DNA of 64,000 nucleotides from Spinacia oleracea. Lineage: Eukaryota > Streptophyta > Magnoliopsida > Caryophyllales > Amaranthaceae. A model generated the notes under the pieces. That model did not search any database. It was not told the DNA's origin and saw only the letters and a program-made list of their open reading frames with translations. The stretch lies in assembly GCF_020520425.1 (NCBI RefSeq), contig NC_079487.1, positions 63,976,398-64,040,397 on the forward strand. Reading direction: 5' to 3'. The position numbers were made by a program, and so were the translations under genes. Below, one piece after another: positions 1 through 64,000 of this stretch (its first letter is position 1; each line of letters opens with the position of its first letter).

Positions 1-159
1 GAAAGAAAACTCATGACACAAATCTTATGAAATCAGCAAAGTAAAGTAAAATAACATCTAAAATACAAGAACCATTCAGCAAAGGGGTTTTTATAGCCAA
101 CCATGACCAAGAACCACTTTTCAAACACAAAAACTAGCCGTCGGAACATCAGAATAGCT
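1..159. other. unassigned left edge
   Basis: AT-rich non-coding sequence. I see no gene or repeat structure. It may be the interior of the Mutator-like element whose right terminus lies just downstream. Confidence 0.3.
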
Positions 160-372
160 ATATTTAAATTTGGGGCATTTGGTAAAATAAGTTTCCTAAT
201 AGGGGCATTTGGGTGAATTGGAAACTTGGCTAACGGCAGACTAACGGCCCGTTATTAGTAAGGGTATGTTGGGTATTTGTACGAATTGTGAGGGGTATTT
301 TATGAATTATTGAAACTTGATGGGCGTTTGGTGAATTATGGCAAAACTCGAGGGCATTTCATGAAATTTCCG
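160..372. mobile_element. right terminus of a Mutator-like element (partial)
   Basis: This stretch repeats the phrase GGGGCATTTGGTGAATT in diverged copies and ends in GGGCATTTCATGAAATTTCCG. That closely resembles the right terminal inverted repeat of the complete Pack-MULE at 3795-6477, which ends GGGCATTTAATGAAAAAACCG. The left half lies outside the window, so the target-site duplication cannot be tested; the candidate right copy would be the 9 bp from 373. It is the same family as the 3795 element by sequence similarity. Confidence 0.55.
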
Positions 373-1200
373 ATTAATCTTTTCTGCATAATCCACTGTA
401 TATTGCTAGCAATAACAAAGAACACCCAATTCAATTTATGAACTTGCATAACAATTATCAGAATTGAATCTCAGGACTATAGACAAGTTGCCATAATTTT
501 CCCAAAACTATGAACAACTGCCGTACGGTATTTCCGGAGCTCTTGGTCAACTACCGGCTTGCATATCCGGAGCCCCTGAATAGCTGCCGGGTGGTTTTCT
601 CGGAGGTCTTGACAAGCTGCTAGAAAGTGTTTCCGGTGCATTTGATTTGTCGCCGGAAAAAAAATCTGGATCTGTGTCCCTCTTTCTTTTTGAACCTTTT
701 TTATCTATGAAACTTCTTTAAACTTTAATCATTAGTTCAAATTATTATTGTTATGATTTTACATAAAATTTAAACCACAAAATAGACTACTGTAGGAAGG
801 AGAGAGAAATTAATTATTCATCAAAGGGAGTTTTTAGTTAGAGATGAAGACATATAGGGAGATAATGGTGGTGAATGCGTGACTAGTGAGGCCGGCAAAA
901 ACGTATTAAAGGTTATTTTAGTCATTTGTTTTTTATAATGATTTTTAGTTGTTCTGTGTTTAGGGTTTTCTTTACTGCATTTAGTACTTGCGATTTTCAA
1001 TGGTTGAGTGGTTAGAATGACAATGGTAGTATTTTGACTTTATTATTTATTCTTTTGTCAAAATTTATTTCTTGTAATTATTAATTCAACTAAATCAACG
1101 GCTCAAACTAACCAAAAATAATTAACGGTTATGATTCAGTGTATTGTAGTGGCTACCATTTTGTTTTAGCCATTCAAAAGCCTTCCGAAATATATAACAA
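373..1200. other. intergenic, no recognisable gene
   Basis: Around 500-650 is a GC-richer stretch with several CCGG-containing phrases, including repeated TTTCCGG. I could not connect it to any gene. The rest is AT-rich with stops in all frames. Confidence 0.4.
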
Positions 1201-1680
1201 CTAGATAAGGTCTCGTGCACGCAAGGTTTTTTTAAAATTATTAATTGACCATCTTTTTTAACTGAAATGTTTATCCCTTAAATCTATTGCGTAATTAATA
1301 AATCTCGAACGTACTCATTTTATCATATAAATACAATTTTCGCTCTATTATGTATTATATATTTTATATGTTTAATATGATTGTTTGACCAAATTAATAT
1401 TTGATATGCTTAATATGAACAAACTATTGAGTAAGATTGTTTTCTGTTATTGATATGACCATATGACTAAATTAATATTACCAAAATTGTTTAATAATGT
1501 CATATTTAATAATCCTACAATATTTTCTATTTATAAACATTTATACAAAATGAGAGAAAATAAAAATAGAATAAAGTAGATATTTTTTTTAGGAAAGGGT
1601 TTTTGGCGGGAAAAAATCGCACCAGGAATTGACACGTGTCATTCCCGGTGTCTCTTTTAGTATATAGTAATATATTCAAA
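1201..1680 (-). mobile_element. short Helitron-like element
   Basis: Read on the minus strand, the segment ends in a small GC hairpin (GCGTGCACG) followed a few bases later by CTAG and then T. That is the 3' signature of plant Helitrons, which insert between A and T. The opposite end near 1640-1680 reads, on the minus strand, like plant Helitron 5' sequence (TATACTAAAAGAGACACC), but the exact TC start was not found. It encodes nothing. The 5' boundary is approximate. Confidence 0.4.
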
Positions 1681-1710
1681 TCCAACGAGATCTCACATAC
1701 TATTATACTA

Positions 1711-1946
1711 CTTCATGCGTTTCAAAAAAATTACAACACTTTCACTTTTGCCACTATTCATTTACTAACTTTGACCATAAGTTTTTACTAATTTATTTAA
1801 AGAAAATTGGTGGATTGATTTTATTGTATATTTTCATAATATTAAATTTTAAGATTAAAATAAAATATTAGAGATATTTAAGGTCAAAGTTATATTTTGG
1901 CAAACGTGCTAATCAAAATGTTGCATTTTTTTTTGAAACCAGTACT
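1711..1946. mobile_element. degenerate Stowaway-type MITE
   Basis: The left end CTTCATGCGTTTCAAAAAAA and the right end (TTTTTTTTGAAACCAGTACT) are imperfect inverted repeats. They are related to the common plant Stowaway terminus CTCCCTCCGTTTCAAAA. TA dinucleotides flank both sides (1709-1710 and 1947-1948). The interior is AT-rich and non-coding. Confidence 0.5.
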
Positions 1947-1956
1947 TAATAATGTA

Positions 1957-2214
1957 CTTCCTCCGTTCTTTTTTAAATGATACAATTATTTAGGCACATT
2001 TGCCAATGCACGATTTCAAACATTAATATCTCTAATTGTGGATCGGAAAAAATTATAAAAAGTTGATATTTAAATAATATTTACTGATAAGAATCTAATA
2101 AGATCCCACACGACTATGTTTTTTCTTGTGTATAAACCACAAAAGGAAGTCAAAAATGTTTGTGTAAATAGTGTCTAAAACCACACTGTGTCATATAAAT
2201 AAGAACATAGGAAG
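1957..2214. mobile_element. Stowaway-type MITE, 258 bp
   Basis: The termini are CTTCCTCCGTTCT and AGAACATAGGAAG, near-perfect inverted repeats, with TA on both sides (1955-1956, 2215-2216). The interior phrase about a cytosine-rich ACCACAAAA tract matches the interior of the MITE at 47396-47652, so the two belong to one family. It sits about 200 bp beyond the stop codon of the HIPP gene. Confidence 0.7.
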
Positions 2215-2415
2215 TATATCAAGAAACATGGTCAAAGAAGCTTACAACATGAGACTGGTTCATTATTGGATAATTTGCATTACAAAATTATTGTTCAAAA
2301 TAATAAAAGTGACAAACTAATTAAACTTAAATAACAGGATGAATAATACCTGTTTTTATGTTGTGTTTATCAAACAATAATGGATAATTTAAAGAGAATA
2401 ACAAATAAAATGAAA

Positions 2416-3149
2416 TCACATAATGATACAACCTTGTGGATGATCTTCATAATGAGTAGTGTACAAGTAACATTGAGGTGGATTTGCGGCGCCGCAGTAA
2501 TTAGGAGGTGGATAATAATTTGGAGGATAATGATGATAATTAACAAATGTAGGTTCCGGTGGTGCTGGTTTTGCTTCTGATTTCGCTGCACCACCTTTGT
2601 CTTCCTTCTTCTGGTCTGCTTGTTTCTGATCTCCACCTCCTTCAGTTTTCTTCTGATCTTTTTCTGCAGGTTTCTTTTCCTCCACTTTTTTATCATCAGC
2701 AGCAGCTGGTTTGTTTTCTGCAGCCTTTTTTTCTTCAGGTGTTGGATCTTTAATTTCTTGTACACTCAACAAATTAGCATCCCCTAATTTCTTCCTTAAT
2801 GCGGTGCATAAACCTGCAGAATCCACCCGAATCCCTATTACCACAATCTCGTCCTTGTCTTTCCCCTGTATTGCTACTGATATCACCCCTGCAATACAAT
2901 ATTCTCAGTTCATTACATTATCTACATATATCGCTTATAATATTATTTTGTCACGTTCATAAAATGTTGTAAATATACACTATAATTTACCTTCTGCACT
3001 TGCAGCAATCTTCATTGCCTTCTTCCTGCATTTTCCGCAACTCATTTTCACCTGAACTACAATCTTTTGCTGAAAAAGTTGATGCCATTGTATTAAACTC
3101 TATTTGAATTATTATAAGAAAGATCAAGAGATTATTAACTCACCTTCAT
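2416..3149 (-). CDS. heavy-metal-associated isoprenylated plant protein (HIPP)
   Basis: Three coding exons are readable on the minus strand: 3149-3144 (only two codons, ATG AAG), 3069-2991 and 2888-2416. All introns are GT...AG and the frame closes at 185 aa. The N-terminus is a single HMA-type metal-binding fold (residues about 3-70) with VKMSCGKCRKKAMK, where CGKC is the metal-binding CxxC. The middle (about 75-135) is a charged Lys/Glu/Ala/Gln-rich linker. The tail is rich in Pro and Tyr (NYYPPPNYCGAANPPQ). The last four residues, CIIM, form a CaaX box for lipid attachment. HIPPs are known as metallochaperone-like proteins tied to metal homeostasis and stress. The metal and the target membrane are not visible here. 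The very short first coding exon fits this family, so I trust the start. Confidence 0.85.
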
Positions 3150-3785
3150 GTTTATATGGTAATGTAGTATTGACGCGAAAATAACCAAGTTTTGGAAGTT
3201 AAGATATGATGGATCAAATTGAGTTAAGTAGACATTTGGAATAACAAGGCTGGCATGAAAATTGAGGGAGTTGTGGAATTTTACTCGCATTCTAGTACAT
3301 CAATCGATCTCCACGTTGTATAGAAGACTTTGGAGATGATATGGAACATTAATTATAATATTATGGCGTGTACTTTATTGTAATATGTGGAATTTGGAAA
3401 TGATATAATTTTAATAACAAGTGATTCAGAATGAACTGTAAATGAAGCAACTAGCAAACATGCTGGGATGTTATATCAGAGTATGCTAGTATATATATTA
3501 TTATATTAATATTATAGTAGACTTAACAAATAAGAATTAAGAAGTCAACCAAAAAATAATACAATGATTCTTATAAATCTCATCAATACAATAGTGATGT
3601 GTAGTTTAAATTCAGTCTCATTATGTTATAGAATTAACCTTACACATTTAGGAGGATAACTAGTTAGTGCCCCGGGCGATGCCCCGAATAGTAGAAGAAT
3701 TGATCAATTAGATTATTATATAATTAATTTTGAGTCTAATTTAATTTGTTAGATTACAATGTATATTGCTTTGAGTATGTTTTAT
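3150..3785. promoter_or_regulatory. HIPP upstream region
   Basis: This is non-coding DNA between the HIPP start and the Pack-MULE. It should contain the HIPP promoter, since the gene runs leftward from 3149. I could not assign a clear TATA box. The Pack-MULE begins about 640 bp upstream of the HIPP start codon. Confidence 0.35.
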
Positions 3786-3794
3786 TAAATTTTA
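3786..3794. repeat. 9-bp target-site duplication, left copy
   Basis: TAAATTTTA immediately precedes the element terminus CGGTTTTTTCAT. An identical copy follows the right terminus at 6478-6486. A 9-bp duplication is the hallmark of Mutator-superfamily insertion. Confidence 0.92.
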
Positions 3795-4701
3795 CGGTTT
3801 TTTCATGAAATGCCCTCGAGGTTTGCAAAAATGCACCAAATACCCTCGCGTCTTTTGAATCACATAATATACCCCTATTTTTCCGTACTGTTCATGAAAT
3901 GCACTTGGAGTTAACGGACGTTAGTCCTCCGTTAGCTGCAGTTTACCATTTTACCCTTAATACATGTAATTCGAGATAAATTTAAAAAAAAAAAATCTTA
4001 ACTTATTCTCTTTCTCTCTCCTCTCCCCTGTTCTACCTCCTGCTCTCTAGTCGCTGGCTGCGGTCGATCTCCACTCTATCTCCACTCTCTGGTCGTCGAC
4101 GGAGGTCGATCTTCGATCTCTGGTCTCCGGCGAGCCTAACTCACGATTTTGAAGTATTACGGTTCGATGGCCATCAAATTGCAAAAGGTCGCCGAATTTT
4201 TTTGGGCGTTCTTCGGCGTTTTGATCGAAGGATTGACCGGATTTTGATCGGAGGGTAGTCGGTGGTTTGGTTGCGATTCTTTGGTTCGTTGTTTGGAGCA
4301 AGACATCCCATTCCTCAGTCGGCAATTCACCTCGGAACTGTTTGAGGCAGAGGACGTTATCTTCAATCCCAGGTATAATTTCATGTTTTTTTGGGCTGAA
4401 AATCAAACTAATTTGTTTTTGATAGCATGAATTAGCAAAACTGTATAGAGAGTTGTAGTTTCAAATAAATTCGTTTTATTTATTTATTGAATTGTAAAGA
4501 CAAAAAAACCCGGATCGCACCGGAATTGAATAGTTTATGAATCACGAGAAATTGAACTGTAAATAATGAAAACAAATAAAATCGTAATTGAATTTTGAAA
4601 AAATATAATTGTTTGTTTGAATTTGGTTAAATTCACCATCTAATCCCTTGAATCAGCCATATGACCATATCCATGATAGTATAAGGTTTACATATTTTAG
4701 G

Positions 4702-4826
4702 TGGGATTGGAAGGCAGAGGGAGAAGAAGACTAAAATAAAAGATTTTGAGGTGAAGAAATCGCCTTATGAGATTTTTAGCGCATGGAGGAACAATGAGCT
4801 CGTCGGGAAATTCAAGTCTAGCTTGG
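4702..4826 (+). pseudogene. unidentified captured exon-like segment
   Basis: A short open stretch reads VKKSPYEIFSAWRNNELVGK and ends at a plausible splice donor (AGCTTGGTAATATC). It is preceded by an intron-like AG. I do not recognise the parent protein. The codon-like composition and the flanking splice-like signals suggest an exon captured by the Pack-MULE, like the S5 fragment downstream. It could also be chance. Confidence 0.35.
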
Positions 4827-5139
4827 TAATATCTCTTGTCTATCTATGTATAGTTTTTCTTAATTTCATAGATTTTGTGGTGGTGTTCTCTGGTAGAGTG
4901 TTATTGTATATGTGTATGTATGCTGCTGCAACACTTTGGACTTGTTTTTGGTATTGTTTGAGACTCCAATTTGTGCAATTTTATAGCTGAATGTGGACGG
5001 ATGGAACTTGTACCTGTATGATTGTCTTCACAGCAGCAAAATAAAAACCGCCCTTCCAAAAAAAGAAAAAGAAAAGTCCAGTCATATACAGTTGTCTTAT
5101 TATAGATTTATAGGCATTTGATATGTAGGTTCATGACAT

Positions 5140-5820
5140 GGCTTTGGCTTTGGCTTTGGCTGATTACATTGGAGTGATGCTGTTAAGCACGCCACATATG
5201 TGCCTCACAATGCTGGAAGTTATCTAATGAAGCGTTTCAGGAAGGCTCAGTGCCCTATTGTTGAGAGGTTGACCAACTCTCTTATGATGCACGGACGCAA
5301 CAATGGAAAGAAGCTTATGGCTGTTCGCATTGTGAAGCATGTCATGGAAATTATCCACCTTTTGGCTGACTTGAACCCCATCCAAGTTGTTGTTGATGCC
5401 ATCATCAACAGGTACCCAAAACCCTTCCCCTTTGGTGTCTTCTTTATGTTCTTTCTGTTGAGGCTTTGCACCCAATTATCATGTATAGAACGAGGAAAGA
5501 AATGATAGGTATTGGTTCACAAGTTCGCAATACAAATGCATTTTTGCAACACTAATGTTTTCTTGAACCATATTGTGTTATGCAGTGGACCAAAAGAAGA
5601 TGCTACCAGAATTGGTTCTGTTGGTTCTGTGAGGCGTCAAGCTGTTGATATCTCACCACTTAGGCAATCTATCTTCTGACAACTGGAGCTCGTGAGAGTG
5701 CTTTCAGGAACATTAAGACCATTGCCGAGTGCCTAGCTCGCTGATGAACTTTCCTAGCTTGCTGATGAACTCATTAATGCTGCCAAGGGTTCATCCAACA
5801 ATTCACTCTTCTTGTAACCA
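5140..5820 (+). pseudogene. captured ribosomal protein uS7 (40S S5) gene fragment
   Basis: The first exon (to about 5411) encodes [18 protein letters not shown] and the matching S5 core through [16 protein letters not shown]...AG intron (about 5412-5584) follows, then an exon encoding the VRRQAVDIS region and the RNIKTIAECLA region close to the normal C-terminus. The N-terminal third of S5 is absent. There is an indel just after DYIGV, a deletion with frameshift after SPLR, and a small duplication around the CTTGCTGATGAAC phrase. It therefore cannot make S5. The functional gene binds the 40S head; this copy is a fragment carried by the transposon. Retention of the intron supports DNA-level capture. 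Confidence 0.85.
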
Positions 5821-6477
5821 CCATTTATGAGTTGTTACTTGATTTCATGTGTAGCTTATCTGCTTGATTTAATAATACTTTTAAGAATCAACAATATACA
5901 TTTGATGATGTGTAGGTTGGCTATTTAATTTTTGATATGCTCATGATTTGATTGTTAAAAACTTAAAATGTACACGGGTGGTACATATTTTGGTCATAGT
6001 TTGAAGAACTTTAATTGTCACAGAGATAACTACGGAGTATGATTCGTAAAACGTACATATTGCCTTCATTGTTTGAAAGATGTCCAGAGTCACTTGTTTC
6101 TTGAATTTTGGATTATATGGATTTCCTATAAGAATCAAAGTTGTTCTAGATTTTCTATAAGCAGCAAGAACATATCGGCTATATTTTGATCCCTAGGTTT
6201 AATAAAAGTAGCCGTTAGATTCAAATTCTGCAATTTAAAAGCAATTTGGGTATTTGGTACAACTTTGTTTACACATAGGTGTATGTTGTGCAATAAGTTT
6301 AAAAATAGGGGCATTTTGTGAATTATAAACATGACTTAACGGAGGACTAACGGAAGGTCGGTTTAGGGGCATTTGGTGCAAACTTAGGCAAAAATAGGGG
6401 TATATTATGTGATTCGAAATACGCGAGGGTATTTGATGCATTATTGCAAACCTCAGGGGCATTTAATGAAAAAACCG

Positions 6478-6486
6478 TAAATTTTA
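6478..6486. repeat. 9-bp target-site duplication, right copy
   Basis: TAAATTTTA, identical to 3786-3794, directly follows the right terminus of the Pack-MULE. Confidence 0.92.
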
Positions 6487-6701
6487 TCATGTAAGGATTA
6501 GTAACTCGTAAAAGTAATGATTACTTAGTGATGCGAGAATATAGAAATCAAATCACTTTTCTAATTATATTGATTTAATATAATTTTGGACGTATAAGAA
6601 ATAATAAAATGAGTTGTGGCATAGTGGTTAAAAACTGTAAGTCTCAAATAAGTGGTCATAGGTTCAAAACCTACAATGTCATCGTTATATAGGAAGCGAC
6701 A

Positions 6702-6709
6702 TCAACATG
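6702..6709. repeat. 8-bp hAT target duplication, left copy
   Basis: TCAACATG occurs immediately before the CAGGGCCG terminus and again at 7152-7159 directly after the other end. Confidence 0.88.
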
Positions 6710-7151
6710 CAGGGCCGTCTCTGGCAATTTGGAGGCCCTGTGCTAAAATACAGATATTGGGCCCCTATAAATTTTTACGGGCAATTATCTAATGTAAAAC
6801 ACATAATTATTATATTACTATTGTTTTATTTATACAAAATATAAAGTCAAATAATAATATGGTATAACGTTTTATGTGTGATGGTTTGAGAAAATTGAGG
6901 TAAAGGTTTGATGGACATGAAAAAAGCAAATAAAAAAAGGGAGCCTGAGAAGAATCAAACCCTGGTCTTGGCTACCACACTTTTAATTCCCTACCAACTG
7001 GGACAAAGATTACTTAATGCATAACAAAGCAGGTGTTAAATATATAATATTTTTTCTTGGAGGGTTTAACCAACATAATTTCGTTTTGGGGCCCCAAAAT
7101 TTTGTGGCCCGGTGCTTGAGGTCCGCCTGGACCTCCCTTTAGCCGGCCCTG
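6710..7151. mobile_element. non-autonomous hAT element, 442 bp
   Basis: The element begins CAGGGCCGTCT and ends AGCCGGCCCTG, inverted repeats typical of hAT elements. The perfect 8-bp duplication TCAACATG (6702-6709, 7152-7159) confirms it. The GC-rich subterminal parts contain GGGCCCC blocks on both sides. It has no transposase. It is nested in a tRNA-derived SINE. Confidence 0.88.
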
Positions 7152-7159
7152 TCAACATG

Positions 7160-7381
7160 TGGCGAGATGACATTCTTTGCTTTGGAGTTTTAATAATAGA
7201 ATAGATGGATTTTGAATCACTTAGAACAATTAAGAAATAAAAAATTTATTAGTTTTAAAATGAAAAAACAATAAAAGAATAATTGTAGACAACTAATTTG
7301 TGTCTCCCCTAAAGTGTACTATAACCGAACGAAAATCAATGTTGCTTACTTGATCCGACTTTAATCATATGGGTCAGCAAT
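7160..7381. other. short intergenic spacer
   Basis: AT-rich sequence between the SINE remnant and the left end of the CACTA element. Nothing else is recognised in it. Confidence 0.4.
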
Positions 7382-7770
7382 CACAAATTACAAAAAAACA
7401 CGTCACTTTTCGACGCTTTTCTGGTAATATTTCGACGCAAAAAGCGTCGATAATTCACATTTCGACGGTCTCACAGACCGTCCCTATATTTACAGCCGAT
7501 ATTTTTCGGCACATAAAAGCGTCGATAAATACAACACATAGGGACTGCCTAGGTAGTCGAAATTTTTTGTCGGTTTAAAGCGTCACAATTTGCACATGTT
7601 TCGACGCTTTTTGCCGTCCATATTCCGCTTATTTAGACTGATTTCCCCGTCGCAATACAGAACTACTCTTATAGGCGTCCCTATTCTCCTAAGTTCGCAC
7701 CAATACTCAACAAGTTTCGACGAAGTACTCCGTTGTTTTATGCCTTTCTACTTTCCCTCCAAAATAATAT
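7382..7770. promoter_or_regulatory. CACTA left terminal and subterminal repeats
   Basis: The terminal CAC...TACAAAAAAACACG is followed by at least six copies or partial copies of TTCGACGCTTT or AAAGCGTCGA in both orientations. Such arrays are the binding sites of TNPA-type proteins in known CACTA elements. That role is inferred here. Confidence 0.6.
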
Positions 7771-9092
7771 AGACTCTTTTGAGAGTCACAATTTTCCGCT
7801 TATTTTATTTTTAATTTTTTTTAGTAAAAATAGTATTTGATCTAAACCATGATGCTATTTGTTTATATTGAATACACATGGATGCACAACCCGATTTAAA
7901 TTTGAATATGTATAACATTAAAATAGAATCTCAAATTAATTTATACGTAAAATAAATTAGCTTACAAAAAGTGAAGCTTGGAAAAAGTTATAATAGTATC
8001 CATTCATTCATTTGCATTGTCCAATAAAACCAAATTAAAAACAATATTTCTAAAACAACTACAATCCTAGCGTCATTTTTCTACATTAATGAAGATAGTC
8101 CAAAGATAAAATAAAAAAATCTTAACTACGTACTAATTAAGCGAGAAAATCCTATCGACATGCTAGAGCTTAGGTTGTAGACAAATTGTTGATCTCTTAT
8201 CTATATTTCACCATCATCACTTGGATCATCAATAATCTGCAAAGAAAGTTTAATATGTCAAATTATCGATCCATAAACTTTACTAACACATCGATCAAAT
8301 CACCTTAGCATGTGAAATTTGATAAATAAGAGGCTTCACAACAAACTAAAAGATTAGAAAGATGTAACATGAGCACTAGCATAGTCAAAGAACAATGGAC
8401 CTTCAAACAACAAAAACTCCTAGTGCATTGAAATCAAACTAAAAGAAGAAGATATGTAAAGCTAGAACATGTACTTATCATGGAAATAACTACTAATTAA
8501 GACAACAACAAGACGTGTTATCCAAATCATGATTTTATGGCTTCGTTTAACTGATCTCAATCACATCTATAATTAGATTGATATAATTAAGTGTACTATA
8601 AGAACAACCTGCTTGAAACTAAACTACAAAACAACTAAACTACAAAACGGGCATAAGTTGAATGGAAGAAACTAGTATGCAAGAGTAAGGAAAGTTCCAA
8701 AAGTACATTCATTGTTTGGTTGGTTGGTTGTGTAGAACAGATCAACAACTACGAAACGGATCATAAGATGGAGAAACATTTGTTCTTTGTGATTGTTGTG
8801 TTTTCCCTGTATCTCTCACTCAGTTCAAAAATGTTGTGTTTTACAATAAGCAAATATTATAATAATTGGTGAATAACCCATCATTTCCTGAAACACTTTC
8901 ATACTTATAGTTCATAACAATTTATCTACCAATCTAACACAAAACCACCTTCCTTCTTCCACATCACACTCACAATATGCCACATAATCCAACAAATAAT
9001 CACTCAAATCCTCAAATTATACGAATCCAATAACTAAGACCAACCAAATGAACAATGCTCTAAGAAATTACCTTGCTTTTAGTGTCCTTGTC
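7771..9092. other. CACTA 3' non-coding region
   Basis: AT-rich sequence between the subterminal repeats and the last TNPA-like exon. Near 8190-8240 there is a second exon-like piece on the minus strand (acceptor TTTGCAG then codons for IIDDPSDDGEI and a stop) that resembles the last exon at 9093-9140. It may be an alternative or duplicated terminal exon. No other gene is seen. Confidence 0.4.
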
Positions 9093-9243
9093 TCATGTGT
9101 CAGCATTCTCTTCACCATTGCCACCAGAATCATCATTAATCTGCAAAAGAAACATTTTAATATGTTGCATTTCCCATTGGCCTCATTAAATATCCAAATA
9201 CGAATACGAGATAATGGAGGGATTATAGTGACAATAGGAAGCT

Positions 9244-9565
9244 GAACATCAGAACAGAACAGTTGTGATCTGATCAGAACAGATCAGTTCTGAACAGAAC
9301 AGAACAGATCAGTCTGAACAGAACAGAACAAAACAGAATTGATATGTTCTGTTCTGTTCGGAACTGATCTGATCTGTTCTGTTATGATCAGATCTGATCT
9401 GTGCTGGAACTGAATTGAGGAAGATCAGTCTGAACAGAACAGATCAGTCTGAACAGAACAGAACAGATCAGTTCTGAACATAACAGAACAGATCAGTTCT
9501 GAACAGAACAGATCAGTTCTGTTCCGATCAGTTCTTCTCTCTTCTGATCAATTCAGTTCCGTTTA
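9244..9565. repeat. palindromic GATCAG / GAACAG low-complexity array
   Basis: About 320 bp made almost entirely of GATCAGTTCTGAACAGAACA and its complement in alternating orientation, so the strand can fold into several hairpins. It lies in the last intron of the TNPA-like gene. A smaller related patch occurs at about 12415-12500. It is not a simple microsatellite because unit lengths vary. Confidence 0.75.
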
Positions 9566-12500
9566 GTTCACATCTACATTTATAAACTGCATTTGTTTTA
9601 TTGGAATGCAAATTTTATTTACTCCGAATTCAGTATATTCTAATTCAAGAATAACTAACCATATGTATTGCTGATTCCGCACCATCTAAAAGGGCGGATG
9701 AAACATTTCCTTTGCGTACTTCCTTCAAAACTTGTCCCAAAAAAGAAGCAATCATTTTAAAGGATTGTGTTGTTTCATCAAACTTGGAGTTCAGGACTTG
9801 ATTTTGTTCTGCAAGGTCCGCATTTTGCTTCTTGACAATCGATAGTTCGCCTTTCATGTTCTCCATTTCCATAGCATTGTTGCTAACACAGGTTGACCCT
9901 TCTTTCCTAAGCACCCCTTCGACTCCAAATATGTCACTTTTCTTCACTCCAAAGCCATAATTCAGAGGACGTTTAGGTACTTCACCTTTATATATAAGCT
10001 CAGTAAAGACCGTATTCTCAATTTCAACCCTAGACATAGATGAAGAAGAACTGGCAAGGTTTTCTTGGACCTTATTGTTTGCTTCTTCCTGTTAAATAAT
10101 ATGAAAAGTGTAAGCTCGAGATGATAAAATATCACAAATGCAAGCACATAAATTCATCTTAGGCCAGTAATGTTCTATTATTGGATGTTGATATGAATGC
10201 TAGATTGGGTGATTTTGGGTTAGCTAGGCTTACATTGCTCACATTCTAAACCAGAAGCAGATATTGTAGAGAGACTCGTTGAGTTTTGCAAACTAGACGT
10301 TATACTTGGTTTTCTATTCTACATTACTCTCCCAACAACCAAAGAAAAGAGCGAAAAACAAGTAAAGAAATAGAAACATAATCAGAGAAAAGAAAAGAAA
10401 AGAACTTGCAAATTTGCACAAGCTTTGGTTGGTTCATGCACACATATTTGGTTGCTTTGTTTAAGTAACAGTTTGTACAGCTTTGGAAAATCAATTATGA
10501 ACAATATGAGTGTAGTTTGCAGAAAAGATTTGGGAAATCATAGATTGCAATGTCAATGCGTTGCTAGTTGCCTTTATAGATAAGGCCGGGATAGTTCTTT
10601 GACACAATTATTATTTGAGTATGTTTAATTGTTTATCTATGTTCTATCTCTTGCAATTGCATTATATCTTTTCACTCCAAGTCTCCAAGGACTCCAACTG
10701 TTCTTTTTCCATCAGTTTGGTGATTGTGTAAACAAAAATAAGATGGGTGTGATCATAAGTGTACAAGGCATATCATTGCTCATTGCTAGGTGTCATGCTG
10801 CTATTGCTAGGATGAATGTTGTTTGTCCTTCCATTTGTTTTGCCTTATGATTGTCTGTTTATTTTAACTTGATTTGTTTTTACATATTTTTAACACCTTT
10901 TCAATTTGCTACAGCACAAAACTATTGATAGTGTCCTAGAAAGTGGTGAAAGGTTGGACAGCTTGGTAGAAAAGAGTTCAGATCTTAGTGCTTCATAACA
11001 GGTGATTCACAAAACTAAGATATAGCCAAAGCACATGCCTGCTTCCATTTGAAAGATGAACCGTACTAAAAAAAAACGCACCAAGCAGAATAAAAGAGCA
11101 TGCCAACAATCAGGACTAAAATTACTTTAAAAGACAAGATTGTAAATATTGAATTAGCTCAATGCAATGTATACCACAAATTGATGAGAGAGTGTGCCCT
11201 CTTTAAAGCTTCCATCTTCTTTGGCATAAACTATTTTGTAAAACGCCAATTCGCTAAACTTTCCCTTCTTTTTCTGCAATGTTAGGAAAAAAAATATATC
11301 AACATACTTATGTGAACAATATTCATGTTTTAAGTTCCTATCTGATTAATACCTATAGCAACTGAAATGAAACAAATCAAATAAGGTAGAAAGTCATACC
11401 AAATCTTCTCTTCGATTAGCAAAGCTTGTAGCACCGCTGTTGTGCTTATGTCCTTGTAATGCTCGGGCAGTTTTTCCCATTTCACATTTTTCCTAATTTC
11501 ATGAAACCAATGTTAACATGAATAGGCGAAACACTTGCTAAATTTAGGATCGTTCGAGGTCACAAACCTGGGTCTTTGGTAAAAGCCAATAATCGACCAA
11601 ATCCGTCCAACTCCCATCGGAGACTCCATCAGGTTGTTTGGCATAGTTCTGTTCTCGAGTTCTGTTGACTGGATCGAAATAATCCTTCTTCAAAGTGTAT
11701 CTATGTTGCTTCATGGCTTGTCAATACGCATCAAAAGTGCATCATTAACTATCTTCCCTTCGGGTATCACAAAATGATTCTTCAAAGAAAAAAGAAAAAT
11801 CAAGTTACACCATATTTCATCTCCAAAACACTACATTGGTAAACGATTTTGTAGAAAGAAAAATGCATGACTCGACATATTATTATTAATGGAATGTATA
11901 GTTCTGTTAGAATGGCCACTAAAGCTCTCAGCATCTTCATAGTCATATTTGAGAGCTGTTATTAATGAATTTATTAGCATTACACTTCTGATTAGTGACA
12001 AAGAACTAACATTTTATACTTAAGATGGAAGTCTTACTGTCCTAGGGAAGTAAACAAGCTAGATTAGAATGTAGACAGATCATTCCTCATTGTATAATCA
12101 CCATTCACCAAGCTTATAAAGGAGATAACTTACTATAACAGAAGAAAAATGAATTGTAATCTGCTGATTAGATTAAAAACTTGCAGTGTACTCTACATTG
12201 ATCAATTCACATTAAAATATTATCATCCCTGTAAAGGCGTATCAAAAGCGACCAGTCTAACGGAAGATGAGCAGAATAACAGGGTCAGAGGGAGTAAAAT
12301 AGGGTTGGGGAAAAATTAGTGTGAACAGATTGGAGAAAGGACAGAAGGGTGTTAGTACAATACTGCTTTAATGCACGAGACATAAGTGTGTTTTTACCCT
12401 ACATTTACTCAGAATTAAGTTCTGATCAGTTATATCCTGATCTGATCAATTCAGTTATGATCAGTTCTCATCAGAATGTTCTGATCTAATCAATTAGTTC

Positions 12501-12697
12501 CAACCAGAATAGACTCTGTAAAAGAAGAAGCTGAAGTCAATGATTTGCTTATTGAAGCCAAAAATGGAGATGACAAAAATTGAAGCTGCTTGAATTGAGA
12601 ATTCAGTTGCAGTGCAAATGTGGTCTGATCCTCAAGGCATATAAAACTCTCATTAAACACACATTTTTCGTTTCTGGAATCTGGAACTAGCAACTCA

Positions 12698-13730
12698 GGT
12701 TGTGTTTGGCATCATTGTCGTTTTTCGTTTTTTAATTTTTTAATCAAAAAAACAAAAATAAGGCTGTTCGGGTATGTTGTTGAATAAAACGACTTTCAAG
12801 GCTTTTTCACAAAATCGAAGCGGAAAATCAGAAACCACTAAAAGTGGTTTTGTAAGTTCCGTTTCAGTTTTCTCCTGCAAAGAGTACATTCCTTCTCTCC
12901 AATCTCCATCTTGGTTCCCGGCATCGCCTAATTATTCTCAAGATCCAAGGTTCAAGTTGGCTAGTATATAGCCTAACTATTCTCAAGATTCTAGGTTCAA
13001 GTGGTTGTTAGTCTTATTACTACTTTCCAAACTGCATACTGATAAAATTTAATTCGGAGTCATAGTATTAGATTAATACTACTGATTGAATGTGTGAAGT
13101 AGTTCCAATTTCTGGATTGTTTGAGTAGAGGGAAGTCAAGCTCTATATTGTTAATTTTTTTGTTGAAATAGTAAGTGGTCATAATTAAGAAAAGCCATAG
13201 TGAATTAGTGACCTATTAATTTAGAACGGGATGTCTTATGAGCAGATTAATCAATTTAACTGCAAATGCTTCGTATTCGACATAGTGTCCATATACAATT
13301 GCTTTTGATTTTTTAGGTAAAAGCTAGACCTCTTTGATTTGTAAAGTGCTAAATTTTTTAGAGGATCAAATAGGGATGACCATTTTAGGGGACTATTCAA
13401 GAAAACTCATAAGGTATATTCATCCCTTTTGTTGTTAATATAAAAAACTATCAGAAGCTTGAATATCAGCATATCCTTGAATCTGTATCCTAAAATACTT
13501 AAATATAATAAATAATTATGATACTATAATAATAATAACAATAATAATAATATCCTCAAAGTGAAGCTTGGGCCTAGAAATGACATAAGAGTAATAATTG
13601 TGTATTGGTTTTAGTTAACTGGAACCTAAAACTGAAACAGTTTTGAGAAAATAGAAAACCAAAACTGAAATCAGTTTCCTATTTTTTAAAAACATAAAAC
13701 CGAAAACTGACAATAATGCCGAACAGGCCC
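12698..13730. mobile_element. non-autonomous Harbinger-like element, 1033 bp
   Basis: The termini GGTTGTGTTTGGCATCATTG and, as reverse complement, GGGCCTGTTCGGCATTATTG are inverted repeats. A 3-bp TCA occurs on both sides (12695-12697, 13731-13733). Size and terminus resemble the element at 44068-45091. The interior has no transposase. It is inserted in an intron of the TNPA-like gene. Confidence 0.6.
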
Positions 13731-15295
13731 TCAGTGAGTATGATTTTATTTGGTGTAAACATATTTTTTGTTCATGTTGGCTATATATCCAGTTTAAGTT
13801 TCATATGTGATAATCTTGTATGTATGTGGTATAATTGTTGTGACATATTTACAGAAGAAAGCAAAAACAGCAGCATAACCAAGAAAATAAACCAACCAGA
13901 AAGTCTTAACCAACAAAGCAACCTACCAAAAATAAATCTACAATTATTCCAAGTGTTAAGAACGATAAATACACATACCCGAATAAGTGTAATAATATTG
14001 GCTTTTAACTGCTTGTTCACCTCACGCCAACTATGTACTCCCACTGGACAAAATCTATCTATTTTTGCAATATCTCCGAGGAAACTCACAAGGATGGAAC
14101 CACCTTTTCGAATAGGTTGGTTGAATTCATTGAACTTGACAATGTATTTGAATCCCTTTGCATCTTGCCAGACTTCTCGAGGTGGAACTGATCCTTTCAC
14201 CAGGTATCGTATTCCATCAGCATCTGCCACAAGAATTAAATGAGATTAAAAAATTACCAAGACATTTTATACTTTGCATATTTGACGTAGGACATGTTTA
14301 CCTATAGCTATGGCCTCTTCCTTCTCATCAAACTCCCTTGAAGCTGGCCAATTTGGAATAATAATCCGACGTCGATGTTTTGATTTTTTCTCAGGAGGAT
14401 CACTTCCTTCTCCTTCACCCTCAAAAGTTGATTCTTCCAAATCCATTTCTCTTTCACCATCAGAAGCTGATTCTTCCAATTCGTCCCAATTGTAATTGGG
14501 CATAACTTCACACTCAGCATGATTGGATGGAGGAGACCGCTTCCTTTGAAATGCATTTTCACTCACATGCACCTGACTAGAAGCAAGCTTCTCGACTCTC
14601 TTCTTCCCTTCCATGGTGTCTGGTGGTGTAGGAGCTCGTGTCATCACAGGTTTTGTTGCTCCCATGGGTGCAGCAACTACACTTTTCTCTAAATGTGGCT
14701 TGACATAAGGCTGTTGGGTAGCTTTGAGAGGTTGTTGGGTAGCTTTGAGAGGCTGCTGGGAAGCTTTCTGAGGCTGCTGGGAAGCTTTGTGTTGGTCCAA
14801 AGAGGGTTGCAGAGTAGCTTTGAGAGGCTGGAAAGGGTGTGGATTCGTCGTTGTTGCTTTCTGTGCTTCTCTTTCAACCAGGTTCGGAAACAAAGGTCCC
14901 CTTGACCATCTGCTTTGTGCCACTTTTGTTTGTGATTGTGATGCTCCTGTAAGAGTGGACGGCATTGATCGTTGTGAGGGGTTAGAGGATGGTTTTGACG
15001 GAGTAAAGGGTGGTTTTGATGATGTCTTAAGTTGTGGCTTTGATGGCATGGTAGTAGACTGTGGCATGGATAATTGCCGTGCAACCATGGAAGGTGATGA
15101 TGTAGATGATGTGGGTTTTTTAGCAGTTGTTGGTTGCTTGATAGGTTGTGATATGGTCCCAAACGACTGTGACATTCCAAGTGTTGGAGGGCTGAACGGT
15201 CCCCAGTTTTGGCTGGATGGATCAGAAGATTTGGGTGACTTTGATACAGAGCCCTCATCAGTAGCTAAAAGGGATCGTTTACTCCTGTAACTCAT

Positions 15296-17595
15296 ATTTT
15301 AGTTCCTGTTCAACAAGTAAAAAACACAATTAGTGATAAAACAAACTCAATTGTTGTAAGAATGTAACACTAAATAGGATATAGGTGTTCACTCATAATG
15401 AAAATCAGTTTAAGATTTTCAGATACACAAGATTATAATGAGCAGAAATTAGTTAAGAGTTAGGTAAACTTGAGTCATCAAACGATACATTCAGATCAAA
15501 TAAAGCATATTGAGAGTGCGAAGTCAGTTCCGTATAACTGATGTATAGTAAAGTTTATGCTAATAACTTCATTCTCAGCATAATTTCAATGCACTTGAGC
15601 ATAAACAATTATTTAAGAGTTAGGTAAACTTGAGTCATCAAACGATACATTCAGATCAAATAAAGCATATTGAGAGTGCAAAGTCAGTTTCGTATAACTG
15701 ATGTATAGTAAAGTTTATGCTAATAACATCATTCTCAGCATAATTTCAATGCACTCAATATATCAGGGAAACTACATTACCAAGACTGTAAAATCTGTAC
15801 CTCATCTTGCCTCTAAAATCTAAATGAAAGCCAAAATCATATATCAAACCATTGCATCGATCATAAACCCCCTTCACTGTAATGTGCACCTCATTAAGCC
15901 ACTGTCTAGTTCTCCCTCCCCCTCCCACACACCAATATGAATGACAGTGCAGAAGGAGAACAGAAACCAGAACTCTATCTACTGCAGTGCTGATACTGGA
16001 AAAGAATTCAAACATCAGAATCTAACTGAACTGAAAGAGATTTCACATCCACAGATCCACTTGATTGCGAAAAGCGCAGACAAATTGATTAAGATCCATC
16101 ATTCAGGATGTGAAGTTTTGGGAGTTGTCAAACTAATACTTCAACTACGATTTGTCTATAGACTTACAGAAGTGCTATCCGCCTTCCCCTCCTCCCAGTA
16201 TGTCAGGCAGAAGAAAAATCCAGAACAACAAGAAAACAAGCCAACGACCTTTAACCGGACTCTAAAATAAGATTCTTTTTTTCTAAAAAGAACTCTGTTA
16301 GCAGTTATGTTTCCCGTAAAGCATTTTTCCAAAGTCAATTCTTTCAGATTGAACAGACACAATCAAAACTGCCAACTTAGTTAAATTAGCATTTAAGGCA
16401 GACCCTGGCCATTCATAAAACGACTGTAACACGCACCGTTCGGTTAAGGCATACAAAGTCACATGATTAACAAGCAAAATCCAAACTAACTCAACAGTAC
16501 CATTGAGCCTCGGCTATTTCATCAACCTAGAAAGCTGCTATAGCAAAACAAACACTAGGAAAGAAAGCCTATATTCCTGCACTCGTAGTAAAAAAGACTT
16601 GAAGCTTCTTAACACTTGTAGATATTAGGTTCAACATAACACTAAATGATGTACATTAGCTTGAGCTCAGAAATTAAAGACTCGAGGAGCACATTGTGGG
16701 ACTAAAGTCTCCCCCAACTCAATCAGATTACCAGGCTACAAAAGTGAATAGTCAGCTCCTGCCTAACAGGATTAAGGTTATTTCCTAATTCTTTTTTTTT
16801 TGTTTCAATTCATTCACTCGTCTTTTCCGTTTTCATTGCTCAAAAAAGATGTTGAAGTATCTTAACTTTGTAGTGATGATCTTCCATGAGGCATGCAAGA
16901 TGGACAATGATGAATGCTGTATTCTTTTTCCAATAAAGAGGTTAGAAATCACGGTAACTTCCTTTTGAAAATACTACCTCCATCTAAAATAACTGGTCCT
17001 TTTGTCACATTCCCTCGTGCTTAAAGAATTAAATCCTTTAGCAGTTCAGAATAAATAAGCTGATTGTTTCTTAAAATTTAAAGAGACCACTCGTTTAGCT
17101 ATATTGAAATGAGAAACAGGCCCCAAAAGTAGTTTGATATAACACATCTGCACCAAAAAAAATATATAACACATCTTGGAGATAGACATTGAGAAGGTCT
17201 TTGTAGCTTAGATTTTGTTTGATCTTCAGTAACCTAGAAAAATATTATCCTAAGTTTTGTTTGATCGTGATGGTAAACTAGAATTCACTCACTTGAAGGT
17301 CCAAAATTGTATAATCACCAACGAATTGGAGAACAAAAACTCAAAATCTCCTATAATAACACAATAAAATCAATTAACCAAATCCCTACCGCCACGAGAA
17401 CTATATTCACAAAAGATAAACTTTGAGACAACAAAAATGAAAATAATCTTCACGGTAACGGCGCCAATGTTGAAAGAAAACATAGATCGTAATTACTATA
17501 TTATAAATAAAAGAAAATAAGTCATTAGATGGAATCAGTACAATACAAATAAAAAGCAATATCAAAAGGGTTCATTTGAAAAAAAAGCTCTATGA
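15296..17595. promoter_or_regulatory. region between the two CACTA transposase genes
   Basis: This contains the upstream region of the TNPA-like gene. Two tandem copies of a roughly 150-bp unit lie at about 15452-15595 and 15611-15755. Blocks at 15303-15470 and 16455-16612 are nearly identical to 35856-36030 and 37051-37205, upstream of the TNP2 gene. I see no open frame of significance. Confidence 0.55.
15452..15755. repeat. tandem duplication, two units of about 150 bp
   Basis: Both units begin AAGAGTTAGGTAAACTTGAG and end near CATAATTTCAATGCACT. They differ at only a few positions by eye. They lie just upstream of the TNPA-like gene. Confidence 0.75.
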
Positions 17596-19526
17596 TCAAT
17601 CGGCTCCACCCTCTTCCTCTACCGGTAAAGAATCACCTAAATCAAACAAGTCTCTAGGCTTATTCTTAACAACATGCCACCACCCTTTTTGTATCTCATC
17701 TTCTATGTAAAAAACTTGTTTTGCTTGAGATGAGAATACAAATGGATCATCTTGCAATAATCGCCCGCTATGCATCAATTTAGAAAAATTGACACATACT
17801 CCTCCATTTGGATAGGCTCTTACACCCCTATAAATGTCTACCCAATCACAACGAAACAATACAACTTTATAATCTCCATAGTAATTTAATTCATAAATAT
17901 CTATCACTTTTCCATAGTACGCCTCTCCATCCGCTTCAACCATAATTCCAGAATTTTGTGTCAAAAGACGATAATCGCGATCCGTGGAAAGGAACTTATA
18001 ACCATTGATCATGAATCCTTTTAATTTTCTACCATAATAATTCAAACCACCCGCCAACGCTCTTCTTAGTTTTCCATCTTCGGTGGTTACATCTATGCAA
18101 TGTACCTACGATGGTACATCATTAAATCAAAATACATTTTTTTCAAACAAAGAATTATTTGTTCACATTAAAAGAACTTAAGTAACCTTATTTTGCAGCC
18201 ACCCTCCAAATTCATTGATGATCCAATTACTTTCATCACTCTCCGTCACAGAATTTCGTAAGTTCATTTGACGCTTCTCCGTTAAAAATTCACTTCATAG
18301 AAGAAGAAAAAACTTAGAGTGGTCTTTAACAATTGATAATTCAAAAGAAAACAGACATAATACTTACTCTAATTCCCCTTTAATCTCATCACAGTGAAGT
18401 AAAACCTAGCGATGAGCTTGCTTTAAGGTTTTGTCATCAAGGCGAACGCTAACCTCCTTCCCAATAACTCGACCACCAGAATTAAACAAGTAATCATTGG
18501 GATTTGGAATGTCATCATCCATACTTTTAGGTATGGTTGAAGATAGTCTTAACACCTTGAAGATATCTCGAACAAAACCTAATTGTCTCCTCTAAAAGGA
18601 AGCCTTCCGCAATAGATCCTTCAGGTTGGGCTTTATTGGTTACATGTGATTTCAAATGGGACAAGTACCTTTTAAATAAAACATTTATACTTAAATTATA
18701 ATAAATAAAAAGTATTTAATGAAATAATATAGCTCAGACATATAAGATATTAACCTTTCAATGGGATACATCCATCTGTATTGCACTGGTCCACCAAGTT
18801 TAACCTCCTCCACTAAGTGAATCAACAAATAGACCATGATTGTAAAAAATGAAGGCAGAAACTCCTTTTCCAACTCACAAAGAGTTAAAATAATTCCATC
18901 TTGAAGACCATCTAAATCATCTAGATCAATACTGGTGGAGCACAACTTCTTGAAAAACGAAGATAATCTAGCCAACAAGTCAATCACCTTTGTAGCATTA
19001 GAAGCTCTTAAGGCGACAGGGAGGATATCTTGCATTAGAACATGGTTGTCATGACTCTTGAGGTTAATCAACTTCCTTTGCTTCATATTCACACAACTAG
19101 AAAGGTTGGATCCATATCCATCCGGAACTTTAAGTTTCTGCAAAACATTTAAGAACCTCTCTTTCTCCTCCGTAGACATAGAATAAGAAGCCGGAGGCAT
19201 GTATTCGCTTCCATTATGATTGGTCTCAAGCCAAAGGTGAGGCTTTATCCTCCAATTTTTAAGGGCTACTCGATCATCCCTACTATCTCTACTCTTATCA
19301 TTACCTAGAAGAGTTCCCAAAATATTCTCAGACACATTTTTCTCAATGTGCATAACGTCTAAATTATGCCTTAGAAGATTATGCTCCCAATACACCAAAT
19401 CATAAAATATGCTTCTTTTTGTACCATAAGCATTTTCATCTTGGACATCATTGTTATTATTGTTATCATTATGACCTCTTTGTCTACCTCTTTTTTTTTG
19501 TGGTGCCTTCGAATTTCCATAAACAT

Positions 19527-19531
19527 ACTCG
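19527..19531. repeat. 5-bp LTR target duplication, left copy
   Basis: ACTCG directly precedes the left LTR. The same five bases follow the right LTR at 31132-31136. Confidence 0.92.
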
Positions 19532-20997
19532 TGTGAGGGGGTCAAAAAAGCACGAGGCTAATGCGTGACCTCGTCCCTCGTGGGTGTGACGATTCTTTTT
19601 TATTCAATCAAGTGTAATTGGATTTCCTGTGAGTTTACACCCAATTGACTAGTAATATAGGAGTTGCTATTCAGTTTTTAACGACAATGAGAAAAACTGA
19701 CAAAACCCGATTATCGTGACATAAAGGGAGTGCAATTATGTTTGACCATGACGGCCGTAGGTTCCCTTGTGATCCCTGGTGGTGGGGATCGCTCAACGTA
19801 CACCTGCAGGGTAGAGATTGAGGGTTCGGGGGACTTTAACTACCGAGAGAAGTATTCGCTCTTCGATAACTCCAGAGGCAGGATATCCTTACTAGCTCAG
19901 CATAAATAATTGAAGGGACATGCGTTAACTATTAAACTAATCTGAGTTGATTTTAGCAATATGCAACATATAATACTAGATCGATCGCGATTATCTGATT
20001 TAAATAGCATTAAGGGACCTAGCATGATAATCCAATTTCCCAAAAATATTATATTTGTTAGGCGTGGTAGAACAATCAGATTTAGTTAGTTTAACAGTTC
20101 ATAAAAAGGGCGAGGAAAGCAATTAAATCATAGAAAAGGGACACATTACGACGCACCTTTGAGAGGTGCGTCACAGTTCTCAGAAAACTAACCACTTTGA
20201 CTTTGCTACCTTTTTATTTAACGAATCTCAAATTACGGGACAGGATACGTTCTGTTCGATTTATGGATCGATTGCGACAGAACGCGTGAACAATTTCGCA
20301 GCGTGAGGCTTAGGCTAGGGGTTGGAGTCAATACTCAGAATATGAATTGTGTGTTGTGATTTCACGTCAAACTTGGGCTATATTTATAGAAAAGAGTTTG
20401 TGGAAAGATAGAATTGCAGAGCTCTAATCCACGAAGAATTAGGAAAAAACACGTACCAGGTATTTTCAGCGCCTAGGCCTGGGCGCCGAAGATTTCGGCG
20501 CCCAGAGCCAGGCGTTGAAAATGGGGTCTGGGCTATTTTCTTAGTCAGATTCGGATTCCTAAAATCCGTAGTGTTTGAGACTTAATCGAGTCTTTTAGTG
20601 CGTATCAATTTCATGACGGAATGCGTCTGGGCCCGTTACGAACTCTAGGCTCGTTAGGATTTTAATTAATACGTAACTCTTATTTCCGAATCATATTAGG
20701 AATAGGATTCTCGCAGTTTTCTATCTCATTTAGGATTTATGTTGGAGTGCAACACCTAATTCTGACAGGTTTCTATCTTTTATGACTTGCCACTTTTAGA
20801 AGCTACCCTTTACGGCAGTTACTATTTTTAGCAGGTTTCCATAAATAGAAGGTTTCTATAAATAGCAGGTTTCGGGTGAAACGAGAAGGGTGATTGAGAT
20901 TCGTTATTTTATAGGAGATGCGTTGTCAAGTGGAGATTTACGTTTTCATCATCGAACCTTTCCCTTTCGGGAATGGGGACAAAAGTAGGTGTCTACA
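19532..20997 (-). repeat. 3' LTR (left copy)
   Basis: Length 1466 bp, TG...CA ends (TGTGAGGGGGTC to GTGTCTACA). It contains the inverted repeat GGGCGCCGAAGATTTCGGCG at 20481-20503. Compared with the other LTR it carries an extra 287 bp (about 20088-20374). Confidence 0.93.
20088..20374. other. segment absent from the other LTR
   Basis: The left LTR contains this 287-bp stretch between TTTAGTT and GGGCTATATT. In the right LTR the same flanks are joined directly at about 30508. Two-base homology (TT) at the junction fits a deletion in the 5' LTR, since the longer form shows no sign of being an insertion. Confidence 0.7.
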
Positions 20998-21012
20998 GTT
21001 ACCCCCCACTTT
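20998..21012 (-). promoter_or_regulatory. polypurine tract
   Basis: On the minus strand AAAGTGGGGGGTAAC abuts the 3' LTR. A purine-rich tract here primes plus-strand DNA synthesis in LTR elements. Confidence 0.6.
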
Positions 21013-21428
21013 GACTGAGTCTTGGAGTAAGACAATGGTCAAAGTATTAGACGGAGTGCGTCACACAAGCCATGGTGACCTGTTTTTTGCGAGGGTCTCA
21101 CGAGCCCCCGAGTGATAACATTTGACTTAAGGGTCATCACTTTGAAGTGTCGACATATCCCTCACGTGTCATTGGGATTTGGCAACTGATAGTCTAGAAA
21201 CTTCCTCACTTTGTCATTGGAAGGATCTAAAGGTGCGTAGAAACTCCCTCACTTTGTCATTGGGAGTAGCTACAGATGTTTTCGAAATCAAAGCTGTAAA
21301 GTGTAATTGGGCCTGGCCAAGCCCAATCACGAGGTAAAAATGTTTTTTAAAGATTCTCATTTTTAGGGTTAGCTAAACGAGAAAACCCCCTTGTTTTTAT
21401 GGGACGTAAAACGAAGGAAAATCCAGCA

Positions 21429-21610
21429 CATCGTTCTTTCTTGGAAAAACGGAAAACCAATCTTTGAATTTTTTTTGTGGGAAAAGGAAAGCTACTCACA
21501 TCGTTCTTTTTTGGAAAAACGGAAAACCAAAAGCTACTCACATCGTTTTGGGAAAAACGGAAAACCAAAAGCTACTCACATCGTTTTTGGGAAAAACGGA
21601 AAACCAAAAA
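21429..21610. repeat. tandem repeat, about 38-70-bp units
   Basis: Four units share GGAAAAACGGAAAACCAA and most share AGCTACTCACATCGTT; the first is longer because of an internal insertion. The array lies between the antisense gene and the 3' LTR. Confidence 0.85.
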
Positions 21611-21624
21611 GAGTTATCGTTGCA

Positions 21625-21995
21625 GCGACTAAGGACCTGCGCGGTTAGTGACGCAGACCCCGCCGACTAAAGATGGCGAGCCTGTCCGCTAAGGGTGGAC
21701 ACCCCGTCCGATAGAAGTGGACGAATCTGTTTCGAAATTTGTTTATTATTTTTTGAAAATAAGGACCTACGTGGTTTGCGCCGTAGACCCCGTCGGCTGA
21801 AGATGGCGAGCCTATTTCATTTTGTTTTTGAAGATTCTATTTTTCGAAAACTGAGGACCTGCGCGGCTAGTGACGCAGACCCCGCCCGCTGTGTGTGGGC
21901 GAGCCATGTCCGCTGAGGGTGGACGCCCCTGAATTCGTTTTTCAATTTGGGACTCGCGTGGTTCGTGACGCGATCCTGCCCACTAAGATGGGCAA
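21625..21995. repeat. second tandem array with diverged units
   Basis: At least four diverged units begin near 21630, 21760, 21852 and 21948. They share GGACCTGCGCGGTTAGTGAC-like and GACGCAGACCCCGCC-like phrases and a following GGCGAGCC. It is distinct in sequence from the adjacent array at 21429. Confidence 0.7.
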
Positions 21996-22288
21996 GTTTC
22001 CTACTTTTTTCATCGTGATTTTTTTTTGAGAATGTCTTTTATTCATTCTTGCAAGAGCGAATTCTTTCGAGGGATGCTCGGATTTAGTTGTAACCTGAAC
22101 GTGGGTTGACAACGGGTTTAGACGGACCTTTGTCTTGCGACCGTCTGCTTTCGTGGTTTTGAGCTAGTCTTTACGGCTCGATTTTTGCCACTACTTGGTC
22201 TTTGATCAGATGACCATGCACAAGTGTCAATGACGACCTTTCTCTGAGGTCGAACCTGCTTTTTTTTTTTGAGATATCCAAACATGAG

Positions 22289-23906
22289 ATGGTGTATGGC
22301 GTAGTCCGGGAATGTGATTTTGATTGTGCGCTCCTTGTTGGAGTATATTTTTTCGCGAGCCCCCAAGCACTGTGGCTCGTCGGTCGGATGAGTTTGGCGG
22401 TGCGCGACTCGGACCCGAGTAGACGTCACTTTGTCATTACATTAGCGGGAGTGGCGCGTTTGATCGAGGTATGTGCCTAGACTTTCTTTTGTTTTCTCGC
22501 TTTTATCGGGCCTCTTTTTTTTTGATGTTTTATTGTCTTTTCCTTTTGCAGCTGTGGGCCTTTGAGCACTTACCTTGGCTGGCTACCCGAAAGGGGCAGA
22601 GGCCTTTGGAGTACCCTGCCGGTCGTCGTTGGGGTTGGAAGAAGAAGCTGACAGTGCGTCCACCGCCCGATACCGTGTGGGATCTCATTCGGGACGGGAA
22701 CCCTGAGCATGTGCAGAATCTTATCCTCTATCTCGTATTTCGTCATTCTTTTTATTTTCTATGTGCGAGATCTGACCGTGTTTGTACAAAAACAGGTGGT
22801 TTGGACCCCATGGCTTTCTTTTAGGGGTACTTATGCTTCGGTTAGGGATAGTTATGCCCTGAGCCAGATGCGGGTCTTGGTCGTTGGCCGCCGGGACCCT
22901 GTCTGGTACCTGGGAGAGCGGGTACGTATGCAGATGGTCGGGGCTTTTTCGGTGCCTAGGCCTCCGCCTGCGACCATGCTGTCTACTCGTTCGATAGGCG
23001 AGTCGTGGAGGGTCCACTCGAGGACTGGCGTGCCGGCGACGGAGTTGGTGATAAAGGGAGCTAGCTATTATCAGTTTATCCAGGATTCTCTTCGTCTCCC
23101 GGAGCCTGGCGCTGTAAGTTTCCCTCTCTTTTCGTATTGATTTTAGTGTTTTCATGCTCGTGCCCATGTGTTTACGTCTATTGTGTTTTGTGCAGGAGTG
23201 TCCTGACCCTTCGTTGGGGGGATGGGTGCTTCCCGATGCTCGGATCTCGTATACCGGAGAGAGTGGATCCGAGATTGTGGAGACTTTCCCGGAAGACCGC
23301 GTTTTCCATGCTCCGCTCCCTGAGGGAGTACAGGCGGTATGCACCTTTTATTTGCGCACTCTTCTTATATCTTTCTTTTTTTCTTTTGTTACTAACATTC
23401 CTGTTTCAGGTTCCGACCCGTATGGCCAACGCGATGGTGGGGGTGATCAACCGGTTGAAGTCCGCGTTGGTTCGGGCCCGATCTGCACTTTCTTGCAGGA
23501 GCCCCCACTCTACTCGGGTAATGTGCCCTCTTTTTTTCTTTTGATCTGTACCTTTTGTTTGGCATTCTGTTACTCACCCTCTTTTTGTCTTTTCTTGTAG
23601 ACGGGGGCTGGACGAGCCGGGGCCGACGACGCGGGTCCCTCGGGCGGGGGACACGGTCGTGAGAGAGAGAGGGCATGGCACTTGCCCCTACGGCATCACC
23701 GTTCTGACGTGGGGGTGAGTTCTTCCGGAGAGAGGTACGAGCCGGAGCGTAGGCGACGTTCCATGTCGGTGGCCCGAGAGCCTAGCCCCGAGTTGCAGTC
23801 ACAGCCTCATTTTTGGGGTGATTCTGGCTGGGGGTCCTCATACCACGGGGAGTGGAGTGGATGGACCGGCGAGGCTTGGAGACATGAAGCCGATGACGAG
23901 TCTTAG
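22289..23906 (+). CDS. antisense plant-mobile-domain gene inside the retrotransposon
   Basis: This gene reads opposite to pol. Exons: about 22289-22468, 22552-22710, 22796-23113, 23196-23336, 23410-23517 and 23601-23906. Every intron is GT...AG and falls between codons, and the joined frame is open for about 403 codons, ending at TAG 23904-23906. The sequence LWAFEHLPWLATRKGQR, then VVWTPWL after the second listed intron, is typical of the plant mobile domain (PMD, also called aminotransferase-like) found in host genes and transposons. The tail is rich in Arg, Ser, Gly and Trp (WGDSGWGSSYHGEWSGW) and looks disordered. Such antisense genes between pol and the 3' LTR are known in some Tat elements; their role is unknown. 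The start codon is uncertain, and the usual N-terminal part of the PMD may be missing. Confidence 0.7.
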
Positions 23907-24469
23907 ACTTACCTCCTGTTTTGTATATATTCATTCTTATATTCCGCATGTATATATATATTTTTTTTGCGATTTTTTTTTTGGTGCAAGAATGTTTTGA
24001 GCCTTCCGTGGGCTTTGCTTTAACATATTATAGTAATATTAGCTTTCTAAACCAACGACGAATTCTGAAAAGAGAAAGAATTCCGTAAAAATAATGAGTT
24101 CATACAAGAGTGCACACATATTTTTAGACTAGCCGACTACTTGGGGTATTACATATGCATGTTCACTATTTTTCGTTTTTTGCCGACTCGTGCCATACTC
24201 CTTTGTTGGGCTTGTTCCTGAAAATTCTTGTGGCTTTGTTTTTCATTCTATTTGGTCTTGCCCGTGCATGGGTTAGGGTATAGTACCCTTTGCAATATCC
24301 TTTCTTCTTGATGCGTTGCATGACTTTATTATTTTTTAATTTTTATTGGACCGAATACTTGATAAGGATTGCCTACGTATCTTGTCAGAATCAGGTCGCG
24401 CGTAGTTCTAGATTTTTGAAATTTTTTTGTTGAATTTTTTTTGAAAGGGTGTTCATTACACGTCTGCTT

Positions 24470-24484
24470 CCCCCCCCCCCCCCC
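24470..24484. repeat. C15 homopolymer
   Basis: A run of 15 C (G on the element's sense strand) lies between the antisense gene and the end of pol. It is prone to slippage, so its length may be an assembly estimate. Confidence 0.8.
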
Positions 24485-24566
24485 AAGTGTTCGTGGTTCT
24501 TTTGATGATTCGAAAAAGGAGTACGAACACTTGCAGAAGCGGGAGGATAGGTGGCAAGAGAGAATG

Positions 24567-24653
24567 ACGCCCACACGCGGGCGTAGGAAATATCGGCGCC
24601 CAGGCCTGGGCGTGAAAAATAACAGCGCCCAGTCCTGGGCGTTAAAACATGGT
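24567..24653. repeat. three hairpin units of the GCGCCCAG...CTGGGCG type
   Basis: Three consecutive short inverted repeats (core GCGCCCAGGCCTGGGCG) are separated by AT-rich AAAAATAAC-like spacers. Related units are in both LTRs and at 29113-29167. Confidence 0.75.
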
Positions 24654-24771
24654 CCTTCGCCTTTTTCTACTTTATCGAGTTTTATGCCGTTTGCTTAGAG
24701 TAATGTGCAGAGTGCTTGCTTATGAGTCTTAACGTGTTTTATTAGATGCCTTAACTCCGGACTGAATTTTA

Positions 24772-27081
24772 TTAAATATAGTACTTTTTCAATTGGTCTA
24801 AGTTCGTGAGGTTAGCGAATTCCGCTCCATCTATGTCAGCTAGTTGGACTGCTCCGCCAGGTAGGATGGTCTTTACAAAATATGGTCCTGTCCAGTTAGG
24901 CCGGAATTTTCCTCGAGGGTCCGTAGTAGGTGCGCGGACTTCTTTTAATACAAAATTGCCTTCTTTGATATTTCGAGGTTTGACTCTTTTGTTGAATTTC
25001 CTTGCGATGCGCTTTTGATACACTTGCACGTGATGTAAAGCTCTCAACCTCCGTTCGTCTAAAAGGACGAGCTCGTTGTACCTAGCTTGAACCCAATCAG
25101 CCTCGGGTAGCTTGCTTTCTAGGACGATCCGGAGGGAGGGAATTTCCAACTTGATCGGTTGAACTGCTTCCATTCCGTATACCAAGGAGTAGGGTGTTAC
25201 TCCAGTGGAGGTGTGGATTGAGGTTCGATAGCCCCATAATGCGAAGTGTAATTTGTTGGGCCAATCCTTATAATTTTCGGCCATTTTTTCGATTATGACT
25301 TTAATATTTTTGTTGGTCGCCTCTACCGCGCCGTTCATTTGCGGCCTGTAGGGAGAGGATTTATGGTGTTTGACATGATATTTTTCGAGCAGGTCTTGGA
25401 CTTCGGCCCTAAAGTGGGAACCTTGGTCACTTATGATTTCATGTGGAACCCCGTATCGACAGAATATGTTCTTTTCTAGGAATCGAGCGACATGTTTGGC
25501 CGTTAATTTTGCATAGGAGACTGCCTCTACCCATTTAGTGAAGTAATCAATTGCGACTAAAACGTACTCGTGTCCCCCTACGCCTATTGGTGTTACCTTG
25601 CCGATTATATCTATATCCCAGGTGGAAAAGGGCCATGGAGAAGTGAAGGTGTATAGTTCTGAGGGAGGCAAATGGTTAAGGTTACTGAAGATTTGGCATT
25701 TTGGGCAAGTTTTTACAAAGTGATGGCAATCGGTTTCCATAGTGGTCCAATAGTACCCTGAGCGGGATATTTTTCGGGATAGCATTTTTCCGTTCATATG
25801 GGGTCCGCACACGCCGTTATGGTATTCTTCCATTAGTCTTTGGGCTTGGTTTTGGTGGACACAAAGTAACTTGATTTTATTCGGCGTGTACTTGTACAGT
25901 TCTCCCAGAATTATGCTATATTGTGAAGCGAGGAGGCGTAGGGCCTTTTGTGCTCGCGGGGAGGTGTTTGGGGGGAATTCCCCACTTGTTTTGTAACGAA
26001 GGATGTCCGTATACCATGGTTCTTCTTCGGTGTTTTCAGGTTCGGAGTCTATGGCACAGCAATAAGCCGGCTCTTTCCTTCGCTCGACCCGAAGGGTCGT
26101 CCCGTCCCATTCATTCGGGATGTTGAGCATTGAAGCTAGCTTCGCTAGTGCATCCGCGAATTGGTTGTCGTCTCTTGGTAAGTACGTATACTCGATTTTT
26201 TCAAATTGCTCGACTATTTGGTCTAAGTGAGCTTGATATTTTGAGAGACTAGTGCTTCGGACCTTCCATCTTTTGGATATATGGTTGATTATTAGGGAAG
26301 AATCCCCGAAGACTTGTAGATGTTTGACTCCGAGGCTAACTGCGGCCTCTAGCCCAACTATGCAGGCTTCGTATTCGGCGGCGTTGTTTGTGGCCTCGAA
26401 GTCAAGTTTGACGGAAATTGGTATATGGGCCCCTTCGGGACTGACTAGGAGAACTCCGACGCCGCATCCTTTCTGGTTGGACGCGCCATCGAAGTATAGT
26501 GTCCAATAGTCGTTTCGTATCATCAGAAGTTCCTCGTCAGGGAGGAGGTAAGCTTCCGTGGTTTCCTCATTCGTGGCATGATCGGCCAGGAATTCGGCTA
26601 CCGCTCTTCCTTTGATTGTTTTTTCTGGCATGAATTTTAGGTCGAATTCTGAGAGCATGACTAGCCACCTGGACAGGCGACCATTTAGGGCGGGCTTTTC
26701 GAAAATGTATTTTAAGGGGTCTAGTTGTGACACTATATGAACAGTGTGGGCCAATAGGTAATGTTTGAGTTTTTTGGATGCCCAGACGAGGGCGAGGCAG
26801 GTTTTCTCAAGTTCTGTGTATCTCGTCTCGTACTGTATGAACTTCTTGCTCAAGTAGTAAATGGCTCGCTCGGATCCATGTACACACTGTGAGAGCATAG
26901 CTCCCGCTGCAGTATCCGTGACGGTTATGTATAGGCGTAAAGGGATTCCAGGCAAAGGCGGGGAGAGGACGGGTGGTTTGCTTAGATATTCTTTGATTTT
27001 ATCGAAGGCAGTTTGGCATTGTTCATCCCATTCGACTTTTTCTTCTTTCCTTAATTTTTTGAATATTGGCTCACAAGTCAT
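24772..27081 (-). pseudogene. retrotransposon pol: RNase H, second RNase H, integrase
   Basis: This is the longest open block (769 codons). Near the start is the reverse-transcriptase-linked RNase H. The second RNase H domain shows YFDGASNQKGCGVGVLL, ATNNAAEYEACIVGL, FGDSSLI and the terminal DALAKLAS, with its acidic residues present. The integrase has the HHFVKTCPKCQ zinc-binding part and the core DIDIIG, ISDQGSHF and NGAVEATNK, retaining the D, D and E. A second RNase H copy is characteristic of Tat elements. The frame runs in phase with the reverse-transcriptase block upstream but is separated from it by a TAG at 27139, where related elements have a glutamine codon. Confidence 0.9.
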
Positions 27082-27138
27082 AGTAAGCTTGGAAATGAAC
27101 CTACTAATGTATTGCAGCTTTCCTAGGAAGCCCCTTAT

Positions 27139-27678
27139 CTATTTTTTAGTTTTTGGTGGGGGCATTTCGGTAATGGCTTTGATCTTGGATGGGTCAATCT
27201 CGATTCCTCGCGTACTAACAACATATCCTAGCAATTTTCCAGAGGTTACCCCGAACACACATTTTTGCGGATTTAGTCTCGTGTTATATTTCAAGATTCG
27301 GGTGAAGAACTTTTTAAGTGTCGGGAGGTGACCGTGCCGGTCTTTAGATTTGACGATCATGTCGTCCACATAGACCTCGATTTCTTTGTGTATCATGTCA
27401 TGGAGTAACGTGGTGGCTGTTCTTTGATAGGTGGCCCCCGCGTTTTTCAAACCAAAAGGCATTACAGTGTAACAATATGTATCCCATGGGGTAATGAAAG
27501 CTGGCTTTTCCATGTCTTCTTCTGCCATGAGTATTTGGATATATCCAGCGTACCCGTCCATAAAGGAGAGGAGCGCGTGCTCTGCGGTGTTGTCTACTAG
27601 TATGTCAATGTGAGGTAGAGGGAAGTCATCTTTGGGACTGGCTTTGTTGAGGTCTCGAAAGTCTACGCACATTCGCAC
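27139..27678 (-). pseudogene. retrotransposon reverse transcriptase
   Basis: The block encodes the reverse-transcriptase palm: MCVDFRDLNKASPKDDFPLP, FMDGYAGYIQI, the FGLKNAGATYQR stretch and the catalytic YVDDMIVKS. It is interrupted before and after. Upstream, near 27698, a frameshift and a TAA separate it from the linker block. Downstream a TAG separates it from RNase H. It would not give a full polyprotein. Confidence 0.9.
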
Positions 27679-27757
27679 GCGTCCATCTTTTTTAAGCTAC
27701 GGGAACAATATTGGCCACCCATTCTGGGTAGTTGGAGACTTTTATAAAGCCGGCGTC

Positions 27758-28687
27758 TTATTGTTTAGTGACTTCTTCTTTTATTTTCAAGGCTATCTCT
27801 GGTTTGAGCCGCCGTAGCTTTTGTTTTACTGGCGTCATTTTGGGATCTAGCGGAATTTTATGCTCAGCGATTTCTCGATCTATTCCTGGCATGTCTTTGT
27901 AGGACCAAGCAAAGACACCCTCGAATTCCCGCAAAGTGGAGATTAGATCGGCCTTTTCAGTGGGAGTTAAGGTGAGGCCAATTTTAATGATTTTAGGATT
28001 TTCTTCTGTTCCAATATTTACCGATTCTGTGTCCTCAATTATAGGAGTTTTGAGTTCTTGTTCACTTACAGCTTTTATTAGTTCGGTATATTCCTCTTCT
28101 GGCTCTTTTTCGTGCTCATTAGTGGCGAGACATTCTGCATTATTACTCGGATTTTTAAGCGGCATATACTCAAAAGTTTTGTTTATCTTATTAAAGTCAT
28201 GAAGCATTACATCAAAAAGATCTCCCGGAGTAGAGATTTCCGGCTCTAAACCATTTTTAGGAGGGGTTACAATTTTGCTAGGTTCGGACTCGGAGTCAGA
28301 CTCGGATTCAGACTCTAATTCTTTGTACATCGGACCCTCTCCCGCAGATATCTTGAACTTCATCCCACGAGCATTAGTCCATTTGAAAGTCTTGCGCCAC
28401 CCTCGTTGGATTTGGTCATCTTTTGAGGGTGATGGAGCGATCAATTTAGTAGGATCGAACACTTCATCTTGAAGAGCTAATGCCATAATTTCTGTTTCAT
28501 GCTTCGCTCTTTTCTTTTCTAACCCAAACAATAGCCCGAAAGCATGTGAGTTGGGGAGCGTTTTTGGCATAGCACGATTCTTTGGGGCGAGTGGCCTTTG
28601 AGAACGTAAAGGGTCGTGTCCCAGAGCATGCATCTCTTGGGTTTGTGCGACCTCTAGGTATAGATGTTCGGGATATGCTTCTTCCAT
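27758..28687 (-). pseudogene. retrotransposon protease-to-RT linker region
   Basis: This 309-codon block is acidic and Ser/Glu-rich in the middle (ELESESESDSESEPS) and ends in the conserved RT entry region (FAWSYKDMPGIDREIAEHKI). No gag or protease active site (DSG/DTG) is visible upstream. A TAA closes it where the reading should continue into AGFIKVSNYPEW of the RT. I infer a deletion of gag and most of the protease. Confidence 0.8.
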
Positions 28688-29933
28688 CGCGTTCCTTGAT
28701 GGCTATCACGGGCAGGTATTCAGGGGCCCTGCATTATTGTTGTGGAGTAGGAGACACATTAGTTTGTTTCGTGAGTCGGTTTTTTAGACATTCTATGACT
28801 ACCCTTAAGTCGGACTAGTATATTTGGACTGCTATGTGTGCACTTTGAACTCTTTATATTTTCGAAAATCTTTGCCCGTGTGACATTCATAATTATTTGC
28901 ATGTTCGATTTTTAGTGCCGAGCATTGTCGTCGTAGGAGGCATAACAACGACGCAAAGAGTTATTAATTTTTTTACGAGTCGCTTTTGAAATCGAGTGCT
29001 TTTCTTACGCCCTCGTAGCAATTCTTTTTACGAACATTTTTTGTGCTACGTATTTTCCTTTCGCGCGGGCACCGAGGCTGCTGCGCCTGACCAGAAGGCC
29101 AAGCAGCAACTTCAGCGCCCAGCGTCGGGCGTGAGAAATTCTGGCGCCCAGCCAGGGGCGTCGAAAATGCGTCCCTGGCTGATTCTCGTTTTCTGTTTGC
29201 GTCTACTTTTGCTTATGCGACTTCGATTTGCGCGCTTGCCTAATAACGTCCTTTACGCGTTGTGCAGCGTTTTGTGGGATTCGTTACAGGCCATCCTGAG
29301 CGTCGCTTATTTTTGTGGCGATCATTCGGGTTTGCGGAACACGTATTTCGGTATAACTCTTTGGCAAATTAGTCTATGAATGTTTGGGCAATTTTTAAGG
29401 TCGTTGGTTTTCTAGGATAGTTTGTCACACACAATCACATATTTCGCTACACATAACTAACATTCATCATGAGGCGATAATAACATGTCATGTAGTTTAT
29501 GATAGGCTTCTATGGGTAGTTATTTGCGCCTGGTTTGGTACCGCTTCTATCGTAGATCCAACACATGCCCCGGTCGAGGTAGTGTTTTCAACAGACGAAT
29601 TTCCCCCAAGAGGCCAACCCGCAAGTGCAAGCCAAGGGGGCATGCAGGCGAGAGGGACCTAATGGGCGAGCGATTGGGTTCGGGATAGGTGTACTACCTG
29701 CACAAGTACCGAGTGGGCAACATGCGCGGCGTATGCACCCCCCTATTGGCGAAAAAAGGTATCCTTAGTCCCAACTCCCGAGGGAGCCGAGATTCGTTAT
29801 GCGGTTCTGCCCGTTCACATTAATATGCTGATTTTTAGGTCGTCCCAACTTGATGGGGAAATAAACGCGGGGTAGGATCGTTTCACCCTTCGGCTATTTT
29901 GATTACCTACAAGCACGAGTATTTCCTTCACTA
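28688..29933. other. retrotransposon 5' untranslated region, gag deleted
   Basis: Between the primer-binding site and the pol linker there is no gag-like open frame on the minus strand. The stretch 29113-29167 carries two GCGCCCAG hairpin units. Confidence 0.55.
29113..29167. repeat. two hairpin units in the 5' untranslated region
   Basis: Cores GCGCCCAGCGTCGGGCG and GCGCCCAGCCAGGGGCG are followed by GAAATT and GAAAAT-like spacers. They belong to the same family as the units in the LTRs. Confidence 0.7.
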
Positions 29934-29951
29934 TCCCCAGTGGAGTCGCCA
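29934..29951 (-). promoter_or_regulatory. primer-binding site, tRNA-Arg type
   Basis: On the minus strand TGGCGACTCCACTGGGGA lies one base inside the 5' LTR. From memory of plant tRNAs it pairs with the 3' end of tRNA-Arg(ACG) with one G-to-A change. It sets where reverse transcription starts and confirms the minus orientation. Confidence 0.7.
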
Positions 29952-29952
29952 C

Positions 29953-31131
29953 TGTGAGGGGGTCGAAAAAGCACGAGGCTAATGCGTGACCTCGTCCCTC
30001 GTGGGTGTGACGATTCTTTTTTATTCAATCAAGTGTAATTGGATTTCCTGTGAGTTTACACCCAATTGACTAGTAATATAGGAGTCGCCATTCAGTTTTT
30101 AACGACAATGAGAAAAACTGACAAAACCCGGTTATCGTGACATAAAGGGAGTGCAATTATGTTTGACCACGACGGCCGTAGGTTCCCTTGTGATCCCTGG
30201 TGGTGGGGATCGCTCAACGTTCACCCGCAGGGTAGAGATTGAGGGTTCGGGGGACTGTAACTACCGAGAGAAGTATTCGCTCTTCGATAACTCCAGAGGC
30301 AGGATATCCTTACTAGCTCAGCATAAATAATTGAAGGGACATGCGTTAACTATTAAACTAATCTGAGTTGATTTTAGCAATATGCAACATATAATACTAG
30401 ATCGATCGCGATTATCTGATTTAAATAGCATTAAGGGACCTAGCATGATAATCCAATTTCCCAAAAATATTATATTTGTTAGGCGTGGTAGAACAATCAG
30501 ATTTAGTTGGGCTATATTTATATAAAAGAGTTTGTGGAAAGATAGAATTGCAGAGCTCTAATCCACGAAGAATTAGGAAAAAACACGTACCAGGTATTTT
30601 CAGCGCCTAGGCCTGGGCGCCGAAGATTTCGGCGCCCAGAGCCGGGCATTGAAAATGGGGTCTGGGCTGTTTTCTTAGTCAGATTCGGATTCCTGAAATC
30701 CGTAGTGTTTGAAACTTAATCGAGTCTTTTAGTGCGTATCAATTTCATGACGGAATGCGTCTGGGCCCGTTACGAACTCTAGGCTCGTTAGGATTTTAAT
30801 TAATACGTAACTCTTATTTCCGAATCATATTAGGAATAGGATTCTCGCAGTTTTCTATCTCATTTAGGATTTATGTTGGAGTACAACACCTAATTCTGAC
30901 AGGTTTCTATCTTTTATGACTTGCCACTTTTAGAAGCTACTCTTTACGGCAGTTACTATTTTTAGAAGGTTTCCATAAATAGCAGGTTTCTATAAATAGC
31001 AGGTTTCGGGTGAAACGAGAAGGGTGATTGAGATTCGTTATTTTATAGGAGATGCGTTGTCAAGTGGAGATTTACGTTTTCATCATCGAACCTTTCCCTT
31101 TCGGGAATGGGGACAAAAGTGGGTGTCTACA
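29953..31131 (-). repeat. 5' LTR (right copy)
   Basis: Length 1179 bp. By hand I count about 20 substitutions against the left LTR outside the 287-bp gap, roughly 1.7 percent. Confidence 0.93.
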
Positions 31132-31136
31132 ACTCG
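31132..31136. repeat. 5-bp LTR target duplication, right copy
   Basis: ACTCG, matching 19527-19531. The TNP2 frame resumes immediately after it. Confidence 0.92.
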
Positions 31137-32464
31137 ACCTTTTCTTGTTCCCTCAATATATCAGTCCCGCTAGGACGAGATGGAGCTTCACCCCACTCGT
31201 TAGTTCCGAACTTCTCACAAAACATGGAACCTTGAGCTCGATATGGGTGATCTGCGGGTAACCATTTTCTATACATACAATAACATATCTTGCTCCCAAA
31301 TCTATCAGAAGGCGTGAAATCTATGCATACTGGACATGCATTGTAACCTTTTGTGCTCAAACCAGAAAGCATTGAATAGGCAGGAAAGTCATTAATAGTC
31401 CAAAGAAAAACCGCTCGTAAATTAAATTTCTCTCTACCAAAAGCATCAAAAGCTTCAACCCCCGTCCACAACAATTTCAATTCATGCACTAACGGTTGCA
31501 GATACACGTCAATATCAATTCCGAGACTTGTTTTTCCGGGAATAAGTGTGGATAAAATGAAAGAAGATGGTTTCATACATAACCATGGTGGAAGTTTATA
31601 AGGAATCAACATCACCGGCCACGTACTATAAGAGGTGTTCATTAAACGATAAGGATTAAACCCATCACTCGCAAGACCTAATCGAACACTGCGAGGGTCT
31701 AATGCAAAATCGCTATGACGCTCATCAAATGCTTTCCAAGCTAAGGCATCCGATGGATGCCTCAAAATCTTCTTATCATGTTCACCCAATCTCTCTGTAT
31801 CATGCCATCTCATCTCTTCCGCTGTTTCTGATGACATGTAGATTCTTTTTAGCCTCGGGATAAGAGGAAAATATCGCATTACCTTAGCTGGCACACTTCT
31901 CTTCAATGTATTTGTATCTCCATCACTTACATCGCCACTCATACCCTTAGTTCTCTTCCACCTTGATGTACCACAAACATGACACTTGTCTTTCTCTAAA
32001 AATTCCCCCCAATACAACATACAATTATTCGGACAAGCATCAATCTTTTCATACCCAAGTCCCAATTCTTTTATCATTTTCTTACTGTAATAATAAGACG
32101 AGGGAAAATCAAGTATTTGAGGAAATGCATCTAAAATTAGCTTTAACAGCATATTAAAAGATTCAATAGACCAGTGATTCATACACTTCAAGTGAAACAA
32201 GTGTAAAAGAAAAGATAACTTTGAAAAATTGATACACCCCTCGTATAATATCTCCTCAGAAGCTTCAAGTAACTTCTTATGTGTCGCATCTTCTTCTATT
32301 GTAGAATCATCATATTCAACATCTGTTTCATATGTCACTGTTTCCTCAATCCATTCATCATCCTCTTGTGCTTCAAAAGTTTGGCAATTGGGAGGCATAT
32401 TAACACTAAAAGCTGATCTTAATAGTCCCCCCATATTATCTCGACCAATAAACCCACTTTGATT

Positions 32465-32874
32465 ACCGGGGAATCCTTCACTAGTACTCCCTCCATCACT
32501 CTCAAACATACGCTGAGCCATATCCCCTTTCCCATGAAAGATCCAATTCTTATAAGACTTATAAAACCCTTTAAACAAAATATGTCTCTCTACTTCATTT
32601 ATCGGAAACCATTTATCCACCTTACAATTCTTACATGGGCATCTAATTTTTCCTAGGACTAGATCTTGCTTGGCAAACTCAATGAATTGCATACATCCAT
32701 CAATATATTTAGGGTGGCTAGTGGGTAGATCGATCCAACTTGTATCCATATCTATATGAAATAAATTTAGTAATAAGATAAATAAGTAATAATATAATTC
32801 ATGTAATAGGAAATATTTTATAAGTGCTTACTAGAACGTTATGATCTTCCTTAGAACCTTCATATAGCATATAA
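32465..32874. repeat. 410-bp direct duplication, copy 1
   Basis: This covers the TNP2 start codon region and its leader. By eye it is identical to 33745-34154. It continues in frame into the transposase. Confidence 0.9.
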
Positions 32875-33744
32875 CTAGTATAGGACCCGTGCGATGCACG
32901 GTTTATATATTTTAACTTTAAGTGCAAAGTTAAATTAATTTAGAAAAAAGAAACATATATAGAAAAATACGTAGATTATTTTATTCTTTTTCACGCATTA
33001 CCCATGATTTCATATTAGGTATAAAAATCAGTTATCATCCTATACTATGAGAGATGTCAATTCTAAACCTGAACCGTTGAACCCGTTGGGTTGGTTCGAT
33101 CGTTTAGAACCCAGACCGTTAATAACTCGCGAGCTGGAACCCAAAACCAGATCCGATTATATTCAACCGGAACCGACCGAAAAATATTAACCCAATTAGA
33201 TTTGAAACCCGATAACAAACCATTCCAGCAACAACCAAAACCGAATGGATCTGAAACCCGTTAATAACCCAATCCGCTTCAATCCGAACCGTTGAACCCG
33301 AGGAAAACCCATTGACAACCCGAACTGTTTTAACCCGTAACCTGCTTAATTGGAACCATTTACAACTAGTAACTCGTTTGATTGGAATCGTTTACAACCC
33401 ATAACCCGTTTAATCCCATTACCGATTTTAAATTCTTAACCCTTATAAAGTTAGTTATTGGCTTTGTCCCAATTTAACAATTTAACATCCCTATATTCGA
33501 TAAATAATCAACTTTTAGCCTGCACATCCGCACCCGTCTATTATTCTCATCCATACCCCCTCCATCAATGATAGGAATGATTTTCATCCCTTCCAATCCC
33601 CGTTTTGAGAGGTGCAAAAGAAAATGCATCCCCTCTTCATCACCCTCCCCCGTGTATCCACACCCGCCTGAAACCCACCCCTAGACTCAACTTTTTTTTT
33701 TTTTAGACAATTTTGAATTTTAAAACTCTATTCTAGAGTATTTG
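32875..33744 (-). mobile_element. non-autonomous Helitron between the 410-bp copies
   Basis: On the minus strand the 3' end has the hairpin CCGTGCATCGCACGG, then TCCTATA and terminal CTAG followed by T, the Helitron 3' signature. The 5' end is TCAAATACTCTAGA if the shared T is included. The interior (about 33050-33495) holds many AACCCGTT-type phrases and may include a further decayed insertion. No Rep/helicase is encoded. Confidence 0.55.
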
Positions 33745-46529: not shown

Positions 46530-46704
46530 TTGGTTGTAAGAATAAATCATATTAATATATATAACAAAATATTAAACCTGAAAATGAGAGAAAGTAGCGG
46601 GTCTTTTCCCCAAATTAAACACAAAATTCCCAATCAAAATTCCAGAAAACCCCTAAAAATTAACATGTCTCCGTCACATTTCTGATCAAATTCCACATGC
46701 GAAA
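46530..46704. promoter_or_regulatory. shared tRNA-Val / MUS81 upstream region
   Basis: Only 175 bp separate the divergent tRNA gene and the MUS81 start codon. CAA-type sequence (ACAACCAAG on the minus strand) lies just 5' of the tRNA, as is common for plant tRNA genes. No strong TATA box is visible for MUS81. Confidence 0.45.
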
Positions 46705-49700
46705 ATGGTGAGCGAGCAGAGAGCAGTGTGTCCAGAGAACGACGATTTGGTAGAATACATGCGAAAATGGTGGACAGAAAAGAAGGCGGAGGATAAACCA
46801 ACTTTTACTCACAACACTGAGAAAACCGTTCTTAAAGCTTTCACTAATATCTGTAAACACAAAACTCCCATTACTACTCTCAAGGAATTCAAAGAAATCA
46901 AGTGAGTTTAACACTTCTTTTTCACCCTCAATTCCGTCTCCTTTATTCTTGTTATAATGGTTTTTGTACTGTTGTGGATGACTGGAAGCCGAGTTTGGAG
47001 AGTGGTCCACTAACTTAGTTGGTTAAAGTATTCGGGGGCGTTACTTAAAATGTAGGATGGAGTTGTTGGTGAATTTGGAGGTGGGTGAACTGGTGAAGTT
47101 TAATTTGGTGAATGGTTTTTAGTTTGGGTGCAGGGTGAAATTTACCTGTTTGATTTCATGAATGGATGTAGTAAGGGTGTATTTCGGAAGTGGGTGATGT
47201 TTAATTTCATAAATTGTTTTAGTTAGGGTTTAATTTTGTAAATTGTTTTGGTTAGGGTGATGTTTATTCAGTTATGTTCTTGTGAAAGTTGAACAATGAG
47301 GGTAGTGTCTCCTGCCATTTGGTGACTTCGGGATTTAAAGTAATTTCTGAAAAATGTTGGAATTGCTTACATGTGAATAGCAAATTATTAATGTATTCGT
47401 TCCCTAAATATTGCACCATGTAGAATTTTACGTTTTCCAATGCATGACTTTGACACTTAATATTTTGAATTATAAGTAAAAAGTTATAAAAAATTGATTT
47501 TTAGAAAGTATATGTTGATACGAATCTCACAAGGTATCACATGGCTACATTTTTTCTTACGTGTAAACCACAAAAGATGGAAAAACATAAAAGTAATAAT
47601 AGTGTGAATAGTGTAAAATCAATGTGGTATGGTATTTGGGAAATGGAGGAAGTATATATTTTTCTGATTCGGATATGATTTTTGAGGGAAAAGTACATCT
47701 CCAAGTGTTAGACTCATCTACTTTTTGTTGATATTTTCCGTGATCTTCTTCTTTATTTAAGTATCCAAGTGTCCCTATATGTGTTGGAGACTTGGGGCAT
47801 GGAGCATTTAACAAGGTGATGAAGAGAAGTTTGTCTAAGTTAGGCTGAAAACTGTAAACTATATGAGTGATTAGGGTTAGAGATTCAATATTCGGACAAA
47901 ATGACGTCAAAGGCTAGACACTTCTTATTGAGGATCTTAGTGTCAAAGGAAGGTATATTTTCCCACGTAGTTTGTCTGTTAAACTAATGGTTTCAAGTTG
48001 TTTTGAGGGATTTTATTTTACTTCCAAGTCCCAACACTGATTGAGGGTTGTTAGTGCAATTGTTCTGATGGTTAATCTTTATTATGTAAGAAGATTTATG
48101 ATCAAGGTGTTGATTCGGGTGGGTTCATTTGCTAAAGGGAATATTCTATTGCTTATAATAATTGTGTCATCACTTCCATTGGTTGTTGTTGCCTTGGTTT
48201 TTCCGTAAAGAATTGAGGAAAATTCCTTTGTAGGTACTGATGTGAGAGCATCCCTTCCAATTTCCGTGTTAACGAGGTTAAAATTTCCCAATTAATCTTT
48301 TGGTGGAAATTTAGATTTCATTGGCTTGATTTTAGTTGATTATTATCTATAATTTAGATTGTTTTAATAAGCTTTTGCATCCTTGGAAAAGCTATTGGCA
48401 CAAGTACACATGTACATGTGTAGGCATCATGTACATGTGCATAGTCATGCTGAGAATGTTATTTGTTTATGTCATGCTATATTCTTGGCTTTCAATTTTG
48501 CCTTTTAAGATTTATATGTCTTAACTAGGTTTTATAAGGTTTAAGGGGTGCTTCTCTGCATTATGTATCTAGGAGAATATTGTGAAAGCTTTAGATGAAT
48601 TAGTGAGAATTGAGCCTTAGGCCTTTGAAGTTGTCTCTTAAGATTTTTGTTTTTTTATACTTTGATGAAATATTCAATTTTTCTCTTTTTCCGTTCACTT
48701 ATCGTTTCGTATGCTAAATTATTGAGGTTGCTTTTGGATTGAGATTGCTTGGTGCTTAAATCCTAATACAAGTCTGTATTCCTTAGTTTTTCTCCGCTTT
48801 ACTTTGTGATAAGAAGATATATTACCTTAAACTTTATCATACTTCAATTGATGATTATTGACCGTAACATGAAATTCTTCACTTGCAACAATTTGGAACC
48901 CAAGAGAAGTTATTAGTTACCCTTGTGAAAAGCGGGAAAAATACTTTGTTTGTTTTTATCCCTCTTATACTTTTGTGGTAATTTGTTTAAAACTTTGGCT
49001 AGGGGTATTGGGAAATGGTTCGTGACTGAGATGCGAGAATTTTTCAGCAGCAATTCTGGTGCTTCTGAATCTCAAGATGATGATTTGGCAAAAGGAGGTA
49101 TTCTGTGTCTTTGTTATATTTTCTTTAGGAGTTAAAGAATGGAGCAAGTTATATTCATAAGTTCCTAACTATATACAGAGTACAATATTTACGTCTAATA
49201 AGACTGGTTGATGCAGGTAAGAAGGCTAGAGGCTCCAGGAGATATCTGCCAAAGAAAAATTCTGTTGCTTACGCATTATTGATTTCTTTACATAGGTATG
49301 GTCAAAATTTCGAGACTTTAATATTGCTGATGGAAACTTTCAGTTTTAAAAGATTGATTTAAAGTTTTGCAAGTCATGTAATTATATTCAAATTGTTATT
49401 GGGAAGGATTTTCAGTTTCTTCTTAAGATTTGTCTGGTTTTCCTTTTACACTATAGAGGACCGTGAAATCCATTGATCTTTTCATAATCTAATCCTACAA
49501 GATTTATTTCACATGTTTTCCCTCACCAGGGCAACTGCTAATGGGAAGGAATTTATGCATAAGCAAGAGCTAATTGATACAGCTGAAGCAAGTGGTCTCT
49601 CGCGAGTGCCAATAGCGTATGACGATCTGATTAACTTATTTCTGTTTTCCGTGTACTCTAAACTAAAGATATCCTTTATTTTGATATGCTTTGCTGAAAC

Positions 49701-52700
49701 ATGATGCGTTTTTACAGTTTAACCCATATGTCTGGAATTTGCTTATCTTGTATTTGAATTTATTTAAAAGGAAAGAGATTTAGTCTTATGGTTCCTTTGT
49801 TATGTACTTAGGCCAGAATTGGGCAGAGGTAAACAGAAGCAATTTGGTAGTTCCCCTAGGGATTGGTATAGCGGATGGAGTGCAATGTCGACATTGATTG
49901 ACAAAGGTCTTGTTTATAAGACAAGTAATCCTGCAAAGTATGGCAATAAGATAAGCAACTTTATTAAGTATATTTTGTATGCTAAGAGCTGGTGGCTGTA
50001 CATGCTTATATATTGTTTTTATTTTACAGATATATGCTATCTGATGGTGGTCGTGAAGTAGCACTAGAATGCTTATCCCGGTCTGGTATGCTCGATACTA
50101 CTGCAAATGTTGTCAGCAGGGAAGAAGCTTCAGATTCAGATAACCAAAATGTGGAGAATTTGGAGTTTGTTGCTGCTGGTTCACCCACATCTCCTGATCT
50201 AAACAAGAAGGGCATGAACGATGATATTTCCGTGGAGTTTCTTGAGAGGGTACTTCTTATAAATCTCATTTAGATTCTACTTTTACTCAAAAGTTTTAAA
50301 TTTTTATATGATTTCTATTATTGGGATGTCGTTGCTGCATTGCGTCCATCTAACAGATTGTTGTGGCCTTATGTGTCTACTTAGCCTTTGATCACTTTCA
50401 CAAGTATATTCCACGATATTAGGATTCTTCAACTTTGTGTAAATAGTTGTTGACAAGGTGGTAGCTATAACTTATATGGTAGCATAATTTGCATTTTTCA
50501 TTAGTGAACGTGGACTTGTGAAGTGAAATTGCAGTCAACTCAGTTGTGGCTCATTATATTCAGGATACATGTTAAATTGTAAGTATACTCAATATTTGAT
50601 AGTGGTCATTTGTTAAATTGCATTTGGAGGCACCTAACTCCCTGCGTGCTGCATGTGATGCCCCTCGATTTGAAATTACCCACTATTTCCAATCACATCT
50701 ACTTGCTCTCTACATAAAATCACCGACTATCTGCAATCCATCTATGTTTTCATACTACCAACAGGGCAACAGTATGGCTCACTTAAATCCTCTTAAAACA
50801 TTGTGCTATCTCATATAATAAAATCTATTGTGGGGAGCAGGAGTACTAGACTACTAAAGTAAATTTAGATTGGTTGTTTTAAGGTGCATTCTTTCACCTG
50901 AAAATTTCTTATAAAACTGAACTTACTTTAGTTGTAAACTGAGTACCCCTTCTTTGTAAATATTGGCCTTTAAGAATTTACTTTGAACTAAATTCTTTAA
51001 TGGCTAAAAGGTAAGGCCTTACAATACCTTAATATTATATTCGATGAAAATAAAAATAAAAAACATGAAAAGGGAACGACGTTATGAATGGAAAAACGAC
51101 TCCAATTTCTTGTATATAACCCTTTTCCTCTTCTTTGGTTTCCAATTTGTTTGGGGACTATAACATCACACAGTGCATAGTGACACCCTAGTTATTGTTG
51201 GTTTGAACACCAACTCTGTTAAAGTTAGTGCTTCAAATTAGTAATTAACTAGTTACTTAATTTCTTTGATGTAATTCATTAAATTAACGTTATTTACTCA
51301 CTAGTCATGTTAGTCAAATTTAGTTGTGGTAGTGGGCTAAATTAGTGGGGCACTATCACCCATTATTCCACCTAATTAGGTAGGGTTTTGCTTAGCATTG
51401 TTAGCTAGTTTGTAGCCTATTTAAAAGGCGATGATTCTCCTAGTTGAAGTGAATGAGAATGCAGTAATATTTCTTTCACATTTCCAACATTTATTTTGTT
51501 GTCTGCTTTCTCATCTCCTACAAACTCAGCATTTTGTGGAGAAAATTTCTATTGAAATTACCCAATCATTTAACTAAAGCATAGTCTATTTTTATTGCAT
51601 GAATTACCTTTATACCATGATGTGATCCATACATGCTGGAGGGAGGCTTGCGATAATGACTTTGTGCCTTTGAGTGGGTAGTCTGTAATCTACATGCAAT
51701 TCATTTGTTGTGTGAAGTTAAGTTTGCAACTTAAGCCAGGACATCTGGACATGGTCCTTTTAACTCACAAGTCACAATACTATTATATCCTTTTAGGCTT
51801 TAGTTGACCTTGCTTTGTTCCCAACATTTTTTTCGCGGCCTCTCCTTCTCTCTGAGGGGGGATTAGGGGGTTACCGAGCATGCTTTAACTGTGATCGCTT
51901 GGTTATAAAATGTTTAAATATCGATAATGTGTATATGCTCTTGTTTAATTGATTATAATTCCTTAAATACTTTGCGAACTTGCTAAGTTTTGTGGTCAAA
52001 GTTAAAAATCTTCTCCAAGGAATATCACACTTGCTTGTTTGAGTTTATGTCGTACGAGTTGTAACTTTGACATGGGCAGAAGACTTTGTTTACTGATTGT
52101 GTGATTGACCTGATTGTTGTAAATTGTAATATAAGATATTTTGTCTAATTTTCTTTATTTGACTAATAACGGTAGAAGTTCGGTTAATGTACACATACAC
52201 CTATAAGTATAATGAATCTAAATGTGATATTAATTTTTTTCTTTATACTCTCTCCGTCCTCAATTTTTTGCCCATAAGCCATTTTCTACTTTGTTAATTG
52301 TACATAATAGCTTTAGAGAAAAAATTATGAAAAGAGGGGAGGGGACCACTATATTACTTAGCTGCCACAAAATAAAACAAAAGGGTAAAAAGAAAATGAA
52401 AATATTACTGAAGGGCAAAGACACGTGAAGATGGATCAGTAAGTAAATGTAAAATTAAAAAGTAAAAAAGAAAATGTAAAAATTGGCTGATGAAAGAGAG
52501 AGAAAGGAAATATCGAAGAAAAGAAGAGGAAGATACACCAATCAAAGAGGACAAAAACCTGGAAATGCTTCCCCAGAGTCGACCACCGAAAGATTTAACA
52601 CCGACTTTGAACTGAACTCAATGAATATGATTGTAAGCAAGAGAGTAAAATTACTGCACCTGTTAAGAACTTATCTTTTTAAGATGAAAAAAATTGGAGC

Positions 52701-55700
52701 AGTGATATTATTTATTACACGTAATGATTATTACTGGGTACATAATTACATATTACATCTTTGTACGCCCAAGCTAGTCATCACTCATCAGTGATAGTCT
52801 AATTTTATTAATACTGCAAAACATCAACCACATTTAATCATCATAAGTTATTTATCATAGTTTGAGAATATATCAAGATAATGTGTAAAAGTTGGTTGTG
52901 CAAATTGTTTGATCAATTATTTCCTAGGGTTGGTTATCATTATCATAAATAATCAGTTTTCATTGGTGATTAGAAAAGTTACTTCGTACGTCACTGTCTA
53001 TACTTCATCAGAATTTGGCTCAAAATTTATAGTTATCTGACTTATCTCCAGTAATTCACTAAAAAAACGTTAGTAAATTAAGTTTTTTTTACCACCAATG
53101 ACCGCTCGCCGACATTCTCTATCATCACCGGCAAGTGGCCGACCACAATTGCAACCCAATTATAAATTAGAATTTTCTTTTAATTAGGGTTTCAATTTAG
53201 GGGTTGAAATGCAATTAATTAAGGGTTTTTGCTCGAATTTGCATCATAAAGAATGCAATTAATCAACTTTCTGGAATGCGCGTGGCAGAGGGATGCGCTA
53301 TGGCCACCACCTGGAGCCTAGGCACGCCTTTTTAAAGCTTACGCTTGGCAAGTGAAAATATACTTAAAGGCTCATCAATTTCATCTGAGTGTGATAGCTT
53401 TGTAATTTATTCATTTACGTGTGAGTATTCCCTTAGAACTTTAATTCATTATTTGTTCAATGATTCTTAATTTTCTGTTAGATATATTCATACGCCAACG
53501 TCCTCTGATATGTCAGTGACTACCATTCTCTTGCAAAGGATAATTGTTATGTTTTTGTCTGTTGACTTGAATGTTAAAGATTCCCGGTTATAGCTTTGTT
53601 TTCTGTGAATATTGCTTGAATTTGATTATGTGCTCTTTGTACTAAGGATAATGATAATTCATGTTGAATTCTTGGATGTAATAGTAAACCATGATCAGAT
53701 ACTACCATTCTCTTTAAAAGGAGAATTTTCGTCTGTTGACTTGAATGTTGAAGATTCCCAGTTATAGCTTTGTTTTCCATGAACTTTTCTGAATTTGATT
53801 ATGTGTTCTCTGTACTAAGGATTCTGATATTTCATGTTTGAAGTATTGGATGCAATTTTAAACCATGATACTTTACATCACCCCCCCCCCCCCCCCCCCC
53901 CCTTCTGACTAACCAAAAGAACGGCTGGTTGCTTTTTTGTTGCCAGTAATCAGATCCTCATGTCATTCTCCTATACTTTTCTATTTGTAGTTCACAACCC
54001 TGGGTTACACAAGAGAACAGGTTGTACATGCTCTGGCGGAAGTTTCTGTTTGTCCATCACCCCAAGAAATATCTACACTTTGGCCCCAAGTTCTTTGCCA
54101 ACTGCGAGAAAATGAAGTTTATTGTTTTCACTCCAATCCCCAGGCAACAGTAAGAAGGAATTCGGGTGATGTATCTACTAGCAGCAGATATGTTGAAGGT
54201 AATGTGCCTTGATTGATCAAATTATATTGTGGTTTGGTCTTTGTATCATCAATCATTTTTGTGTCCGTGCTAATTCAGAAATCCAACTTCACGGTTATTT
54301 TTATTTTTGTTTTTCCTCTTTCTTTCTCATTGCAGGTGAACAAAATCTAACCCGTGGCATAAATCCAAATGGTCTTACTTCCTTCACATCAACTCCGGTA
54401 AGTATTCACTATTCAGCACTTTGTTTATTTTTTGGTTTTATTGGGTGGGTGGGATAGAGGGGGACAACATCTGGGGTGGACTTAATTTTAGGAGACATTC
54501 TCTTTTTGCTGCATTTGGTTCTTATTGGATACGAAAAAATCTAGTGCTTAGTAGTTAATATCTTGGAACCTACCAATATTGTGAATTTGGTTTTTTTGCT
54601 GCATTTGATTTTTATCACCTTCTAATTTGAGAATGCATTAGGATTATCATGGAAAAAAGGCTAGTCAATCTGTTCACCAGGCCAGTCAAGTTGTTCTTAG
54701 AGTGCCACCACTTGAAGATTTGCAGAAGTTTGAAGATGCATATAATGTTGTCTTGATTTTGGATGACCGAGAACACTTTATCAGGTGGGTTACTATCTCT
54801 TTCTTTTGGCTGTGACCTTAACTTTGAGCGTATGCAATATTCCTGTACAGTCTCAGCTTTATTCCATTTTCACCTTGGGGAGGTTTTGGTTCCTCTCTTC
54901 CTTTTGATTGTATGTTGTACTAATCGCAACGGATTTATCATGGCTTATGATCTATTGCTCATTAATATTATTATCCAAGTAAATTATCGGGCTCTATGTG
55001 GCTTATTCATGACTATTTGCTGTTCTTGATGTTTGTTTGTAAGAGGATCAATTTGTCACATGCTGCTTGTTAGTCTGATTTTCTTTACTGGTTTCAGGAC
55101 AAAGTCGAGAATGCTCATAGAAAAGATTTGTGATGAATTTAAAATTCTTATAGAGGTAAATGTTTGCTGCTCTTTAATAGTATTTTGTCCAACTGTTCCA
55201 TATTTGTGTCAATTTTCCATTTCTGGTGTTTTGAGAATTCAGGTGCTCCTGAATATTATCTTTGTTATTGTTTCACATTTCCAAATCACCATTACCCATT
55301 GTAACTTAGTGTAAAGTAAAGGTCAACATGTCAATTTTTACTAAAAAGTTGAAATGCATTTGGATAATATCTATTTTTAACTGGGCATGTCCTACAATAT
55401 TTCAAATCAGTGGGCAATGGAGATAATTTTGGACATAAACATGTATAGATATGTAGTCTTTGCAAACAATAAAAGGCGCTGGTTCATTTAACTTGCTATT
55501 CCTGATTTCCCGCAGGTCAGACGTTTGCCAGTAGGAGATGCAATATGGATTGCACGTCATAAACAACTTTTCACTGAATATGTTCTTGATTTCATTGCTG
55601 AAAGGAAAAATGTTGATGACCTACGTGGTTCAATTAGAGATAACCGCTACAGGGATCAGAAGTTGAGACTTCAGGTATTCCGCCTAAAGAACCCTTTATG

Positions 55701-58700
55701 GTTCTCATATTTCTATGGCAGTTTGTAATTATGACAAGATTGACAACGCATATTTTGTTAGTATAATTTTTCCAGTCTCTCAATCATCATCGTCACTGGC
55801 GTTTGGTTCGCAACCTGGTATGGGGTTGGAATCAGGAATGATATCGAGGTGGTATGGGTTTGGAACTTGATTCTTAATTCCATATGTTTGGTTCAATTTC
55901 GGGATGAGTGTTTTTCCTTTTTTTTGATACCTGGAGTAAAGGTATGAATCATACCCACCTCCCCACCTCCCCACCTAGGTTTCTAAGCCCCATAACTTGG
56001 GGTTTGAGGTATGGGTTTAAAACTCTTAAAATTTCCATCCAAACACATGGTATGGGTTTAGACCATTCTAAGCCCATACCTCATACCTAGAACCTGCGAA
56101 CCAAACACCCCCTAAACTCTTTCCTACTCCAATTTGTAGTGCTCTTTATAGAAACCAATGGTTTATTTTAGTTACTGGATGGTTTCTCAACTGGAAATGG
56201 CCATTCCTAAGTGCATTTTGGCTTTATTTGGAATATGGATGGTCTAATTTTTTTTGAATGTTGCTTTTTACATCATCTTCTCCAAGAGCGTGAACTGAAT
56301 ACAATCTACCGCTGAGTTGCGTATTATTCAGCTTTTTTCTTATGAGTTGAACAAAAGGAGGCAAAGTAACAATTTTGAGGAACTTATCATGGATGCTCTT
56401 GTCAAATATGGAGTAGTTATTTTTTTACTTTTATCTAGCAATACAACTTTATTTCAAAAACATTAATGCAAGAATATTTTTTAACAGCCAAATTTAACTT
56501 AGAGGCAGAATACTTTTTACAGGTCACATAAAATTATGTTGATTTTAATGCTTTTAGCAATATATGTTTATCCATCAAATATTTCAAAAATTTCGGTACA
56601 GTTTGTCTGAGAAACGTGATCCTTGATTTCATACCTAGATCTTTTTTCATGGATCTTAGAAAGAGATTCAGAAGCTGGGTTCATACTTCCAGTTGTCTTC
56701 CAAGCTGATTATAATGATGAGAACCATGATGTAGTCTATTTCAGTGAGTTTTGTTAGTTTGAGATCTCCACTGAATTATGATACATTAATTTATTCAATT
56801 GATGATAATTGATGGCCTGAATAATTTGGGGTCTGCGGTTTATTTTCTTCTTCTCCTATAAATTTTTCCATTGAATTTTTTTAAATATCATTCACCACAG
56901 TTTTAGGGACTTTGAGAATTTATAACTTATAAGAGAGCAATTCTTAAGAGGCGAGCTTTTGTTGGTATCATGTATTTTGCCTATAGGACTTATCTCTATC
57001 AGAAGCATTCTACCTCAGTCTAGTTGATTTTCTGGTGAACCTTTTGTTATCGAATATCGATCTCCATGGGAATCTTCTCTTTCTTGCGGTTTTGGAATTA
57101 TTCATATTGATTCTGTTAAAGAAATCTGATTGACTATCCTGTCTAATGCTTATGTCATATAAAATAAAACTTCATTGTAGAATATATTTATTATAATTTA
57201 TATGAATATGATCTTCAGTATTTGTGTTATTTGAATCTTGTTCTCATGCTTTTAAAACTCAACTTTCTTTCAGAGAACTGGAATCAAGAAGATTATGTAT
57301 GTGGTTGAAGGTGATCCGAACGCTTGTGAAGGAGCTGATAGCATTAAAACAGCGTAAGATTTTATCGGCTTTGTTGCATTTGTCCATGGCTCCATGCTAA
57401 AATGGGCATCTATGCATTTAGCTTAATCGTCCTTCTCCCTATCTATAAGTTAGCAGCAGAATGCTACTACCTGGCACATGAGGCTCTGGCCATATAAGGG
57501 TTTGGCAAGGGTAAAATGCATTTAGCAATAACCTTCCTGATGTTTTTGGGAGGGGAAGGGCTGTGAGGCTGTCCCATTGGATCCCTTAAGAAACACTTTG
57601 GCTGTGTGACATTTTCATCGTGAATGAAAACTGGTGTTTAGCTTGGAGAGACAATTGACCTGGTTTGTCTAATTTAAAGCAGAATTGCCCATTTATGACT
57701 CTCATCTGACCCCCACTCTTTAACAAGAAGAAAAAAAATACTGGTCTCTGACTCTCTATGTAACGGAAACTTTTCTGGAGGAAATATGCGGCTGCTCACT
57801 GCCTGGTCAGGCACCAACCTGTTTGTTTCATTGCACCGAGTTTATTTTCACGGGCTTTACAAAGTATCTTGATTCTTGAATGTGATTTCGCCGGTTGTAG
57901 GAAGGGGGTAGTGTAGGTATTGTATAATTAGGTATGGAAAGCAAGAAATGAAGGGTTTTGGAACAGCCAAATTCCTTGTATAGAGAAGACTGTAAAGGAT
58001 GTCACATACACTATACAAACCAAATTAACAGTAGAGATAGACCATGGATAGCTACTTTGTAAGTTATCCCAAAGATAAAATAAAATCAGAGTATCCTCTC
58101 TAATTTATTTATTTTGGGTAAAGAAGGCTTCGGTTTTTATATTATCAGGAATTTTACTGCACCATTGCACTGCAAATGTTACGTCGAGAGTGAAAAAAAC
58201 GATATTTCATTTCATGAACTGTTTTACTCACTGGTCCCTGCAATCATATGGTCCGTCTATTTGCTTATCGTGTTTTATTTGTATATGAAATTTAGTCTAA
58301 TTACTGTTTCCTATCTGTGGTCATTTTCAGTAGCTTTACTACCGAAATCGTGGAGGGATTTGATGTGCAAAGAACAAGTAGCCTGGGTGATACTATTCGC
58401 AGATATGCGTTTTTGAGTTTGGCAATTACTGATTATTGTAAACGGAATTCATCACCTGGTTTGGGATGCAAAACTGCGGGTGCCTGTCCTAAATATAATC
58501 AATTTATCAAAAAATGTGAAGATGCAGATAAGATGTCAGTTAGTGATGTTTTCGCCACCCAACTCATGCAGGTGGTTTGGCTATAGCGTAGAACTCCTTT
58601 TTTTTTTCCTTTTTAATTTAGATTTCTTTGAATTATATCATGAACTATAATTTCAGAAACATAGTTTGTAGGTACCATCAACTGAAACGCCCTTCAAACC

Positions 58701-59156
58701 ATCTGGGGTTAATTGTGTATGGTTTTGCAGGTTCCTCAGGTTACTGAGGAGGTTGCTATGGCTGTCTTGGAATGTTATCCAACCCTCTGTTCTCTTGCTT
58801 ATGCATATGCTGCTCTAGTGAGTACCTTTCCTTTACCGTTGGTTTCTAAATTTCTGTTGGTTTGTGATCCATATTCGATTATGCCGTGCATGATGTATTA
58901 AATTGTCAAAAAGTTGTGAGTAATGAAATGTAATATATTGTCTAAAAATGTGAAACCATGAAATAGTGATAGATGCATTTCTTAAATGGACATTAGTGAT
59001 TAATGCAATACGCTTGCTGATGGATAACATAGCCTTTTTCTGTTCTGGAAGGATGCGGATACTCTTGCTCAGGAGGAGTTGCTGATGAAGAAAAGCGAGG
59101 GTTCTGTCAACGCATCTGCTAGTAAAAATATCTTCCGCTTTGTTTGGGCAGATTAG
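46705..59156 (+). CDS. MUS81: crossover junction endonuclease MUS81
   Basis: Fifteen exons reconstruct to 648 codons with all GT...AG introns: 46705-46901, 49003-49097, 49217-49295, 49530-49616, 49812-49937, 50030-50249, 53991-54198, 54336-54397, 54642-54784, 55098-55155, 55516-55674, 57274-57353, 58331-58571, 58731-58817, 59052-59156. Residues about 9-80 (CPENDDLVEYM, GIGKWFV) form the N-terminal helix-hairpin-helix part. About 110-200 is the winged-helix region (ELIDTAEASGLS, DWYSGWSAMSTL). The ERCC4/XPF nuclease core has ILDDREHF (about 397-404) and ERKNVDDLRGSI (454-465), the GDxnERKx3D motif with D and K present. A C-terminal helix-hairpin-helix follows (QVPQVTEEVAMAVLECYP). With EME1 it cuts branched DNA at stalled forks and in meiosis. 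Introns 1 and 6 are long because of insertions. Confidence 0.95.
47396..47652. mobile_element. Stowaway-type MITE in MUS81 intron 1
   Basis: Ends TTCGTTCCCTAAATATTGC and, inverted, CTTCCTCCATTTCCCAAATA. TA on both sides (47394-47395, 47653-47654). The interior matches the MITE at 1957-2214. Confidence 0.65.
51172..51530. mobile_element. possible Copia solo LTR in MUS81 intron 6
   Basis: A 360-bp stretch beginning near TGCATAGTGACACC and ending CTACAAACTCA has a TATA-like TTTAAAAGG and a leader-like tail. No target duplication could be confirmed, so this is a weak call. Confidence 0.3.
53519..53880. repeat. two tandem units of about 180 bp in MUS81 intron 6
   Basis: Units 53519-53698 and 53699-53880 share GTCTGTTGACTTGAATGTT, TATAGCTTTGTTTTC and CTGTACTAAGGAT-like phrases, with scattered differences. 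Confidence 0.75.
53881..53902. repeat. C22 homopolymer
   Basis: Twenty-two consecutive C, 88 bp upstream of MUS81 exon 7. The true length may differ because such runs are hard to sequence. Confidence 0.85.
55798..56111. mobile_element. MITE in MUS81 intron 11
   Basis: Left end GGCGTTTGGTTCGCA, right end TGCGAACCAAACACCCC, with further internal inverted phrases (GGTATGGG and CCCATACC). It resembles Harbinger or hAT MITEs with a GTTTGGTT terminus. The target duplication is unclear. Confidence 0.6.
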
Positions 59157-59963
59157 TTCGGACCTGCTTTTGATACAAGCTAAGATGTTTGCGTATCAAT
59201 TGAAGCTCAATTTCAAGGAAAGGCTATCAAGTACATGGAATTTTGATATTTCTGGCCTCACAATCGCATAGGTATCAGGTATGGTGCATGGAAGCTTTGT
59301 TTATAGCGTGCTTGCTTGTACTTGGAATGCATTATTCTACATTTTGAACTTAGGAAATTGGAATGTGTATTTCTCGACCTGCAACTTAGCTGTGTGACAT
59401 AAATATAAAACACAAAGTAATGAGCTAAACCATAGGCAGTTGGAGAAAATTCTAATAATGTAACTTTCAATCTCACGATTCTCAACTGTATACACTGAAT
59501 TCATATACTATTTATCAAAAAAAGTACGGAAATTTTAGTAATGTGATCATCCTTATGCTATTACATGTACGGAGTATTCGTATATGATGTACGTTCTTCT
59601 CTTTTCATGGCAAAGTGCCATATATAATTTCTTCAAAACCCCAAGAATCATGTAAATGTAGTATTGAAGGATCTGTGCTTTGAAACACTGGAATTGTTTC
59701 GGATTGAAACAAGAAGCAGAAACTCTTGATTTACTGTACTTTCTGATTCGAAATGAAACAAGAAGTGAATTGTCCTTGCTTGATCGGCTCTACTTCAGTT
59801 AGTTCCTTATGATTCAAAATAAAACCAGAATCGGAAACATTGTCCTTTCTTGATCAACTCTACTTTATGATTCGAAATGAATCCTCAACTTGTCTTGTAT
59901 TTGAGTTCACAAACTGCAAATTATGAAAGCAAGAAAAAAAGTTGTTCATAATGGCGATCTTTT
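59157..59963. other. intergenic between convergent genes
   Basis: Contains the 3' untranslated regions of MUS81 and the phosphatase. Near 59690-59890 a phrase of the type GATTCGAAATGAAACAAGAAG is repeated about three times. Confidence 0.45.
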
Positions 59964-62231
59964 TTATCCTTTGTTTTTAATGAATGTGCTATGACTTATA
60001 AGTAAAATTTCAAAACTAACCTCGAGTTTCAATTCTTTCCTTGTTACATGTATTCTTGCAAATCCAAACTTATTGATCCTTTGTAAACTCCAATCCGGCG
60101 CCTGCAACGAAAGAGTTTAAGATTTAAAAATTCCTTTCTTTAATTTGAATGAAGTAATTTATTATTTGTTGTTTTCCTCCATTTACTCTTTAAAAAAAAA
60201 AATAACAGTCTATTTTAATTTGAAGTATTGATTTTGTTGTTTTAGATAAATTTCATGAAAAATAAATAATGTAGACGAGATTCGATCCGAAATCAAAATT
60301 ACCAACCTGTGATTTTAGAAACTAATGTTGTCGGCATCCACTTACGATATTATTTGCGGACTTTTTTTTCGGTCGTATTTATTTAAGAGATACACTTGCT
60401 ATTTTTAGTAACTTATCAACTCCACCATCTAATTAAATAATCTATCTACGCCCTACCCCCACCTCCCACCCCCTAAAATGACATGGTCCCCACTTGTTTA
60501 GTTATTAAAATATTTACCCAACCCCACTTGTTTTATTACTTTATGTCATTCAATTCTTCTTCTTAATACCCGTGCCCAATCAAGTGTATTCCTTAAATAA
60601 ATACGGAGGGAGTATTATGAAAGGATGACCAAGGCCTTACAAAATTTGAGAACTCATCCAAACTGAACCCTGCCATCCCAATAACAGCTTGAACTGGAGC
60701 TTTATATTTAGAGTTATCAAAAGTGTCGATTCCATTCTCATCTTTCAATGGCTTGCTCATGCATTTGCCTCGATAAATTGCACAAGTTCTCTCATAGTTG
60801 TGAACATGACCAAACAACACCAAATCAACCTTCCACATCAACATTCAAATACCACGTTTAGTCAGACTATTTTTGTATGAAACAGAAAGTATCAAATATT
60901 AGGGAAAATTGAAGTAACACAATAACAGGATGAAATTTTGTAAACCATGTTTTGAACTAGTAGTGGTTCAATATATTTCACAAATGATAGATCGACGCTG
61001 GGTAGAGCCGATTTAGCTGAACTGTACATTGGCCTGTGCCTGAAATAAAACCATAACTTTTATGTTAAAAATTTAAGTTATTAACTCTAGTAGTGTAGTA
61101 ATTATAAAAGAGGATTTCGAAATCGTGGCTAAAAAATGGACATACCCAGTAAATACAAGCCAAGGAGTTCTTCTCCTGTCAACTGAAGCCATGTCTGATT
61201 TCATCCAGTTGTACTGTAAGTAGAAAGAAAGAAGGGTGATTTATGAAAAAGTTAAAGAAGTAACGAGGATTAATTAATGATAAAAAGAAACCTGTTCGGA
61301 ACCTGGCCTCCAGTTATTCTCAGTTGAGATGACAGTGAAGTGAACAGGACCTTGTTCAATGGAATACCAAGGTTTATCCTTTAATGAGGTTGGCATTTGG
61401 AAGTAACTCTCATAAGGAACACCACATTCTCCACCTGAGTCTGGTGTTATGTATACTGATCCTGAATTAACATAATCCCTATTGTTTTCGCAAGAAGAAA
61501 AGTGAAACATTAATAACGATCGATGATAATTGATAATTGATAATTGATAATTGATAGTTGTTTTTGAAGAATGAACCTTTCATGGTTCCCAATGGCGGTC
61601 ATGTAAGAAACTCGAGATGCCAAAGGTGTGATAAGGTGAAGAAAGTAGTCCCATTCAACTAAGAAACCTGTTGCATAACTGATGTCACCTATGTGAAATA
61701 TGGAGTCCACTTTGCCTGTAGCAACTTCTTCTGCCATGGCAGCCACCACTGAGAGTGATCCTGGCTATTTGAATTAAGTATAGTTAAGGTTTTAGGTACA
61801 AATTGTGGTCTGTAAAAAAGGAATTGAAAATGGTATATTAATTAATACGGGTTGATACCTGGATATAATGCTCTAATGTGGAGTCTCGAGGAGCCTTTCC
61901 CATATCACCAAATGCTAAAAACTTGAGGTCATTTGCTCCTCCTGCAGGTGGTGTTCGAAATTGGATATTATCACTCCATCCGGCTGCACCACTGCATGAT
62001 TATATTCAAACCCAACTTCTTAATTAACAACACAACTTAATTAAGGTAACCTTATGAACCAAATCAAAGATAGCAAGGAAGTTGTATTACCTTCCATATT
62101 TATAGGAGAAATTAGCTGAAGGTTGAAGGCCTGTTATAACGGCTGTATGTATGTAACCTGGATCATGCCATCCGAAATCCTCTGCTGGACTTTTCCCAGC
62201 AATGTCACCTACATAGTACATATACATGTGC

Positions 62232-62276
<45 letters not shown>

Positions 62277-62817
62277 CTTGGATTATAAAACAAATTAAGC
62301 AGATATTTGTAATATTACGTACCACACATATCATCTTGTGTGAATGTTCCAACAGTTGATGTTACTGATTTTCCATTACCATACTCTACTTGTTGAGGTT
62401 CAATGCTTCCACTCACCCATGTTACTCTCATCTGCACTTTATCTAATTTAATTACGGAGTACGGAGTACGGAGTACGGAGTACTACACAATCTAATTAAC
62501 TTTTAATTACATCGTAAATCTTAGCTCTGAATATAAAAATGTTATACCGAGGTAGCTGCTGAGTTAACGCTTGAGATATGTCCGTAGAGTGGCTTGTTAG
62601 GATTAGCAAAAGGTAAAGGTGTAGTTCCCTTCAATATGCAAGGCGCCTTAAAACCGTTGTCAAACAACACGAACTGGATGTCTGTTCGTATGTTAATCAC
62701 ATGAAATGTCAGTGAGGCACTGCAAGTTTCGACCATGCAATTACCATCAACCCCTCGCTTCTTGCATTCCTTGTTTTTGCAGGGTAAGAACTCTGGATCA
62801 TTTTTCAGGTATGCAGC
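59964..62817 (-). CDS. purple acid phosphatase, 5' end missing
   Basis: Ten exons on the minus strand: 62817-62548, 62431-62323, 62208-62091, 61991-61859, 61764-61577, 61478-61292, 61213-61146, 61039-60946, 60829-60641 and 60101-59964, all GT...AG, giving 497 residues. Metal-binding motifs in order: FGDMG, HIGDISYA, IGNHER, TGHRPMY and FGHVHNYER, the set expected for the dinuclear centre of metallophosphoesterases. An N-terminal fibronectin-like part (MRVTWVSGSIEP) precedes them. It resembles the large plant PAP1/24/27 group (about 600 aa), so roughly 110 residues including any signal peptide lie upstream, perhaps beyond the window. The last exon (WSLQRINKFGFARIHV) diverges from the family after KLE and ends early. 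Such proteins are secreted phosphatases or pyrophosphatases. Confidence 0.85.
60365..60613. mobile_element. Stowaway-type MITE in the phosphatase last intron
   Basis: The right end AATAAATACGGAGGGAG is an inverted copy of CGTATTTATTTAAG at the left (about 60372). It lies within the intron 60102-60640. Confidence 0.5.
62233..62276. repeat. (AATC)n microsatellite
   Basis: About ten copies of the tetranucleotide AATC in an intron of the phosphatase gene. Confidence 0.9.
62454..62482. repeat. (ACGGAGT)n tandem repeat
   Basis: Four copies of ACGGAGT in a phosphatase intron. The unit matches the end of a Stowaway terminus, suggesting it grew from a MITE end. Confidence 0.8.
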
Positions 62818-63496
62818 CTATAATTTTCGACCAAATTAACTATAATTACAAACAATGTAATAACTATTATTAGCAAAAAAAAAGTATCTTCTAAGAGCAT
62901 CTTCAACGTTAAGCTAATTGCTAAATTAGCTTGTCATGTCACATTATATATCAAGCTACTTTCCTTTTTAGCTACTTGGTATCCCAATGGTTAGCTACTA
63001 GTTTGATATTAATGTAGTTATATTTGTCAATCAATATTTTAAATATAATTTTATTTAATATTATTTCATTGGCTAATTGTTTTAAGCAAATTAGCTTGTT
63101 TAAGCTAACAAGCTAATTAACATTTGTCACTCCCATGGCTATTTTTTTGTCTTCTAAATAAACAATTTCGTACAGCCACTCCTGATTTGTAATAATCTCT
63201 TCATTCATCGGCGTAGAACCACTTGTTTATTCAGTTAACAACTTTTTCAACTTGTACATTAATATCACTGTTTAAAAGTTATAAAACATATAACTCGGGC
63301 ATCAAATGAACTAAAATATAGGATTATGTTCGGGTACATTAATAAAGTAATTCATAGATTCCAATAGTAATTGGTTGGTTTAATAATGAATAATTATGGA
63401 TGAGGAACATGCACGTAAAATGTTATGGATATTTAAGTTTTGTGATATTTGATGGCAAAGTACTACGTAGTAGTGAAAGAAGGTATCACCACATTC
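62818..63496. other. upstream intron or intergenic sequence
   Basis: The first visible phosphatase exon has a splice acceptor at 62818, so this is intron sequence. A stretch at 62895-63140 is rich in GCTAATT and AGCTTG phrases and may be a decayed MITE. No upstream exon was recognised. Confidence 0.4.
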
Positions 63497-63514
63497 AACA
63501 GTATAAAGATTAAA
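63497..63514. repeat. 18-bp SINE target duplication, left copy
   Basis: AACAGTATAAAGATTAAA is repeated exactly at 63701-63718. Confidence 0.9.
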
Positions 63515-63700
63515 CCAATTGAGGTTGGCATGAATGGTTAAGGGTCTCTTGCTCCTTAACCAAGGTCTCGGGTTCGAGTCTTTAGGAATGGAAAAAATCT
63601 CAACTGGGAGGGATGCTGCCCATCGAGGTACCCATGCAAACTCCCACGGGAGATTACCTCGCCGAAGGCGGTGGGAACTCCTCGTAGTAGAACCAAAAAA
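63515..63700 (+). mobile_element. tRNA-derived SINE, 186 bp
   Basis: Box A-like TGGCATGAATGG and box B-like GGTTCGAGTCT lie about 40 bp apart in a tRNA-like head. A GC-rich body (CCCACGGGAGATTACCTCGC) follows and it ends in an A run. The exact 18-bp flanking duplication shows L1-type priming and a recent insertion. Confidence 0.88.
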
Positions 63701-63718
63701 AACAGTATAAAGATTAAA

Positions 63719-64000
63719 GAAACTTGTTGTGGTACTACGAAGATAAGACACCTGATTGCTATGTGGACTAAAACTAAATTAAAATGTGTGAACATAAAGT
63801 AGTGGATTTAGAAAGGCCAAATTTATACGTTAACTTTCACAAAGCCAGCCAAACAAATGGACGTGTCTTTATCACTTTAAATTATTTATTTTGAAGAAAT
63901 GGCATTATATATATTCTTTTTTAAGGCCATGTGTAGATCTGTCAAACGGGAAAAATTATTCTCGGGTTCGGATTAATTTGGGTCTGTTTTTGGTTCAGGT
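63719..64000. other. right edge, possible start of another hAT-like element
   Basis: From about 63933 the sequence TAGATCTGTCAAACGGG resembles hAT termini (TAGGGNTGTCAAACGGG), followed by CTCGGGTTCGG-type phrases. The window ends before it can be tested. Confidence 0.35.

Follow-up and report, generated by a model that had tools for sequence, protein, structure and literature searches.

A probable 5'-truncated, chimeric relic of an antisense plant mobile domain gene in a gag-less Tat-lineage retrotransposon of Spinacia oleracea

The window, i.e. the whole stretch of 64,000 nucleotides that was analysed (C1:63976398-64040397 of a genome searched over 894,210,420 bases in 242 contigs), contains a retrotransposon on the minus strand, which runs from 31131 to 19532 and is flanked on both sides by a perfect 5-bp target-site duplication, ACTCG (19527-19531 and 31132-31136). 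Its 5' LTR (29953-31131) and 3' LTR (19532-20997), both on the minus strand, were delimited by a blastn self match and have TG..CA ends. They are 98.3% identical over 1175 aligned bases, and the 5' LTR is shorter by about 285 bp. These bases, at 20088-20372 of the 3' LTR, are present in the LTRs of two other copies of the element, L039 and L046, and were probably lost from the 5' LTR of the window copy by a later deletion. With substitution rates of 1.3e-8 and 7e-9 per site and year, the divergence of the LTR pair (K2P 0.0173 over 1175 sites) corresponds to 0.66 to 1.23 million years. One base inwards of the 5' LTR, a primer-binding site was read from the sequence, TGGCGACTCCACTGGGGA (29934-29951, minus strand), which we take to be of the tRNA-Arg type.

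The pol region, also on the minus strand, consists of three open pieces: one upstream of the reverse transcriptase without any Pfam hit (27761-28702), one with RVT_1 that ends at a TAG (27139-27696), and one with RNase H, a second RNase H (RVT_3) and integrase (24772-27138). Both stops, the TAA at 27758-27760 and the TAG at 27139-27141, were found, and so was a shift of frame between pieces, as given in a preliminary description of this DNA made from the letters alone. In a single pol frame, RT_RNaseH (66-165), RVT_3 (216-335) and rve (503-599) follow one another, with the extra RNase H before integrase that marks the Tat lineage; the LTRs and the 5-bp duplication agree with this assignment, the primer-binding site being read from sequence alone. 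On these features the element is classed as a Tat-lineage Ty3/gypsy retrotransposon, nested in a CACTA (tnp2) transposon that it splits into two pieces (17596-19526 and 31137-34154). Pfam places Transpos_assoc and tnp2 on the right flank of the retrotransposon, and DUF4218 and DUF4216 on the left, domains that we regard as marks of CACTA elements. Within the CACTA region, 410 bp at 32465-32874 recur at 100% identity about 1.3 kb away (33745-34154), which reflects either a very recent duplication or an assembly effect.

On the plus strand, opposite to pol, lies a frame of 411 codons plus stop in six exons, separated by five GT...AG introns that are all in phase 0. The preliminary description had reported six such exons, with introns falling between codons, and about 403 codons; the exons and their borders were recovered, and the length was corrected. 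Exon 1 was reported as 22289-22468, beginning with an ATG at 22289-22291. It is followed by exon 2 (22552-22734), which starts LWAFEHLP, exon 3 (22796-23113), which starts VVWTPW, exon 4 (23196-23336), exon 5 (23410-23517) and exon 6 with the stop (23601-23906), all on the plus strand. A chance frame was ruled out with a search for the longest chain that stays open when up to five T-rich phase-0 introns are spliced out, run also on 100 first-order Markov controls. The best spliced chain reaches 437 codons on the plus strand; the minus strand of this stretch yields 148, and no control went beyond 203. Of 68 further tile strands from the window, only one passes 400 codons, and its tile, which starts at 24654, lies inside pol. 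Searched against the plant mobile domain (PMD) profile PF10536, the window frame gave E = 0.023 and 14.3 bits, below the cut-off of 34.9, and matched profile positions 169-292 of 347 only, which suggests that the first half is missing.

Other copies were searched for with the DNA of 22200-23960, and the best 40 of 3,305 first-look candidates were scored, a sample that leans towards copies resembling the window copy. In 38 of these 40 places the match to the window copy begins no earlier than 22375 (at C3:127134813 it is in two pieces), and L010 is the only place, besides the window itself, to match the query from its first base. In L039 and L046, about 1.7 kb separate the LTR-adjacent repeats from the point equivalent to 22375. 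This upstream part contains a TATA-like CTTTAAATTC, a pyrimidine-rich leader, a candidate leader intron (GTAAGT..CAG) and a start codon, and its codons include the PMD signature FMRWWWDTTNTFHFPWGEMTITPEDYTALTGL. Copies that retain this part are thus longer by about 250 codons, which include the true start and encode the N half of the PMD. Their coding exons measure 840, 183, 318, 141, 108 and 306 nt (the last 300 nt in L039), with phase-0 introns, and encode a protein of 629-631 aa from a gene placed head-on to pol, before the 3' LTR. The protein of the unchanged copy L039 matches PF10536 with E = 1.8e-18 and 67.3 bits. The proposal of an antisense, intron-bearing PMD gene in a Tat-lineage element was right, and the profile search is positive for the full family copy and stays under the cut-off of 34.9 for the window copy alone.

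The PMD is the only known domain that passes its cut-off in the full family protein; DUF1985 gave a weak match below cut-off (E = 0.0025), and no solved relative was found in the PDB up to E = 1. When the intron positions were compared with those of other PMD families in the genome, the profile borders were suggestive. Within the 40-copy alignment the start codon is present in 32 copies, all five introns have canonical borders in 30, and the splice dinucleotides, taken site by site, are kept in 37-40; start, splice sites and frame are together free of lesions in only 4 of the 40. Complete copies would have an antisense promoter of their own and produce a spliced mRNA from it. The introns would persist since the genomic RNA is the opposite strand, so that retrotransposition leaves them in; the suggestion in the preliminary description, that they may survive as this RNA is not spliced on the antisense strand, is a reasonable one.

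The 5' end of the frame in the window copy has another origin. Copy searches assign 21920-22386 (plus strand) to leader DNA of a sister subfamily, B, which has taken the place of the antisense gene's true 5' part; the proposed ATG lies inside it and is not the gene's own start, and the first 29 codons of the reported gene are, on this comparison, B leader DNA. The stretch 21920-22380 is a separate high-copy repeat, found in 39 other places at 96-98% among the best 40, and 22320-22386 is 99% identical at 38 other places (best 40). With the joint as query, only the window and L010 contain it whole among the 40 best places, and the matches of the other 38 stop at 22386. In the B copy L058, of which 951 bases were read, 50 bp match the window up to 22386; the sequence then diverges and continues with TATATATAGGG and another antisense start codon. 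Since the B leader is upstream of B's own TATA box and start, it would be non-coding in B copies.

The window copy therefore matches subfamily B on the 3'-LTR side of the joint and subfamily A beyond it, the switch falling inside or just after GCTCGTCGG (22375-22383), a 9-nt homology block common to A and B at the junction. Because of this switch it has lost the true start, 746 of the 840 nt of coding exon 1, the N half of the PMD and both candidate promoters; copy alignment places the exon 1 remnant, 94 of 840 nt, at 22375-22468 (plus strand). A possible origin of the joint is a template switch from one element RNA to another while the minus strand was being synthesised; this synthesis would run from the 3' LTR into the joint region. 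Taken together, the locus is likely what remains of an element-encoded antisense PMD gene, a relic that is chimeric and truncated at its 5' end, in a Tat-lineage Ty3/gypsy element that lacks gag. As a separate observation, L058, the only B copy read, differs at 700-951 in its antisense start region (MSIPTFSLQRTV...), which has a TATATATA box of its own, so that antisense genes may not be the same in the sister subfamilies; one fragment of 40 residues gave no Pfam hit.

The junction is identical in the window copy and L010, as would be the case if both had inherited one old recombination instead of undergoing two events. We consider such a single event somewhat the less probable course. In the A part the two copies differ by K = 0.045, against a mean of 0.040 for random copies, with one exclusively shared base, and in the B part they are 89% alike, whereas the window copy resembles 39 B places (best 40) at 96-98%. 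As the two are close in neither part, recurrent switching at the GCTCGTCGG block is possible, and recombination among copies could blur this comparison. If the joint was nevertheless a single event, the chimeric form moved after losing the first half of the gene, as K = 0.045 exceeds the 0.017 of the LTR pair.

The open frame beside a broken pol had been read as a possible sign of selection. In-frame stops occupy 32 of 23,682 codon cells of the antisense gene (40 copies) and 15 of 5,608 codon cells in the last 222 pol codons (26 copies, one of them partial, 4 of the 30 loci sampled for the pol 3' end having no match). The density is about twice as high in pol (P = 0.039), which leans weakly towards the contrast between gene and pol drawn in the preliminary description. 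For the window copy itself, the 381 retained codons should contain 0.5 stops (P(0) about 0.6; none observed), and for 1,287 pol codons the expectation is 1.7 to 3.4, with 2 observed. An open frame beside a broken pol is therefore to be expected and is unremarkable, and these counts give no sign of selection in this copy. The other suggestion, that the damage to pol may be recent, fits the LTR divergence of K = 0.017.

These data bear on the reading that the gene is intact and has been kept open by selection in the window copy. Its six exons are indeed open and its splice sites all canonical, but the gene's own start, the full domain and a candidate promoter are gone, 22289-22374 is foreign to the gene by copy comparison, the frame is no more open than expected, and the codon changes private to this copy among the 40 comprise 10 nonsynonymous (N) and 4 synonymous (S) ones. 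We regard this reading as highly improbable, and the term intact is not appropriate for a chimeric relic.

The absence of gag, also reported before, holds for this element: gag-prot was not found in it, and the interval in which gag would be expected (28703-29952) has no minus-strand ORF of at least 90 aa. It is a shared form, not damage to the window copy. When the 40 best places for the query 28300-29960 were scored, 13 (window included) matched at full length and 19 more across the join of pol and leader, so that 32 of 40 were unbroken there. The remaining 8 match only from about 28845-28851, and gag would be present at this gap in those places. The gag-less form thus appears, from these matches, to be widespread among copies; only the window copy and L029 link, by coordinates, an antisense-gene copy to a gag-join match. 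A gag-less form is also described for some Retand clusters (PMC11963269).

Selection at the level of the family was assessed by sorting the single-base codon changes of the 40-copy alignment into classes according to how many copies have each change. The neutral expectation was built from identical base changes in identical CG, CHG or CHH contexts with 2000 simulations, and multiply changed codons (34 singletons, 1 doubleton) were left out. Singletons comprised 202 S, 378 N and 28 stops, with an N/S ratio to neutral of 0.80, and are not wholly neutral (11 of 2000 simulations reach the observed S). Doubletons comprised 49 S, 51 N and 1 stop (ratio 0.54). The 86 variants carried by three or more copies comprised 58 S, 28 N and no stops, with a ratio of 0.25, and 58 S was reached in none of the 2000 simulations; the singletons differ from this shared class with a Fisher P of 1.3e-8. 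The shared-class ratio is 0.17 in the PMD (codons 107-387) and 0.38 elsewhere. From exon 1 to exon 6 the shared S/N counts are 31/9, 8/2, 7/8, 1/0, 2/2 and 9/7, so that the signal comes mostly from exons 1 and 2. In the 26 copies of the pol comparison, the shared class counts 39 S and 16 N for the antisense gene, and 2 S and 4 N for the pol 3' end, the latter too few for a positive control. Shared variants per site are as frequent in introns (32/380) as at third positions (55/630, P = 0.91) and more frequent in introns than at first plus second positions (37/1260, P = 1.5e-5).

According to these patterns, the antisense protein was under purifying selection while the family multiplied. The constraint supports the frame and a protein function in the lineage that produced copies, and not selection on any inserted copy. 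The earlier proposal that the frame was kept open by selection can thus be retained for the family before insertion, where the shared ratio is 0.25 and the comparison of N and S among copies shows a depletion of N, and is to be dropped for the window copy. The passage from near-neutral private changes to strongly constrained shared ones suggests that the protein mattered for spreading. A functional antisense transcript, acting as dsRNA or in antisense regulation with the frame being incidental, was also considered, as antisense RNA with possible siRNA roles has been discussed for plant LTR elements (PMC7264820). It is very unlikely here: both the constraint at codon level, which ends at the exon borders, and a PMD match far above the cut-off point to a protein.

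PMD ORFs in Tat elements are already known. Among Ogre elements, which belong to this lineage, 57% have a PMD, in an extra ORF with PF10536, as counted from getorf ORFs of at least 250 codons (PMC6317226). Like Ogre, the window element has a second RNase H between RH and INT and a PF10536 extra ORF. Antisense ORFs before the 3' LTR have also been described (PMC7264820, PMC11963269). In Retand they carry Transposase_28 (PF04195), and a Spinacia oleracea cluster (with gag) is among those listed; ORFs of at least 600 bp were counted, and shorter ones only for Transposase_28, introns not being mentioned in the passages on these ORFs (PMC11963269). The full-length family protein of the window element, by contrast, had no match to Transposase_28 up to E = 1, and on its antisense ORF the element is unlike Retand. 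Among the matches listed by full-text searches, no paper reports that an antisense extra ORF of a plant LTR element is spliced or tests one for selection, and the spliced antisense anatomy and the selection test seem to be new in detail. Surveys of uninterrupted ORFs would see at most the first coding exon of the gene, 280 codons. A review from 2020 called for the study of antisense and spliced transcripts (PMC7264820), and the extra antisense ORFs of Tat elements have so far no assigned function.

The possibility that a host PMD gene was recently captured with its introns by the element was weighed against the same data. The introns are kept and open PMD frames exist elsewhere in the genome, but a tblastn search of the window frame against eight strong PMD loci gave nothing better than E = 0.1. 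Moreover, the 3' part of the gene is found in 38 other dispersed places and one more chimera at a mean K of about 0.04 (best 40), and Gypsy-encoded PMD-A clades are spread over the angiosperms (PMC5418596). A recent capture is on this account improbable. In addition, a cluster of strong PMD matches in long open frames was noticed at C4:141.7-143.7 Mb (L001, L004-L008 and others, over about 2 Mb).

The PMD proteins described so far include clades found only in Gypsy elements (PMD-A1/A2) and the host PMD-C proteins MAIN and MAIL1, which are needed for the silencing of transposable elements in Arabidopsis (PMC5418596). The element studied here is likened to the PMD-A1/A2 clades by the presence of a PMD in a Gypsy element alone, and any role of its protein is putative next to the silencing by MAIN and MAIL1. 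By analogy with these distant relatives, the protein may act in trans in the nucleus and regulate the expression of the element. Counteracting host silencing is the role that we judge the most likely, tentatively and with less than even confidence; as the host relatives silence transposons, the role of the element protein is directly testable. A comparable case is VANC21 of VANDAL21, an element-encoded anti-silencing factor with many motif copies in the element's own non-coding parts (PMC6419827). VANDAL21 is, however, a DNA transposon, and the PMD protein has no known relation to VANC21.

The element also contains a palindromic module. With up to two mismatches, GCGCCCAGNNNTGGGCG has 12 matches in the window, both strands counted, where 0.01 are expected, and all lie inside the element. 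The units (CGCCCAG..CTGGGCG) are spaced exactly 29 bp apart and lie in non-coding parts of the element: as doublets in the 3' LTR (20469-20514), the leader (29115-29160) and the 5' LTR (30603-30648), and as a triplet, equally spaced, between the antisense gene and pol (24567-24641). One weak single match lies inside pol. Units are also present upstream of the candidate antisense promoters, both in A copies and in L058, the single B copy that was read, a doublet being located about 25 bp upstream of the TATA-like site of the antisense gene. Comparison among copies gave no clear signal of constraint on the module, with 0.014 minor-allele cells per site against 0.020 around it and 0.087 shared variants per site against 0.068; the case for the module is that it recurs in places with differing flanks. 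Binding of the palindrome by the PMD protein is a conjecture. It is a rather remote extension of it that the protein would be a sequence-specific regulator, which recognises the doublets and lifts the PMD-dependent silencing by the host in the manner of VANC; if so, the host silencers MAIN and MAIL1 and the element protein would be opposed relatives. Throughout the genome, exact GCGCCCAGNNCTGGGCG has 20,592 forward and 20,686 reverse matches, which often mark one and the same site, and its reversed control has 0.
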